Origin: Alphaproteobacteria bacterium
GTDB taxonomy: Bacteria; Pseudomonadota; Alphaproteobacteria; UBA2966
Assembly (NCBI GenBank): GCA_018654745.1
Contig: JABILA010000025.1
Location: forward strand, 1-64,000
Reading direction: 5' to 3'
DNA: 64,000 nucleotides
Positions 1 to 64,000 of this stretch are shown piece by piece. How positions within the stretch are numbered: position 1 is the stretch's first letter; each line of letters begins with the position of its first letter. The notes under the pieces were generated by a model. The model did no database searches. It was not told the origin of the DNA and saw nothing but the letters and a program-made list of their open reading frames with translations. The position numbers were made by a program, and so were the translations under genes.

Positions 1-138
1 AGTCTGCGAGGGCCGCACGCCCATGCAAACCCTGGAGGATGGTAAACGTATCTGGAAGGAAAAGTTTATAGACCAAACTTGACCTGACAGACGCCGCGTC
101 AAAATCGGTAACTGTCAGATCAGGTCTGAATTACTACA
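1..138 (+). mobile_element. Right end of an insertion sequence (IS481-like)
   Basis: This stretch holds the last codons of a transposase reading frame followed by a short non-coding tail. The tail contains an inverted repeat (CTGACAG at 84-90, CTGTCAG at 112-118) and ends in TTACTACA near 138, so the complementary strand begins TGTAGTAATTC, the TGT...ACA form common at IS ends. The rest of the element lies outside the window. The IS481 assignment rests on the C-terminal protein residues alone, so the family and the exact boundary are inferences. Confidence 0.5.
2..82 (+). CDS. Transposase C-terminus (partial, starts outside window)
   Basis: An open frame enters from the left edge and stops at TGA 80-82, giving 26 residues that include GRTPMQTLEDGKRIWKEKF. 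A GRTP(M/Y)QT...DG...EK ending is familiar from integrase-core (DDE) transposases of the IS481 group, which cut and rejoin DNA during transposition. Only the extreme C-terminus is visible and no catalytic residue lies in the window, so it cannot be said whether the element is intact. No other gene shares this frame. Confidence 0.5.
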   Translation, partial: VCEGRTPMQTLEDGKRIWKEKFIDQT

Positions 139-211
139 ATTAATAATTGGCGCGCACCTTGAGTTAAAAGCAACGCTGCGTTTCCGTTAAACCCGGAAAC
201 GCTCTGATATA

Positions 212-1462
212 TCAGAGGTAGCTCTTTACCTCCCGGCTCATGACGACCTTGCCTTCACGCCAAAGAGCCTCGTGATTTGCCTCGATTGAACGCAAGTCAT
301 AGAGATAATTCACCATAATGCCTTCGGACTGGGCCTTGCCACGTTTTGAAGTATCCCCCATCCAGTTGATCCGTTCCAGTCTCGCACCGTTCCCAAGATG
401 AAACCGGGCAACCGGATCAAGCGGTAATTCTCGCCGTTTCTCCTTACACAGATAGTGTGCACATTGTTTCATCAGAACCTTGCGTTCGGCATCGTCGGAT
501 GGTTCCCCTGTTTCCTTATCCACCGGATTTGACTTGCGCCACTGGTTAAAACCCGGAACTGGTGACAAGGTTGAAAACGTTTTTATATGCGGCAATTCTG
601 ATTTCAATTCAGCCGCCACCTGCTTGATCAGAAAATTGCCGAACGAAATACCTTTCAGGCCTTCCTGGCAATTGCTAATGGAGTAGAAAATAGCGGTGTC
701 TGCCTGATTCTGACGCTCAGTTGCCCCTTCCGCTTCATCCTGGAGCAATGTCTGAACCGAACTTGCCAATCCCTTGGTCAGTGCAACCTCAACGAAGATC
801 AACGGATCACCTGGGAGTGCTGGATGAAAGAAGGCGTAGCATCTCCGATCAGCTTCGAGACGGCGTCTGAGATCATCCCAGCCCGTGATCGCGTGCACCG
901 CTTCATAGGCGATCAGCTTTTCCAGAACGGCAGCTGGTGTATCCCAGGATATTTGTTCAAGGTGCAAAAAGCCGCGGTTAAACCAGGATTTGAACAGATG
1001 TACAAAATCAGCGTCGACGACCTTCAGGGAAGGGTCGTCATTCAACCATCGCTGAAGTTCCTTGCGCATTTGAACCAGAGCGACAGTACCGCCCGGAGCC
1101 ATATTCAGGGCCCGAATAAGATGCTGCCTTGGTGTCTCCACAACACGTTCGAGCTTGAGTCGGTTTTCGGCACTGGCATCTGAGAGAAACGTCTGGATGG
1201 CATCCCGCAGTTTCTCGGAATCCGGCTCAAACTTGCTTTTCAGAGTCTGGAAAAAATACGCCTTGTCCTCATCTGAAAAACCCTGGTATCGATCCAGTAC
1301 TTCACGGGCCAGTGCTGTACCCAAAGCTTCGCCTTTTTGGCCCAGCAAACTGTGACAAAGCTCCAGCATTGTGGTCTTGTTTTGCAACAACAGCGGCTTG
1401 CGCCCACCGTACAACAGCTCACGACCGGCATCGGCAATGGACGTGACCATGCTTTCAAACAT
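212..1462 (-). CDS. matA: Malonyl-CoA decarboxylase
   Basis: Predicted to convert malonyl-CoA to acetyl-CoA and CO2 in the cytoplasm. The 416-residue protein has the family layout: a helical N-terminal domain (about 1-140) and a C-terminal acetyltransferase-like catalytic domain. Conserved blocks are FFHPALPGDPLIFVEVALT (211-229), TFSTLSPVPGF (295-305) and FHLGNGARLERINWMGDTS (354-372), holding the serine and histidine regarded as catalytic in this family. It is divergent from the malonyl-CoA synthetase gene across 310 bp, so the pair would turn free malonate into acetyl-CoA, as in rhizobial mat loci. No malonate carrier of the MatC type is next to it. The ATG at 1462 follows an AGAGGC-like site. 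Confidence 0.93.
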   Translation of the reverse strand: MFESMVTSIADAGRELLYGGRKPLLLQNKTTMLELCHSLLGQKGEALGTALAREVLDRYQGFSDEDKAYFFQTLKSKFEPDSEKLRDAIQTFLSDASAENRLKLERVVETPRQHLIRALNMAPGGTVALVQMRKELQRWLNDDPSLKVVDADFVHLFKSWFNRGFLHLEQISWDTPAAVLEKLIAYEAVHAITGWDDLRRRLEADRRCYAFFHPALPGDPLIFVEVALTKGLASSVQTLLQDEAEGATERQNQADTAIFYSISNCQEGLKGISFGNFLIKQVAAELKSELPHIKTFSTLSPVPGFNQWRKSNPVDKETGEPSDDAERKVLMKQCAHYLCKEKRRELPLDPVARFHLGNGARLERINWMGDTSKRGKAQSEGIMVNYLYDLRSIEANHEALWREGKVVMSREVKSYL

Positions 1463-1772
1463 TTGTAGCCTCTTGGATCAGATTTCGTGAATTCATATAT
1501 GGGAAGTTACTACAATTTTCCTACCCACCCAATTCTACTTTGCCAGCGAAAATACATTTTCTTGTTGAATGCAGCGCCTCATGACGAATATCGGTCATGA
1601 TAAAAAGATGTCCGTGCTGACAACGATGCGACAACCCTTGCTGTGCTTTCAATTGAATTGTAATAGTAAACAAAATCGGATCTTTGAGCAGGATTGATAC
1701 CTCACCCAACATCCTCACCGGACTGGCACAAATATCTCCGATCTGATCCGACAACTATTCTTCATTCGCCTT
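1463..1772. promoter_or_regulatory. Divergent promoter region between malonyl-CoA genes, with dyad
   Basis: This 310-bp gap must hold the promoters of both malonyl-CoA genes. The clearest structure is an interrupted palindrome at 1579-1600, TCATGAC-8 nt-GTCATGA. It has the size of a dimeric repressor site and could coordinate both genes; in rhizobial mat loci a GntR-type regulator does this, but no regulator gene is present here. I see no convincing small gene: the 77-codon reading frame across 1521-1754 has no recognisable protein features. Confidence 0.4.
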
Positions 1773-1784
1773 GTGAGCATTTTC

Positions 1785-3302
1785 ATGAACCAAAATTTAT
1801 ATGCCCTGATTCAAAGTCGTATTCCCGCGGACACGTTAAAGCCGTTTCTGGTTTTACCAACAGGCAGAACTGTTTCCTATGCAGATATGGATTACTGGTC
1901 AGCGAAATTTGCTACGGTGTTGGCTGATGCAGGCGTATCACCCGGTGATCGTGTTGTCGTGCAGACAGACAAGTCGCCGGAAGCCGTCATGCTATATCTG
2001 GCATGTTTGCGGGTAGGCGGCATCTACATTCCCCTGAACACCGCCTATACGCCATCAGAGGTCGAATATTTTCTGAATGATGCTGAACCGGTTGTTTTGG
2101 TCTGTCGCCCCAAATCGCTTGAGGCGTTGTCAGACATCGCAACACACGCCGCCGTAAAACAAACTTTCGTCATGGACGCAGATGGCAGCGGTACGTTGAC
2201 AGAGGCGGCAGCTGTAGCCGCGCCCATCGAAGACATCGTTGAGTGCGAGACGGATGATCTGGCCGCCATCCTGTACACGTCAGGTACAACCGGACGTTCC
2301 AAGGGTGCCATGCTGAGCCACGGAAACCTGTCGTCCAATGCCCGGACCTTGCATCGTCTATGGGCATTTGAAGATAGCGATGTTTTGTTGCATGCCCTGC
2401 CTATCTACCATGTCCATGGATTGTTCGTCGCATTGCATTGTGCGTTGATGAATGGATCAACCATTCATTTCCTCGACAAGTTCGATCCGGAGACTGTGAT
2501 TCGATTGTTGCCCACTTCTACTGTGATGATGGGCGTGCCCACTTTTTACACCCGATTGCTGGACGAACCCGGATTTACTTCTGACGTTAGTAAAAACATC
2601 AGACTGTTTGTGTCGGGGTCCGCACCGATGTTGGCTGAAACCCATGTTCAGTTCACCGAACGAACCGGCCACAAGATATTGGAACGCTACGGCATGACTG
2701 AAGGTGGCATGATCACCTCCAATCCTTATGACGGGGACCGGGTTCCGGGTACTGTCGGTCCGGCCCTGCCTGATGTCGAGGTGCGGATTTGTAACAAGGA
2801 GGGAACGCCGGTGGCTGCTGGTGAAATAGGTGTGCTGGAATACAAGGGGCCAAACCTGTTCAAGGGATATTGGCGCATGCCGGACAAGACCGCCGAAGAA
2901 TTCCGGGCGGATGGATACTTTATCTCAGGCGACAATGCCATCATGGATGCGGAAGGTCGTGTCTCTATTGTTGGTCGTGACAAGGACCTGATCATCACCG
3001 GTGGCTACAACGTTTACCCGAAGGAAATTGAAATCGAAATCGATCAGATGGACGGTGTCATCGAATCTGCCGTCATCGGTCTGCCGCATAAGGATTTTGG
3101 CGAAGGTGTAACAGCTGTGGTTGTGGCACAAGCAGAAGCAAGTGTATCGGAGAAGGATATTGTTGACGCCTTGAAAGGCAAGCTTGCCCGTTTCAAGCAA
3201 CCCAAAAAGGTTTATTTTGTATCTGAGTTGCCACGAAATGCGATGGGCAAAGTCCAGAAAAATGCCCTGCGGGAAACCTACGCAGGAACCTACGGCTCCT
3301 GA
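1785..3302 (+). CDS. matB: Malonyl-CoA synthetase (acyl-adenylate-forming enzyme)
   Basis: Predicted to activate malonate with ATP and CoA to malonyl-CoA. It is an ANL-superfamily enzyme of about 505 residues with the P-loop-like motif YTSGTTGRSKGAM (around residue 165), the ERYGMTE adenylate motif, the GYWRMPDKTAEEF hinge region, GYNVYP and the C-terminal lysine in NAMGKVQK. Overall similarity, for example LYLACLRVGGIYIPLNTAYT, matches MatB rather than fatty-acyl or acetyl-CoA ligases. Two ATGs lie close together at 1773 and 1785; the second gives the N-terminus MNQNLYALIQ, which fits the family better. The 3' end overlaps the convergent transporter gene by 13 bp. With the divergent decarboxylase it forms a malonate-to-acetyl-CoA route. 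Confidence 0.9.
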   Translation: MNQNLYALIQSRIPADTLKPFLVLPTGRTVSYADMDYWSAKFATVLADAGVSPGDRVVVQTDKSPEAVMLYLACLRVGGIYIPLNTAYTPSEVEYFLNDAEPVVLVCRPKSLEALSDIATHAAVKQTFVMDADGSGTLTEAAAVAAPIEDIVECETDDLAAILYTSGTTGRSKGAMLSHGNLSSNARTLHRLWAFEDSDVLLHALPIYHVHGLFVALHCALMNGSTIHFLDKFDPETVIRLLPTSTVMMGVPTFYTRLLDEPGFTSDVSKNIRLFVSGSAPMLAETHVQFTERTGHKILERYGMTEGGMITSNPYDGDRVPGTVGPALPDVEVRICNKEGTPVAAGEIGVLEYKGPNLFKGYWRMPDKTAEEFRADGYFISGDNAIMDAEGRVSIVGRDKDLIITGGYNVYPKEIEIEIDQMDGVIESAVIGLPHKDFGEGVTAVVVAQAEASVSEKDIVDALKGKLARFKQPKKVYFVSELPRNAMGKVQKNALRETYAGTYGS

Positions 3303-4618
3303 TCCGGCTCTGTTTCTTCTGCCGCAAGTTCAGTAACCAGGTCTTCGAAGCTCTCCTGAATTTCTTCTGCGTCAGCTTCACTGGCTGCCAGCAGTTCTTC
3401 AAGCTCGAACTCCGGGTTCATGACGGCACTCATGGGGGTTGGTGCCATAATCACAAAATCATTTGTATCTTCGGTGGCAATTGCCTGACGCTGTGTTGAT
3501 CGCCATACACCAAATATGCAAATCAGCGCCATCGATATTGCGATCGACTGAAAAAATGCCTGATCACCCAGAACATCCATTGCCAGTGCCGTTATCGGCG
3601 CACCGAGGCTGGATCCGATCGACATGGCAAGTACCAGAGTCCCACTGGCAGCAACCATTTGACCCGGATTGAGGTAATCGTTGGTGTGGGCAATACACAA
3701 AGCATACAAAGGCGTCGACACCCCGCCAATCAATGCGATCAGAAAATACAGCATCCAGCCTGTCCCATCGTACCTGCTGGCAATAAATGAGACCACCACA
3801 CCTGCAGCACAGGTTCCGATGATCACCTGACGTCGACCAACTATGTCTGACAATCGACCGATAGGAAGCTGTAACAACGCCCCGCCAAGGACAAGCGCTC
3901 CCATAAAGAACGAAATTTCCTTTACCGATAATCCAATGTTGGCTGCGTAAACAGCGCCCATGCCAAAAATTGCGCCCATCGTCAGCCCGTTGACCAACAT
4001 GCCCATCACACCCAGTGGAGACACGCGATAGAGCTGCAACAGATTAACTGATTCGGAGGTCTCAAAATCTGGTGCCTTGCTGACAGAAAGCAAAATCGGA
4101 ATAACAGCAAAGCTGACCAATACAGAAATCAGCACAAATAATTCGTAACTGGAGGGATTGGCGATGTTCAGCATGAATTGCCCACCCGCCAAACCAGCGA
4201 GAGATATCAACATATAAAAACTGAGAAGCTGTCCCCGGGTTTCATTTTCAGACGCATCGTTGAGCCAGCTTTCGGCAACTATATAGAGACCAGCATAGGC
4301 GAACCCGGTAACGAAGCGCATGGCCCACCAGGTCCAGGGTTCGATGACAACGACATGAACCAGGATGGATGTAGATGCCAGCGATGCCATGGCGCCGAAG
4401 CTGCGAATGTGGCCAACCCGGGCAACAATACCAGGCACCACCGTTGATCCAACCAACAGTCCAATAAAATAACCCGACATGACCAGCCCGGTGGCGGTCA
4501 CACCGAAACCTTCCATCGACGCCCGAAGGCCCAGCAACGATCCCTGCAGACCGTTACCCAGCATGATCAGGCCCAGGCCCAGGAACAAAGCCCAGCTATT
4601 GGAAATCACCTTGAACAC
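3290..4618 (-). CDS. MFS transporter (YcaD-like)
   Basis: A 442-residue inner-membrane protein of the major facilitator superfamily with about 12 hydrophobic segments. The motif following TM2 (ARVGHIRSFG) and the central GRLSDIVGRRQV correspond to the conserved loop 2-3 and 8-9 signatures. FAYAGLYIVAESWLND is characteristic of the YcaD/UMF1-like group of unknown substrate. The C-terminus is a long acidic cytoplasmic tail (about 395-442, rich in E and D), unusual for the family. The start is GTG at 4618 with a poor ribosome binding site. It ends inside the 3' end of the convergent malonyl-CoA synthetase gene; whether it carries malonate is unknown, and its family offers no support for that. 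Confidence 0.8.
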   Translation of the reverse strand: MFKVISNSWALFLGLGLIMLGNGLQGSLLGLRASMEGFGVTATGLVMSGYFIGLLVGSTVVPGIVARVGHIRSFGAMASLASTSILVHVVVIEPWTWWAMRFVTGFAYAGLYIVAESWLNDASENETRGQLLSFYMLISLAGLAGGQFMLNIANPSSYELFVLISVLVSFAVIPILLSVSKAPDFETSESVNLLQLYRVSPLGVMGMLVNGLTMGAIFGMGAVYAANIGLSVKEISFFMGALVLGGALLQLPIGRLSDIVGRRQVIIGTCAAGVVVSFIASRYDGTGWMLYFLIALIGGVSTPLYALCIAHTNDYLNPGQMVAASGTLVLAMSIGSSLGAPITALAMDVLGDQAFFQSIAISMALICIFGVWRSTQRQAIATEDTNDFVIMAPTPMSAVMNPEFELEELLAASEADAEEIQESFEDLVTELAAEETEPDQEP

Positions 4619-4807
4619 TTAGTTCGACTTTCAGATAGTTTCGCGGAATTCGCTTATGCCTCAAGGCAAGCCCTTGCACAAGCAGGAAATTTCACATGCC
4701 CAGAACCAATAGAAATTTGTTGAATCTTTTCAGGTAGTAGCCCTTGCGTATTCCCGACAAAATCAAGTTCAATCGTCCACATTCTCTTGGAAACCCGGCA
4801 AACGGAT

Positions 4808-5938
4808 ATGGCAATGAACGTCAAGTCAACTTCAACCAACCCTCAAACATATGAACTTGCTATTGTTGGCGGCGATGGTATCGGCCCCGAAGTCTGCGGC
4901 GCTGCCTTGCAGGTAATCAAGGCAGCTGTTGGGTCAAACCGGGTATTGACCTGTATCGATTATGAGGCTGGCGCTGATTGCTACACCCGAACGGGTATCG
5001 CCTTCCCGGACGAAACACTGGAGGGCTGCAAGAAGGCTGATGCCATATTGCACGGTGCCGCCGGATTGCCAGGGGTTCTCTATCCTGATGGCACGGAAGC
5101 GGGTCAGGATTTCACCTTGCAACTGCGCATGGCCCTGGACCTCTACGCCAATGTCAGACCGATCAAATTGTATGACGGTGTCTCCTCTGCCTTGAAGGGA
5201 CGTGGCCCCGGCGATATCGACTACGTCATCGTTCGGGAAAATACAGAGGGACTGTATGCCTCCCGCGGCGGCGGCGTCGTCCTCGGTGATGAGGTCGCGA
5301 CGGATATCCTTATGGTCACCCGGAAAGGCGTTGAGCGAATAGTTCGTTTTGCTGCTGAACTCGCACGAAGCAGGAACGGTGCCCCGGCAGATGGCGTTCG
5401 TCGGGTTACAATTGTTGATAAATCAAACGTGCTGAGAAGTTTTGCCCTTTTCCGCAAAATCGCCGACCGCGTTATGGAAGAATATCCCGACATCGAAGTT
5501 GATTACGCCCTGACAGACGCCATGGCTGTTTACATGATCGAGCGCCCCGATACATTCGATGTCGTCGTAACGGAGAACTTTGTAGGCGACCTGCTATCAG
5601 ACCTCGGTGCTGCGACAATCGGTGGCATGGGTATGGCAGCCGCGGCTGAGATCGGTGACAGATTTGGATATTTCCAGGCATCCCATGGCACCGCCCCTGA
5701 CATCGCCGGCAAAGGCATCGCCAACCCGATTGCCACTATTCTGTCCGGAGCCTGGATGCTGGAATGGCTGGGGCAAAAGAACAACGACAATTTTCTGATT
5801 GAAGCAGCCAACCGGATCAGGCGCTCAACAAGTAGTACCTTGATATCGGGCGACGCCCTGACAACGGATACCGGGGGCACAGCCAGTACGGCGGATTGCG
5901 TCAAGGCAATCATCGACAGTCTCGCACACGATGGATAA
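4808..5938 (+). CDS. Isocitrate/isopropylmalate dehydrogenase family protein
   Basis: A beta-decarboxylating, NAD(P)- and metal-dependent dehydrogenase of about 376 residues. Seen are the N-terminal GGDGIGPEV, the substrate-site segment LQLRMALDLYANVRP, the RENTEGLYA loop, DKSNVLRSFALFR with the catalytic lysine, the metal-binding VTENFVGDLLSDLGA, and the nucleotide-binding HGTAPDIAGKGIANP. The substrate cannot be read from sequence: LeuB, isocitrate, tartrate and D-malate dehydrogenases share this frame, and the AADG/ENTEG variant is not that of a typical LeuB. A TTG at 4787 would extend the protein by seven residues; the ATG at 4808 is preferred. It converges on the protease gene with only 12 bp between stops. 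Confidence 0.8.
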   Translation: MAMNVKSTSTNPQTYELAIVGGDGIGPEVCGAALQVIKAAVGSNRVLTCIDYEAGADCYTRTGIAFPDETLEGCKKADAILHGAAGLPGVLYPDGTEAGQDFTLQLRMALDLYANVRPIKLYDGVSSALKGRGPGDIDYVIVRENTEGLYASRGGGVVLGDEVATDILMVTRKGVERIVRFAAELARSRNGAPADGVRRVTIVDKSNVLRSFALFRKIADRVMEEYPDIEVDYALTDAMAVYMIERPDTFDVVVTENFVGDLLSDLGAATIGGMGMAAAAEIGDRFGYFQASHGTAPDIAGKGIANPIATILSGAWMLEWLGQKNNDNFLIEAANRIRRSTSSTLISGDALTTDTGGTASTADCVKAIIDSLAHDG

Positions 5939-5950
5939 TGCCAAATCTGT

Positions 5951-6697
5951 TTATTGACGCAGTGTCATCTTGCGACCACTGACTTCGAAAGAAGCAAGAC
6001 GCCCCAGAAACGACATGCCGAGGAGTGAACTATTCACATCTTCTTTGTTGATAGAAACGGTCACATCGCGAAATTCAATTGGCCCGATGGACAAACTATC
6101 CAGACGCCAACGGGCACCACGACCTATTCCGTTCGCCGTTTCAAAAAACAATGAATATTCCAGCGTCGCGAGATCCACACCTAGTCGACGTGCATCATCC
6201 GGGCTCAATGATATGCCGGTCGCACCGGTATCAACCAGAAATCTGACAGTTGTTCCATTCGCCAGACCGCTGGCGTGAAATTGCCCGTCATCCCCTTTGA
6301 TCAAAGTGATGACACCTTCTGCCGTAACGACTGGGCGTGCCGGAAGAAGTTCCGACAGGACCCTTGTTCCAGCCATTTTGATTTCTTCCTGAAAACTGTA
6401 ACCAAGAATTAATGCTGCTGCCACGCCGATCCAGATACTGATGTTTCTGACTGTTTCACCGAAATTAATTTGTCGGGTGGCCAGCAAGCCGCTCGAAATC
6501 AGCGCCAACAAAGAAATACCGTGGACGAAACTCATTTGATCTCCCCAGGAAGAAAGACTTCCGGGAAAATAGTCGTTCAAAAACCAGAGGGAAATTGCAC
6601 TGGATAGCAATAATGCCAGAAACACCCAGACACCAACCCGCATACCATTGCGTTTATGACGAGGAGTTTTGCGCAGGGACTTACCTCCGTCTGGCAT
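5951..6697 (-). CDS. Membrane-anchored retropepsin-like aspartic protease (TIGR02281/clan AA)
   Basis: The C-terminal half has the single-lobe aspartic protease signature FLVDTGATGISLSPDDARRLG and a second block SLLGMSFLGRLASFEV, matching the clan AA (TIGR02281) retropepsin-like family, which would work as a dimer. The N-terminal half holds three hydrophobic segments (VGVWVFLALLLSSAISLWF, a segment around LLALISSGLL, and IWIGVAAALILGYSF), so the protease domain is probably tethered to the inner membrane and periplasmic. Three transmembrane segments is more than the usual single anchor. The ATG at 6697 is chosen over an upstream TTG at 6703. Substrate unknown; a related rhizobial/rickettsial family includes processing proteases. 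Confidence 0.75.
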   Translation of the reverse strand: MPDGGKSLRKTPRHKRNGMRVGVWVFLALLLSSAISLWFLNDYFPGSLSSWGDQMSFVHGISLLALISSGLLATRQINFGETVRNISIWIGVAAALILGYSFQEEIKMAGTRVLSELLPARPVVTAEGVITLIKGDDGQFHASGLANGTTVRFLVDTGATGISLSPDDARRLGVDLATLEYSLFFETANGIGRGARWRLDSLSIGPIEFRDVTVSINKEDVNSSLLGMSFLGRLASFEVSGRKMTLRQ

Positions 6698-6874
6698 TTT
6701 CAAGATACTTTTTCAGGTCGATTGCAGTCATAACAGATCATTTTCCTGTATTGAATTAATGTCCAAAATGAAGAAGTGTATCTTGTATTGTTATTCTAAT
6801 ATAACGTAACTTTTTTCGGGATTTTTTTACAACTTTGTTCTATATATAGTTGTCAAAGGACAATTGTAACAATC
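6698..6874. promoter_or_regulatory. AT-rich divergent promoter region
   Basis: The gap between the divergent protease gene and the PAS/transposase-like gene is markedly AT-rich from about 6760 on (runs such as TTTTTTTAC and TATATATAG). A small hairpin, TTGTC-AAAG-GACAA, sits at about 6850-6863 and buries the AAAGGA ribosome binding site of the downstream gene, which might limit its translation. No operator could be identified. Confidence 0.3.
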
Positions 6875-8386
6875 ATGACCAACAATCCAGATCAATACAG
6901 GGCTGCTGTGAACGCTGCTGGAAGCCTGTCCCGGGTTCGGGAACGGCTTGAGCGCGTCGACGGTGCCGTTGACTGGTCCCGGTTTGACAAATATCTGAGA
7001 TGGTTGAAAACAGACTTTTCTGCCGGTGAAGGGTATGATCCTGTCCTTTTGTTTAAAGCCATGTTGGTCCTGCATTGGCATGCCTTTACGGCACCGGAGT
7101 TCGACCATGCGATTGAAGACAGTGTTGCGATCCGGAAATTTGTTGGCATAAAACAGGGTGACGTGGGTCCCCGGCATATTACAGTGAACGCCTTTCGGCG
7201 CTTTCTTGTTGATCGAGGCACAGCCGGAGAAGCCCTCGCAGAGCTTCATCAGCAATTGTCACAAAATGGATTTCTGACTGTCGATTCCAATGATACCGAG
7301 GCCCCGGCTGACGGATCGTCCGAACCATTATTTCCGCTGGCCAACGATGTCCGAATGGCGCGTCCACCGGCATGGGTAGCGATTGAAAAAAACTTCCTCG
7401 ACTATTGGGCATCGCTCGGCACTAACGGGGAGGTTCCATCAATTCCTATTGCTGACATTGGTGATGTCCCCGAGAATCTGAAATCCTATTTCGTAACATT
7501 AACGGCTCAGGAAGATGACTTCAGCTTTGAATTTGTCGGCCCAAAAATCATAACCCAAAACCAGGGTGACCTCCTGGGCACCACAATCGGTGCCAGGGCG
7601 CGCAGAAATATTTTGGCCTACGGCCATGCCGGAGTTCAGGACGAATTGATATCCATCTGCCGGGCAGCAGTCGCGAGAGCCCGGCCCGTAGCGACATCCA
7701 CGTGTTTTTTCAATGCCATGGGCAACAGACGAAATCTCTGGGCCATATTTGCACAGGTAACGGACAGCGCGTCAGGTGAAGTCGGCTTGATTGGTGCGGC
7801 CTTGATTGCCGAAGTAGATCAGGTCGAGCCGAAAATACCTGAAATTGCGGCCTCGAAAATGTCGATGCTGCCTGTAGAAATTGATCCTTTTTCGCTTGAA
7901 ACCGATTTTCGTGCCCTGGGTCCACCTGAATGGATCAAAATTGAATCGATTTTTCTTGATTATTGGAATGAGCAGCGCGGCATACACAAAACGCTGATGA
8001 CATCAAATATGAAGTTATCCGCATTGGCAGAACTTGAGCCTTATCTGACGCTGACGCGGGTGATCAAGGACAAGGGTTTCCAATATGAGATGATCGGCGA
8101 TCACATTCAGATAGAGAATGAAGGCAATGCCACCGGGCAGTTCATTGCGGAGAAGCGTGATTTCAACGTGCGGGAATTCGGCCACGGTGGTCTGCAAGAA
8201 GAACTTGCATCAGTATTCACCCGTGCCGTTGCGCAACTACAGCCCGTTGGCACAAACACATACTATGTTAACTCAGGCGGCAGCCGTTGCCAGATGTGGA
8301 CAATACATGCGCCCATGTCCGATGAATTCGGCGAAGTTTGCATGTTGCTTGGCGTTACCCTGATCAAAAAAGTTTCTATAAACTAA
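6875..8386 (+). CDS. IS5-type transposase N-terminal domain fused to two PAS-like domains
   Basis: 503 residues in three parts. Residues about 15-135 match the N-terminal (DUF772) domain of IS5/IS1182-like transposases: GYDPVLLFKAMLVLHWHAFTAPEF, then RKFVG and VNAFRRFLVDRGTAGEALAELHQQL. The expected catalytic DDE core is absent: similarity stops at NGFLTVDSND. It is replaced by two copies of one module (about 164-314 and 350-500), each starting PP.W..IE..FLDYW and containing a (Y/F)GHAG or FGHGG box and GEV.L.G..LI. The opening resembles the alphaproteobacterial PAS_5 sensor family. Likely a domesticated DNA-binding protein with ligand- or protein-sensing modules; no transposase activity is possible. 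No kinase, cyclase or other output domain is seen. It stands alone, with no IS ends recognised around it. Confidence 0.75.
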   Translation: MTNNPDQYRAAVNAAGSLSRVRERLERVDGAVDWSRFDKYLRWLKTDFSAGEGYDPVLLFKAMLVLHWHAFTAPEFDHAIEDSVAIRKFVGIKQGDVGPRHITVNAFRRFLVDRGTAGEALAELHQQLSQNGFLTVDSNDTEAPADGSSEPLFPLANDVRMARPPAWVAIEKNFLDYWASLGTNGEVPSIPIADIGDVPENLKSYFVTLTAQEDDFSFEFVGPKIITQNQGDLLGTTIGARARRNILAYGHAGVQDELISICRAAVARARPVATSTCFFNAMGNRRNLWAIFAQVTDSASGEVGLIGAALIAEVDQVEPKIPEIAASKMSMLPVEIDPFSLETDFRALGPPEWIKIESIFLDYWNEQRGIHKTLMTSNMKLSALAELEPYLTLTRVIKDKGFQYEMIGDHIQIENEGNATGQFIAEKRDFNVREFGHGGLQEELASVFTRAVAQLQPVGTNTYYVNSGGSRCQMWTIHAPMSDEFGEVCMLLGVTLIKKVSIN

Positions 8387-8460
8387 AGCGGCACCGGATT
8401 TAACAGAAATGCCGCATTGTTTCGAACACAGCAAGTAAATTTCATTCAAGCGACCAGGCA

Positions 8461-9180
8461 TCAGGCAGCCATAGCCTGATCCTCAACTGCCAGCCAGTTC
8501 CTCATCAAGTTATTGGTTTGATCCGCCTGCTCCATCGTTATCATGTGGGCTGCATCTTCAATTGTATGAAACACAGCACCTGGAATTGCGTTAGCCATTT
8601 TTCGCTGAACAGATGGACGCGTTACCATGTCCCGTTTTCCGGCCAGAACCAGTGTCGGACATGATATCTTCCCAAGTATATTTCGATAGTCTTTCCGATG
8701 GGTTGCGGCCAGTTGGTGCTGACAAAATGCCGCCTGACCAACTTCAAATGCCTGCTTTTCCATCAACTTCACAACTTCCCCGCCGCGACTATTCTTGACC
8801 ACAAACCGCGGTGCACTTTCGCGAATCATGGACAGGTATCCCATTCTTTCCGCGTCCTCCGTCATGACCACACGTCGTTTGGCGACTTGCTCGGTTTCCG
8901 CTTCACAGGTTGTGCTGAAGAGGCCTATTTGCAGCACACGATTCGGTGCCAGCCGATACATTTCAAAGCACAAATATCCACCCATAGAATGACCTGCAAC
9001 GGCAAACCTTGGGGGGGCATTTGCGAGTATCTCTTTTGCCATTTGTTCAAGGTCATCATAAGCCGGAAGAGGTGTCACCCAGCAATCAGCGATATCGGAC
9101 AAACCATTGACCTGGTCCTCCCACATCAGTCGTGTACTGACCAATCCCGGGATCAATAAAAGGGGGATTTTATTTGCCAT
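8461..9180 (-). CDS. Alpha/beta-fold hydrolase
   Basis: About 239 residues with a complete alpha/beta hydrolase layout: an oxyanion region LLLIPGLVSTRLMWEDQ near the start, the nucleophile elbow AGHSMGGYLCFEM (Ser), a late acid in LAGKRDMVTR and the catalytic His in DAAHMITMEQ. Such enzymes hydrolyse esters, lactones or thioesters, but the substrate is not predictable. Of several in-frame starts, the ATG at 9180 is favoured because GGAG lies nine bases upstream; the ATG at 9186 would be too close. It is downstream of, and on the same strand as, the probable selenoprotein gene, with 213 bp between them. Confidence 0.85.
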   Translation of the reverse strand: MANKIPLLLIPGLVSTRLMWEDQVNGLSDIADCWVTPLPAYDDLEQMAKEILANAPPRFAVAGHSMGGYLCFEMYRLAPNRVLQIGLFSTTCEAETEQVAKRRVVMTEDAERMGYLSMIRESAPRFVVKNSRGGEVVKLMEKQAFEVGQAAFCQHQLAATHRKDYRNILGKISCPTLVLAGKRDMVTRPSVQRKMANAIPGAVFHTIEDAAHMITMEQADQTNNLMRNWLAVEDQAMAA

Positions 9181-9393
9181 GATCATTTTCTCCAGAGTAA
9201 TCGCGCACTCATTGCGCATGCGTCTGGTTAATCATGCCGCTTCAGATAGAAAAATTCTATTAAAATTCGACCAATTTCAATTTGTCTGGTTGACAAGCGA
9301 ATGCGGGGTTGTATCGAAATCACCCCCCGCACCAGAAAAATCTGCGGAATTTGATATGTTTCCGGCTCACTATTGAGAACCAGCTAGTAGCCG

Positions 9394-10014
9394 TCAGCTA
9401 CGTGGCGTCGCACCTGCCTGGGTCAGTAATTGTTCGAGTGCTTCATATTGTTGGGCCCCCACAACACCATAGCCACCGGAGACAAATGTAGGTACGCCGG
9501 TAACGCCATAGGCTCTCGATTTATCCCAGTCCTTATCGACAGCGTCGCTGAAACTACGGCTTTTCAATACTTCGGCAGCCTGGTCGCGCGGCAATCCGGC
9601 AGCCTCGATTATTTCCAGAAGCGAATCGACATCAGCGAGATTTCTTCCATCGACAAAATAGGCTTTGTTCATGGCGTCATGGATTACATCACCATCATCC
9701 AGTGTCTCAGCCCATTTACCAAGTTCCTGGGCAAGACGGCTGTTGTAGGTATGAGTGCGTTGGCCATAGGCCAGGCCTTCCTCATCCATCAACCCCTTCA
9801 TCCGATTGAACATGGCCTCGAGATCCATGTCGCGACCGGCAAAGAGTTGTTCCAGAGATTGACCTTCCATAGGCGTCTCCGGATGCAAGGGAAAATGAAC
9901 CCACTGCACTTCGATATCAAAATTCCGCTTCAGTTTTTCTATACGCCCGGTACAGAGATAACACCACGGTCAAACGTAATCGGAAAAAATTTCCAGAATA
10001 ACAGGCTCTGACAT
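9394..10014 (-). CDS. DsbA/FrnE-family thiol oxidoreductase, probable selenoprotein (U-P-W-C)
   Basis: A thioredoxin-fold protein of the DsbA/FrnE group, about 206 residues. From the ATG at 10014, behind GGGGAG five bases upstream, the frame reads MSEPVILEIFSDYV-[TGA]-PWCYLCTGRIEKLKRNF and continues unbroken to 9394. The TGA is codon 15, exactly where the first Cys of the CPWC active site belongs; everything either side is typical (EIFSDYVCPWC, then VQWVHFPLHPETP and the cis-Pro loop GVTGVPTFVSGGYGVVGAQ). A hairpin after the TGA fits a SECIS element. Annotation from the GTG at 9909 would lose the active site. Alternatives are a nonsense mutation or a sequencing error. It has no signal peptide, so it is probably cytoplasmic. 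No selA, selB, selC or selD gene is in this window. Confidence 0.8.
9938..9956 (-). promoter_or_regulatory. Candidate bacterial SECIS hairpin
   Basis: Reading the coding strand after the TGA, a 7-bp stem TCTGTAC/GTATAGA (one G-U pair) closes a five-base loop CGGGC. The loop starts 21 nt after the TGA and has G at its second position. Bacterial SECIS elements need a short hairpin within the coding sequence right after UGA, with a G in the first two loop positions and the loop roughly 16-37 nt downstream. The fit is good; SelB binding is inferred. Confidence 0.65.
9970..9972 (-). other. In-frame TGA, probable selenocysteine codon
   Basis: Codon 15 of the FrnE-like gene, at the first position of the CxxC redox motif. 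Selenocysteine replaces exactly this kind of catalytic Cys in known bacterial thiol oxidoreductase selenoproteins, including DsbA-like ones. Confidence 0.75.
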
Positions 10015-10152
10015 CCCTGCTCCCCATTCAGTAAAGTATCATTTCACTTTCACAAGACAAGCGGCGCGGTGTGCGAACCACCCGCAAATCCTGAACAACA
10101 ATGACATGCTTGCCTGCTGGCAACAACCCGGTCGCAGCCATGATCTGATCAG

Positions 10153-11307
10153 CTAAACGTTATCTCCGGGCCGACGAGGAATGCGAACATCCCGGTGGAC
10201 ATAGACGCTGATCAGAAGACCAAAACCTATCAGGATCGTCATCATGGCTGTGCCGCCGTAAGAAACAAGCGGCAGAGGGACACCGACTACCGGCACAAGG
10301 CCTGTGACCATGGCGATGTTGATGAAGACATACAGGAAAAACGTCACTGTTATGCCCATCGCAACCAGGCGACCAAAATGATTGCGTGAACGCAAGGCGA
10401 TAGCGATGCCATAGGTAATGATCACAACATACAGACCAAGCAAGACCAAACCGCCGGTCAAGCCAAATTCTTCAGCCAGAGAAGTGAAAATAAAATCGGT
10501 TTGTTTCTCAGGTAAAAAATTCAAATAACTCTGGGTGCCCTGCATATATCCCCGGCCTGCCAAACCGCCAGAACCAAGGGCGATCTTGGACTGCAAAATA
10601 TGATATCCAGCGCCCAATGGATCACGTTCCGGATTAAGGAATGTAAGAATTCTGGCTTTCTGATATGTGTGCAAATAGGACCAGGCAAAGGGCGTTGCAG
10701 CAGCAACAGCTGCAAAGACAAAGCCGAATATCCAGAGCCGAACCCCCGCCATCATGAATATTGCGCCCGATCCCATGACAATTAACAAGGCTGTTCCCAG
10801 GTCGGGCTGGCGCAGAACCAGTGCGACGGGTGCCAACATCATCAACAAAGGTGGTAGCAACCAACGAAAACGCTCCACCTCGTCCAGCGACAATCCGTGA
10901 AAATATCGGGCGAGAGCCAGGACCATCGCGATCTTCATGACTTCTGAAGGCTGCAACTGGAATACCCCGAGATCAACCCAGCGCTGGGCACCCATGCCAA
11001 CAGAACCAATAAATTCAACAGCGATCAGAAGCCCCAGGGCAATGGCGTAGATGACATAGGCATAGCGCATCCAGAACCGGACATCGACCAGAGCCACAAG
11101 AAACATCAGAACCAGACCCATGCCAAAGCGGGTCATTTGGCGTTTCACCCACGGATCCATGCTACCGCCTGCAACGGAATACAGCATGCCAAATCCAATC
11201 GCTGCAGTCGCCGAAATAAGCAACACAAGTATCCAGTTTATGTTCCAGATTTTCTGACCGAGTGTTAACTGAACGTCTGTCAATCCGGGGCCATCATGGA
11301 TCAGCAT
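10153..11307 (-). CDS. rodA: Rod-shape SEDS peptidoglycan glycosyltransferase RodA
   Basis: Polymerises lipid II glycan strands during lateral wall growth, together with PBP2. 384 residues with about ten membrane segments. Family marks are SVGMGAQRWVDLGVFQLQPSEVMK (with the WxxLG and QPSE motifs; the catalytic Asp region RQPDLGTALL follows), ALGSGGLAGRGYMQGTQ, the large extracellular loop LPEKQTDFIFTSLAEEFG, and PLPLVSYGGTAMM. It starts 15 bp after the PBP2 stop codon and closes the mreB-mreC-mreD-mrdA-rodA operon. No terminator is obvious after it. Confidence 0.97.
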   Translation of the reverse strand: MLIHDGPGLTDVQLTLGQKIWNINWILVLLISATAAIGFGMLYSVAGGSMDPWVKRQMTRFGMGLVLMFLVALVDVRFWMRYAYVIYAIALGLLIAVEFIGSVGMGAQRWVDLGVFQLQPSEVMKIAMVLALARYFHGLSLDEVERFRWLLPPLLMMLAPVALVLRQPDLGTALLIVMGSGAIFMMAGVRLWIFGFVFAAVAAATPFAWSYLHTYQKARILTFLNPERDPLGAGYHILQSKIALGSGGLAGRGYMQGTQSYLNFLPEKQTDFIFTSLAEEFGLTGGLVLLGLYVVIITYGIAIALRSRNHFGRLVAMGITVTFFLYVFINIAMVTGLVPVVGVPLPLVSYGGTAMMTILIGFGLLISVYVHRDVRIPRRPGDNV

Positions 11308-11322
11308 AAGTAGAAAACCATA

Positions 11323-13233
11323 TCAGCCCTCCTCTTTTTCCTTGCGCCGCACAGCGACTGTGCCGGTCGGTGGCGTGCGCGCAGGATCACGGTTTTGAGT
11401 AGCTGTCAGCACGTCCCTGGCAATCGGGGCAGCAACGGAAGAGCCCCCACCACCATGTTCAACGACGACAGCAATCGCGTAACGTGGTGCTTCAACCGGT
11501 GCGAAGGCGACAAACAACGCGTGATCACGCTCTTTCCACAATCGCTCCTTGTTCTTGAGGACGCGCGTGTCACGTTCATATTTGCTGATCCGTCTGACTT
11601 GCGCTGTACCGGATTTGCCTGCCATGGCCTTCGTCGGGTCTTTGATCCGTGCCCTGAAGGCCGTGCCGGTTGTTGAATTGGTAACACGCCGCATTCCTTC
11701 CAGAACGAGGGACAAAGCATGTTCGGACAAACCAAGAGATTTATTTTCTTCAATGTCCGCCGCTGGCTGGTCTCCTGATTCAGCGTCTGCCGTTTCTTCA
11801 GTTGCAGGTGAGTACATCAATCGCGGGCGAACACGTTTGCCGCCATTGGCTAATTGGGCAGTCATCATGGCCAGTTGTAGCGGTGTCGTCAGCAAATGCC
11901 CCTGTCCAATGCCAACGTTCAGGGTTTCCCCACCTTGCCAGGGTTCACCAATGGTTGCCAGTTTCCACTCTTTTGTGGGCACCAACCCGGAACGCTCTCC
12001 ACCAACACCGATACCAGTTGGCTCACCAAGCCCAAAGCGTTCTGCCATGGCTGCAATTCGGTTGATGCCTGTTTTCCTGGCAATTTCATAAAAATAGACA
12101 TCGCAGGAATGCTCAATGGCGCTGACCAAATTCTGCAACCCGTGCCCTTGTTTCTTCCAGCAGTGAAAAGTGTGATTGCCGAGCTTCACTTTGCCAGTGC
12201 AAAAAGTCTGGAAATCTTCTGTGATAACACCTGCTTCCAGGGCTGCCAGTGCGACGATCATCTTGAACGTAGACCCAGGAGGGTATTGGCCGCGCAGAGG
12301 TTTGTTTATCAACGGTTTTCGCGGATCTCCCAGCAACTCTTTCCATTCGTTGTGATCGATCCCGAGATTAAAGGAATTGGGATCAAACCCGGGGGTCGAA
12401 ACCATGGAAATAATATCACCGGTATGCACATCCATCACAACAACGGAACCGCTTTCTTCGCCCAGTCGGTCCATGACCATCATTTGCAATTCAGCGTCAA
12501 TGGTCAGGACAACGTCCTCACCGGGGTCTCCATCAATGCGATTTAACTGTTTGATCACCCGGCCCAGGGCATTGACTTCAATCTGGCTATTGCCGGCTGT
12601 GCCCCTGAGCACAGATTCTCGCGCGCGTTCAACGCCACTTTTTCCGATTCTAAAACCTGGCAACTCAAGCAACGGCTCCCCTGTCAATTCTTTTTCAGAG
12701 ACAACACCGACGTAGCCCACCAGGTGCGCAAAAGCACCGCCCAACGGATAGCTTCTCGACTCGCCGACATCCGGTTGAATGCCTGGTAAATCTGGTAAAT
12801 GAACATTAACCCTGCTGAATTCTTCCCACGCCAGATTTTCAAGAACCGTTACCGGCATGAATTTTCTGTTGCGCCGAATTTCTCGTTCAATCCTGCGGCG
12901 GTCATATTCATCAATTTCGACAAGCCGGGAAAGGGCATCCAGCGTTTCTGCAATACCTCCCTTGGCATGTTCAGGCACAAACAGGATACGAAAATTTTGT
13001 TGATTGTTTGCCAGTTCCACAGCCTGGCGATCAAGAATACGTCCACGTTTGGGCGGTAACAGGCGCATACTGATCCGGTTGTCATCTGCCATTGTGCGAT
13101 AATCATCGGCACGAATAACCTGAAGATAATATAGCCGCCCTGCCAGAACGGACATCAGCAGGCCCTGCATTCCACCTAGCAACGCTGCGCGTCGCGTGAA
13201 AGCTTTGTACCGACTGCGGGCAGGTTGCAACAT
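11323..13233 (-). CDS. mrdA: Penicillin-binding protein 2, transpeptidase
   Basis: Cross-links peptidoglycan of the side wall as partner of RodA, anchored in the inner membrane and periplasmic. 636 residues: a short cytoplasmic tail, a membrane anchor around MQGLLMSVLAGRLYYLQVI, a dimerisation/pedestal region (RLLPPKRGRILDR), and the transpeptidase domain with SxxK in PPGSTFKMIV, SCD in EHSCDVYFYE and KSGTAQV for the KTG box. Its start overlaps the mreD stop by one base (TGATG), indicating translational coupling. The C-terminal tail is basic and short. Confidence 0.97.
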   Translation of the reverse strand: MLQPARSRYKAFTRRAALLGGMQGLLMSVLAGRLYYLQVIRADDYRTMADDNRISMRLLPPKRGRILDRQAVELANNQQNFRILFVPEHAKGGIAETLDALSRLVEIDEYDRRRIEREIRRNRKFMPVTVLENLAWEEFSRVNVHLPDLPGIQPDVGESRSYPLGGAFAHLVGYVGVVSEKELTGEPLLELPGFRIGKSGVERARESVLRGTAGNSQIEVNALGRVIKQLNRIDGDPGEDVVLTIDAELQMMVMDRLGEESGSVVVMDVHTGDIISMVSTPGFDPNSFNLGIDHNEWKELLGDPRKPLINKPLRGQYPPGSTFKMIVALAALEAGVITEDFQTFCTGKVKLGNHTFHCWKKQGHGLQNLVSAIEHSCDVYFYEIARKTGINRIAAMAERFGLGEPTGIGVGGERSGLVPTKEWKLATIGEPWQGGETLNVGIGQGHLLTTPLQLAMMTAQLANGGKRVRPRLMYSPATEETADAESGDQPAADIEENKSLGLSEHALSLVLEGMRRVTNSTTGTAFRARIKDPTKAMAGKSGTAQVRRISKYERDTRVLKNKERLWKERDHALFVAFAPVEAPRYAIAVVVEHGGGGSSVAAPIARDVLTATQNRDPARTPPTGTVAVRRKEKEEG

Positions 13234-13748
13234 CAGACGGTCCGCAAGCCCCTGGCAGCGAACGAGAACAGGCGCGTGACCAGTGGATAAATGGCGATTG
13301 TCAGCATGCCCTGTACCAGAAATGCCCGACTATCGATCAAGGTCGTGAAATAGATACTGGCTGCGATCCATGCAAAAAGTATGGCGCCGACTGTTACGAG
13401 ACCAAAACCCCACCATTCAACCTGAAAAGATTTGCCCAGAAACACGCCACGTTGGGACACGCCGATGCCATGAACAAGAACAAGAACCAGCGCCAGTAAT
13501 CCGACCGGTCCACCTGTTAAAACGTCCTGCAACAATCCAGCCAGGAATACGACCACAGCCGGGATCAGATCAGGACGATATATGCTCCAGTAATAGACTG
13601 CCATCAAAGACAAAAAGGGCGTCACGTCCGAAAGATATGGCAGTCCCATGGGAACTGAGGCAACAAAGATACAAAGAAGCAGTGTCAATCCCGGGATTGT
13701 CGCCCTCAGGGTCTGGATCAGGAATACGCCGACAGGAACCTGGGTCAC
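13233..13748 (-). CDS. mreD: Rod shape-determining protein MreD
   Basis: Polytopic inner-membrane protein of 171 residues, mostly hydrophobic with about five to six segments; it joins MreC and the RodA-PBP2 synthase in the elongasome. Sequence conservation in this family is low, but YWSIYRPDLIPAVVVFLAGLL with DVLTGGPVGL is the recognisable block. It overlaps mreC by four bases (ATGA) and PBP2 by one, so the three are translated in a coupled way. Confidence 0.93.
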   Translation of the reverse strand: MTQVPVGVFLIQTLRATIPGLTLLLCIFVASVPMGLPYLSDVTPFLSLMAVYYWSIYRPDLIPAVVVFLAGLLQDVLTGGPVGLLALVLVLVHGIGVSQRGVFLGKSFQVEWWGFGLVTVGAILFAWIAASIYFTTLIDSRAFLVQGMLTIAIYPLVTRLFSFAARGLRTV

Positions 13749-14608
13749 TGTCTCGCTCCTTTCAGCCCCTCATCCGGCTGGGGAAAGTCATAGCGAATGA
13801 TCCTGACATATTCGAGCCTGTCATAATCCACAAACGGCTGAACTCGAAGCGTACCGTTTCTGGTGGATGAAACCACACCGACAGGTAATCCGGGCGGAAA
13901 TACACCACCATGACCGGACGTTACGACCCGGTCACCGGCAGACAACTTTGCAGCCGCCGCCAGAAAATTGAGGTGCATGGTATCGGAGTTGTCACCTTCC
14001 AGAACCGCACGGTAACGAGAGCCTTCAATAACAACAGGTACTCTTGAGTTTAAGTCGGTCAGCAACAAAATCCGCGAGGCGCGTCGGCCTGCTTCAATTA
14101 CACGCCCGGCCAATCCTCGTGAGGTGACCGCCGCCAAACCAGTTACCAGCCCATCTTTGGCCCCTGCGTTGACCAAAGCTGTCCGGATGAAAGGTCCGCC
14201 TGCATCGCCTATGACGCGGGCCGATACGAAATAGTTTTGAGGCTCGCTCCGGGCTGAAACCTGGGAGCGGAAAACAGCATTTTCCTGTTCAAGATTTTGC
14301 GCTACGTTATGCCACTGACGCAAACGCTCGTTTTCGTCACGCAGACGAATATTTTCGTCGCGCAAGAAAAACAGTTCCTTGATTTCGTCTACCGCACGGT
14401 TTGCGACGACAGCAGGCTGGGAGAGAACTTCAAGAACGGGCGTCGCAACTTCGAATATCACGCTTCGCAAGCGCTCTATTCCCAGATTTCCTGTCTTGCT
14501 GAGCACCAGCATCGTCAAGGCTGCGCCGATCAAAAGCACAAAGGCAAACCTCTGGACCATCCCCCGAAGAGGTGAAGCAACTCGTTCTATGCCACCGCCT
14601 GGCCTCAA
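13745..14608 (-). CDS. mreC: Rod shape-determining protein MreC
   Basis: Periplasmic scaffold that activates the PBP2-RodA complex. 287 residues: a single N-terminal membrane anchor (FAFVLLIGAALTMLVLS), a coiled-coil segment (about 70-100, FFLRDENIRLRDENERLRQ), and the beta-rich core with the conserved INAGAKDGL-type motif (here VNAGAKDGLVTGLAAV), LLTDLNSRVPVVIEGSR and SGHGGVFPPGLPVG. The start is a TTG at 14608, supported by GAGGAG eight bases upstream. The next gene upstream, mreB, is 30 bp away. Confidence 0.95.
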   Translation of the reverse strand: MRPGGGIERVASPLRGMVQRFAFVLLIGAALTMLVLSKTGNLGIERLRSVIFEVATPVLEVLSQPAVVANRAVDEIKELFFLRDENIRLRDENERLRQWHNVAQNLEQENAVFRSQVSARSEPQNYFVSARVIGDAGGPFIRTALVNAGAKDGLVTGLAAVTSRGLAGRVIEAGRRASRILLLTDLNSRVPVVIEGSRYRAVLEGDNSDTMHLNFLAAAAKLSAGDRVVTSGHGGVFPPGLPVGVVSSTRNGTLRVQPFVDYDRLEYVRIIRYDFPQPDEGLKGARQ

Positions 14609-14638
14609 GTTAATTACTCCTCAGTTCACTATAGAACG

Positions 14639-15688
<1,050 letters not shown>

Positions 15689-15721
15689 TTAGTTCCCCTG
15701 ATCCTAAGTTCAAATTCCAGG

Positions 15722-15750
15722 AAACGGGGGCCTGAACCCCCGCCCCGTTT
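15722..15750 (-). terminator. Probable leuA terminator
   Basis: Between the leuA stop and mreB the minus strand can fold as CGGGGG/CCCCCG (725-742) or, in competition, AAACGGGG/CCCCGTTT (722-729 with 743-750). Only three Ts follow directly, so termination may be partial and some transcripts could continue into mreB. Confidence 0.55.
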
Positions 15751-15761
15751 CGGTCAGACAA

Positions 15762-17345
15762 TCAGGCAGACAGCGCTGCTGGCGCTGTTTTTTCCCGCTT
15801 GACCATCAATTTATTCAAGGCATTGATATATGCCTTGGCTGAAGCCACTAATGTGTCGGTATCGGCACCGGCTCCGTTAACAGTTTTACCTTCTTCCGCC
15901 AGACGAACAGTAACATCCGCCTGGGCATCCGTTCCTTCGGTGACTGCATGGACCTGATACAATTGCAGCACAGCTGTATGCGGGAACAATGCTTTCAAGG
16001 CATTGAAAGTTGCATCAACAGGACCGTCGCCGGTGGCCTTGTTCTGAACTTCCTTGCCATCGACGTCCAGCACCAGATCTGCCGAGGCGGCAACGCTTGA
16101 TCCACAAACGATGTGCAGTGAGACGAACTTGATGTGATCGTTTCCGCGAATTTGATCGTCGACCAAAGCCACAATGTCTTCATCAAAGACGTCTTTTTTC
16201 TTATCAGCCAGATCCTTGAAGCGACGAAAAGCATCGTGCAAGGCGTTATCACCCAACTCGAAACCCATTTCCAGCAGTTTCTGGCGAAAGGCGTGGCGCC
16301 CGGAATGCTTGCCCATAACCAGTGAGGATTCTTTCAAACCCACTGACTCAGGCGTCATAATCTCATAAGTGCCAGCATGCTTCAGCATGCCATCCTGGTG
16401 GATACCCGCTTCATGGGCAAAGGCATTGGCACCAACGATGGCTTTGTTGTTCTGCACCGCAAAGCCGGTTACTTGCGAAACCATGCGTGACAGTTTGGTG
16501 ATATTGGTCGTGTCGATATTGGTATCGTAAGGCGCCAGATCATTTCGTGTCCGGATGGCCATAATGATCTCTTCCAGAGCCGCGTTTCCGGCACGCTCGC
16601 CCAGGCCATTGATCGTACATTCTATCTGACGCGCCCCGGCTTCTACACCGGCCAGTGAATTTGCGACGGCCAGGCCCAGGTCATTGTGACAGTGGGTGGA
16701 GAAAACAGCTTTGTGGGCATTTGGCACACGTTCCATCACCATACGGAACATATCTCGATGCTCATTTGGCAACGCATACCCAACGGTATCGGGGATGTTA
16801 ATCGTTGTCGCACCTGCCTTGATAGCGGCTTCAACTGTGCGGCACAGATAGTCGTGGTCGGTGCGTGTACCGTCTTCAGCGCTCCATTCCACATCATCGG
16901 TAAACTTGCGGGCATGAGTGACACTGTCGATTACAGCCTGCAAAACATCTTCCGGCGACATCTGCAACTTGTACTTCATGTGCAAATCACTGGTGGAGAT
17001 GAACGTATGGATACGTTTTCGCTTGGCCGGGGCCAACGCTTCAGCTGCTCGGTCGATATCAGCCAGGCCAGAGCGAGCCAGGCTGCAAACAATTGATTCG
17101 CCGATAATTTTTGAAACTTCGTTTACCGCTTCGAAGTCGCCGTTCGAAGCAATCGCAAATCCAGCTTCGATAATATCGACGCCCATGCCTTCCAGGGCTT
17201 CAGCAATGCGCAATTTTTCTTCCAGATTCATGGAAGCGCCAGGCGATTGTTCGCCGTCACGCAAAGTCGTATCAAAAACGACTACGCGATCGTTATTGTT
17301 GGTCGCTTTATCTGGTGAAGTTGTTTCTGTGTTATTCGTCGTCAT
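15762..17345 (-). CDS. leuA: 2-Isopropylmalate synthase
   Basis: First committed step of leucine synthesis: condenses 2-ketoisovalerate with acetyl-CoA. 527 residues: TIM-barrel catalytic domain with DTTLRDGEQSPGASM (about 25-39), the metal-binding HCHNDLG (around 219), and NGLGERAGNAALEE; then linker regions with ANAFAHEAGIHQDGMLK, and the C-terminal leucine-sensing domain from about 400 on. The length fits the long, leucine-feedback-controlled type. An AAGGA site sits eight bases before the ATG. It is preceded by a structured leader with a terminator-like hairpin, suggesting attenuation. ilvC and ilvBN lie a few kb upstream but are separate units. Confidence 0.97.
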   Translation of the reverse strand: MTTNNTETTSPDKATNNNDRVVVFDTTLRDGEQSPGASMNLEEKLRIAEALEGMGVDIIEAGFAIASNGDFEAVNEVSKIIGESIVCSLARSGLADIDRAAEALAPAKRKRIHTFISTSDLHMKYKLQMSPEDVLQAVIDSVTHARKFTDDVEWSAEDGTRTDHDYLCRTVEAAIKAGATTINIPDTVGYALPNEHRDMFRMVMERVPNAHKAVFSTHCHNDLGLAVANSLAGVEAGARQIECTINGLGERAGNAALEEIIMAIRTRNDLAPYDTNIDTTNITKLSRMVSQVTGFAVQNNKAIVGANAFAHEAGIHQDGMLKHAGTYEIMTPESVGLKESSLVMGKHSGRHAFRQKLLEMGFELGDNALHDAFRRFKDLADKKKDVFDEDIVALVDDQIRGNDHIKFVSLHIVCGSSVAASADLVLDVDGKEVQNKATGDGPVDATFNALKALFPHTAVLQLYQVHAVTEGTDAQADVTVRLAEEGKTVNGAGADTDTLVASAKAYINALNKLMVKREKTAPAALSA

Positions 17346-17374
17346 AATCTTGATCCTTCAAACTTTCCGAGGCA

Positions 17375-17393
17375 GGAACCGGTTTTCGGTTCC
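17375..17393 (-). promoter_or_regulatory. Hairpin just upstream of leuA
   Basis: The leader strand reads GGAACCG-AAAAC-CGGTTCC, a perfect 7-bp stem, about 30 bp before the leuA start. There is no T tract, so it is a structural element rather than a terminator; it might shield or pause near the ribosome binding site. Confidence 0.45.
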
Positions 17394-17410
17394 ATGCAAA
17401 TACAGGTGAT

Positions 17411-17456
17411 GCATTCCCCTGAACGACGACGACAAGGCGTCGGGTTCCGCTCAGGG
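17411..17456 (-). promoter_or_regulatory. Long GC-rich hairpin in leuA leader
   Basis: A 10-bp stem (CCCCTGAGCG with CGTTCAGGGG, one G-U) encloses a smaller CGACG/CGTCG hairpin. It is among the most stable folds in the leader and lies between the terminator-like hairpin and the gene. Confidence 0.45.
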
Positions 17457-17526
17457 GCAGGTAAGTCGAAGGAGAGCGCCTGCAAGCAGTCCGCTATCCG
17501 GGGTCCGGGTCAGGAGCTGAAGACGC

Positions 17527-17558
17527 AAAAAACCAACCGTCGTGCCTGAAGCACAACG
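17527..17558 (-). terminator. Terminator-like hairpin in the leuA leader (candidate attenuator)
   Basis: On the leuA strand CGTTGTGC-TTCAG-GCACGACG forms an 8-bp stem (one G-U), followed by GTTGG and six Ts. It lies about 180 bp upstream of leuA with no complete gene ending at it, the position of an attenuator. A second hairpin, GTCTG/CAGAC (17584-17604), precedes it by 25 bp and could be the pause or alternative structure. A leucine-rich leader peptide could not be identified with confidence; the best frame, from ATG 17614, has only scattered Leu codons. Confidence 0.55.
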
Positions 17559-17605
17559 CCCGATATTTTGTTGTTCAGTCCACGTCTGCATAAGATGCAC
17601 AGACC

Positions 17606-17864
17606 CTTTTCCATTCGTCCGGTTAATCACATTGGCCATTATTGGCAATGCAGTAACCAAAAAACACCTTAGATCAGCAAGTTGTCACGAATCGTCGCGG
17701 TTTAAGGTTAACAAGTGGTGAAAGTCTTGAAACTTTGCACCCACATCCCGCAACAAACACCGTAAATCTGCGTGTCTCATGTCGTTTTACGCCCTTTTAC
17801 CCTGTCAGGGCAACTTGTTTTGGGGCAGAAACAAGCGTTTTCACGTACAAATCTACGATATTGC
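17606..17864. promoter_or_regulatory. Non-coding stretch upstream of the leuA leader
   Basis: This stretch separates the DUF924 gene from the leuA leader and should hold the leuA promoter. A 7-bp hairpin CTTGTTT/AAACAAG at 17814-17835 and a small CCCTGTCAGGG palindrome just after it on the minus strand may end the DUF924 transcript. No gene or clear promoter could be named. Confidence 0.3.
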
Positions 17865-18446
17865 CTAAAAAGATGAATTCGGGCCTTTCAGGAATTCGAT
17901 CTCTTCTTCGGTGCTGGCCCGGTCCATTACGTCATTGCGATGGGGAAAGCGTCCAAAGCGCGCGATGATCTCGTGGTGACGAACAGCCGAATCGATACAG
18001 TTCTTTTTGAAATCGTTGTCCGGCAAGGAGTTCATGAGTTCCAGCGCCCGTTCCTGATCAAGCAGGTTTTCACTATGTACAAAAGGCAGGTAAGTGAACA
18101 ATTGCTGATGCAGGAAAAACGTCTCTCCTGCCCCGGCAGCAATAGCTGTTTCTGCTGCCTTGCGTGAGCGAACATCACCGACAAATGACCGGTCTGATCC
18201 CCTGAAAAGATTTCTGGGGAACTGGTCCAGCAGGATTATCAAGGCCAGACAATCATGCAGATCATTTTCCCATTCGATGAAACCGCCATCCAGCGCCTGA
18301 TCGGTTGCCGCCAGAAACGATCCCCGAATCTGGTCATCAAACCCGTCGTCTTTCTTGAACCAGATTTCACGCGGATTGCCGTATTCCGGACTACCCGGCG
18401 TACCAAACCAGAAATCAAGAACTTCCTGAGATGTCGTGGTGCTCAT
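17865..18446 (-). CDS. DUF924 family protein
   Basis: 193 residues matching the DUF924 family (an all-helical, TPR-like fold) of unknown function. Conserved marks are EVLDFWFG at the start, REIWFKKDDGFD, LALIILLDQFPRNLFRG, FTYLPFVHSE and FGRFPHRN. Its ATG overlaps the stop of the upstream ureidoglycolate-lyase-like gene in ATGA form, so the two are probably co-translated. Predicted cytoplasmic. Confidence 0.85.
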   Translation of the reverse strand: MSTTTSQEVLDFWFGTPGSPEYGNPREIWFKKDDGFDDQIRGSFLAATDQALDGGFIEWENDLHDCLALIILLDQFPRNLFRGSDRSFVGDVRSRKAAETAIAAGAGETFFLHQQLFTYLPFVHSENLLDQERALELMNSLPDNDFKKNCIDSAVRHHEIIARFGRFPHRNDVMDRASTEEEIEFLKGPNSSF

Positions 18447-19120
18447 TTACAGGCGCTTTCGGAAAGAGGGACAGACATCAGGCAGCCGAATTCTCGAGGA
18501 AAGTCAGCGCTGACACGGGCATGAACAGCCCCTTGTTTATCATAGAAAGACGCCTCATCGGCAACAGGTGCGATTGCCTCGTGCCAGATTCCGGGATGAA
18601 TACAAACTCCAAAAGAGCCGTCGCAATAAAAAGCGACCCAGTCTTCCGGTTTCATGTCATCGCCTGTGTTGGCCAGGGCAGCAACGAATGGCGTACCATC
18701 TTTGGGGTAGAACAACTGCCCCCCATCCGGATGGTAGTTGGCGTGCCAGATCAACAACTGTGATCGGTCCGCGTTCATGTTGTTGGCGGAGGCAACCGTC
18801 GGATCTGTTGACCAGCCGAGAACGTAGCGATCTTTCACTGCCTCATTTTCACCGTACAGAACATCACCCTGCCACCAGAACCGGAAGGTACCATCCATGT
18901 AGCCGCCTTCGTTGCCAGTACCTTCATCGACAGATCTCCAGCCCCCGGCAGGCCAGGTAACGATTTCAACCGGATGACAAGTTGGATCGGTGACGATTGT
19001 GCCGTAATCCCTGAAGTTTTCCGCCGTTGCCCGGACCAATGGCATTTCGACGTGCTTCAAGCCAGCCGGGATGTCGGGATTCATATAGTCAAATGACGTA
19101 CGCAATTTTTGCTCATTCAT
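18443..19120 (-). CDS. Ureidoglycolate lyase-like (AllA-fold) protein
   Basis: 225 residues with a cupin-like fold related to ureidoglycolate lyase: PLVRATAENFRDYGTIV near the start, HPVEIVTWPAGGWR, and the late segment DWVAFYCDGSFGVCIHPGIWHEAI that corresponds to the conserved GV.(I/Y)..G.WH metal-site region. True AllA releases urea from ureidoglycolate during purine breakdown, but no allantoin genes are nearby and this protein is longer than AllA, so the substrate is uncertain. It is translationally coupled to the DUF924 gene. Confidence 0.65.
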   Translation of the reverse strand: MNEQKLRTSFDYMNPDIPAGLKHVEMPLVRATAENFRDYGTIVTDPTCHPVEIVTWPAGGWRSVDEGTGNEGGYMDGTFRFWWQGDVLYGENEAVKDRYVLGWSTDPTVASANNMNADRSQLLIWHANYHPDGGQLFYPKDGTPFVAALANTGDDMKPEDWVAFYCDGSFGVCIHPGIWHEAIAPVADEASFYDKQGAVHARVSADFPREFGCLMSVPLSESACK

Positions 19121-19149
19121 TTCAGTTTCCTCGTCATTCCATTATGGAC

Positions 19150-19182
19150 AAAAAAAGGGCGCCGACCACATGGCCGACGCCC
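19150..19182 (-). terminator. Intrinsic terminator after ilvC
   Basis: Minus strand GGGCGTCGGCC-ATGT-GGTCGGCGCCC (11 pairs with two G-U) followed by seven Ts, 25 bp beyond the ilvC stop codon. Confidence 0.9.
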
Positions 19183-19206
19183 ATTTTTGGAACGATGTCG
19201 AAAAGT

Positions 19207-20292
<1,086 letters not shown>

Positions 20293-20326
20293 TCACCCCC
20301 GCAAACTGGTGAGGGTAATAAATAAC

Positions 20327-20833
20327 TTACATGGGTTTATCGCCGCGAGAGATCGCCACGACACCGGTACGCGAAACATCGACCAGACCCAGTGGCCGCA
20401 TCAGGCCGACAAAAGAATTGATCTTGTCGGTTGAGCCGGTAATTTCGAAAACAAATGAATTTATTGTGCTATCAACTACACGCGCGCGGAAGATATCAGC
20501 AATCCGCAAGGACTCAACCCTTGTTTCGCCGCCACCGGCCACTTTTATCAAAGCCATTTCCCGTTCGACATGCGGCCCTTCAACCGTCAGGTCCGTGACA
20601 CCATGGATTGGGACCAGCCGGCCAAGCTGGGCCTTAATCTGTTCAATCACTTGCGGCGTGCCCGTGGTTACAATTGTGATGCGTGACTGGTGGTCGTTTT
20701 GATCGACCTCCGCCACGGTCAGGCTGTCGATATTATAGCCACGGCCGGAAAACAGCCCGACAACACGTGCCAGAACGCCTGCTTCGTTGTCGACCAGTAC
20801 GCCGATTGTGTGTCTCTCAGTCATCTTGTCCAT
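20327..20833 (-). CDS. ilvN: Acetolactate synthase small (regulatory) subunit
   Basis: Valine-binding regulatory partner of IlvB. From the ATG at 20833 the protein is 168 residues, with an N-terminal ACT domain (HTIGVLVDNEAGVLARVVGLFSGRGYNIDSLTV) and the C-terminal IlvN domain (VVDSTINSFVFEITG). The reading frame is open further upstream to 20917, but that would overlap ilvB by 56 bp and adds residues not expected in the family; AGGAG lies just before 20833. Gap to ilvB is 28 bp. Confidence 0.96.
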   Translation of the reverse strand: MDKMTERHTIGVLVDNEAGVLARVVGLFSGRGYNIDSLTVAEVDQNDHQSRITIVTTGTPQVIEQIKAQLGRLVPIHGVTDLTVEGPHVEREMALIKVAGGGETRVESLRIADIFRARVVDSTINSFVFEITGSTDKINSFVGLMRPLGLVDVSRTGVVAISRGDKPM

Positions 20834-20861
20834 GTCTTTTCTCTCCTGTGGCTGGCAACGA

Positions 20862-22619
20862 TCAAACGAGGGCCGCACCTTTTGCGGACACCGCAGGCTG
20901 GTCACCATTGGGGCCAAGGATCATTTCATAGTGGGCTGCGCCCGACGGGATCATCGGGAAGCAGTTTTCTTTCTGGTCGATCATTACTTCCGCAATAACC
21001 GGACCTTCACAAGCCATCATATCAGCAATCAGGTTTTCTACCTGGTCTGGATGGTCAGCAAACAGGCTTTCCAGACCGAAAGCATCCGCAACCTTGGCAA
21101 AATCTGGCAGTGATTCCATATAACTTTCAGAATAGCGATTGCCGTGCAGCAATTCCTGCCATTGGCGCACCATGCCCATATAGCGGTTATTCAGCAACAA
21201 TATTTTAACAGGCAAACGGTACTGAACGGCTGTCGACAGTTCCTGAATATTCATCATGAACGAGGATTCGCCCGTCACACAGATAACCGGTGATTTAGGG
21301 TGCGCTACTTGCGCGCCGATGGCTGCGGGCAAACCATATCCCATGGTGCCCAGACCACCCGAGGTCAGCCAGCGGTTGGGGTCCTGGAATTTCAGGTACT
21401 GGGCTGCCCACATCTGGTGCTGGCCAACGTCGGTTGTAACATAGGCGTCTTTACCGTCGACAGCTTTTTGCAGAGTTTCAAGGACATACTGCGGCTTGGC
21501 GATATCTTTACCTGGTAGATATTTCAGGCAATCGCGCTCACGCCATTTGGCGATTGTCGCCCACCAGCTGGCATTTGCCTTCTTGTCCAGTTTGCGTGCG
21601 GTCGATTTCCAGACCTTGAGCATGTCCTCCAGAACATGACCAACATCACCCACAATAGGAATATCAACCGGAACGTTTTTGTTGATCGAAGACGGATCAA
21701 TGTCGATGTGGATCTTTTTCGATTTTTGGGCAAAAGCGTCGAGACGACCCGTAACACGGTCATCAAAGCGCGCACCAACACAGATCATGACATCACATTC
21801 TGACATAGCCAGATTGGCTTCATAGTTGCCGTGCATGCCAACCATGCCGAGAAAGCTTTCATCGGTGGATGGAAAAGCGCCCAGACCCATCAACGTGGAA
21901 GTGATCGGGGCACCGGTTTGGCGCACAAATTCACGCAGCAACGTTGAAGCACCCGGTCCCGAATTAACGACGCCACCACCGGAGTAAAACAGCGGCTTTT
22001 TGGCGCTCGCGATCAGTTCCACAGCCTCCTTGATCGAGGAAAGATTGCCCTTGACCTGAGGTTTGTAAGAAGAATGCTGCGCCCGTTTTGGTCCGACATA
22101 AGGCCCTGTATTGATCATGACATCCTTGGGCAGATCAACAACAACAGGCCCTGGACGACCGTTGGTCGCGACATAAAAAGCATCATGCATGATCTTGGCA
22201 AGGTCCTGAGTGTCCTTGACCAGATAATTATGCTTGGTACAGGGGCGTGTGATACCAATAGTATCGGCTTCCTGGAAAGCGTCGGTGCCGATCAGGTGAG
22301 ACGGTACCTGCCCGGTCAGGCAAATGACCGGAATTGAATCCATCAAAGCATCAGTCAAACCGGTCACGGCATTTGTTGCCCCTGGACCTGACGTCACCAG
22401 AACAACGCCTGGCTTGCCAGTAGAGCGAGCATAGCCTTCTGCCGCATGAACAGCGCCTTGCTCGTGGCGAACCAAAATATGTTTGATCTTGTTTTGCTCG
22501 AAAAAAGCGTCGTAAATCGGTAGCACAGCGCCGCCGGGGTATCCAAATACCACCTTCACGCCTTGGTCCACCAGGGATTTCAAGACGATTTCCGCTCCTG
22601 TGAGCTCTGCGCTAGCCAT
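20862..22619 (-). CDS. ilvB: Acetolactate synthase large (catalytic) subunit
   Basis: ThDP- and FAD-dependent enzyme that condenses pyruvate with pyruvate or 2-ketobutyrate. 585 residues with the N-terminal PYR domain (FGYPGGAVLPIYDAF and the catalytic Glu in VRHEQGAVHAAEGYARSTG), the central FAD-contact domain and the C-terminal PP domain (GGLGTMGYGLPAAIGA). The ThDP-metal motif normally written GDGS or GDAS reads GESS here (VTGESSFMMN), an Asp-to-Glu change confirmed in the nucleotides, while the distal NNRYMGMVRQWQ is normal. It heads the ilvBN unit; miaA lies 120 bp upstream on the same strand. Confidence 0.97.
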   Translation of the reverse strand: MASAELTGAEIVLKSLVDQGVKVVFGYPGGAVLPIYDAFFEQNKIKHILVRHEQGAVHAAEGYARSTGKPGVVLVTSGPGATNAVTGLTDALMDSIPVICLTGQVPSHLIGTDAFQEADTIGITRPCTKHNYLVKDTQDLAKIMHDAFYVATNGRPGPVVVDLPKDVMINTGPYVGPKRAQHSSYKPQVKGNLSSIKEAVELIASAKKPLFYSGGGVVNSGPGASTLLREFVRQTGAPITSTLMGLGAFPSTDESFLGMVGMHGNYEANLAMSECDVMICVGARFDDRVTGRLDAFAQKSKKIHIDIDPSSINKNVPVDIPIVGDVGHVLEDMLKVWKSTARKLDKKANASWWATIAKWRERDCLKYLPGKDIAKPQYVLETLQKAVDGKDAYVTTDVGQHQMWAAQYLKFQDPNRWLTSGGLGTMGYGLPAAIGAQVAHPKSPVICVTGESSFMMNIQELSTAVQYRLPVKILLLNNRYMGMVRQWQELLHGNRYSESYMESLPDFAKVADAFGLESLFADHPDQVENLIADMMACEGPVIAEVMIDQKENCFPMIPSGAAHYEMILGPNGDQPAVSAKGAALV

Positions 22620-22669
22620 TGTTCCGATCCTTGATTTATGAGCGATTTCGGTTCATCCGCAATCGCATT

Positions 22670-22725
22670 CGTGTCGTTTAAACGAGAAGCCGCCGCCTAA
22701 CGCATGCCAGACGGCGGAAAACGGC
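22670..22725 (-). terminator. Weak hairpin between miaA and ilvB
   Basis: The minus strand contains CCGCC...GGCGG (stem about 5-6 bp, GC-only) followed by CTTCTCGTTT. It could end miaA transcripts, but the T run is interrupted and the loop is large. Confidence 0.35.
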
Positions 22726-22739
22726 GCTAACCTAGTCGC

Positions 22740-23696
22740 TCAGACCTTTTCGGTCAATACGCCTTGGCGAACAAATGCAAAGATTTCAGCTAATTTTCTT
22801 TCCGAATCTTGCTCAACAACAATTTTCCAGTCTTTCATCTGGTTACGAATCCAGGTCATCTGTCTTTTGGCATAGCGGCGAGTGGATTGTTGCGCCGCCG
22901 CCAGTGCCGTTTCCTCATCCATCGTCCCTGCCTGAAGTTGGCTGATTTCCGGGACACCAACAGCTTTCATGATCGGTAATGAAGGGTGCAGGTTCAGTTT
23001 CCGCAAGGCCCTGACTTCCTCTTGCGCCCCGCCGGCAAACATTTTGACAAGGCGGTCATCGCAACGGGCATAAACAATTTCACGTGGGGGCAACAAGGCC
23101 AAACGGATCATTGGCAGATCAAGTCCACCATCCCGGCTTGCCTCAGCCTGCCATACGCCCAGTGGTTTCCCGGTAGCTGCAAGTACTGCAGCTGTCCGCA
23201 ATACACGTTGGGTATCTGTTGACCTGATCCGGGCCGCACCGTCCGGGTCGCGGGACTCCAGTTCGGCAAAAAATGCTTCTGCGCCGATGGTCGCGTGATG
23301 GGCAGCCACATCATCCGTAATATTTTTTGGAATTTCAGGAATCTCAGCGATGCCTTCCTGTAAAACCTTGAAATACAATCCGGTGCCGCCAACGACAATC
23401 GGCCACCGCCCCGCTGCGTGCGCATTATTGATTTCAGTAACTGCCATATCGCGCCAGCGGGCGACAGAACATCGTTCCGCACCACCAAGAACGCCATAAA
23501 GTTTGTGAGGAACCTGTCTTTTTTCATCAAATGTGGGCTGAGCGGTAATTATTTCCAGCTCTTCATAGACCTGCATGCTATCGGCATTTATGATCACGCC
23601 GCCGCCGACATCCTCAAGCTGCTGGGCCAGAGCAAGGGCCACAGACGATTTACCGCTGGCCGTAGGACCGGCTAATAATATGACGCCTTTGCGCAA
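22740..23696 (-). CDS. miaA: tRNA dimethylallyltransferase
   Basis: Adds an isopentenyl group to A37 of tRNAs that read UNN codons. 318 residues. Marks: the P-loop GPTASGKSSVALALA (about 10-24), INADSMQVYEELEIITAQP, the insertion HKLYGV, VVGGTGLYFKVL, and the C-terminal RRYAKRQMTWIRNQ. The gene is followed on the same strand by ilvB and is divergent from serB, sharing a 96-bp promoter region. Confidence 0.96.
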   Translation of the reverse strand: MRKGVILLAGPTASGKSSVALALAQQLEDVGGGVIINADSMQVYEELEIITAQPTFDEKRQVPHKLYGVLGGAERCSVARWRDMAVTEINNAHAAGRWPIVVGGTGLYFKVLQEGIAEIPEIPKNITDDVAAHHATIGAEAFFAELESRDPDGAARIRSTDTQRVLRTAAVLAATGKPLGVWQAEASRDGGLDLPMIRLALLPPREIVYARCDDRLVKMFAGGAQEEVRALRKLNLHPSLPIMKAVGVPEISQLQAGTMDEETALAAAQQSTRRYAKRQMTWIRNQMKDWKIVVEQDSERKLAEIFAFVRQGVLTEKV

Positions 23697-23792
23697 GAAT
23701 TTCTCTCATCGTAATTCGAATTCGGGTTATGCCTCCAAGTTGTTCGATATCAACGTATTTGTCGACCCGCAATCCGTGAACAGATTTACCTG

Positions 23793-24695
23793 ATGGAAAA
23801 TGTCCTTACCCTGATCGGCAGCCGCAACTGGGCTCCCCTTGCCAGCGACGTCGTATCAATGGCTGTCGGCGCGCTGGAAGAAGCAGGTGCTGAATGCTCG
23901 GCACCTGACTGGCTTTCCGACGAACACGCCTGTGACATTCACTATGAAGGTTTTAGCCCATCGGTTGGTGAAGCATCTGTGCGCCAGTATTTGCGCGACA
24001 TGCCGATTGATATGGTTTCCCAGAAAAGTGAATTCCGTCGCAAGCGTCTGCTGCTCAGCGATATGGATTCAACGATTATTCAACAGGAATGTATCGACGA
24101 AGTCGCAGCCTATGCTGGCTTGCGCGATCAGGTCTCGGAAATAACAGAAGCGGCCATGCGCGGTGAACTTGATTTCAGCGCCAGCTTGATCCGTCGTGCC
24201 GCCATGTTGAAAGATATCGACGTCGAAGTACTGCAGAAGGTTTACCAGGACCGTATTACCCTGACACCCGGAGCCCGCACCCTGGTGCAAACCATGCGTA
24301 ATAATGGTGCCTGGTCAAAACTGGTGTCAGGTGGTTTTACCTATTTTACCAATCTGGTCAGTATTCAAACCGGTTTTCATGATCACCAGGCAAATAGACT
24401 GGAAGTCATCGCCGGGCGTCTGACGGGCGGTGTAATTCCACCTATCCTGGACAATCATGCAAAACGTTCAGCCTTGTTCAAATGTGTCGAAGCCCTGGGG
24501 CTGAAACCGGAGGAAACAATGGCCGTCGGTGATGGCGCGAACGACATTCCCATGCTCCAGGAAGCGGGTCTTGGCGTCGCTTTTCACGCCAAGCCTCTTG
24601 TCGCTGCATCGTCCAATGCCAGACTGGATCATGCGGATTTGACCGGCGCCTTGTATGCCCAGGGATACCGGGATGAGGAATTCGTAACAGACTGA
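23793..24695 (+). CDS. serB: Phosphoserine phosphatase
   Basis: Final step of serine synthesis. 300 residues of the HAD superfamily: catalytic loop LLSDMDSTIIQQECIDE (DxDxT, about 86-102), motif II in KLVSGGFTYFT, motif III lysine in DNHAKRSALF, and motif IV AVGDGANDIPML. The N-terminal 80 residues form the ACT-like regulatory half seen in proteobacterial SerB. It converges on the EthD-like gene with a single base between stops. Confidence 0.96.
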   Translation: MENVLTLIGSRNWAPLASDVVSMAVGALEEAGAECSAPDWLSDEHACDIHYEGFSPSVGEASVRQYLRDMPIDMVSQKSEFRRKRLLLSDMDSTIIQQECIDEVAAYAGLRDQVSEITEAAMRGELDFSASLIRRAAMLKDIDVEVLQKVYQDRITLTPGARTLVQTMRNNGAWSKLVSGGFTYFTNLVSIQTGFHDHQANRLEVIAGRLTGGVIPPILDNHAKRSALFKCVEALGLKPEETMAVGDGANDIPMLQEAGLGVAFHAKPLVAASSNARLDHADLTGALYAQGYRDEEFVTD

Positions 24696-24696
24696 A

Positions 24697-25011
24697 TCAG
24701 CCAATATTCTCGCTGATCTGCACAGCTGGCGATACATCCGTAAAATTGGGAATATCACCCATAACTTCCTGACCGTGGTCTGCAATCAACTGCTGCAGCA
24801 CATCCGGGCTTTCCATCTCAAGAATTGCCATGACTTGATAAGGGGCCGGTGTTGCCGGGTCTGGTGTCGCAATACCTTTTACGGCGCGCACACTGATAAG
24901 TTTATCGCCCCACAATTTGTTAACCAACGGAATATGGGTATCAAGATAGTACCCCATATCAAATTTAGACCCGGGTGTGTTTGGATACATCACTGTCACT
25001 GTCGTTGTCAT
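24697..25011 (-). CDS. EthD family protein
   Basis: 104 residues of the EthD/dimeric ferredoxin-like barrel family: MTTTVTVMYPNTPGSKFDMGYYLDTHIPLVNKLWG is the classical N-terminal signature, where Asp and His of YYLDTHIPL are the most conserved. Homologues are small dimeric proteins, one of which is needed for ethyl tert-butyl ether degradation; the chemistry here is unknown. Convergent with serB. Confidence 0.85.
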   Translation of the reverse strand: MTTTVTVMYPNTPGSKFDMGYYLDTHIPLVNKLWGDKLISVRAVKGIATPDPATPAPYQVMAILEMESPDVLQQLIADHGQEVMGDIPNFTDVSPAVQISENIG

Positions 25012-25152
25012 GATTTCCCCCTGAAAGTTTTGACCGGGTGCAATATTACACCCGGCTACAGACTAAACCTTACGTGCAACGAGTGTTCTGTCAAATGGAG
25101 AACTGGCAACAATTTCGTGATCGGAAGTCGTCAGGAAGATCGTCCAGGAATG

Positions 25153-25181
25153 AAAAAGGGGCTGCCAACAGGCAACCCCTT
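25153..25181 (-). terminator. Intrinsic terminator after the TrpB2-type gene
   Basis: Minus strand AAGGGGTTGCC-TGTT-GGCAGCCCCTT, an 11-bp stem with one G-U pair, followed by further Ts. It lies 24 bp past the stop codon. Confidence 0.9.
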
Positions 25182-25204
25182 CTCAACAATCAGACGTCAG
25201 AAAA

Positions 25205-26572
25205 CTATTCAGCGGCAACTTGTGGCAACTGATCGAGAGATGCCTTCAAGGCAGCCTCGTCATAGTCTTCATCTTTCAGCAGACCGGCGTGATAGTCGGT
25301 GTAGGCCTGCATGTCAAAATGGCCATGACCCGAGAGGTTAAAGAGGATCGTTCGGCTAACGCCTTCCTCTTTACACTTCAAGGCTTCGTCGATGGCAGCT
25401 TTTGCAGCGTGGGTTGATTCAGGTGCCGGGACGATGCCTTCCGCCCTGGCAAACTGAACACCCGCCGCAAAGCACGGGTTCTGGTGGTAGGCAACAGCGT
25501 CAATCAGTCCTTGTTCTGCCAAATGGCTGACCATGCCGGCCATGCCGTGGTAACGCAAACCACCAGCGTGGAAGCCAGGTGGTACAAAGGCAGAGCCCAG
25601 CGTGTGCATGCGCATCAAAGGCGTCAAGTGCCCGGTGTCACCAAAGTCATAGGCATAGACCCCTCGTGTCAGGGTTGGGCATGCAGCCGGTTCAACAGCA
25701 ACGGCCCGAACCTTGGGACCACCACGCAAGTTAGCACCGATGAACGGGAAGGCGATGCCGGCAAAGTTGGAGCCACCGCCAGCAGCACCGATGACCACAT
25801 CCGGATAATCTCCTGCCATTTCCATCTGTAACATGGCTTCCTGACCAATCACCGTCTGGTGTGTCAGCACATGGTTCAGCACGCTGCCCAATGAGTATTT
25901 TGTATCATCATTGGTGGCAGCGACTTCTACGGCCTCGGAAATCGCCATGCCAAGGCTACCTGTACTGTCAGGGTCCTGGGCAAGAATGGCGCGTCCGGCT
26001 TCGGTACGATCCGATGGACTGGCAAAACATTCGGCGCCATAAGTTTCCATCAAGGCCCGGCGATACGGCTTCTGGTTATAGGAAATCTTCACCATGTAGA
26101 CTTGCACGTCGATGCCAAACAGGGACCCGGCGAAAGCCATGGAGGAGCCCCACTGACCGGCACCTGTTTCGGTACAGATCTTCTTGATGCCCTCTTCCTT
26201 GTTATAGAACGCCTGAGCGACGGCAGTATTTGGCTTGTGACTACCTGCCGGGCTGACGCCTTCATATTTGTAATAAATTTTCGCAGGTGTATCGAGAGCC
26301 TTCTCCAGACGACGGGCACGGAACAGAGGTGTGCAACGCCATTGGCGGTAGACATCGCGCACTGGATCCGGAATTTCGATTTCGCGTTCCTGGCTTACTT
26401 CCTGACCAATCAGTGCCATGGGGAACAAGGGTGCCAGATCTTCGGGGCCAATTGGTTGCCCGGTGCCAGGGTTTAAAACCGGGCTTTGGGGAACTGGCAA
26501 ATCAGCGGCAATGTTATACCAGGTCTTTGGGATCTGCTCTTCGGGAAGCAAATACTTGATGGTGTCGCTCAT
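25205..26572 (-). CDS. TrpB2-type PLP-dependent tryptophan synthase beta-like enzyme
   Basis: 455 residues of the fold-type II PLP family, TrpB2 branch. The PLP lysine is in [15 protein letters not shown] (about 118-132), followed by [16 protein letters not shown], the glycine-rich phosphate site [16 protein letters not shown], and a C-terminal serine-containing [11 protein letters not shown]. TrpB2 proteins lack a dedicated TrpA partner and make tryptophan from indole and serine or phosphoserine; standard trpA/trpB genes are not in the window. The longer N-terminus (about 50 residues before the core) is typical of TrpB2. The gene is monocistronic with its own terminator. Confidence 0.9.
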
Positions 26573-26731
26573 AAAAATTATCTCCCTGTACTTATGTGTT
26601 TTCCTCCCAAGATAGAGAGGAAACCGGTGCCTCTTGTTGCAGGATTTAACATCCAGGGCTTAAACCGGTATTTGAATGCGTATTTTAGGGAAATCAATTC
26701 ATTTGGCCAGCAAAATGAAACGCAAGCCGAC

Positions 26732-26763
26732 AAAAAAACGGCGGGGAATAAACCCCGCCGTTT
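26732..26763 (-). terminator. Intrinsic terminator after degP
   Basis: Minus strand AAACGGCGGGG-TTTATT-CCCCGCCGTTT, a perfect 11-bp stem extended by four more Ts, 29 bp beyond the protease stop codon. Confidence 0.95.
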
Positions 26764-26791
26764 AAAGTAATTCCAGGACTTGCTGTAAGTA

Positions 26792-28339
26792 TCAGCTTTC
26801 CTTGAGCCTAAGTGCAACAAACCGCAAATCTTCAGCTCTTTGCAAAAGAATCAGGACAGACTTTCTTTTCGAATCCTGCACGGCTGTGACCTTGGTGACC
26901 ACTTCGTCCGGGCTGGATACTTCTTCCTGTCCGACTTCAACGATCACATCGCCTGGCCGAATACCCTTTTCCGCAGCAGCGGAATCTGTTTCAACTTTTG
27001 TAACGACAACACCTGCAACACCATCCTGCACTTCGTAACGCTTGCGCAAATCGTCTGTGATTGATGACAAGGTCATGCCGAGAGCCGACACCGTGCTGGT
27101 TTTGGTTTTTTCTTCGCTGTCAGAAGCTTTTGCCAAGGCAACTTTATCTTCCTTCAGTTCACCCACCTGCACCTGCAAATTAACAATTTTACCTTTGCGC
27201 CAGACTTCAACTTCGATGTCCTTGCCTATGACAGTTTCTGCAACGATCCTGGGCAGCTGACGCACATGAGGTACTTCCTTGCCGTCAAATTTCAGGATCA
27301 CATCGCCAGGCTCAACGCCAGCTTCACGGGCCGGACCATCATCGAATACACCGGCGACCAGAGCACCCTTTGCTTCATCAAGACCCAGGCTTTCGGCTAT
27401 TTCATCTGAGACAGGCTGAATGCGCACACCGAGCCAGCCGCGACGCGTGCGGCCGAATTCCCGTAATTGCGAAACAACTGATTTGGCCATATCGGACGGA
27501 ACAGAAAATCCGATGCCGACACTGCCGCCTGTTGGTGAGAAAATCGCTGTGTTAATGCCAATGACTTCGCCAGCCATATTGAACAGGGGACCGCCAGAGT
27601 TCCCTCTATTGATTGACGCATCTGTCTGAATGAAATCGTCATAAGGACCGGCATTGATATTACGTGCCCGGGCCGAAATGATCCCGGCTGTCACACTGCC
27701 ACCCAGGCCAAAGGGATTTCCGATGGCCATCACCCAGTCGCCGACGCGTGCCTTGCGGGATGATCCAAATTCGACAAATGGAAGCGGTGTTTCCGGTTTG
27801 ACTTCCAGCACCGCGATATCGGTTTTGGGGTCGTTGCCGATCAGTTTGGCTTTCAGACGTGTGCCGTCTGTCAGGATAACCGTAATTTCATCTGCTTCGG
27901 CAATGACATGATTGTTTGTAATGATAATACCGGCTGGATCAATAATGAAGCCGGAGCCAAGGGACGTTGCCCGGCGGGAACGCGGCTTGCCATTTTCATC
28001 ACCGCCTTCACCACGCTCCTGACGATCAAAGAAGTCCTTGAAGAAGTCTTCGAACGGTGAGCCTGGCGGGAACTGCGGCATGGGTACTTCACGCTTTTGC
28101 TGCTGACGTTGTTTCACAACCTGGGTTGTTGAAATATTTACGACGGCAGGCAGCAAACGTTCCGCAAGATCAGCGAAGCTGTCTGGTGCTCCACGTGCAT
28201 TGGCAACAGACATAAAACTGAAAGCAATCAGAATAGTCAGTGCAGCAAAAAACCAGATTTTTCCCAAGTGACCAAAATGGTTTTCAGCCTTTGCGGCAAC
28301 AGCCTGGCGACGTTGGGAGCGGGCAACAAATTCCTTCAC
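26792..28339 (-). CDS. degP: DegP/HtrA (Do) family periplasmic serine protease
   Basis: Protein quality-control protease of the envelope. From the GTG at 28339, which has AGGAG nine bases upstream, it is 515 residues; the longer frame to 28459 has no ribosome site. Order: signal anchor (FAALTILIAFSFMSVANA), flexible LA-like loop rich in Q and charged residues, trypsin-like domain with His in ITNNHVIAEADE, Asp in KTDIAVLEVK and Ser in INRGNSGGPLFN, then two PDZ domains (GWLGVRIQPVSDEIAESLG and the C-terminal VVVTKVETDSAAAEKGIRPGD). Last gene of the hflK-hflC-DUF2065-degP operon, a common alphaproteobacterial order. Confidence 0.96.
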   Translation of the reverse strand: MKEFVARSQRRQAVAAKAENHFGHLGKIWFFAALTILIAFSFMSVANARGAPDSFADLAERLLPAVVNISTTQVVKQRQQQKREVPMPQFPPGSPFEDFFKDFFDRQERGEGGDENGKPRSRRATSLGSGFIIDPAGIIITNNHVIAEADEITVILTDGTRLKAKLIGNDPKTDIAVLEVKPETPLPFVEFGSSRKARVGDWVMAIGNPFGLGGSVTAGIISARARNINAGPYDDFIQTDASINRGNSGGPLFNMAGEVIGINTAIFSPTGGSVGIGFSVPSDMAKSVVSQLREFGRTRRGWLGVRIQPVSDEIAESLGLDEAKGALVAGVFDDGPAREAGVEPGDVILKFDGKEVPHVRQLPRIVAETVIGKDIEVEVWRKGKIVNLQVQVGELKEDKVALAKASDSEEKTKTSTVSALGMTLSSITDDLRKRYEVQDGVAGVVVTKVETDSAAAEKGIRPGDVIVEVGQEEVSSPDEVVTKVTAVQDSKRKSVLILLQRAEDLRFVALRLKES

Positions 28340-28513
28340 GGGCGTTATCTCCTGTATCGAAAAGGATAAATAGCTAGGGCGATTCCGGTTTAATCCGGAA
28401 GCTCTCTGGTCCTTATCATAGCTGCGAATATGGTAATAATAAGGCTTTAGACAAGACAAATAAGGAATTTTCGTCCGGATTCGAACACAATTTCCGGAGC
28501 AGGTCGTTATTGT

Positions 28514-28699
28514 CTAACCGCGAACCATCCAGACAACAGCCAAACCGGTGATTGCCGCAGCCAGGCCGAATATCCGCAACGTCGATGCAGGCATTTCGAG
28601 GGCCGCAATTAACTTGCGCTTCAGACCTTCCGGGAACAAGGCAAAGACAATCCCTTCTATGACCAGGACAAGACCAAGGGCGGCCACGAGATCACTCAT
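28514..28699 (-). CDS. DUF2065 small membrane protein
   Basis: 61 residues with two hydrophobic helices (LVAALGLVLVIEGIVFALFP and LRIFGLAAAITGLAVVWMV) separated by GLKRKLIAALEMP, the DUF2065 pattern. The family is encoded almost always beside hflC, as here, and is presumed to sit in the inner membrane with or near the HflKC complex; its role is unknown. Confidence 0.9.
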   Translation of the reverse strand: MSDLVAALGLVLVIEGIVFALFPEGLKRKLIAALEMPASTLRIFGLAAAITGLAVVWMVRG

Positions 28700-28742
28700 A
28701 GCCGCCCTGCCTCAAACTCAATCGTTCGGTCTGTCAAAAGAA

Positions 28743-29624
28743 CTATTTGACCGGGCGAGTACCCATGATGTCGCCGAAGAAACGGAAAAACTCCGAATCA
28801 GGTGACAGCACCATGGTCGTATCGCCATTTCCCAGGGCTTCACGATAAGCCTGCATGGAACGATAGAACGTATAAAATTCCACATCCTTGCCAAAGGCTT
28901 GAGCCGAAACTTTTACTGACAAGGCGTCACCATCACCACGTAAAATCTGTGACTGCTTTTGAGCTTCAGCAATCAGGATGGTGCGTTCACGATCTGCCCG
29001 CGATTTGATGCGCTGCGAAACTTCAGCACCCTGAGCGCGATACTCACGGGCTTCACGTTCACGTTCAGTGTTCATGCGAGCATAAACCGGAGCGCTGTTA
29101 GCTTCCGGCAGGTCTGCCCGTTTGATCCGCACGTCAACAACATCAATGCCAAGACTGCGTGATTCGCTATTCACAGAATCACGAATCTGTTCCATCAATT
29201 CCCCACGTTCACCGGTCAGAACAGTCGCCAGGGGTACACTACCCAGCACCCGTCGCAAACTGGATGTCAGGATCGTCGACAGCCGTGAGCGCGCAATATT
29301 GACGGACGAAACGGATTTGTAGAATTCAAGAGCATCAGAAATCTTGTAGCGTATGAAACTGTCCACCACGAGACGTTTTTGATCCGAAGCAATGATTTCC
29401 TCTGCCGGCGCGTCAAAAGACAAAATCCGGTTTTCCATGAATTCAACATTCTGGATAAACGGTATTTTAAATTTCAGACCAGGCTTGGTAATGACGTCAA
29501 CGGGATTACCAAACTGTAGCACCAAAGCCTGTTGAGTTTGATGCAAGGTGTAAAAAGAACTGAAGGCAACAAAGCCCGCAACAACAATGAGAACGCCAAT
29601 AATGCCGAGAATACGTGTGCCCAT
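28743..29624 (-). CDS. hflC: HflC, regulator of FtsH protease
   Basis: SPFH/band 7 protein that assembles with HflK into a large periplasmic-facing membrane cage around FtsH. From the ATG at 29624 it is 293 residues: one N-terminal membrane segment (GIIGVLIVVAGFVAFSSFY), the band 7 domain (QALVLQFGNPVDVITKPGLKFK) and a helical region rich in E, R and A (NTEREREAREYRAQGAEVS). The start follows the HflK stop after a single base, so the longer reading to 29702 is rejected. Confidence 0.96.
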   Translation of the reverse strand: MGTRILGIIGVLIVVAGFVAFSSFYTLHQTQQALVLQFGNPVDVITKPGLKFKIPFIQNVEFMENRILSFDAPAEEIIASDQKRLVVDSFIRYKISDALEFYKSVSSVNIARSRLSTILTSSLRRVLGSVPLATVLTGERGELMEQIRDSVNSESRSLGIDVVDVRIKRADLPEANSAPVYARMNTEREREAREYRAQGAEVSQRIKSRADRERTILIAEAQKQSQILRGDGDALSVKVSAQAFGKDVEFYTFYRSMQAYREALGNGDTTMVLSPDSEFFRFFGDIMGTRPVK

Positions 29625-29625
29625 C

Positions 29626-30732
29626 TTATTGACCCTTCTTTTGAAGTTCAGGCAATGGCAAGTAAGGCACGACACCCTGACCGCCTTTGTTGTCAATGAC
29701 AATTTTGGTCATGCCCTGCAGAACGTCTTCCATCGTTTCCAGATAAAGACGTCTGGTTGTCACTTCCTTGGCTTGAACAAATTCGTTGTAAACGGCCAGG
29801 AAGCGGTTGGCGTCACCTTCAGCACGGGCCACAACTTCGGCCTTATAGGCTTCAGCTTGCTGGATCATCTGTTCCGCTTCGCCACGCGCGCGTGGAATAA
29901 TGTCGTTAGCATAACCTTCGGCTTCGTTACGCAGACGCTCCTGATCGGCACGAGCACGCTGAACATCGCGGAAAGAATCAATAACGGCTCCCGGCGGATC
30001 AACTTTCTGCAACTTTACTTCCGTTACTTCAATACCTGAATCATAGCTATCCAGCACACCTTGCAAAAGAACATGTGTCGTTTGCTCGATCTTTTGACGA
30101 CCTTCAGCAAAGGCCGCCGCAATTTTTGTGTTGCCAATGATTTCGCGCATGGCACTTTCAGCGGTTGCCTTCACAGTCGCTTCCGGATTGTCAATATTGA
30201 AGAGATATCTACCGGCATCCTTGATCCGCCAGAAAACAGCAAAATCGATGTCGACGATGTTTTCGTCACCCGTCAGCATCAGGCTTTCTTCCGCCACGTC
30301 CCGTCGGGCCGTTGAGCGACCAGTATCGCCGGATGTGCGATAGCCGATATCGATCCGGTTGATCCGTGTGACCTTTGGAACCAGTGCGGTTTCAATCGGG
30401 GATGGCAGGTGATAATGCAATCCGGGTCCCTTGGGGAAGCCGTCATATTTACCAAACCGCATAACAACACCTTGTTCGTCGGCACCGACTTTGTAAAAGC
30501 CGCTTGATGCCCAAAGGGCAACCAGTACCAAACCAACAAGAACAACGATTTTGCCGCTGCCACCGCCGCCAGGCAAAAATCTCTTCAGATTATCCTGGCC
30601 CTTGCGCAACAACTCTTCAAGATCAGGGGGCTGCTGTCCACTGGGTCCTTGACCCCATGGGCCTCCACCGCCACCGTTTCCACCGCCGCCTTGCCAACCG
30701 CCGCCGCCGCCGCCCTTATTGCTCCATGGCAT
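29626..30732 (-). CDS. hflK: HflK, regulator of FtsH protease
   Basis: Partner of HflC. 368 residues: an N-terminal Gly-rich stretch (GGGGGGWQGGGGNGGGGGPW), a membrane anchor (IVVLVGLVLVALWASSGFY), the SPFH domain (EQGVVMRFGKYDGFPKGPGLHYHLP), and a long helix with DRAR/ERLRNEAEGYAND. The Gly/Trp-rich cytoplasmic head is usual for HflK. First gene of its operon, divergent from mrp. Confidence 0.96.
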   Translation of the reverse strand: MPWSNKGGGGGGWQGGGGNGGGGGPWGQGPSGQQPPDLEELLRKGQDNLKRFLPGGGGSGKIVVLVGLVLVALWASSGFYKVGADEQGVVMRFGKYDGFPKGPGLHYHLPSPIETALVPKVTRINRIDIGYRTSGDTGRSTARRDVAEESLMLTGDENIVDIDFAVFWRIKDAGRYLFNIDNPEATVKATAESAMREIIGNTKIAAAFAEGRQKIEQTTHVLLQGVLDSYDSGIEVTEVKLQKVDPPGAVIDSFRDVQRARADQERLRNEAEGYANDIIPRARGEAEQMIQQAEAYKAEVVARAEGDANRFLAVYNEFVQAKEVTTRRLYLETMEDVLQGMTKIVIDNKGGQGVVPYLPLPELQKKGQ

Positions 30733-31027
30733 CGTATTTAAATCCCTTGTTTCCGGATTATGTCAAACCCACAACATGAAGGCCTGATTGATTAGTCTGC
30801 TTCCCTGTTCGCCCCAATAAATAATCTTATATTAGAAACATCTAAGAAAGCTTTGAATTCATCGTCTCGCGGGTTATATGACAGCTGGTCACAACGTGCA
30901 ACGCGGCTCGCGAAACACATTGTGGCTGGCAATCAAATATTCTGCCAGGCAAGTCACATAACTGCCTGGTCCCCGAGATACCATAAGTACAACAGTCATA
31001 TCGTCATAAAAGCGGAGAATTTCAAGC
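30733..31027. promoter_or_regulatory. Divergent promoter region hflK/mrp
   Basis: 295 bp without a gene. An AT-rich part (around 30815-30850) is the likely core promoter zone. A 7-bp inverted repeat CCAGGCA/TGCCTGG lies at 30945-30969 with an 11-base loop and no T tract; it may be an operator or a leader hairpin of mrp. A GGAG site lies about ten bases before the mrp ATG. Confidence 0.35.
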
Positions 31028-32149
31028 ATGTCCACGGTAACCGAACAACAGGTCGTCGAAGCACTAAGCGAAATCAAGGTTCCCGACACCGGTAAAAGCG
31101 TTCTTGAACTGGGCCTGATCCAGGGTTTGCAGGTCAAGGAAGGCCATGTGGGCTTCTCACTGGAAGTTGATCCCTCGCAAGGCGAAGCTATGGAACCAGT
31201 TCGCAAATCCTGCGAAGACATAGTCTATGACTTGCCCGGTGTGCTATCCGTAACAGCCGTATTAACGGCACATTCCAATGAAGCCTCTGCACCCGAAGCA
31301 CAGCAGACAGCCCCGCAAGGCGGTGGTGGTGCTTCAGATATGGAAATCCCGGGCGTTAAATCGGTGATCGCGGTCGCATCCGGCAAGGGCGGTGTTGGTA
31401 AATCGACCGTTTCTGTGAACCTGGCCCTGGGTCTGGCGGCCACGGGCCTTAAGGTTGGCCTGATGGATGCCGACGTTTATGGCCCGTCCCTGCCTCGCAT
31501 GATGGGGATCGGTGGCACACCACATTCACCGGACGGCAAATATATGATGCCGCTGTCCAACTATGGCGTCGAAGTTATCTCCATGGGCTTTCTGGTACCC
31601 GAAGATACCCCCATGATCTGGCGTGGCCCTATGGTCATGAGCGCCCTTGAGCAACTGATGCGCGACGTAAAATGGGGCGATCTCGATGTCCTGGTTTGTG
31701 ATTTACCGCCAGGAACCGGTGACGCCCAGCTGACCATGGCGCAACGTGTGCCGCTGACGGGCGCTGTTGTGGTCTCAACACCGCAAGATGTTGCCCTGGC
31801 TGACGCCCGCAAAGGGATTGCGATGTTTGACAAGGTCAATGTGCCGACCCTGGGTATCATCGAAAACATGAGCTATTTTGTCTGCCCACATTGTGGCGAC
31901 CGTACAGACATTTTTGGTCATGGCGGTGCCAAAGACGAAGCAACCCGTCAAAACATCGATTTCCTTGGCGAGATCCCGATCGATCCTTATCTGCGCGAAA
32001 CATCTGACACCGGCACCCCGCTCACGGCCAAAGAGCCGGATCACGCGATCAGCAAAGCCTTCATCGAAATCGCCAAAAAAGTTGCTGTGAAAATTGAGGA
32101 AGCCAACGCCAACTCAGCTGCAGCTGCACCGAAGATCGTTATTTCGTAG
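31028..32149 (+). CDS. mrp: Mrp/ApbC family iron-sulfur cluster carrier ATPase
   Basis: Cytoplasmic P-loop ATPase that holds and hands over Fe-S clusters. 373 residues: an N-terminal DUF59/MIP18-like domain (about 1-85, with VVEALSEIKVPDTGKSVLELGLI), a Gly/Pro/Ala linker, then the ATPase with the deviant Walker A GKGGVGKSTVSVNLA, VGLMDADVYGPSLPRMMG, DLPPGTGDAQLT and the cluster-binding Cys pair in YFVCPHCGDRTDIFG. The C-terminus is Ala-rich. It is followed by a palindromic repeat, then the convergent deoD gene. Confidence 0.95.
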   Translation: MSTVTEQQVVEALSEIKVPDTGKSVLELGLIQGLQVKEGHVGFSLEVDPSQGEAMEPVRKSCEDIVYDLPGVLSVTAVLTAHSNEASAPEAQQTAPQGGGGASDMEIPGVKSVIAVASGKGGVGKSTVSVNLALGLAATGLKVGLMDADVYGPSLPRMMGIGGTPHSPDGKYMMPLSNYGVEVISMGFLVPEDTPMIWRGPMVMSALEQLMRDVKWGDLDVLVCDLPPGTGDAQLTMAQRVPLTGAVVVSTPQDVALADARKGIAMFDKVNVPTLGIIENMSYFVCPHCGDRTDIFGHGGAKDEATRQNIDFLGEIPIDPYLRETSDTGTPLTAKEPDHAISKAFIEIAKKVAVKIEEANANSAAAAPKIVIS

Positions 32150-32178
32150 GGGTTGAAAGCGACTCCCCCATGCTTCAG

Positions 32179-32279
32179 CGTCACTCCGGACCTGATCCGG
32201 AGTCTCTGAAGGCTGTCAGCTCGAATACACTCAACTATTTCGACTTCACCAGAGACTCCGGGTCAAGCCCGGAGTGACG
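32179..32279. repeat. Palindromic intergenic repeat (CTCCGG...CCGGAG type)
   Basis: Two roughly 30-bp arms, 32179-32208 and 32250-32279, are inverted copies (CGTCACTCCGGACCTGATCC against the complement of GGGTCAAGCCCGGAGTGACG), and each arm contains its own small CTCCGG/CCGGAG hairpin. This is the form of the dispersed palindromic elements common between genes in alphaproteobacteria. Lying between convergent mrp and deoD, it could also act as a transcript-ending or mRNA-stabilising structure for both. Confidence 0.85.
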
Positions 32280-32293
32280 GCGAGGAACGCTGG

Positions 32294-32998
32294 TTAAGTC
32301 TTCACGCTCTCCAGGGCCAGCTTGGCCATATTGGTAAAGCCGGTCTGGCGTTCTTCGGATGACAGGTCTTCACCGGTGATCAGGTGGTCGCTGACGCTGA
32401 GGATGCAGGCGGCCCGCGCCTTGAATTTGGCGGCGAGGCGAAAGAGTACGGCACTTTCCATCTCCACACCCAGGGCACCATGGTCGGCAAGCACATCAAG
32501 ATGCCCTTCCATGGGCCGGTAAAAAGCGTCACCGCTGACGATGGCACCGGCGTGATAGTGCAGGCCCATTTTATCCGCCGTATCTGCAATGTGTCTGGTC
32601 AGGGCGAAGTCTGCGGTGGGGGCGTAAGATGTATCGCCAAAGACAGATTTGTTGATCGCTGAATCGGTCGAGGCCGAAACAGCGATGATCAACTCGTGAA
32701 TGTCGACTTCTTTCGTCAAGGCGCCGCAGGAGCCGATCCGAACCAGCGTCTTCGCCCCATATTCCTCAAGCAATTCATGTACATAAATCGCACAGGACGG
32801 CATGCCCATACCCGTTCCCTGGACAGAAACGCGTTCACCGTTATAGGTCCCGGTATATCCAAACATGTTGCGCACATCTGAATATTGAACGGCATCATCC
32901 AGAAAAGTCTCGGCAATCCATTTGGCGCGCAAAGGGTCACCCGGCAATAAAACAGTTTCAGCAATTTCACCCGGTTTCGCGCCAATATGTGTGCTCAT
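32294..32998 (-). CDS. deoD: Purine nucleoside phosphorylase (DeoD type)
   Basis: Phosphorolysis of purine (deoxy)nucleosides to free base and (deoxy)ribose-1-phosphate. 234 residues, the normal length of hexameric DeoD. Marks: STHIGAKPGEIAETVLLPGDPLRAKWIA at the start, the phosphate/ribose site VRIGSCGALT, and ALGVEMESAVLFRLAAK (the VEME motif binding ribose), and SVSDHLITGE with the catalytic Asp. It follows thyX by 7 bp, so salvage and thymidylate supply are linked in one operon. Confidence 0.96.
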   Translation of the reverse strand: MSTHIGAKPGEIAETVLLPGDPLRAKWIAETFLDDAVQYSDVRNMFGYTGTYNGERVSVQGTGMGMPSCAIYVHELLEEYGAKTLVRIGSCGALTKEVDIHELIIAVSASTDSAINKSVFGDTSYAPTADFALTRHIADTADKMGLHYHAGAIVSGDAFYRPMEGHLDVLADHGALGVEMESAVLFRLAAKFKARAACILSVSDHLITGEDLSSEERQTGFTNMAKLALESVKT

Positions 32999-33005
32999 GC
33001 GTTAT

Positions 33006-33944
33006 TCAGCCTTCGCGTTCGAGGGTTGCCATCAGCTCGCGCCATTCACGCGCTGACATGCCGCTTTCTTTCTGATCAACTTTTTCACCATCCAATAAAC
33101 GCTTGAGCACGGCCATACCTTTTTGTGAAATATTTGTGCCCCCTACGCGATAATCCATGAAGGCACCATATGTTGCCGGAACCCAGCGCCTGACAGTGTC
33201 CAGCATAGCCTCGGCATAAACGCGGATTTCATACTGGGCGTGACTGTCGGCTCGCAAGCTGAGGAAATGCAGCAAGTTGTGCAGATCCGTTTTCCAGTAC
33301 CACTGGGTATAAAAGTTCAGCGACAGATTCATGCGTGCCAATTCACGGGCCAGGCCCTGGCGGCTGTCATCAACAACATTGCCATCAGCATCTTCATTCA
33401 GCATATCGGCATAGCCGGCATAAGCCCGTTCGCTGTCTTCGCGCAGCAGTTTGAACACACGATCTGCGTCCTGACCTGAAAGCACCTCGCCCCTGCCCTG
33501 GTGATTAACCGTCGACTGAGCGGCCATATTATCCATGGAGGGGATGTAAAATTCATTATCCAGGATCGAATAGCGGGCGGAATATTCGTTTACATTGGCT
33601 GTCCGATGCCGAATCCACTGACGCGCCACAAAAATTGGCAATTTGATGTGGTATTTGACCTCGCACATCTCGAACGGTGTAGTGTGGCGGTGGCGTAGCA
33701 AATAGTTCACAAGACCGGCGTCATCTGTCATCGATTTGGTGCCGCGACCGTAGGAGACACGTGCAGCCTGAACAACCGCAGCATCATCGCCCATATAATC
33801 GATAACCCGCACAAATCCGTGATCCAGAATGGGGATCGCCTGATAGAGAATTTCTTCCATGCCTGGCGAAACCACCCGCCGTGTAGGCACGGACTGCGCC
33901 CTTTGATCTTCAATTTCAGCAAGTTGTTCGGGATTGAGACCCAT
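33006..33944 (-). CDS. thyX: Flavin-dependent thymidylate synthase
   Basis: Makes dTMP from dUMP with FAD, NADPH and methylene-THF. From the ATG at 33944 (GAGGG five bases upstream) it is 312 residues, on the long side and usual for alphaproteobacteria. The diagnostic [14 protein letters not shown] (RHRx7S) is present, with [16 protein letters not shown] before it and [19 protein letters not shown] later. Use of ThyX suggests a folate economy without ThyA, though ThyA could be elsewhere. Upstream is the tmRNA gene on the other strand. Confidence 0.96.
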
Positions 33945-34179
33945 GGGAACCCTCATATCGACGCAAATTTGTGTAAAACCAGCCAGTAGAACTGGCGAAA
34001 GGAGGGACAATATAGCGGCCCCTACCCGGCATGGCCACTATATGTTGTGTCATAAAATTGAAAAAATGCAAATTCCCCTGAAATACCTGCAATTAATTCA
34101 GGGACAAATTTGATAAAGACCAATTCCCTTCCATTCAGGTGCAAAAATCCCTATATATGGCCTGTCGGGCAACCGACTA

Positions 34180-34500
34180 TGGCGATAAACGGTCTACGGA
34201 ATAGGTGTTGCGGACCCGGGGGCGGTACCCGGCGCCTCCACCACATACAGATTTACGGTAATATTCGGTGATGAAGTCTGTATCTGATGGGGGCGAAACA
34301 GGATCGACGTGCACAGTAAAGGTATATTTTTCGCTCGGTATGATATCCGCCGTTACCGGGTCAATCACTACAAATGCAAATGACAATCGTCAAGCATTTG
34401 CGGTCGCAGCTTAACAGCTGAGTCCACGGGGTTCGAGGGGCACCTGGCAACAGAAGCCCCTCACTTTCCTTCAAAGCCATTGACGATGAAAGTGGGATAA
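34180..34500 (+). ncRNA. ssrA: Two-piece (circularly permuted) tmRNA gene
   Basis: tmRNA rescues ribosomes stalled on broken mRNAs. Alphaproteobacterial genes are permuted so that the acceptor piece precedes the coding piece. Here the acceptor piece has a T-arm (CCGGG/CCCGG around a GGCGGTA loop) and ends CGCCTCC-ACCA at 34243. After a 45-nt spacer that is cut out, the coding piece begins GGGGGCG at 34289, which pairs with CGCCTCC to rebuild the acceptor stem (one G-U), followed by the D-loop-like segment AAACAGGATCGACGTG. The tag frame is at 34376-34414. Two hairpins follow (34435-34462 and 34462-34494). Both outer ends are approximate. Frames on the other strand here are shadows. Confidence 0.92.
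34376..34414 (+). other. tmRNA tag reading frame
   Basis: GCA to TAA encodes ANDNRQAFAVAA; with the alanine carried by the tmRNA itself, the tag is A-ANDNRQAFAVAA. The Caulobacter tag AANDNFAEEFAVAA shares both ends (ANDN for the SspB adaptor, FAVAA for ClpX), while the middle differs and is one residue shorter. Confidence 0.93.
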
Positions 34501-34640
34501 TTGACCCGTCACAGAGGTCTTTTTGCGGGAATTCGGTAAATTCAGAGTCGACTCGTGCTCTGTGCCTATTAGTATGGTCGACAAGTGGCCCGGCGTTGAC
34601 GCGGTCATTCAAACCAATTCTGACGAATAATCGGGCTTCC

Positions 34641-35171
34641 ATGAACGACGAACCAATATCAACTGACTACATGAACTATAACGAGATCGTTGAACAGGCG
34701 CTCAAGGGTGTCGTACGCGAATCGCTGGAGCGTGTAGCAGAGAACGGTCTGCCCGGAGATCACCATTTCTATATTTCGTTTCTGTCCGGATATCCTGGCG
34801 TAATCATGCCGGAAAGCCTGCGGGCCCGTTACCCGGAAGAAATCACTATCGTCTTGCAGCACGAATTCTGGGACCTGGAAATTACCGATATCGGTTTTTC
34901 GGTCATGTTGAGTTTTAACAACAATCGCGAATTCCTGAATGTGCCGTGGATGGCCATCACCGGATTTGCCGATCCCAGCGTCCAGTTTGGCTTGCAGTTC
35001 AAAACGATTGAAGAATCCGAAGACGGTGGCCTGGCCAGCTCAGGCATGTCTGTCGAATTTGATGAAGCTTCCGGCCAGGATGACAATGCCTCTTACATGT
35101 CACAGTCTGAAGATGATGAAGCTCCGGTTTCTGCTGACGTCGTTGAACTGGATCATTTTCGCAAGAAATAG
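34641..35171 (+). CDS. sspB: SspB (alpha type), ClpXP adaptor for tmRNA-tagged proteins
   Basis: Binds ssrA-tagged proteins and delivers them to ClpXP. 176 residues: a globular tag-binding domain (YNEIVEQALKGVVRESLERVAENGLPGDHHFYISFLSGYPGV... NNREFLNVPWMAITGFADPSVQFGLQF, about 10-125), an acidic, disordered linker rich in D, E and S, and the C-terminal ClpX-docking tail VVELDHFRKK. ATG 34641 is preferred over an upstream TTG at 34596, which would run into the tmRNA region. It lies directly behind the tmRNA gene, tag source and tag reader side by side. Confidence 0.93.
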   Translation: MNDEPISTDYMNYNEIVEQALKGVVRESLERVAENGLPGDHHFYISFLSGYPGVIMPESLRARYPEEITIVLQHEFWDLEITDIGFSVMLSFNNNREFLNVPWMAITGFADPSVQFGLQFKTIEESEDGGLASSGMSVEFDEASGQDDNASYMSQSEDDEAPVSADVVELDHFRKK

Positions 35172-35272
35172 CGTCGGGGCTAAATTGTAAGCCCACTTCA
35201 AATCGATTTTTGGCTGCATCTGAATAGCCACCCTATCTCAATTTACCAATCTCTTGTCACAGGAACAGAAAA

Positions 35273-36892
35273 GTGTCTGATCAACAATCTATCGCCTTTC
35301 AGGAAATTTTCACGCTGGGCAAGGAAGACACGCCGTGGCGCAAACTGACTGACGAACATGTCAGTACCATCGACGTTGACGGCAAAAAGATTTTGAAAGT
35401 TGCACCGCGTGCCATGTCCTTGCTGGCTGAAACGGCCATGCAGGATATCCAGCACCTGTTTCGCCCGGCGCATCTGGCACAACTGGCGCTGATTCTCGAA
35501 GATGACGAAGCCTCGGACAATGACAAATATGTTGCCCTGGAACTGTTGAAGAATGCCAATGTCTCGGTTGGCATGTCCCTGCCCAGTTGTCAGGATACAG
35601 GCACGGCGATTGTTATGGGGAAAAAGGGCCAGTATGTCTGGACCGAAGGCAGCGATGAAGAAGACCTGTCGCAAGGCATCGCCAACACCTATCTGAATAC
35701 CAACCTGCGTTACAGCCAGGTGGCCCCGCTGGATATGTATGAAGAGGTCAATACCGGCAACAACCTGCCAGCCCAGATCGATCTTTATGCAACACCCGGC
35801 GACGAATACAAATTTCTGTTCATTGCCAAGGGCGGCGGATCGGCCAACAAGACATTCCTGTTTCAGCAAACCAAGGCCGTGTTGAATCCTGAAAGCCTGA
35901 AAAATTTCATTGATGAGAAGATCAAGACCCTGGGCACATCCGCCTGCCCGCCCTATCACTTGTCTATCGTTATCGGTGGCACATCTGCCGAAATGAACCT
36001 GAAGACGGTCAAGCTTGCCAGCACCAAATATCTTGATGCCTTGCCAACTTCGGGCAATGAACTCGGTCGTGCCTTTCGCGATCTGGAGATGGAAGAAACG
36101 GTTCTGAAACTGAGCCAGTCAAACGGCATCGGTGCCCAGTTCGGTGGCAAATATTTCTGCCACGATGTGCGCGTCGTGCGCCTGCCCCGGCATGGTGCCT
36201 CCTGCCCTATCGGCATCGGGGTATCCTGTTCCGCCGACCGCCAGGTCAAGGGCAAGATCACGGCGGAAGGTGTGTTCATTGAACAGCTGGAAACCAATCC
36301 GGCAAAGTATTTGCCTGAGGTCGAAGATAAAAGCCTGGGCGGTGAGGTTGTTGAAATCGACCTGACCCAATCTATGGATGATATTCGGGCCGAACTGACA
36401 AAACACCCAATCAAGACGCGCCTGTCCCTGACCGGCACCCTGATCGTTGGTCGCGACATCGCTCATGCCAAGCTGAAAGAACGCCTGGATGCCGGTGAAG
36501 GCCTGCCGCAATACATGAAAGATCATCCGGTTTATTACGCAGGCCCTGCCAAAACGCCGGACGGCATGGCCTCAGGATCGTTCGGGCCGACCACAGCCGG
36601 TCGTATGGATTCCTATGTTGATCAGTTCCAGGAAGCCGGTGGTTCCATGGTCATGCTGGCCAAGGGCAACCGCAGTGCGCAAGTGCGCGAAGCCTGCAAG
36701 AAATATGGCGGCTTCTATCTTGGCTCCATCGGTGGCGAAGCGGCGATCCTCGCCCGTGATTGCATCACCAAAGTTGAGGTGCTGGAATATCCTGAGCTCG
36801 GCATGGAAGCCATCTGGAAAATCGAAGTCAAAAACTTCCCGGCCTTCATCATTGTCGATGACAAGGGCAACGATTTCTTCATCGACCTCTGA
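35273..36892 (+). CDS. Class I (iron-sulfur) fumarate hydratase
   Basis: TCA-cycle enzyme interconverting fumarate and malate with an oxygen-sensitive 4Fe-4S cluster. 539 residues, the single-chain FumA/FumB type. An N-terminal alpha domain holds the three cluster cysteines ([41 protein letters not shown]), and the C-terminal beta domain has [14 protein letters not shown] and [25 protein letters not shown]. The start is GTG at 35273 with AGGA upstream. The RHH gene follows after 6 bp, so they are likely co-transcribed. Confidence 0.95.
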
Positions 36893-36898
36893 TCCCGC

Positions 36899-37117
36899 AT
36901 GGCCTTGCGCAAACATTCCCTGGACATCGCCGGTCACCAGACCAGCGTCACCCTGGAAGATGAATTCTGGAACGCTCTGCGCGATATCGCCAAAAGCCAG
37001 GGCCGGTCGCAGAATAGCCTGGTCGCAGAAATCGACGCCGACCGTGATGGCAATCTCTCAAGCGCCATCCGGGTTTATGTGCTGAAGGCAGCGTTGGCAG
37101 ACCGCGCAGACGACTGA
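36899..37117 (+). CDS. Ribbon-helix-helix protein (RHH_4 family)
   Basis: 72 residues with the beta strand HQTSVTLEDEFWNALRDIAKSQGRSQNSLVAEID, the arrangement of ribbon-helix-helix DNA-binding proteins of the RHH_4 type found in alphaproteobacteria. No toxin gene is paired with it, so it is probably a stand-alone small regulator. It begins 6 bp after the fumarase stop codon and may be expressed with it. Target unknown. Confidence 0.85.
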   Translation: MALRKHSLDIAGHQTSVTLEDEFWNALRDIAKSQGRSQNSLVAEIDADRDGNLSSAIRVYVLKAALADRADD

Positions 37118-37223
37118 TGCGACCGACGTTTCGCCCACTCGTTGCGCCAGATCATTGTATCCAGACCCTCTTCGGGTCAAAATCTGATCGATAACCAGTT
37201 AACCTCAACATAAGGCTTGGTAC

Positions 37224-37889
37224 ATGAATGTCAGTGAAGCCGTCGCAAATCGCCGTTCCATAAGATCGTTTTCCAGCCAGCCCGTCGATGACAACGTTAT
37301 CAAACGTGTTCTCGACAAGGCGTCGCGTTCCCCCTCAGGCGGCAACGTCCAGCCCTGGCGGTTTTACGTCCTCAACAATGACGCCATGGAACGCTTCAAA
37401 CAAACGGCGGAGGCTGCTCTCACGTCGGGCAAGCCTCAGAATATTGAATACAGCATCTATCCACCAAAATTGCAGGAGCCGTACCGGTCATCGCGTTTCA
37501 AATGCGGTGAAGACATGTACAAATTGCTGGAGATCGAACGGGAAGACAAACCCGCGCGGCTGAACTGGTTGAGCAATAACTACCGGTTTTTCGGCGCACC
37601 CGCCGGCCTGTTCTGCTTCATCGACCGGGGCATGGGCGCCCCCCAATGGTCCGACCTCGGCATGATCCTGCAGACCATCATGTTGCTGTTCCAGGAAGAA
37701 GGCATCGACACCTGCGCCCAGGAAGCCTGGTCGCAAATGGCGTCCACCGTTCATGAATTTGTTGAACCGCCAGAAAACCTGATGTTGTTCTGTGGTATGG
37801 CGATCGGATATCGGGATCAGGCTGCTGCCGTGAATGGTCTGGTCACGGATCGCGCACCGTTGGAAGACTGGGCGACGTTTTTGAGCTGA
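37224..37889 (+). CDS. Nitroreductase family protein
   Basis: FMN-dependent NAD(P)H oxidoreductase of 221 residues. The N-terminal VSEAVANRRSIRSFSSQPVDD and KASRSPSGGNVQPWRFYVL bind FMN phosphate; DLGMILQTIMLLFQEEGIDTCAQEAW and the late FCGMAIGYRD complete the fold. It can reduce nitro or quinone-like compounds; natural substrate unknown. Monocistronic by its surroundings. Confidence 0.92.
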   Translation: MNVSEAVANRRSIRSFSSQPVDDNVIKRVLDKASRSPSGGNVQPWRFYVLNNDAMERFKQTAEAALTSGKPQNIEYSIYPPKLQEPYRSSRFKCGEDMYKLLEIEREDKPARLNWLSNNYRFFGAPAGLFCFIDRGMGAPQWSDLGMILQTIMLLFQEEGIDTCAQEAWSQMASTVHEFVEPPENLMLFCGMAIGYRDQAAAVNGLVTDRAPLEDWATFLS

Positions 37890-37966
37890 TTGTTCAGGCA
37901 ACGTTGAAGTTATCCATCACCCTAACTCCGGGCAATCCGCCTGTTTGCGTGCCGGGTATTACCAGG

Positions 37967-38203
37967 TCAGGCTGTTTTTTGTGGCGTTGACTTGCCGGAG
38001 TTAACCAGACTACGTCCGTAATCAGTGATACTGAGTTTGTTGTAGCCACCTCCGAATGTGCTTATCTTGATCCAGCCCTTTGCCTTGCATTCGTTCATGG
38101 TTCGGAAAAAAATAGACGAGTCCTCGGAATCTGGTACGCCGATGTCCCCGGAAATAATAATCAATTCCAGCAATAATTGCTGCTGGGGTAAAATATCTGG
38201 CAT
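37967..38203 (-). CDS. Small hypothetical protein, winged-helix-like
   Basis: 78 residues from the ATG at 38203. The C-terminal half, FFRTMNECKAKGWIKISTFGGGYNKLSITDYGRSLV, has the look of a winged-helix wing (recognition helix, GWI turn, LSITDYGR as in MarR-like and PadR-like regulators). The N-terminal half is rich in I and L. A family could not be named. It lies alone beside a GGGGACACAATACT-containing stretch, suggesting an accessory region. Confidence 0.55.
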   Translation of the reverse strand: MPDILPQQQLLLELIIISGDIGVPDSEDSSIFFRTMNECKAKGWIKISTFGGGYNKLSITDYGRSLVNSGKSTPQKTA

Positions 38204-38303
38204 AACAACGACTTCCACAAAGTTTGAATTCCGCATCAACATTACCATTGTGCATGGACGGTGGCAATTTTGCTAACCGTGACCTTTTCAATTAAGGGCA
38301 ATT

Positions 38304-38320
38304 AAGGGGACACAATACTT
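38304..38320 (+). repeat. AAGGGGACACAATACT motif, copy 1
   Basis: A 16-base motif that returns identically at 40201-40216 and, in part, at 40262. It is preceded by a tandem ATTAAGGG (291-298 and 301-308). Such GGGGACA...AATACT sequences are familiar as remnants of REP-like repeats of RAYT (tyrosine transposase) elements, but no RAYT gene is seen here. Confidence 0.6.
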
Positions 38321-38447
38321 GACTACTACCCGCCCTGGCCTGGCCTGGCATCAACCTCGCCCACCGCATTTCTTGACTAATCAGATATCGCGTCCACTTA
38401 ACTTCCACGACCACAAGTCGAAGAATTCAGTGATGGAGGTCATGAAA

Positions 38448-38993
38448 ATGAAGGTTGAGATCGTATTCAGATTTATGCTGGCCGTGATGGCGATCACGCT
38501 GGGGGCGGTCCCGGCGTTGGCGGCATCCGGCGATCTGCCGATCAGAACGGGGCCAGCACCCTACACATCTAAACACGTGCCGCATATCCAGGTCGGGGTT
38601 GAGCCGGTTCCAGAAATATCGAAAGCATTTCTGCGCCGCGTCGATGACATTCCGGGTGTCTCGATCCACGATACCATTATCTCAATTGCAGGTGCCCTGG
38701 GCTTTTGGCTGGATGAGGAAATGCCCCTGACCCATCCTGAGGTGATCGTCAAGGGTCGTGAGTTTGGGCATATGCATCCTGACGGCAGTCTTCATATTGC
38801 CCTGTCACCTGACCTTGCCGCCCGGGCGATCAAAGCGGGTTGGGCCATATACCATCCCTGGGCCAAAAAAAGACCGGGGTGGGAGGGTTTCGTGATGATT
38901 TACACGCCACGAACGAAGGCTGAAATGGAAACGGTTCTTCAACTCGTGCAGGGGTCTTACAAATTCATCACAGGAAAAGACGCGACCGATTAG
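38448..38993 (+). CDS. Exported protein with luciferase-like (DUF5519) domain
   Basis: About 181 residues. A clear signal peptide (MKVEIVFRFMLAVMAITLGAVPALAA) is followed by a domain with EVIVKGREFGHMHPDGSLHIALSPDLAARAIKAGWAIYHPWA and VMIYTPRTKAEMETVLQL, matching the DUF5519 (fungal luciferase-like) family. Function unknown; in this family the conserved His in HxHPDG may be active. The start at 38448 is set by GGAGG eight bases upstream rather than the much longer open frame from 38319. It sits in the motif-flanked accessory block. Confidence 0.7.
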   Translation: MKVEIVFRFMLAVMAITLGAVPALAASGDLPIRTGPAPYTSKHVPHIQVGVEPVPEISKAFLRRVDDIPGVSIHDTIISIAGALGFWLDEEMPLTHPEVIVKGREFGHMHPDGSLHIALSPDLAARAIKAGWAIYHPWAKKRPGWEGFVMIYTPRTKAEMETVLQLVQGSYKFITGKDATD

Positions 38994-39037
38994 TGTTAAG
39001 ATATCCCTGTCTGTAACATTACTATTGGAGCGACTTT

Positions 39038-39400
39038 ATGTCGGATTACCCGGTGTCTCTTGATCATATGCTCGCCGCCTGGAACGAGCGCGATGCGTCG
39101 TCCGTGCGCGGGCACCTCGAGCTGTCATTAGCACCCCGCGTCCGGTTTGTTGATCCCTCAATCGATGTATCCGGTATTGATGGTTTTGAGAAAAATCTGC
39201 ACGAGGTTCAGGCCAGACTTCCGGGTGCGGTGTACTCCCGGACCAGCGGCGTCGACAGCCAGCATAGCTTCCATCGGTATCATTGGGCAATTCATCAGGA
39301 CGGCAAGCTTGTCGTCCCTGGTTTCGATGTTACGGAGACCGACCAGACAGGTCTTGTCATCCGCGTAATTGGCTTCTTCGGCCCTGTTCCGGAGCTGTAG
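39038..39400 (+). CDS. SnoaL-like (NTF2 fold) protein
   Basis: 120 residues with the NTF2/SnoaL-like cone fold pattern: MLAAWNERDASSVRGHLELSLAPRVRFVDPS near the start, GIDGFEKNLHEVQARLPGA, and a terminal strand run HQDGKLVVPGFDVTETDQTGLVIRVIGFFG. Such proteins may be isomerases, hydrolases or binding modules, so the function is open. GGAG lies seven bases before the ATG. Confidence 0.7.
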   Translation: MSDYPVSLDHMLAAWNERDASSVRGHLELSLAPRVRFVDPSIDVSGIDGFEKNLHEVQARLPGAVYSRTSGVDSQHSFHRYHWAIHQDGKLVVPGFDVTETDQTGLVIRVIGFFGPVPEL

Positions 39401-39421
39401 ATCAGAATTTTGAATCCGGAA

Positions 39422-40126
39422 TTAAAGAGACTCGCGTTCAAGTTTGCTTTTGGTGACAAGATCGTAAATTTGAATGAGGTCGTGTTCCGAGACATCTATG
39501 ACCGAATCAATTTTGCTGAGTGCGACGACAAATTCAGCATGCGTGATATCTGAGTATGCATCTTCCGGGTTTTGAGGCGCAGTTGGTGTATGGATGCGGC
39601 TTGCCGGGTATTTTCGCCAGGAAAAAGGGAAATTGAAAACAACCGCGACGGTGAGGATGATCAATGCATTGATCAAAACGGGATATAGGACAAACTCAAA
39701 ACCCATCGATTGAATAGCATCACCGCCGATGACGGCGACCAGTGCCGTTGCCCCGCCCGGCGGATGAATGCATTTCAGGAAATGCATTGCACCAATCGCA
39801 ACGGCAACTGCGAATGCTGCCGCAAACAGTGGATCCGGGATGAATTTCGCGCAAGCTACGCCGATCAATGCGGATACCAGATGGCCGCCCAGCAAAGGCC
39901 AGGGTTGGGAAAATGTACTATGTGGCGCGGCGAAAAGTAAGACAGCTGACGCGCCCATAGAGGCCACGACGAACACAACGGAGGTTGAGCCAATGAAAGC
40001 AGAACTGATCATCATGACGAATAGAATGCCCACGAACCCACCGGCAATGGATATAGATCGTTCAGCAAGGCTGACGGTAGACGTCTGAACCTGAAAAAAA
40101 TCCTGAATATGTTTTCGCAAAAACAT
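39422..40126 (-). CDS. HPP family membrane protein
   Basis: 234 residues with four to five transmembrane segments and the HPP signature in FLKCIHPPGGATALVAVIGG (about 115-134). HPP proteins include plastid nitrite transporters and bacterial nitrate/nitrite-related carriers, but most are of unknown function. A hydrophilic C-terminal tail (about 180-234) carries FVVALSKIDSVIDVSEHDLIQIYDL. It belongs to the accessory block between GGGGACAC motifs. Confidence 0.85.
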   Translation of the reverse strand: MFLRKHIQDFFQVQTSTVSLAERSISIAGGFVGILFVMMISSAFIGSTSVVFVVASMGASAVLLFAAPHSTFSQPWPLLGGHLVSALIGVACAKFIPDPLFAAAFAVAVAIGAMHFLKCIHPPGGATALVAVIGGDAIQSMGFEFVLYPVLINALIILTVAVVFNFPFSWRKYPASRIHTPTAPQNPEDAYSDITHAEFVVALSKIDSVIDVSEHDLIQIYDLVTKSKLERESL

Positions 40127-40200
40127 TAATAACCAGCTTTCATTTTGCTAAATCGGGACAACATGCCAAAGCCGCAGGGATTACGGTGAAATTACGATCC

Positions 40201-40229
40201 AAGGGGACACAATACTCAAGTTTTTGAGC
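40201..40229 (+). repeat. AAGGGGACACAATACT motif, copy 2, with hairpin
   Basis: Identical to the 16 bases at 38304-38319 and in the same orientation, followed at once by CTCAAGTTTTTGAG, a small 5-bp hairpin (CTCAA/TTGAG). This hairpin-after-motif layout is the shape of REP-like elements. A shorter copy (AAGGGGACAC) follows at 40262. Confidence 0.6.
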
Positions 40230-40261
40230 AACATAATGATCTTGCGCAAGCCTCTCGAAAA

Positions 40262-40275
40262 AAGGGGACACATTC
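40262..40275 (+). repeat. AAGGGGACAC motif, partial copy 3
   Basis: The first ten bases match the other copies, after which the sequence diverges (ATTCCT). It lies 43 bp upstream of the LysE-type gene. Confidence 0.45.
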
Positions 40276-40317
40276 CTGAAATGTACAGATGAGACGAAGC
40301 TGTGATACAACGCGCAC

Positions 40318-40929
40318 ATGGACATTATCTCTCTCATCGTATTTACAGGTGCCTTGCTGGTTGCTGCGGGATCACCAGGGCCGAGTATTGCGGCTTTGGT
40401 CGCCCATGTGCTGGCGCGGGGGCATCAGGATGTTATGCCCTTTCTGGCGGCCATGTGGATTGGTGAAGCGATCTGGTTGAGCTGTGCTGTGTGGGGGCTG
40501 GCGTCAATCGCCGAGACCTTCCAGCTGACGTTCCAGATTTTGAAATGGGCGGGTGTTTGTTATCTGCTATATCTTGCCTGGAATATCTGGCGCGCACCTG
40601 TGGAAATCAAGGAAGATGCGATCCCGTCCAAAAGGTCGTCGTCCCGGATGTTTGCGGCTGGCCTGGCGGTTACCCTGGGCAACCCCAAGATCATGTTCTT
40701 TTATCTGGCTTTCCTGCCAACGATTATCGACATTCGTCATCTCACGGTGCTGGAATGGGGAGAACTGGTGGCGGCCATGTTCGTTGTGCTGGCGTTCATC
40801 GATATTGCCTGGGTGGTCTTTGCGGCCAGGGCGCGTCTACTGTTGAAAAGTCCCAGGGCTGTTCGTATCGCCAACCGGGGCAGCGCCCTGACCATGGCCT
40901 CTGCCGCCACTTTCATCGCCACAAGATAG
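40318..40929 (+). CDS. LysE family amino acid exporter
   Basis: 203-residue inner-membrane protein with about six transmembrane segments and the LysE/RhtB marks: LLVAAGSPGPSIAALVAHVLARG at the start (GPS motif) and GLAVTLGNPKIMFFYLAFLPTI (the GNPK motif). Exporters of this family remove amino acids or similar small molecules; substrate not predictable. The gene ends 9 bp from the convergent chloride channel gene. Confidence 0.9.
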   Translation: MDIISLIVFTGALLVAAGSPGPSIAALVAHVLARGHQDVMPFLAAMWIGEAIWLSCAVWGLASIAETFQLTFQILKWAGVCYLLYLAWNIWRAPVEIKEDAIPSKRSSSRMFAAGLAVTLGNPKIMFFYLAFLPTIIDIRHLTVLEWGELVAAMFVVLAFIDIAWVVFAARARLLLKSPRAVRIANRGSALTMASAATFIATR

Positions 40930-40938
40930 CTTCGCGTA

Positions 40939-42726
40939 TTAGCGCGACTTCGTCTCGCCGTGTTCCTCGGCATGCATGTCGATCAGGGCCTTGTTATATT
41001 CAGTCAGCACACGGCGATGATGCACCAGGCCAACAACACGCATGTTTTCGGCATTGTCGATCACCGGGACATACAGCAGCCCGGAGCTGTCCATGATGCC
41101 CAGAACCTTTTCCAGGCTTTCAAGTCTCTCCACATAGATCGGGTGCGGCCGGGCGGCATCACGGGCATTAATCAAATGATCCAGCCCGGATTCAAAGGCG
41201 ATGTCCTTGATGTCCGTGAAGCTGAGTGACCCTGTCAGGCGGTCATTGTCATCAACAACGAAGATATGATCATCCATCGAATCCCTGAGGGTCTCGCGTA
41301 TTTTATCCATGGTGATGTGTTCATGGACGATATGGAAATCGTCGGCCATGACGTCTTCGGCATGCCGGGCGGCCAATACCTGGCGCGCGCGCCCACCACC
41401 CAGATCAAGGCCGCGTCGGTCCAGTTGCCAGGCGAAAAAGGATTTACCGCCGAAGACCTGTTGCGTGGTGACGCTGGCGACGGACACAGCAATCATGGCG
41501 GCAATTGTCATGGAATAATCGCCAGTGAGTTCGAATACGATCAGGATTGTTGAAATTGGCGCGCCCAGAACAGGTGCTGCCACCGCGCCCATGCCGACCA
41601 TGGCATAGAGGCCGACGCCTGACGACAATTCAGGAAAGACCGATCCGGCAATGATACCAAAGGCACCACCTGTCATGGCACCGACAAACAGGGCCGGACT
41701 GAAGACACCGCCGCCAAAACCGGCACCGATTGTCAAAGACGTGGCCAGGGTCTTGGCGACGATTAACGCCAGCAACATCCAGAGCGCATAACTGTCTTTC
41801 AGGGCAAGGTCCGTGGCTTCATAGCCAACGCCCAGCACCTGAGGGAACATCAACGCAATGACCCCGACAAACAAACCACCAACAGCAGGCCGGAACCAAA
41901 CCGGCAAGGGAGATTTGGAAAAAGCCGTATCGGCCAGGGTTATGGAGCGCAGCAACACTGTGGCGACGACAGCACAACTGAGGCCCAGAAGAATGAAGGC
42001 CGGATATTCGGCGATATGAACGGGTAGATGCTCGATCACGATAAAAGCCGGGGTATCCCCCAGATGCGCACGGGATACAATTGTACCTACCACCGAAGCA
42101 ATCACGATAGGTGAAAAGGCATGCAAAGCGTAATGGCCGATCACGACCTCAAGCGCAAAAAAGACACCGGCAATTGGCGCATTAAATGACGCGGCTACGC
42201 CACTGGCCACCCCGCAGCCCAAAAGCGTCAAGGTGATTGATGGTGTCAGATGGAAACGTTTGGCAAGATATGATGACAGAGCCGCGCCAAGATGCACCAT
42301 CGGCCCTTCCCGCCCTGCACTGCCACCAACGCCAATGGATGCTGCGGACACGAAGGCGGCACCCAGTGCCTGGTTGAGAGACATGCGCCCACTGCGCAGG
42401 GCTCCGACTTCGATCACATGGGCAACCCCCAGGGGCCGCCCGCCTGGCATGATGAATTTCAAAAACAACCCGATCAGCAATCCACCCGCCGCCGGGGCTA
42501 GCAATATTTGCCACCACGGCAGACTGGACGCCACGGACAACAGATATTCCTGGGCATCACCATAAAACAGATATTGCACGGCTCCGATCAACCAGCGAAA
42601 TCCAAGGCTGCCGTATGCAACGACCGCGCCCGCGACAACGGCCAGCAGACTTAAGACAATCTGGTCGTTACGCGTCAACCGACGCAAACGTACCAGCATT
42701 CGTGCCAGGCGGCCTGCAGGTTTCAT
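40939..42726 (-). CDS. ClC family chloride channel/exchanger with CBS pair
   Basis: 595 residues. The membrane part (about 20-440) has the ClC motifs: GSAGREGPMVHLGAALSSYLA, with the gating Glu in GREGP, and GAGFGGGVFSPALFVGAM (GxFxP). The C-terminus (about 460-590) is a tandem CBS domain (DFHIVHEHITMDKIRETL...DDHIFVVDDNDRLTGSLSFTDIKD; PVIDNAENMRVVGLVHHRRVL), likely an adenine-nucleotide sensor. The first selectivity motif GSGIP is not intact (GGRPLGVAH), so ion choice is uncertain. No neighbour suggests a particular function. Confidence 0.92.
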   Translation of the reverse strand: MKPAGRLARMLVRLRRLTRNDQIVLSLLAVVAGAVVAYGSLGFRWLIGAVQYLFYGDAQEYLLSVASSLPWWQILLAPAAGGLLIGLFLKFIMPGGRPLGVAHVIEVGALRSGRMSLNQALGAAFVSAASIGVGGSAGREGPMVHLGAALSSYLAKRFHLTPSITLTLLGCGVASGVAASFNAPIAGVFFALEVVIGHYALHAFSPIVIASVVGTIVSRAHLGDTPAFIVIEHLPVHIAEYPAFILLGLSCAVVATVLLRSITLADTAFSKSPLPVWFRPAVGGLFVGVIALMFPQVLGVGYEATDLALKDSYALWMLLALIVAKTLATSLTIGAGFGGGVFSPALFVGAMTGGAFGIIAGSVFPELSSGVGLYAMVGMGAVAAPVLGAPISTILIVFELTGDYSMTIAAMIAVSVASVTTQQVFGGKSFFAWQLDRRGLDLGGGRARQVLAARHAEDVMADDFHIVHEHITMDKIRETLRDSMDDHIFVVDDNDRLTGSLSFTDIKDIAFESGLDHLINARDAARPHPIYVERLESLEKVLGIMDSSGLLYVPVIDNAENMRVVGLVHHRRVLTEYNKALIDMHAEEHGETKSR

Positions 42727-42780
42727 CGGTCAGGAACCAGATACAGAGGCAAAAGTGAACCCCTCAAAACGGTAAACTCC

Positions 42781-43290
42781 TTAATTACATTGCCCAAGAG
42801 AACCTTCGGCACAGATCGTTTTTCCGTCGGTCCAGGTCGCACCTGAAAGATCAGCATTGAGCAAATCTGCGCCCTTCAACCTGGCCCCTGTCAGATCAGC
42901 CCCACGCAAATTTGCACGGATCAGCCTGGCGCGTCTCAGGTTGGCTTTGCGAAAAGATGAATTGCTCAGATCGGTTTTGGTGAAATCGACTTCTGTAAGA
43001 CGGGCGCCATCGAATTTCACATTATTTACCTGGGCGGAAATAAACCTCGCCCGATGGGCGCTGACTTTGGACAGGTTTGATCCCGTCAGTTTGGCCCGAA
43101 TAAATCGAGTATCCCGCAAATTGGCACCTGTCAGATCAACGTCTTTGAAAACGCGCTCGTCAAAATAACAGCGTTGCCACTCTGCTTCTGGCCGGGCGGG
43201 GTCAGTACAGGCAGCCTGAGCTGATTGGCTTGCCAGCGTCAGGCAAAGAATTCCAAGGGAAAACAGCATAGTCTGTGACATTTTGTTCAT
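42781..43290 (-). CDS. Exported pentapeptide-repeat protein
   Basis: 169 residues with a signal peptide (TMLFSLGILCLTLASQSAQAA) followed by about eighteen A(D/N/R)LxG-type pentapeptides between residues 53 and 150, for example ANLRDTRFIRAKLTGSNLSK and ANLRRARLIRANLRGADLTG. Such repeats fold as a right-handed quadrilateral helix. Cys occur in both short flanks (CTDPARPEAEWQRC and ICAEGSLGQC), as expected for periplasmic disulfides. Binding partner unknown; no link to quinolone resistance is implied. Confidence 0.9.
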   Translation of the reverse strand: MNKMSQTMLFSLGILCLTLASQSAQAACTDPARPEAEWQRCYFDERVFKDVDLTGANLRDTRFIRAKLTGSNLSKVSAHRARFISAQVNNVKFDGARLTEVDFTKTDLSNSSFRKANLRRARLIRANLRGADLTGARLKGADLLNADLSGATWTDGKTICAEGSLGQCN

Positions 43291-43427
43291 AGCTGAACGT
43301 TAACGCCAAACAGGGTTCCCGTCCAAGTGCTTGTAACAAATTCATCAAGTCTGTGAATTTTGGTTTTGCTGATGACAGATCAAGGATACGCTATGCTCAA
43401 CCAGATCAAAATTACCCAGGGACACAA

Positions 43428-44231
43428 ATGATCAGCATCGCAGACAAGACCAGAGGTCGGACATCGACCACGAAACTACCCCTGTCGCTCGCCGTCATTG
43501 CCACAATGCTGGTTTCCTTCCCGGTATCGGCACAAACACAGCTGGTGCTGGTCGCCCCCCATAATTCGACAGACACGATCATCGGTGAAGTGATTACACG
43601 CGAAGCCTATAAGCGGATCGGCATCGATGTTGAAATCAGGAAATATCCGGGGGAGCGTGCTCTTAGACTGGCAGACAGTGGCAAAGTCGACGGGGAAGTT
43701 CACCGTATTGATGGAATTTCCGCCAAATATAAAAACCTGATCCAGATAAAACCCCCGATAAACTTTATCGAGGGCACCGCCTTTTCCAGAACCACAAAAT
43801 TTGTCGTCGATGGCTGGGACAGCCTCAAACCCTACCGGCTGGGCTATATTCTCGGTATCAAGTTTGCTGAAAATAATACCCGCGGCATGAAATCAACTGC
43901 CGTCAGCGATTACACCAGACTGTTTCAGTTGCTGGGCAAGGATCGTGTCGATGTCGTCATCGCGCCGCGACTCAATGGTCTTTACCAGATGAACAAGCTG
44001 GGTATCCGCAATGTGACGGAATTGAAGCCGGCGATCATGCGTTTTGAACTGTTCCATTATCTGCACAAAAAACATGAAGACCTTGTGCCAAAAATTGCCG
44101 CAGTGTTCAATGAAATGAAAGCCAGCGGCGAGATGACCCGCATTCGCGATCACGTGATCAAGGTCCTGCTGGACCGCGCCCTGAAAGGGTTACCCCCGTG
44201 TGACGACGATTACGCCTGTTTTGACCAGTAA
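43428..44231 (+). CDS. Periplasmic solute-binding protein-like (family 3 type)
   Basis: 267 residues from the ATG at 43428, with a signal peptide (LPLSLAVIATMLVSFPVSA) and the two-lobed fold of extracellular solute-binding proteins: LVLVAPHNSTDTIIGEVITREAYKRIGIDVEIRKYPGERALRLADSGKVDGEVHRID, then VDVVIAPRLNGLYQMNKL. No ABC permease or ATPase gene is adjacent, so it may be a stand-alone sensor-like binding protein, as in many orphan members. The next gene, a radical SAM enzyme, begins 11 bp later and is probably co-transcribed. Confidence 0.8.
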   Translation: MISIADKTRGRTSTTKLPLSLAVIATMLVSFPVSAQTQLVLVAPHNSTDTIIGEVITREAYKRIGIDVEIRKYPGERALRLADSGKVDGEVHRIDGISAKYKNLIQIKPPINFIEGTAFSRTTKFVVDGWDSLKPYRLGYILGIKFAENNTRGMKSTAVSDYTRLFQLLGKDRVDVVIAPRLNGLYQMNKLGIRNVTELKPAIMRFELFHYLHKKHEDLVPKIAAVFNEMKASGEMTRIRDHVIKVLLDRALKGLPPCDDDYACFDQ

Positions 44232-44242
44232 GGAACAAGCCA

Positions 44243-45196
44243 GTGACTGCAAAATCCATCATGGACAGTGTGCTCAGAGACCCCACAGATTTTGGTGACG
44301 GGGACTATCCCACGGCGCTGGTGAATGTAACCAATGTCTGTAATTTGCAATGTTCACACTGCTTCGTTTTTCGTTCGGATAACCCCAACGATGCGCATGA
44401 CAAGATGAATGACGAAACCATGCTCAGACACCTGGAAGCCTTGCGGGACAAGCACAATATTAAATCCATGCTGTTCATGGGTGGCGAGCCGATGATCCGC
44501 AAGGATCTGGTAATGAAGGCGGCTGAGCTGTTTGAAATGCCTGCCATCGTCACAAACGCCACTTATGGTATTCCGAAACTGCCCGGTGGTCTGGTTACAG
44601 TGTCATTGGATGGACCGGAAGAACTGAACGATCCGATCCGGGGTACAGGTGTCTTCAAAAAGGTCAAGGCTGCCGTGCAGGCACGGGATCGCAGCGACGG
44701 CACGACGGTTATCCTGCAAATGGTGCTGACGGCGCAAAATGATCAGGGGCTGGAAGACTTTGTTGAGGAAGTAAAAGACTGGCCCATCGATGGCATTGCC
44801 CTGACATTCTATGTGCCGTGCATCGACGACGACACCGGGCTTGCCTGGGAGAACCTTGCAGACCGGGATCAGGTGATTGACCGGGCAATTGCCATCAAGC
44901 AAAAATATCCGACCCTGATCAAGGCAAACATTGGTGCTTTGGAACTGATGTATTCAGACCGAAGCCTGAACTATACCGGCGAAAAAGGCGAACATTGTCT
45001 GATGCTGGCGACCCTGCCCCTGTATATGGGAGACGGCGGCAACTTCGAACGGACATTCTGTTGTTACGGCAATGACGTTGATTGCAGCCGCTGCGGTGCT
45101 TACAGCGTCTTTAACACTTCATTCCATCGCCTGGTAAAAGGCGAAGACGACTACCACCACCGCACCCGGCATGTTCCGGAATACGGCAAGGAATGA
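44243..45196 (+). CDS. Radical SAM protein with extra C-terminal cysteines
   Basis: 317 residues. The N-terminal CNLQCSHC (CxxxCxxC, about 33-40) binds the 4Fe-4S cluster that cleaves S-adenosylmethionine; FMGGEPMIRKDL is the GGE motif and VSLDGPEELNDPIRG belongs to the TIM barrel core. The C-terminus has a second Cys set (HCLMLATLP, and CCYGNDVDCSRCG), fitting an auxiliary cluster as in SPASM or twitch-type enzymes. Substrate unknown; no peptide precursor gene is near. The GTG start has AAGGAA seven bases upstream, and the gene overlaps rsmJ by 4 bp (ATGA). Confidence 0.8.
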   Translation: MTAKSIMDSVLRDPTDFGDGDYPTALVNVTNVCNLQCSHCFVFRSDNPNDAHDKMNDETMLRHLEALRDKHNIKSMLFMGGEPMIRKDLVMKAAELFEMPAIVTNATYGIPKLPGGLVTVSLDGPEELNDPIRGTGVFKKVKAAVQARDRSDGTTVILQMVLTAQNDQGLEDFVEEVKDWPIDGIALTFYVPCIDDDTGLAWENLADRDQVIDRAIAIKQKYPTLIKANIGALELMYSDRSLNYTGEKGEHCLMLATLPLYMGDGGNFERTFCCYGNDVDCSRCGAYSVFNTSFHRLVKGEDDYHHRTRHVPEYGKE

Positions 45197-45813
45197 ACCG
45201 CAAAAATATCACCACAATTTCTGGTGACCTGATTGTTGATTTTGTCGGCGGTGCCGTTGGCCACCGTTTTCGGTCTGGTGGGGGCCGTGGTCAGGCCTTG
45301 CCGAAGGCGATTGGCATGAAAGGAGGAAAGTCCCCTTCTGTCGTCGATGCCACTGCTGGTCTGGGCCGGGATGCCTTTTTGCTGGCCTCATTAGGCTCAG
45401 AAGTGACTTTGATTGAACGATCCCCTGAGATGCATGGTCTGTTGGCAGACGGCATGAACCGGGCGCTGCAGGCCGGCGGTGAAATTGCGGAGGTAATCAA
45501 TCGCATGACCTTGTTGCAAGGCGACGCCAAAGACCTGCTGCCCACGATGTCGCCTGACGCCGTACTGGTCGACCCCATGCATCCTGCACGCAGAAAATCG
45601 GCGTTGGTCAAAAGTGAAATGCGCCAAATTCGAGAGATCGTTGGCACCGATGACGACGCTTTGGATCTTATGAAAGTTGCCCTCGCATCAGCCCGCAAAC
45701 GCGTTGTCCTCAAGTGGCCCATGCGCGCAGACCCCATGCCGGGCATCCAGCCGCCGTCACATCAGATCACCGGAAAATCAACCCGATACGATGTATTCAT
45801 GATTTCCGCTTGA
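45193..45813 (+). CDS. rsmJ: 16S rRNA (guanine-1516-N2)-methyltransferase
   Basis: 206 residues matching RsmJ: DFVGGAVGHRFRSGGGRGQALPKAIGMKGG, then the SAM-binding VVDATAGLGRDAFLLASLG, and LVDPMHPARRKSALVKSEMR with the catalytic (D/N)PP-like region. It methylates G1516 of 16S rRNA in the cytoplasm. RsmJ is best known from gammaproteobacteria. It is coupled to the radical SAM gene by ATGA, and its last 17 bp overlap the convergent thioesterase gene. Confidence 0.9.
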   Translation: MNRKNITTISGDLIVDFVGGAVGHRFRSGGGRGQALPKAIGMKGGKSPSVVDATAGLGRDAFLLASLGSEVTLIERSPEMHGLLADGMNRALQAGGEIAEVINRMTLLQGDAKDLLPTMSPDAVLVDPMHPARRKSALVKSEMRQIREIVGTDDDALDLMKVALASARKRVVLKWPMRADPMPGIQPPSHQITGKSTRYDVFMISA

Positions 45814-46288
45814 TACCCATTTTACGCCCAGCCTGATCAGGCCAGGGTATGTCCGCATGGGCTGCCTTCAAATCAGCAAGACGTGCCATGGCATCGACAG
45901 GCATGGCGGACGAACGACGTTTGTCCAAATCAATATGCACACCTAACCATTCACTGGTTGCCGCCAGAAAACCTTCATCGCGGTGATACATACGGGTGAA
46001 AAAATGTAGTCGCTTGTCGTCGTGATCCAGCATCTGGATCGTAAACCGCAAAGGTGCACCTTCAACCACTTCCGCCAGGTAATTCACATGCGCCTCTACC
46101 ACAAAAAATGAGCCGTTGTTCGTTTCTATGTGATGCTGACCGAGGCCCATATTCTCCAACAGCCGGTCTGTTGCATTGTCAAATGCCAACACATAATAGG
46201 CCACATTCATATGGCCGTTATAATCGATCCATTCTGGCAATACTGTGGCTTCGTGTACGTCTGGTAACTGATCGGCGGCATTGGTCAT
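45797..46288 (-). CDS. Acyl-CoA thioesterase family protein (hotdog fold)
   Basis: 163 residues of the 4HBT type: LPEWIDYNGHMNVAYYVLAFDNATDRLLENMG has the conserved DYNGHMN block of the hotdog fold, with FFVVEAHVNYLAEVVEGAPL after it. Relatives cleave 4-hydroxybenzoyl-CoA or betainyl-CoA; specificity is open. The last 17 bp overlap rsmJ on the other strand. Confidence 0.88.
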   Translation of the reverse strand: MTNAADQLPDVHEATVLPEWIDYNGHMNVAYYVLAFDNATDRLLENMGLGQHHIETNNGSFFVVEAHVNYLAEVVEGAPLRFTIQMLDHDDKRLHFFTRMYHRDEGFLAATSEWLGVHIDLDKRRSSAMPVDAMARLADLKAAHADIPWPDQAGRKMGIKRKS

Positions 46289-46422
46289 GGAACGTCAAAT
46301 CCTTTATGGGGGTTTTCACCAAGGCTACACGATCATATGGAAATTGCGAACACTGTTGATCGATTGATGATTTGATATGCTATCCTGAATGGCAAATGAT
46401 TTCGATATATAGAGGTGATGAT

Positions 46423-47292
46423 GTGACGACTTTTAATTTTGGTGACATTTCAGTAACAAGAATTGAAGAAAGCCTGAAGCCGGTCTTCGATCCATACAAA
46501 TTTATGCCGGATTTTGACCCGGCACTGGTAGAGCCTCACATGTCATGGCTGGCGCCCAATCACTTCGACCCCGAGACAGGCTTGTTGGTCATGAGCATGC
46601 ACAGCTGGTTGATCCGCACACCCGACCATACGATCCTGATCGACACCTGTGTCGGTGATCACACACATATACCGAACCTGCCTGCCTATCATATGCAGCA
46701 ATTTCCCTACCTCAAAAACCTTGCAGCCGCAGGCGTCACACCGGAGGAAATTGATTACGTATTGTGTACCCATTTGCATTCCGATCACGTGGGTTGGCAT
46801 ACAAAACTGGTCGATGGGCGTCATGTACCAACCTTTCCCAATGCCCGTTATGTCATTTCAAAAACCGAGTTTGAAAATTCTGCGGCATCGGCAGATGCCG
46901 AAGACAACAACGGCGCCTTTCAAAGCCGGATCATGCCGGTTGTCGATGCCGGTCTCAGCGAGCTGGTCAGTGGCGACCATGCCATCGGTGACAGTTTGAC
47001 TATTACCCCCGCACCCGGACACACACCAGGTCATGTTGCCATGACTTTGACACATGCAGGTCAGAATGGATTGTTTATTGGTGACGCCATGCATTCGGCG
47101 ATACAAGGGGTTTTCCCTGACTGGAACAGCGCCTTTTGCCAGGATGCAGATCAGGCGCGCAGCACCCGGCGGAAGCTGCTCGAATATTGCTGCGAACATG
47201 ACGCCTTATTGATGCCACAACATTTTGGTATCCCTTTTGCAACCAAAGTCCAGGCAAGGGAAAATGCCTTTGCCTTCGATTTCATGAGTTGA
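46423..47292 (+). CDS. MBL-fold metallo-hydrolase
   Basis: 289 residues of the metallo-beta-lactamase superfamily. The zinc motif is CTHLHSDHVGW, with further ligands in PAPGHTPGHVAMTL and IGDAMHSAIQG, and the late QHFG(I). Family members hydrolyse lactones, thioesters or phosphodiesters; substrate unknown. The GTG at 46423 is favoured because AGAGGTG stands just upstream; ATGs at 46372 and 46396 would also keep the frame. It runs into the DUF6134 gene with a 14-bp gap. Confidence 0.85.
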   Translation: MTTFNFGDISVTRIEESLKPVFDPYKFMPDFDPALVEPHMSWLAPNHFDPETGLLVMSMHSWLIRTPDHTILIDTCVGDHTHIPNLPAYHMQQFPYLKNLAAAGVTPEEIDYVLCTHLHSDHVGWHTKLVDGRHVPTFPNARYVISKTEFENSAASADAEDNNGAFQSRIMPVVDAGLSELVSGDHAIGDSLTITPAPGHTPGHVAMTLTHAGQNGLFIGDAMHSAIQGVFPDWNSAFCQDADQARSTRRKLLEYCCEHDALLMPQHFGIPFATKVQARENAFAFDFMS

Positions 47293-47306
47293 GGGAACGA
47301 TACGGG

Positions 47307-47969
47307 ATGGCAAGAACGAATTTATTTCTGGCTGCAGCAATATGCTGGCTTATTGCCACACCTGCGGTCGCTGAAATCTGTCCCCTGCCCGGAGAAACGC
47401 TGAACTACACGATCTTCAATGACGACGACGATGTCGGTGGACTGGAACTGGCGTTCAACCAGAACGGTGAACAGGCGACGGTTAATGTCTCCATGAAAAT
47501 TCTGGTCAGGATATTGATGGTTCCAGCCTTTCGTTTCAAACATTCCTCAACCGAGGTCTGGTCACGGGACCGGCTGAAGACCCTGACCGCAAATACAAGC
47601 GATAACGGCGACAAATTTGCCATCTCCATGAAACAGATCGGTGACCAACATGAGATCAAGTCGGAAGATGGTCTGAACACGCATAAGGGAACCCGCTTGA
47701 CCGAATTGCTGTGGTGCGAAGGTGCTGCAAGGGGTGGTGCGATTATCAGCACTCTGACCGGCAATGTCAGCGACATACCCATCGATTTCATTGGTCGGGA
47801 AGACATTGAGCTTAATGGACGTACGATCCGGACGCGACATTATCGCTTCGTCAGAAAAAAGCGTGTCGGCAATTTCTGGTACGACGAAGACGGCTTTCTT
47901 GTAAAGCTGACCTATCCAACCAGGTACTATTCTGTCGCGAGTTTCGTTCTTCAGGATCAGGGAAACTAG
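47307..47969 (+). CDS. DUF6134 family exported protein
   Basis: 220 residues with a signal peptide (ARTNLFLAAAICWLIATPAVA) and a beta-rich domain containing LNYTIFNDDDDVGGLELAF and SMKILVRILMVPAFRFKHSSTEVWSRDRL, fitting DUF6134 (a lipocalin-like set of periplasmic proteins). The ATG at 47307 is chosen over a TTG at 47289 that overlaps the MBL gene. Role unknown. One base separates its stop from the glutathionyl-hydroquinone reductase gene, so the two are in one operon. Confidence 0.75.
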   Translation: MARTNLFLAAAICWLIATPAVAEICPLPGETLNYTIFNDDDDVGGLELAFNQNGEQATVNVSMKILVRILMVPAFRFKHSSTEVWSRDRLKTLTANTSDNGDKFAISMKQIGDQHEIKSEDGLNTHKGTRLTELLWCEGAARGGAIISTLTGNVSDIPIDFIGREDIELNGRTIRTRHYRFVRKKRVGNFWYDEDGFLVKLTYPTRYYSVASFVLQDQGN

Positions 47970-47970
47970 A

Positions 47971-48969
47971 ATGGGTAAGTTGATTGGTGGCTCATGGTTG
48001 GACGATACAGAATTGGCTGCCGCTGAGGCGACAGCCACTGACGATAACGGTGCATTTGTTCGGGCGGAATCTGTCATTCGCCACTGGGTAACACAGGATG
48101 GAACTGCAGGTCCTTCTGGTGAAGGCGGTTTCAAGGCAGAAGCTGGCCGTTATCACCTGTATGCAGCTCTGAATTGTCCATGGGCGCACCGGGCGCTGAT
48201 TTTTCGCAAGCTCAAACAGCTTGAGGAAGCGATTTCAATTTCTTACGTCACGCCGAAACGGTCTGATCAGGGCTGGATTTTTGACAACAAAGACCCGGTA
48301 TTTACAGATCATCTGTTCAGCAAAGCCGCCCTGCATCAAATTTACACGCAGGCTCAGGCTGATTATACGGGCCGTGTAACTGTACCGGTATTGTGGGACA
48401 AGCACCGTCAAACCATGGTCAATAACGAATCTTCCGAAGTTATTCGGATGCTGAACTCAGCCTTCAACGAATTCACCGAAAACAAAACGGATTATTATCC
48501 ACCGGAGCAGCGTGATGAAATCGATACCTTGAACGATCGTATCTATGCGACGATCAACAATGGTGTTTACCGGGCTGGATTTGCGCGCAGTCAGTCAGCC
48601 TATGATGAAGCAGTCGTCGCTATTTTTGACACCCTGGACATGCTGGATGAAAGACTGGCGGACCGTCGGTATCTTATGGGTGATCAACAGACGGAGGCGG
48701 ATTGGCGGTTGTTTCCAACACTGGCCAGATTCGATGTGGCTTATGTCGGGGCCTTTAAATGCAATATCCGCAGGATCGTGGATTACAGCAATCTCTGGCC
48801 CTATGCCCGAGACCTCTATCAAACGTCAGGCATTGCTGAAACTGTGCGGCACGATATTTACAAACAGGGTTACTATTCAAAAAGTGATATCCGAAACCCT
48901 TTGGGCATTGTGCCAAAAGGCCCTGCCATCGATTTTTCGGAACCGCACCAGCGCCAACAGTTGGGATAA
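47971..48969 (+). CDS. Glutathionyl-hydroquinone reductase (YqjG/Xi-class GST)
   Basis: 332 residues of the Xi-class GST family, which reduces glutathionyl-hydroquinones with glutathione. The catalytic Cys is in ALNCPWAHRALIFRKLK (about 64-79). VPVLWDKHRQTMVNNESSEVIRML binds glutathione, and the C-terminal domain ends YYSKSDIRNPLGIVPKGP. Together with the periplasmic DUF6134 protein next door it may serve quinone or redox stress, though that is a guess. Confidence 0.92.
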   Translation: MGKLIGGSWLDDTELAAAEATATDDNGAFVRAESVIRHWVTQDGTAGPSGEGGFKAEAGRYHLYAALNCPWAHRALIFRKLKQLEEAISISYVTPKRSDQGWIFDNKDPVFTDHLFSKAALHQIYTQAQADYTGRVTVPVLWDKHRQTMVNNESSEVIRMLNSAFNEFTENKTDYYPPEQRDEIDTLNDRIYATINNGVYRAGFARSQSAYDEAVVAIFDTLDMLDERLADRRYLMGDQQTEADWRLFPTLARFDVAYVGAFKCNIRRIVDYSNLWPYARDLYQTSGIAETVRHDIYKQGYYSKSDIRNPLGIVPKGPAIDFSEPHQRQQLG

Positions 48970-49017
48970 GCAGTCATTCCACAAAGTCATTGAAAGATTA
49001 ATCAACGTAATCTTCTA

Positions 49018-49326
49018 TCAATATTCGGTCACACTGCCATCTGTGTTGTCGACGATCATAACCGTATCGAAATATTCGATGGTGGGCGTGCTGCCATGTA
49101 CATCCTTGCACCGTTGCCGCCAGACTTCATTGTGCGCCGCATCCGCGGCCTCCCGGCTGTGCCAGAAATAGACGCCACGGACATCCTGATCGCCATCAAA
49201 CAAAAAATGCTTCCGCACAAGTTCCTTTTCACTTTGCCAGCGTTCGGCGACGGTTCGCGCATCAGCCAGGACTTCTTCACGGGTTGTACCGGGCTTTACT
49301 TCAAAGCGCACAATTTCACAGATCAT
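49018..49326 (-). CDS. ABM-type monooxygenase-like protein
   Basis: 102 residues of the dimeric ferredoxin-like barrel group (antibiotic biosynthesis monooxygenase/YdhR-like): MICEIVRFEVKPGTTREEVLADARTVAERWQSEK and VYFWHSREAADAAHNEVWRQR fit its two strand-helix units. No catalytic residues are diagnostic. It is monocistronic. Confidence 0.75.
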   Translation of the reverse strand: MICEIVRFEVKPGTTREEVLADARTVAERWQSEKELVRKHFLFDGDQDVRGVYFWHSREAADAAHNEVWRQRCKDVHGSTPTIEYFDTVMIVDNTDGSVTEY

Positions 49327-49506
49327 CTCAAACTGCCTTTGGTGTAATTTCTGTCATATTGACGAAGTATATACATATTCAGCCATCGGTTTCGACCATC
49401 ATTATTAACATCACCGTCTGGTTGATCGACATCCTTTTGGCCTTGCCGACCGAACCCGGGACATATACTTTTCAAAGACTGTTTCCTCTCAATATGGCCA
49501 AATCAT

Positions 49507-50901
49507 ATGTCCGTTCAGAGCATTTCTACCGGCGTCGCGTCTACGATTGAAGAGATCCAATCCCTGATTGGAGATCGTCTGTCGACGGCCCTGGCTGTAC
49601 GTGAGCATCACGGCAAGGATCTGTCGCATCACCCACTCCAGGCACCTGATGCTGTAGCCTTTGCCGAGAGCACAGAAGAAGTGGCCGCGATCGTGCGGAT
49701 TTGCGCCCGCAACAAAACGCCGATCATTGCCTACGGGACAGGTACATCGCTGGAAGGTCATATCACCGCTGTTCAGGGTGGAATTTGTGTTGACGTCAGT
49801 AACATGAACGAAATCCTGCGCGTGGGTCAGGAAGACATGGATGTCACATTGCAGCCTGGCGTCACCCGCAAGCAATTGAATGAACATTTGCGCGACATGG
49901 GATTGTTTTTCCCCGTCGACCCTGGTGCTGATGCCTCACTGGGTGGCATGACCGCAACCCGGGCGTCGGGCACAAATGCAGTGCGCTACGGCACGATGCG
50001 CGAAAATGTTTTGTCGATGACCGTTGTGATGGCTGACGGCAAGATCGTGCGAACAGCGCGCAGATCGCGAAAGTCATCTGCCGGTTATGATTTAACAAGG
50101 CTGATGGTCGGATCAGAAGGCACACTGGGTATCATCACAGAGGTGACCTTGCGCCTGTACGGAATTCCAGAAGCTATATCAGCGGCTGTGTGTACGTTTG
50201 AAAATCTTGAGGGTGCTGTTGATACCGTTATCCAGACAATCCAGATCGGCATCCCCATCGCGCGCATAGAATTGCTGGACGATGTGCAGATGGACGCGAT
50301 CAATAAATATTCAGGTCTTGATTATCCGGCGAAATCAACTTTGTTCCTCGAATTCCACGGATCAGATCACAGCGTCAAGGAACAGGCCGAAATGGTTCAG
50401 GATCTGGCCTCGGAAAACGGCGGCGGCGATTTCCAGTTTGCGACCAGCACAGAAGATCGCAGCAAATTGTGGCAGGCGCGGCACGACGCCGCCCATTCCT
50501 GCAATGCACTGCGGCCTGGCTGTGTCCTGTGGGCGACAGACGTTTGTGTGCCAATTTCACGCCTGGCAGAATGTATCCACGAGACCAAAAAAGATCTTGC
50601 GACCGCTTCCATGCCAGCGCCTCTGGTTGGCCATGTGGGAGACGGTAATTTTCATCTTTGCTTCATTATCGACCCGGACAAACCCGAAGAAATGGCAGAA
50701 GCGCAAACTTTGAATGGGCGCCTGATCGACCGGGCACTGGATATGGATGGCACCTGTACCGGTGAACATGGCGTTGGTCTGGGCAAAATAGCCTATATGG
50801 AACGCGAACATGGCGAAGGTATTTCCGTCATGCGGGCCATCAAAAAAACCCTCGACCCGGATAACATCATGAACCCCGGCAAAATTATTTCAATGAATTA
50901 A
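49507..50901 (+). CDS. FAD-binding oxidoreductase (D-lactate dehydrogenase/glycolate oxidase-like)
   Basis: 464 residues of the FAD-linked oxidase superfamily (PCMH-type FAD domain, about 40-220, with PIIAYGTGTSLEGHITAVQGG and LGGMTATRASGTNAVRYGTMRENV) and the C-terminal cap with GHVGDGNFHLCFIIDP and CTGEHGVGLGKIAYMEREHG, where the catalytic His/metal residues lie. Closest in pattern to cytochrome-linked D-lactate dehydrogenases. It is preceded by a 180-bp intergenic region and stands alone, so the physiological substrate (D-lactate or another 2-hydroxyacid) is not settled. Confidence 0.88.
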   Translation: MSVQSISTGVASTIEEIQSLIGDRLSTALAVREHHGKDLSHHPLQAPDAVAFAESTEEVAAIVRICARNKTPIIAYGTGTSLEGHITAVQGGICVDVSNMNEILRVGQEDMDVTLQPGVTRKQLNEHLRDMGLFFPVDPGADASLGGMTATRASGTNAVRYGTMRENVLSMTVVMADGKIVRTARRSRKSSAGYDLTRLMVGSEGTLGIITEVTLRLYGIPEAISAAVCTFENLEGAVDTVIQTIQIGIPIARIELLDDVQMDAINKYSGLDYPAKSTLFLEFHGSDHSVKEQAEMVQDLASENGGGDFQFATSTEDRSKLWQARHDAAHSCNALRPGCVLWATDVCVPISRLAECIHETKKDLATASMPAPLVGHVGDGNFHLCFIIDPDKPEEMAEAQTLNGRLIDRALDMDGTCTGEHGVGLGKIAYMEREHGEGISVMRAIKKTLDPDNIMNPGKIISMN

Positions 50902-50927
50902 GGCTATTTGGGCTTGATCAGAGTTTT

Positions 50928-51113
50928 TCAGTTTTCAGGTTTATCCAGTTCATGCCCATCTAACTTGCTGATCTGACTACTTTTATCAGCCTTGTCCTTT
51001 TGCTTTTCCACCTTGGTCCGGCCGTGAAGGGTGCGATTCTGCTCTGCCTGTTGCCGCTTTCTTTCGCGGCTCTGGTTTTTGCGAAACTTGTTCAGGTTTA
51101 CAACTTCAGTCAT
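50928..51113 (-). CDS. DUF4169 family protein
   Basis: 61 residues, mostly charged: VVNLNKFRKNQSRERKRQQAEQNRTLHGRTKVEKQ is the DUF4169 pattern (NLNKFRK then N.R..GRTK.EK), a small alphaproteobacterial family of unknown function. The basic, Q- and R-rich sequence suggests nucleic-acid or ribosome contact, but this is not shown. Confidence 0.9.
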   Translation of the reverse strand: MTEVVNLNKFRKNQSRERKRQQAEQNRTLHGRTKVEKQKDKADKSSQISKLDGHELDKPEN

Positions 51114-51249
51114 CTGACCGGTCAGCTTTCATTCAGTCGCAGGAAATACGGACAGGCGATTTAATACCGTACCGTTTCCGGTTATATTACCGGATAATAT
51201 TGCGACCCCTGGTAAAAGGGTCTGATCAGAATACTGCAAAGAGGCTGCT

Positions 51250-54200
51250 GTGAAAAAGGCGTTATTTATTGTTGTTGGTCTTGTTGTCCTGGCCATAGGT
51301 GCTGCTCTGGTCGTGCCAGGTATGATCAACTGGAATGACTACAGATCAGAAATCGCGGCAAAAGCACGGGAAGCCACCGGCCGCAGACTGGCCATCGACG
51401 GTGATATTGGCTTCACCATTCTACCAACACCAGCCTTACAAGTCAGCCGCCTCCGCCTGGCAAACCTGCCCGGTGCCGCTGTACCTGAAATGGCAACAAT
51501 AAGCAGCCTGGAAGTTGAAGTCGCCCTGATACCTCTTATCAGCGGCGAAATTCAGATAAATCGTGTCCGTGTCGTCAAGCCGGTCATATCTATCGAAGTC
51601 CTTGCCGATGGACGCGCAAACTACGACTTTGGCAGTAGCGGTACCAGCAACAAGAACAGCGACGGCAATACTGATTTAAGCCTGGACAGCCTGGTGATTG
51701 AAGACGCCAAAATCACCTACATTGATGCAAAATCCGGCCTGGGCGAAACAATAGAAGGTTTGAGCGCCGAGTTATCAGCTGGATCCCTAAGCGGTCCGTT
51801 CAAAGCTGAGGGTCGATTGACGGCACGAAACCTGACCACGACGTTCAAGGCTTCCACAGGCGCTTTGAATACCGGACGATCGATACCATTGAATCTGGCC
51901 CTGGGTCTGGCAAATGGTGCCGGAACAATGTCCTTCAAAGGCAGCATCAGTCAGGCAAGTGCCGAGGGCATTCTGAAAGGAAAGCTGGTCGTCACAGCAC
52001 CGGATGCCCTGACCCTCGCCCAGGCATTGCAGCCGGTGACAGGGTCCGAAGCACCGGAATTACCTGCCCTGAAACAGAAGCTTTCTATCAATGGCGATAT
52101 TGAAGCCAGTGCCAAATCAGCAGCACTGAATAATATTGTTACCAAAATCGGAGAAACCACTGCAGCCGGTGCGGTTAGCGCAAGCTTTGACAAAGCCCTG
52201 AATGTCGACCTGGCCCTGGATGTAAATCGGGTAAACCTGGACACCTGGCTTCAACCGGCACCCGAAAAAGACTCAGCGAATGTGACGGCGAACACGGAAA
52301 CCGATCAACCTGCAGCGCCATTTGCGATCCCGGCAGATATCTCAGGCACCGCAGCCTTGACCGTCAGCGGTATCACCTGGAAAGGCAGCGCAATCCGTCA
52401 GGTTGAAGCCGCTGCGTCGGTTGCCAAAGGTGTTGTGAATATTGAAAAAATTGCCGCCAACCTGCCGGGTGGTGCGAACATCGATCTGGTTGGAAATCTT
52501 CAGGCCAAGAACAAACTGCCGCAATTTGAAGGCGCTGTCCGGGCTTCTGCCGATAATTTACGTGCCTTTTTGAACTGGGTCGGCGCTGATATCTCCAGTG
52601 TTCCCATGGATCGTTTACGGTCTTCATCCCTATCTGCAACCGTTCGCGCGACGCCAAAACTGGCCGAAGTCTACGGTATCGATTTACGCCTGGACTCAAC
52701 AAAGCTGACGGGTGGTGCAGCCTATGCGTTTCGCAAGCGACCGGCTTTCAGCGTCGATTTCGCCATCGATCAGTTGAACCTCGATGTCTACCAGAAAAAG
52801 CAACCAGCTGAAAAACCAAAAGCAGCAACAGGATCGCTGCTGTCGCCACCTTCGGGCAAGCTACCGCCTGATGTTGCCCGGATGCTGAACGCTTTTGATG
52901 CCAACCTGAAACTGGCCGTCAAGAAATTCACCGCCAACGGCGTTTCCATCAAAGGTGCCCTTGTTGACGTAGGCTTGCTTGGTGGCGATTTAACAGTTCG
53001 CAACATTCGAACAGATGATCTTGGCGGTGCAAAATTTGCCTTTCAGGGTAAGGCCAGTGATCTGGGCGGTAAACCTGTCGTTGATGGCCGTCTTGATTTG
53101 CAAGCCAACAATGTTCAGGGACTGACACGCCTGGCTGGTATAACATTGCCGGTACCTGCGTCGAAACTGGGCCGCTTCCACGCCGCCGGACGCGTCAAAG
53201 GTAGTGGTGACGCCATATCAGTTGACCTGACCGTTTTGGCTGCCAGAACCTCCACGGCCTTGAAAGGCAACGTTTCCATGAACGGGGCAGGCCCTCGTTT
53301 CGACATGGCAATTACGGCCTCCAACAACAGTTATGTGAATTTATGGCAGATTTTCGACCCTGGTTTTCGCATGGCCACGGGTGGCAAGGATGGCCCACTT
53401 AACCTGACAGGCAAGATCGACGGTGATCTTACTCTGATCAACCTTGACCTCAAGGCCCGGTTGGGGAACGCGAGGATAACAACAGCGGGCAAGCTCAAGC
53501 CTCTATCGGGGCCCGGTTATACTTTGGCCTTTTCTGCCGGGCATCCGAATGCGCCCGGATTTCTCCAGGGGTTGGGCATTGCCTACACGCCTGCGGGTCG
53601 CAATTTTGGTGGCTTGGCGCTTAAAGCCCAAATCTCCGGCGACAGCGAAACTGTTGGCATCAAGAACCTGAAAGGGAACTTTGGTCCGCTGGCCATCGCA
53701 GGCAATGTAGCCGCGTCATTTATCGGCCAGCGTCCATCCATTGCTGCCGAAGTGCAAACCAGTGAGATTTTCGTCGACCTTTTCCTGCCGCGTGGATCTG
53801 ACGGCGCGAAATCAAATCGTTCAGGAGGAGGAACGACAGGCAAAGGGGTTGAGCGCTGGTCCTCCGACCCCATCGACCTGAGTGCATTGGGTAGTGCTGA
53901 CATTAACATCAGCTTGACAGCACCTGGCATAATCTATGGGGCTTACGAGTTCGGAAAGCCTGCTGTCACTGCCATACTGAAAGACGGGGTTCTACGCATT
54001 GACCCACTGAAAGGCAAACTATTTGATGGTGACGTTGCCCTGACAGCCCGGATCGCAGATGGCCAGGTTCCGGCTGTTGATCTGGCCCTGGCCGTTACCG
54101 GTGGTAACCTGAAAAAAGCCCTCTTGCAGGCGGCACAAATTGATGCGGCGACCGGCACTGTCCGGATCGATGGCAAGTTTTCCACCCGCGGCCACAGTCA

Positions 54201-54837
54201 GCGAGATATGGTATCAAGATTGTCCGGAGATGCGTCGTTTGCGTCCGAAACCGGCATCGTCAAGGGCGTTGATTTGAAACGTCTGAGCGCCAATCTCACT
54301 CAGCTGGATCGCACGCGTGATTTCCTTAACCTGATCCAGTCTTCCATGAGCGGCGGCCAGACCAACTACACCAGCCTTGGCGGCAGTTTCACCATTGAAA
54401 ATGGCGTTGCCCGCAGCAACGATCTGAAAGCTGATCTGGAAGCCGGTGCCGGTGCAGGCACAGCGGTCATCGATCTGCCGAGATGGGTGCTGGATATGGC
54501 CGCGACCTTCCGCCTGACTGAACATCCCAAGGCACCACCCATTGGTCTTGTGCTACGGGGTCCTTTGGATAACCCCAAAAGGGACATCAAAAGCCGCGAG
54601 CTTGAAAATTATGTCGCCAGTCGCGTCGGTAAAACCCTTGTGCGCAAATTCCTTGGCAACAAAGCCAAGGGATTAGGCGGATTATTGCAGTCTGGCGGCG
54701 GCACCCAACAGCCAACGACACAACAACAGCCATCATCCAATGAGCCTCCGGCCCAACCGGTTCAGCAACAGCCACAACAGCCATTAAAAGCCGAGGACGC
54801 TGTGAAAGGTTTGTTGAAGGGATTGTTCAAGAATTAA
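51250..54837 (+). CDS. AsmA family protein
   Basis: 1195 residues. An N-terminal membrane anchor (ALFIVVGLVVLAIGAALVVPG) is followed by the AsmA domain opening INWNDYRSEIAAKAREATGRRLAIDGDI and FTILPTPALQVSRLRLANLPGA, then a very long beta-rich stretch typical of TamB/AsmA-like proteins, now thought to form lipid-carrying bridges between the two membranes. Near the C-terminus a Q/P-rich tail (about 1160-1185) precedes LKAEDAVKGLLKGLF. Large AsmA proteins are usual in alphaproteobacteria. The GTG start has GAGG five bases upstream. Confidence 0.93.
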   Translation: MKKALFIVVGLVVLAIGAALVVPGMINWNDYRSEIAAKAREATGRRLAIDGDIGFTILPTPALQVSRLRLANLPGAAVPEMATISSLEVEVALIPLISGEIQINRVRVVKPVISIEVLADGRANYDFGSSGTSNKNSDGNTDLSLDSLVIEDAKITYIDAKSGLGETIEGLSAELSAGSLSGPFKAEGRLTARNLTTTFKASTGALNTGRSIPLNLALGLANGAGTMSFKGSISQASAEGILKGKLVVTAPDALTLAQALQPVTGSEAPELPALKQKLSINGDIEASAKSAALNNIVTKIGETTAAGAVSASFDKALNVDLALDVNRVNLDTWLQPAPEKDSANVTANTETDQPAAPFAIPADISGTAALTVSGITWKGSAIRQVEAAASVAKGVVNIEKIAANLPGGANIDLVGNLQAKNKLPQFEGAVRASADNLRAFLNWVGADISSVPMDRLRSSSLSATVRATPKLAEVYGIDLRLDSTKLTGGAAYAFRKRPAFSVDFAIDQLNLDVYQKKQPAEKPKAATGSLLSPPSGKLPPDVARMLNAFDANLKLAVKKFTANGVSIKGALVDVGLLGGDLTVRNIRTDDLGGAKFAFQGKASDLGGKPVVDGRLDLQANNVQGLTRLAGITLPVPASKLGRFHAAGRVKGSGDAISVDLTVLAARTSTALKGNVSMNGAGPRFDMAITASNNSYVNLWQIFDPGFRMATGGKDGPLNLTGKIDGDLTLINLDLKARLGNARITTAGKLKPLSGPGYTLAFSAGHPNAPGFLQGLGIAYTPAGRNFGGLALKAQISGDSETVGIKNLKGNFGPLAIAGNVAASFIGQRPSIAAEVQTSEIFVDLFLPRGSDGAKSNRSGGGTTGKGVERWSSDPIDLSALGSADINISLTAPGIIYGAYEFGKPAVTAILKDGVLRIDPLKGKLFDGDVALTARIADGQVPAVDLALAVTGGNLKKALLQAAQIDAATGTVRIDGKFSTRGHSQRDMVSRLSGDASFASETGIVKGVDLKRLSANLTQLDRTRDFLNLIQSSMSGGQTNYTSLGGSFTIENGVARSNDLKADLEAGAGAGTAVIDLPRWVLDMAATFRLTEHPKAPPIGLVLRGPLDNPKRDIKSRELENYVASRVGKTLVRKFLGNKAKGLGGLLQSGGGTQQPTTQQQPSSNEPPAQPVQQQPQQPLKAEDAVKGLLKGLFKN

Positions 54838-54903
54838 GAGCTGTTTGAATTGCTGTGTGGATGGGCTATTTTCCGAATAACATGGATTTGTAGCTTCTGG
54901 CTT

Positions 54904-55000
54904 CACCCCCACCCAACCCTCCCCCATCAAGGGGGAGGACTTTAAGAGAAAAGCCCGAATACTCCCTCCCCCCTCGTGGGGGAGGGTTGGGGTGGGGGGG
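54904..55000. repeat. Long G/C palindromic intergenic repeat
   Basis: The block reads CCCCCACCCAACCCTCCCCC (54906 on) and, after a middle with smaller CCCCC/GGGGG hairpins, its inverse GGGGGAGGGTTGGGGTGGGG (to 54998). It is another dispersed palindromic repeat type known from many alphaproteobacteria, and would form a strong cruciform or RNA hairpin in the gap between the AsmA gene and pcrA. Both strands are purine- or pyrimidine-rich, so other structures are possible. Confidence 0.8.
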
Positions 55001-55063
55001 ACAGCAGTTTTCAAAGTTCCTAAACCTTCAACTTGCTCAATACCAGAAATGTTTTGCCAACAC

Positions 55064-57376
55064 ATGTCCGATCCATTTGACCTTTCCGATTTTGAGCCTG
55101 CAACGCCGCTGAGAGGCGCGGATGCGGCGCCACCCCCTTATTTGCAGGGACTGAATGACGTGCAACGTCAGGCGGTCGAGGCTGTGGATGGGCCGGTATT
55201 GGTATTGGCAGGGGCCGGGACAGGTAAAACACGGGTTTTGACCACCCGGCTCGCACATATCCTGCACACAGGCCGGGCGCGACCCTATGAAGTGCTTGCG
55301 GTGACTTTCACCAACAAAGCCTCGCGTCAGATGAAAGAGCGCGTTGAGAGCGCCCTGCAACAGCCTGTAGAGAGTCTGTGGCTGGGGACCTTTCACGCCA
55401 TGGGGGTTCGGATACTGCGACGGCATGCTGAATTGGCCGGGTTGAAACCCAATTTTACGATCCTGGATCGTGACGACCAGATCAGGCTGATGAAACAGAT
55501 CATTGAAGCCGCCGGACTGGACGAGAAAAAGGCCCCTGCCCGCAATCTCGCTGCCATCATCGATCGCTGGAAGGATCAGGGCCACACACCCGACCGCGTC
55601 ACGGCAAGCGATGCCGGTGATTTTGCCTTTGGCAAGGCGCAAGAGTTGTATGCAGCCTACCAGGCGCGTCTGGCATCCCTGAATGCTGCTGATTTTGGCG
55701 ACTTGCTCTTGCACTGCCTGACCATTTTTCGCAAACACAGCGATATTCTTGCAGAGTATCAGCAACGCTTTCGCTATATCCTGGTAGACGAATATCAGGA
55801 TGCCAATGTGGCGCAATATCTCTGGTTGCGGCTGTTGGCCCAGAAACACCACAATATTTGCTGTGTCGGTGATGATGACCAGTCGATCTATGGTTGGCGC
55901 GGGGCGGAAGTTGGCAACATCCTGCGGTTTGAAAAAGACTTTGATGGCGCCCGGATCATCAGGCTTGAACAAAACTATCGCTCGACCCCACACATATTGG
56001 CGGCGGCATCGGGCATCATTGCCAAAAACGAAAGCCGCATGGGCAAGACCCTGTGGACAGACGTCAACGAAGGTGAAAAAGTTCGCGTCCGCGGCGTCTG
56101 GGACGGATCAGAAGAAGCCCGTGTTGTTGCCGAAGAGGTTGAACTGCTGCAAAGCCGCAAGGTTTCGCTGGACGAAATCGCCATATTGGTCAGGGCCAGT
56201 TTCCAGACCCGCGAATTTGAAGAACGCTTTTTGTCGCTGGGCATGCCCTACCGGGTGGTTGGCGGCCAGCGCTTTTACGAGAACCGGGAAATCCGCGATG
56301 CCAACGCCTATCTGAGGGTGCTGGTACAGCCAGACGATGATCTGGCCTTTGAACGCATTTTCAATGTGCCCAAACGCAGCCTGGGAACGAAGGCATTGCA
56401 GACCGTGCAACAGTATGCGCGCCAAGCCGGCATGTCGTTGACGCAGGCGGCCAGCGAAATTGTCACCACAGACGAGATGCGCCCCCAGGCCCGGCGCAGC
56501 CTTGCGACGTTGATGGAAAACTTTGATCGCTGGCGCAAGACACGGGCTGACCTGCCGCACCCGGACCTGGTGGAAACCATTCTGGATGAAAGCGGCTATA
56601 CGGCAATGTGGCAGGCCGACAAGGACCCGAAGTCGCCAACGCGGCTTGAAAACCTCAAGGAATTGATCCACGCCCTGGAAGAATTTGAAAATCTGGATGA
56701 CTATCTGGAGCATGTCAGTCTGGTGATGGATAACGAAAACTCTGCGGGCGAGGAAATGGTTAGTTTAATGACCTTGCATGGTGCCAAGGGGCTGGAGTTT
56801 GACGCAGTGTTTCTGCCGGGCTGGGAAGAAGGATTATTTCCCCATCAACGCGCTTTGGACGAAGGTGGAACGACGGCACTTGAGGAAGAACGCAGACTGG
56901 CTCATGTCGGCCTGACCCGCGCCCGCAAGCTCGCCACCGTTACCTTTGCAGCCAATCGCCGAGTGTTTAATCAATGGAATGCCAATTTACCCAGTCGATT
57001 TGTCGATGAATTGCCAGCCGACCACGTAGACGTGCTTTCACAGGCTGGTGTCTATGAAGGCGACAATTCCGGTGGCGAAAACAGATATATCCAGGAAACA
57101 ATGGACACAGCTATTCCGTTTAACATGCCCGGTGATTTTGGTGCGCGTAAAGGCCGCCACCGGCGCAGTGTGAACAATGATGGCATGATTATCGACGGCA
57201 AGGCCGAGCATATCGATACCGACAGCAGCGACAGTACCTTTGCTGCTGGTGGGCGGGTATTTCACCAGAAGTTTGGCTATGGCCTCATTCTGAACGTATC
57301 GGGCAACCGGCTGGAAATTTCCTTCGACAAGGCCGGAACCAAAAAAGTAATCGACAAGTTTGTGGAGTCTGCATGA
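55064..57376 (+). CDS. pcrA: UvrD/PcrA/Rep-type DNA helicase
   Basis: 3'-5' SF1A helicase for repair and replication-fork maintenance. 770 residues from the ATG at 55064. Motifs: LAGAGTGKTRVLTTR (I), AVTFTNKASRQMKERV (Ia), ILVDEYQDANVAQYLWLR (II), CCVGDDDQSIYGWRGAE (III), RLEQNYRS (IV), MTLHGAKGLEFDAVFLPGWEEGLFPH (V) and EEERRLAHVGLTRAR (VI). The C-terminal piece (FHQKFGYGLILNVSGNRLEISFDKAGTKKV) is the Tudor-like RNA-polymerase contact of PcrA/UvrD. It overlaps prmA by 4 bp (ATGA). Confidence 0.95.
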   Translation: MSDPFDLSDFEPATPLRGADAAPPPYLQGLNDVQRQAVEAVDGPVLVLAGAGTGKTRVLTTRLAHILHTGRARPYEVLAVTFTNKASRQMKERVESALQQPVESLWLGTFHAMGVRILRRHAELAGLKPNFTILDRDDQIRLMKQIIEAAGLDEKKAPARNLAAIIDRWKDQGHTPDRVTASDAGDFAFGKAQELYAAYQARLASLNAADFGDLLLHCLTIFRKHSDILAEYQQRFRYILVDEYQDANVAQYLWLRLLAQKHHNICCVGDDDQSIYGWRGAEVGNILRFEKDFDGARIIRLEQNYRSTPHILAAASGIIAKNESRMGKTLWTDVNEGEKVRVRGVWDGSEEARVVAEEVELLQSRKVSLDEIAILVRASFQTREFEERFLSLGMPYRVVGGQRFYENREIRDANAYLRVLVQPDDDLAFERIFNVPKRSLGTKALQTVQQYARQAGMSLTQAASEIVTTDEMRPQARRSLATLMENFDRWRKTRADLPHPDLVETILDESGYTAMWQADKDPKSPTRLENLKELIHALEEFENLDDYLEHVSLVMDNENSAGEEMVSLMTLHGAKGLEFDAVFLPGWEEGLFPHQRALDEGGTTALEEERRLAHVGLTRARKLATVTFAANRRVFNQWNANLPSRFVDELPADHVDVLSQAGVYEGDNSGGENRYIQETMDTAIPFNMPGDFGARKGRHRRSVNNDGMIIDGKAEHIDTDSSDSTFAAGGRVFHQKFGYGLILNVSGNRLEISFDKAGTKKVIDKFVESA

Positions 57377-58329
57377 GTAACAAGTCTGGTACGGATAATG
57401 ATCTGGGTCTGTGGCGTGTCAGTTTGACCGTTCAGGCCCGTGCCCTGGATGCCTGCGAAGAAATTCTGGGCCCGGCTCTGGGTGCACCTGGCCACGAAAG
57501 CGACGACTGGATTATGGGTGTGCATGCCTATTCAACCGTGCCACTGGATCCCAACGCCGAAGAGAAGCCCGAGCGGTTATGGCGGATCGAAGCCTTATGT
57601 GCGGACGAACCTGATATTCCAGCCCTGCGGTTGGGACTTAAGCCTATTGCAACAGCGTTTGATTTTGACTTACCCGAAATAACGTCCGAAGAAGTTGAGA
57701 GTATCGACTGGGTCCAGGCCGCCCTCGTCAGTCATCCACCGGTGAAGGCTGGCCGTTTTCACGTCCATGGACAACATGAGCCCGTGAAACCACGTAGCCA
57801 GGCGATTGATATCATTGTCGATGCCGGTCGTGCCTTTGGCACGGGCAATCACCAAAGCACCCAGGGTTGCCTGATGGCGCTGGATGACCTCGCCCGTCGG
57901 CATAAATTCAGGAACGTGGCAGATCTGGGCGCGGGTTCGGGTATTTTATCATTTGCCGTGGCCAAACGCTGGCGCGTGCCTGTTGTGGGCATCGACATTG
58001 ATCCGGTCGCTGCAGATTTTGCCAATGACTATGCCGAACTAAACGGGCTCGCCGACCTGACGAAATTCGTTGCTGGCGACGGTCTCGCCCATCCTCTGCT
58101 TCGTGGCAGCGGACCATATGATTTGATATTGGCAAATATTCTGGCCCGGCCCCTGAAGCGCCTGGCGCCTGATATCCGGAAATATCTCAAACCAGGGGGA
58201 CGCGTTGTCCTCGCAGGACTGCTGGACAGACAGGAACGCTATGTCCTGGCTGCCTATGCTGCACAGGGTATTCGTTTGGAGAAGCGGATTTGCCTGAAGG
58301 AATGGACAACTCTGGTTCTGGCTGGCTAA
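57373..58329 (+). CDS. prmA: Ribosomal protein L11 methyltransferase
   Basis: 318 residues. An N-terminal substrate-binding half is followed by the SAM domain with AFGTGNHQSTQGCLMAL, ADLGAGSGILSFAVAKRW, VVGIDIDPVAADFANDY and ILANILARPLKRLAPDI, the PrmA pattern. It methylates lysines of ribosomal protein L11. Its start overlaps the helicase stop in ATGA form, so the two are translated together. Confidence 0.95.
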   Translation: MSNKSGTDNDLGLWRVSLTVQARALDACEEILGPALGAPGHESDDWIMGVHAYSTVPLDPNAEEKPERLWRIEALCADEPDIPALRLGLKPIATAFDFDLPEITSEEVESIDWVQAALVSHPPVKAGRFHVHGQHEPVKPRSQAIDIIVDAGRAFGTGNHQSTQGCLMALDDLARRHKFRNVADLGAGSGILSFAVAKRWRVPVVGIDIDPVAADFANDYAELNGLADLTKFVAGDGLAHPLLRGSGPYDLILANILARPLKRLAPDIRKYLKPGGRVVLAGLLDRQERYVLAAYAAQGIRLEKRICLKEWTTLVLAG

Positions 58330-58587
58330 GCCCCTTCATTTCTGAAAGGACTATGGGAGGAAGCACCAGCCGAAAAACCAGAGTGTCACAAACATTCTCT
58401 GCGAGAGAAAAGTTGCTGGCGGCTTCACACCCGACAAAATACTGTCGAGGATCGCGAGATCAAAACCATGGGTAACTTCGACGATGTCGGAATTACCCTG
58501 GTCCCGGAAACCTGCCAGCGTGTACCTGAAATCAAAGATTTCCGATACCAAGCTTTACAATACCAAACGAACCAAACAAGAGCGTAA
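58330..58587. other. Intergenic region without recognised genes
   Basis: 258 bp between prmA and the convergent DUF1127 gene. Short frames in it have no family features, and no intrinsic terminator with a T tract could be found. Confidence 0.4.
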
Positions 58588-58905
58588 TCAGGCTGCGTGG
58601 CGGCCTTGATCGTTACTGTTGGCTGCGCCTTTTTCCATGATGCCCTCGATGGAGGACTGGATGTCGCCGCGGCCAATACCAATATCAGCCAGCATACGGT
58701 CATCAAGGTTCATCAACTGTGCGGAAGCAACCCGGCGGGCATTCCACGCAACGGTTTTGTTTACCAGTTGACGAATTGCTGCGATACCGGATTTAACCAG
58801 TTCGCCGATTGCCTCGGCCCGTGCTTTTTGTGCCTGTGCGGTCAAAACATCCAGGTTGGCGAAGATATCTTCGGGGCTATTCAGATCGATTTCGTGCTTG
58901 TTCAT
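58588..58905 (-). CDS. DUF1127 (YjiS-like) domain protein
   Basis: 105 residues from the ATG at 58905 (the frame is open ten codons further upstream but with no ribosome site). The second half, RRVASAQLMNLDDRMLADIGIGRGDIQSSIEG, is the DUF1127 pattern (LDDR.L.DIG..R..I). Some short DUF1127 proteins in this class bind RNA or affect phosphate and carbon control; longer forms like this are uncharacterised. Upstream of it the leader strand can form CCAGCAT/ATGCCGG at about 58927-58945. Confidence 0.8.
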   Translation of the reverse strand: MNKHEIDLNSPEDIFANLDVLTAQAQKARAEAIGELVKSGIAAIRQLVNKTVAWNARRVASAQLMNLDDRMLADIGIGRGDIQSSIEGIMEKGAANSNDQGRHAA

Positions 58906-59178
58906 GACATTTTTCCTTGGAACAAAACCCGGCATTCAAATGCTGGGAGCAAATTTGTTTTTCACCAAATCATCAATCCGGTGAAAACCAGATTTGCTCC
59001 GGCTGTCGGGGCAGTGACCAGCAGCCTCATGCTGTCTGGTGTCTTTCAACAGTTTGAATGTTGCACTGCACACTAGTATTTTCAAGGGTTTATGGGTTGG
59101 TTATTTTGCACTGCAGCAATGCACTCAATGCATACCTTGCCAACAAAGCTATGCAGATAATGGGTTTCCGGAAACGTT
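58906..59178. promoter_or_regulatory. Intergenic region upstream of the DUF1127 gene
   Basis: Holds the leader hairpin mentioned under the DUF1127 gene and, next to the ligA stop, a short palindrome GTTTCCGGAAAC at 59164-59175. Neither has a T tract. No gene is recognised. Confidence 0.35.
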
Positions 59179-62971
<3,793 letters not shown>

Positions 62972-62975
62972 AACG

Positions 62976-63800
62976 TTAGTCGAACAGGCTGTTCCAGGTT
63001 CGGCTGATCCAGGAATCGTCGTTGGCCTCGGGTTCGAGGTTCCGACCTTTCAGCAGCGACCAGGAAAATTGATACCATTCACTGCCTGGAAAATTGTGTC
63101 CGAGGACAGCAGCTGTAGCTTGCGCTTCGGGGATAACACCGAGAGCCAGATATGTTTCGACCAACCTGTGCAGGGCCTCTGGCACATGTGACGTGGTTTG
63201 ATATTTTTCGATTACGACGCGGAATCGGTTGATTGCGCCCGAATATTGTTTGCGGGTCTGGTAAAACCGGCCAACTTCCATTTCGCGACCGGCCAGATGG
63301 TTGTGGGCCAGATCAACCTTTAACCGCGCGTCGCGCGAATATTCACTTTTAGGATATCGGCGAATAACTTCGTTCAAGGCGCGAAGAGCCAGTTCGGTTA
63401 TTTTTTGATCACGCCCAACATCAATAATCTGCTCATAGTAGCTGATGGCTGCCAGATAAAAGGCATAAGGGGTATCCTTGTGGCCCGGATGCAATTGAAC
63501 AAATCGTTCCGCCGCAATCACAGCCTGGTCGTATTCGTTATCCTGGTAATAGGCGAAAGCTGCCATCAACTGCGCGCGCGTGGCCCAGGGCGAATAGGGA
63601 TGCTGACGTTCAACATCATCAAACCCGACTGCGGCTTCTTTGTAGTTGCCTTCAGTCAGGTTGTTGGCGGCATTGTTATAAAGAACATCAACCGGCAGTT
63701 CGACATAATCAGGCCCGTCGTCACTGGAACAGGCCGACAACAACATAGTCGTTGCGGCGATGGGTATCACCCAAAATCTGGAAAACCGAATTGATCGCAT
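62976..63800 (-). CDS. bamD: Outer membrane assembly lipoprotein BamD
   Basis: Essential partner of BamA in inserting beta-barrel proteins. 274 residues: a lipoprotein signal peptide with lipobox LLSACSS (Cys about 24), then five TPR-like units (for example LYNNAANNLTEGNYKEAAVGFDDVERQHPYSPWATRAQL and DTPYAFYLAAISYYEQIIDVGRDQ). It is the first visible gene of the bamD-recN-ligA operon. The 200 bp to its left edge of the window (63801-64000) hold no recognisable gene and probably the promoter; lpxC often precedes bamD in this class but is not seen here. Confidence 0.96.
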   Translation of the reverse strand: MRSIRFSRFWVIPIAATTMLLSACSSDDGPDYVELPVDVLYNNAANNLTEGNYKEAAVGFDDVERQHPYSPWATRAQLMAAFAYYQDNEYDQAVIAAERFVQLHPGHKDTPYAFYLAAISYYEQIIDVGRDQKITELALRALNEVIRRYPKSEYSRDARLKVDLAHNHLAGREMEVGRFYQTRKQYSGAINRFRVVIEKYQTTSHVPEALHRLVETYLALGVIPEAQATAAVLGHNFPGSEWYQFSWSLLKGRNLEPEANDDSWISRTWNSLFD

Positions 63801-64000
63801 GTGCGAACCCGCACTCCCTGAAGCCGCAAACCTGAATATCCGAATATTTCAGGCCACCAATATTCAATGTTGCCCGATTTCACAGGCAGATACGGCGCGA
63901 CTATAACACGGCCAGTTCGAAATCCACCACAACAGGCAGATAAATTGCCTGCTATTTGCGGACTAAATTAATGATATTTGTCAGGAAAATCGACGAAGAA

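Follow-up and report, generated by a model that had tools for sequence, protein, structure and literature searches.

Selenoproteins of the DsbA-like type (COG2761), in which selenocysteine (Sec) is part of a UxxC motif, were reported from the Sargasso Sea by Zhang et al. 2005 (PMC1088965), recur under the name 'DsbA 1' in the Global Ocean Sampling survey (PMC2398784) and are included in current reviews (PMC9312934, PMC13188914), the latter of which names them 'DsbA-like protein form 1'. For the Alphaproteobacteria, a 2006 survey knew formate dehydrogenase as the only selenoprotein (PMC1794560). The closest solved relative, by sequence, of the protein described here is FrnE of Deinococcus radiodurans, for which isomerase and insulin-reducing activity has been reported, together with sensitivity of the frnE mutant to cadmium and diamide; FrnE has also been predicted to be cytosolic (PMC8945050). 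A C-terminal CXXXXC motif of the D. radiodurans protein has been proposed to regenerate its active site, and this motif is common, but not universal, among FrnE proteins, being absent in those of D. maricopensis and S. roseofulvus (PMC8945050). Here, we describe an alphaproteobacterial frnE-like gene in which a TGA at codon 15 replaces the first Cys of the CPWC motif of its relatives and, based on comparative sequence evidence, is very probably read as Sec.

On the minus strand of the window (i.e., the whole stretch of 64,000 nucleotides analysed), the frame that starts at the ATG reads MSEPVILEIFSDYV-TGA-PWCYLCTGRIEKLK... and is open to its own stop, with the codon-15 TGA as its sole internal stop (Table 1). 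In contrast, an ORF finder run on the window offered only the GTG start at 9909, that is, a 171-aa fragment that lacks the active site, and standard annotation would truncate or discard such a gene, with the same loss. The frame described in the earlier note (GGGGAG, ATG at 10014, a single TGA at codon 15, about 206 residues), as well as its remark about the GTG product, proved exact on the sequence. A purine-rich GGAG-type site is similarly placed in most TGA homologues. The read-through product matches PF01323 (DSBA) over residues 7-197 with 119.9 bits (vs. a curated cut-off of 25.6), and the residues invariant in the aligned homologues include D12, Y13, residue 15 (Cys or Sec), P16, W17, C18 and V174-P175, the last pair probably forming the cis-proline loop that faces the active site in DsbA/thioredoxin folds. 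It is important to note that the gene itself terminates at a TGA as well; hence, any recoding at codon 15 must be site-specific. The neighbourhood of the gene gave no functional hint, as its neighbours in the window (rodA, mrdA and an alpha/beta hydrolase gene) recur beside the homologue only in the nearest relative (L002).

Table 1. Coordinates of the frnE-like gene and its features within the window.
Feature	Position	Strand	Remarks
frnE-like (DsbA-family) gene, predicted selenoprotein	9394..10014	-	206 residues, predicted Sec at residue 15; PF01323 match, read-through frame, fold
Gene's own stop codon, TGA	9394-9396	-	
Shine-Dalgarno-like GGGGAG	10020..10025	-	5 nt upstream of the start codon (ATG, 10014)
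In-frame TGA, predicted to be read as Sec	9970..9972	-	Codon/residue 15, first position of U-P-W-C
Codon 18, predicted resolving Cys of U-P-W-C	9961..9963	-	Invariant, 32 aligned homologues
Candidate bacterial SECIS hairpin	9938..9956	-	7-bp stem UCUGUAC/GUAUAGA, apical loop CGGGC; homologue comparison
Val174-Pro175	9490..9495	-	Invariant in alignment

The TGA is not peculiar to this genome. Among 80 homologous public loci, codon 15 was TGA in 15, TGT in 35 and TGC in 30, and TAA or TAG in none; that is, the alignment proposed in the earlier note returned Cys in the other homologues. A survey of the class (385 genomes) provided 15 strong matches, sister species and a single-contig genome among them, all of which had a single TGA in frame within the gene, placed at codon 15 in each of the 10 loci inspected. 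These two sets share genomes (sister species at least) and are, consequently, not fully independent. In a phylogenetic tree that left out codons 15-28 as well as the distant gamma-/deltaproteobacterial rows, the 15 alphaproteobacterial TGA genes formed one group (support 91/89), with the Cys genes L019, L036 and L039 among its nearest relatives. When the distant rows were included, these long-branched sequences fell inside the TGA group, and their omission restored a single group. The downstream frame is intact in the sister genomes, which carry the same TGA, and pN/pS values are closely similar between TGA and Cys genes, both after the hairpin described below (0.323 vs. 0.321) and in codons 2-14 (0.252 vs. 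0.265). The match means that normal protein selection acts on the frame both before and after the TGA.

Two sequences outside the alphaproteobacterial TGA group are worth describing. In the Caenispirillum Cys gene (L039:964-1569), the TGT codon is followed, over the next 42 bases, by a sequence that closely resembles the SECIS of the TGA genes with two pairs broken, and selA was not found in the genome that carries it. An AU test rejected a common grouping of this gene and the TGA genes (P = 0.013); it is perhaps a Sec-to-Cys reversion, or perhaps represents the ancestral state. Further, a homologue of the delta/Myxococcota type (L079:178-771) also has TGA at codon 15 and lies far off on a long branch, which may reflect an independent gain or a transfer of Sec. 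The alphaproteobacterial TGA group, its Cys sisters and the Caenispirillum gene provide a natural series for the study of Sec retention and loss in a disulfide reductase.

The rule used in searches for bacterial SECIS hairpins requires a G among the first two loop bases and a distance of about 16-37 nt between the UGA and the loop. Consistent with this rule, the hairpin of the window gene, which the earlier note had not mentioned, is located within the coding sequence directly downstream of the UGA, has the loop G, and its loop begins 21 nt after the UGA (20 nt between). Across 20 distinct alphaproteobacterial TGA sequences, 98.6% of the cells were compatible with pairing, compared to only 24-47% for control structures slid along the alignment. 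In two pairs, both partners had changed (A-U to U-A in three sequences and U-A to C-G in five), and none of 500 shuffles reached the observed covariation score. Five of the seven stem pairs showed no both-sided change, meaning that the covariation signal comes from two pairs, among sequences that are related, and in two distinct alignment rows (Defluviicoccus genes) one of the pairs was replaced by an A-C mismatch. Synonymous identity in codons 17-24 was 0.85 in the TGA genes, the maximum of the gene, vs. 0.54 in the Cys genes; thus, the strongest synonymous constraint of the gene coincides with the hairpin, and does so in the TGA genes only. The minimum free energy of the window hairpin as a single sequence was ordinary (z of 0.44), and for some homologues a different fold of the 45-nt stretch was predicted to be more stable. 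Accordingly, the case for the SECIS is based on comparison rather than on folding energy.

The hairpin also coincides with a difference in the protein. Cys at residue 21 (9952-9954), which gives UPWCYLC, is confined to the window gene, L002 and L003; the other TGA genes have Ser. In these three genes, the stem change AGT to TGT (Ser21 to Cys21) is paired with a silent ATT to ATA change in codon 25; that is, the codon-21 change is one half of a compensatory SECIS pair.

The genome check proposed in the earlier note was also positive. selA (601 bits) and selB (452 bits) are adjacent on contig C12 of the same genome, a tRNA-Sec with anticodon TCA lies about 1.4 kb from them, and selD (429 bits) is located on contig C142. 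selA was found in 15 of 15 TGA genomes vs. 8 of 35 Cys genomes (Fisher P = 2.2e-7, 50 genomes, treated by the test as independent despite their relatedness). Of 14 TGA genomes in a second set, which overlaps partly with the first, 13 had selA, including 13 of 13 near-complete genomes, the exception being 77% complete. The tRNA-Sec (L091:1501-1595) lies outside selB and is encoded on the other strand, whereas a nested selC has been described in other Alphaproteobacteria (PMC8124441). A short stretch resembling the SelB C-terminus (C12:65793-65930) is found between selB and the tRNA-Sec.

Alternatively, translation might stop at codon 14, with a truncated protein being made from the GTG at 9909, the 171-aa frame of which is mechanically open. 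Such a product would be without the entire CXXC motif; moreover, codons 2-14 are conserved in the TGA genes (pN/pS 0.25), a ribosome site precedes the ATG at 10014, and codon 15 is TGA, never TAA or TAG, with the hairpin and the Sec machinery accompanying the TGA. Hence, we consider truncation very unlikely. The possibility that the TGA stems from faulty sequencing or assembly, or from a nonsense mutation that recently turned the gene into a pseudogene, arises from the draft status of the genome (155 contigs) and is lower still, to the point of being negligible: many genomes that were assembled separately have this TGA, and a single-contig genome is among those with one in-frame TGA in the gene, which excludes both error and a recent null mutation, and a pseudogene is additionally incompatible with the ordinary purifying selection on the downstream frame.

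It could also be that the UGA specifies an amino acid other than Sec, through a changed code, a suppressor tRNA or programmed cysteine insertion. Some bacteria do recode UGA as Trp. However, genes of this genome end naturally at TGA, including the frnE-like gene itself and a thioredoxin; the relatives carry Cys, not Trp, at codon 15; and tRNA-Sec (TCA), selA, selB and selD are all present, with selA tracking the TGA. We find this explanation as improbable as truncation. Decoding as Sec, which the earlier note had called probable, is instead strongly supported by the recurrence of the TGA, the single TGA group, the Sec machinery, the hairpin and the purifying selection taken together.

The genome appears to encode additional selenoproteins. 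A deiodinase/AhpC-like frame on the plus strand of C12 (L131:1356-2003; about 81356-82003 of the contig), about 11 kb from selA, has a TGA in the context 'EFGSFT-U-PYC' and is a probable second selenoprotein, while a TlpA/AhpC-like gene of about 373 residues on the minus strand of C47 (L133:507-1628; about 50507-51628), with TGA in 'ATWASW-U-GC', is a probable third. Kinds similar to both appear in a review table of selenoproteins (PMC13188914). A TGA match on C125 was rejected as a selenoprotein, being an ordinary thioredoxin that ends at its stop; a search of the genome for SelW-like proteins (PF10262) gave none, and no further convincing case emerged when the window was loosely screened for other TGA codons close to thiol motifs. 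Neither the formate dehydrogenase-like genes found in the genome nor its selD contain an internal TGA, although, with the genome about 95% complete, absence of a Sec formate dehydrogenase is not proven.

An AlphaFold model of the protein had a mean pLDDT of 95.9, and its five best PDB matches were all D. radiodurans FrnE (TM 0.85-0.90). The only Cys residues of the protein are 18 and 21, and no signal peptide is obvious by eye, which suggests a cytosolic location. Based on the fold match, the invariant residues, this Cys content and the apparent lack of a signal peptide, we infer that the protein is likely a cytosolic disulfide reductase/isomerase. Under the Sec reading, SelB with Sec-tRNA(Sec) would bind the hairpin shortly after codon 15, and Sec would be inserted at the UGA in place of termination; Sec15 of U-P-W-C would then act as the nucleophile and Cys18 as the resolving residue, so that disulfides are reduced or isomerised, probably in oxidative-stress defence. 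The lower pKa and higher reactivity that the earlier note expects of the U-C pair would follow from general selenium chemistry. Since the C-terminal CXXXXC motif is missing, re-reduction would likely depend on an external reductant, e.g., thioredoxin or glutathione. It is also tempting to hypothesize, at about even confidence, that FrnE is a long-standing selenoprotein of this alphaproteobacterial group, that the hairpin shapes the neighbouring protein (Ser21 to Cys21, giving UPWCYLC, with the silent change in codon 25), and that redox proteins like FrnE are what the Sec machinery has been retained for, even though no Sec formate dehydrogenase was found in the genome.

In comparison with the solved relatives, the protein is about 30% identical to D. 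radiodurans FrnE (DR_0659; PDB 5cnw, 5cp1, 5coh) over 210 positions, and the CPWC active site of the latter is at the place matching UPWC here. D. radiodurans FrnE differs in having Cys where the window protein has the predicted Sec, in being about 40-50 residues longer and in its C-terminal CXXXXC. SCO1869 of Streptomyces coelicolor (PDB 3gl5) has a DsbA/FrnE-like fold as well (E of 1e-16 by sequence, TM 0.89); it is more distant than D. radiodurans FrnE and, by its entry title, not a selenoprotein. The known DsbA-like selenoproteins share with it the Pfam family (COG2761/PF01323), the first-position Sec in UxxC and a bacterial SECIS downstream. We take COG2761 to be the FrnE group; the name FrnE was not found in the selenoprotein literature searched. 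That is, UxxC DsbA-like selenoproteins are already known and the window gene is a further example of them, and the novelty implied in the earlier note was too high given the catalogued cases (PMC1088965, PMC2398784, PMC13188914). While those reports consist of metagenomic sequences or one representative accession, what is new here is a genome-resolved group, with its genomic context, SECIS covariation, co-occurrence with selA and fold match.
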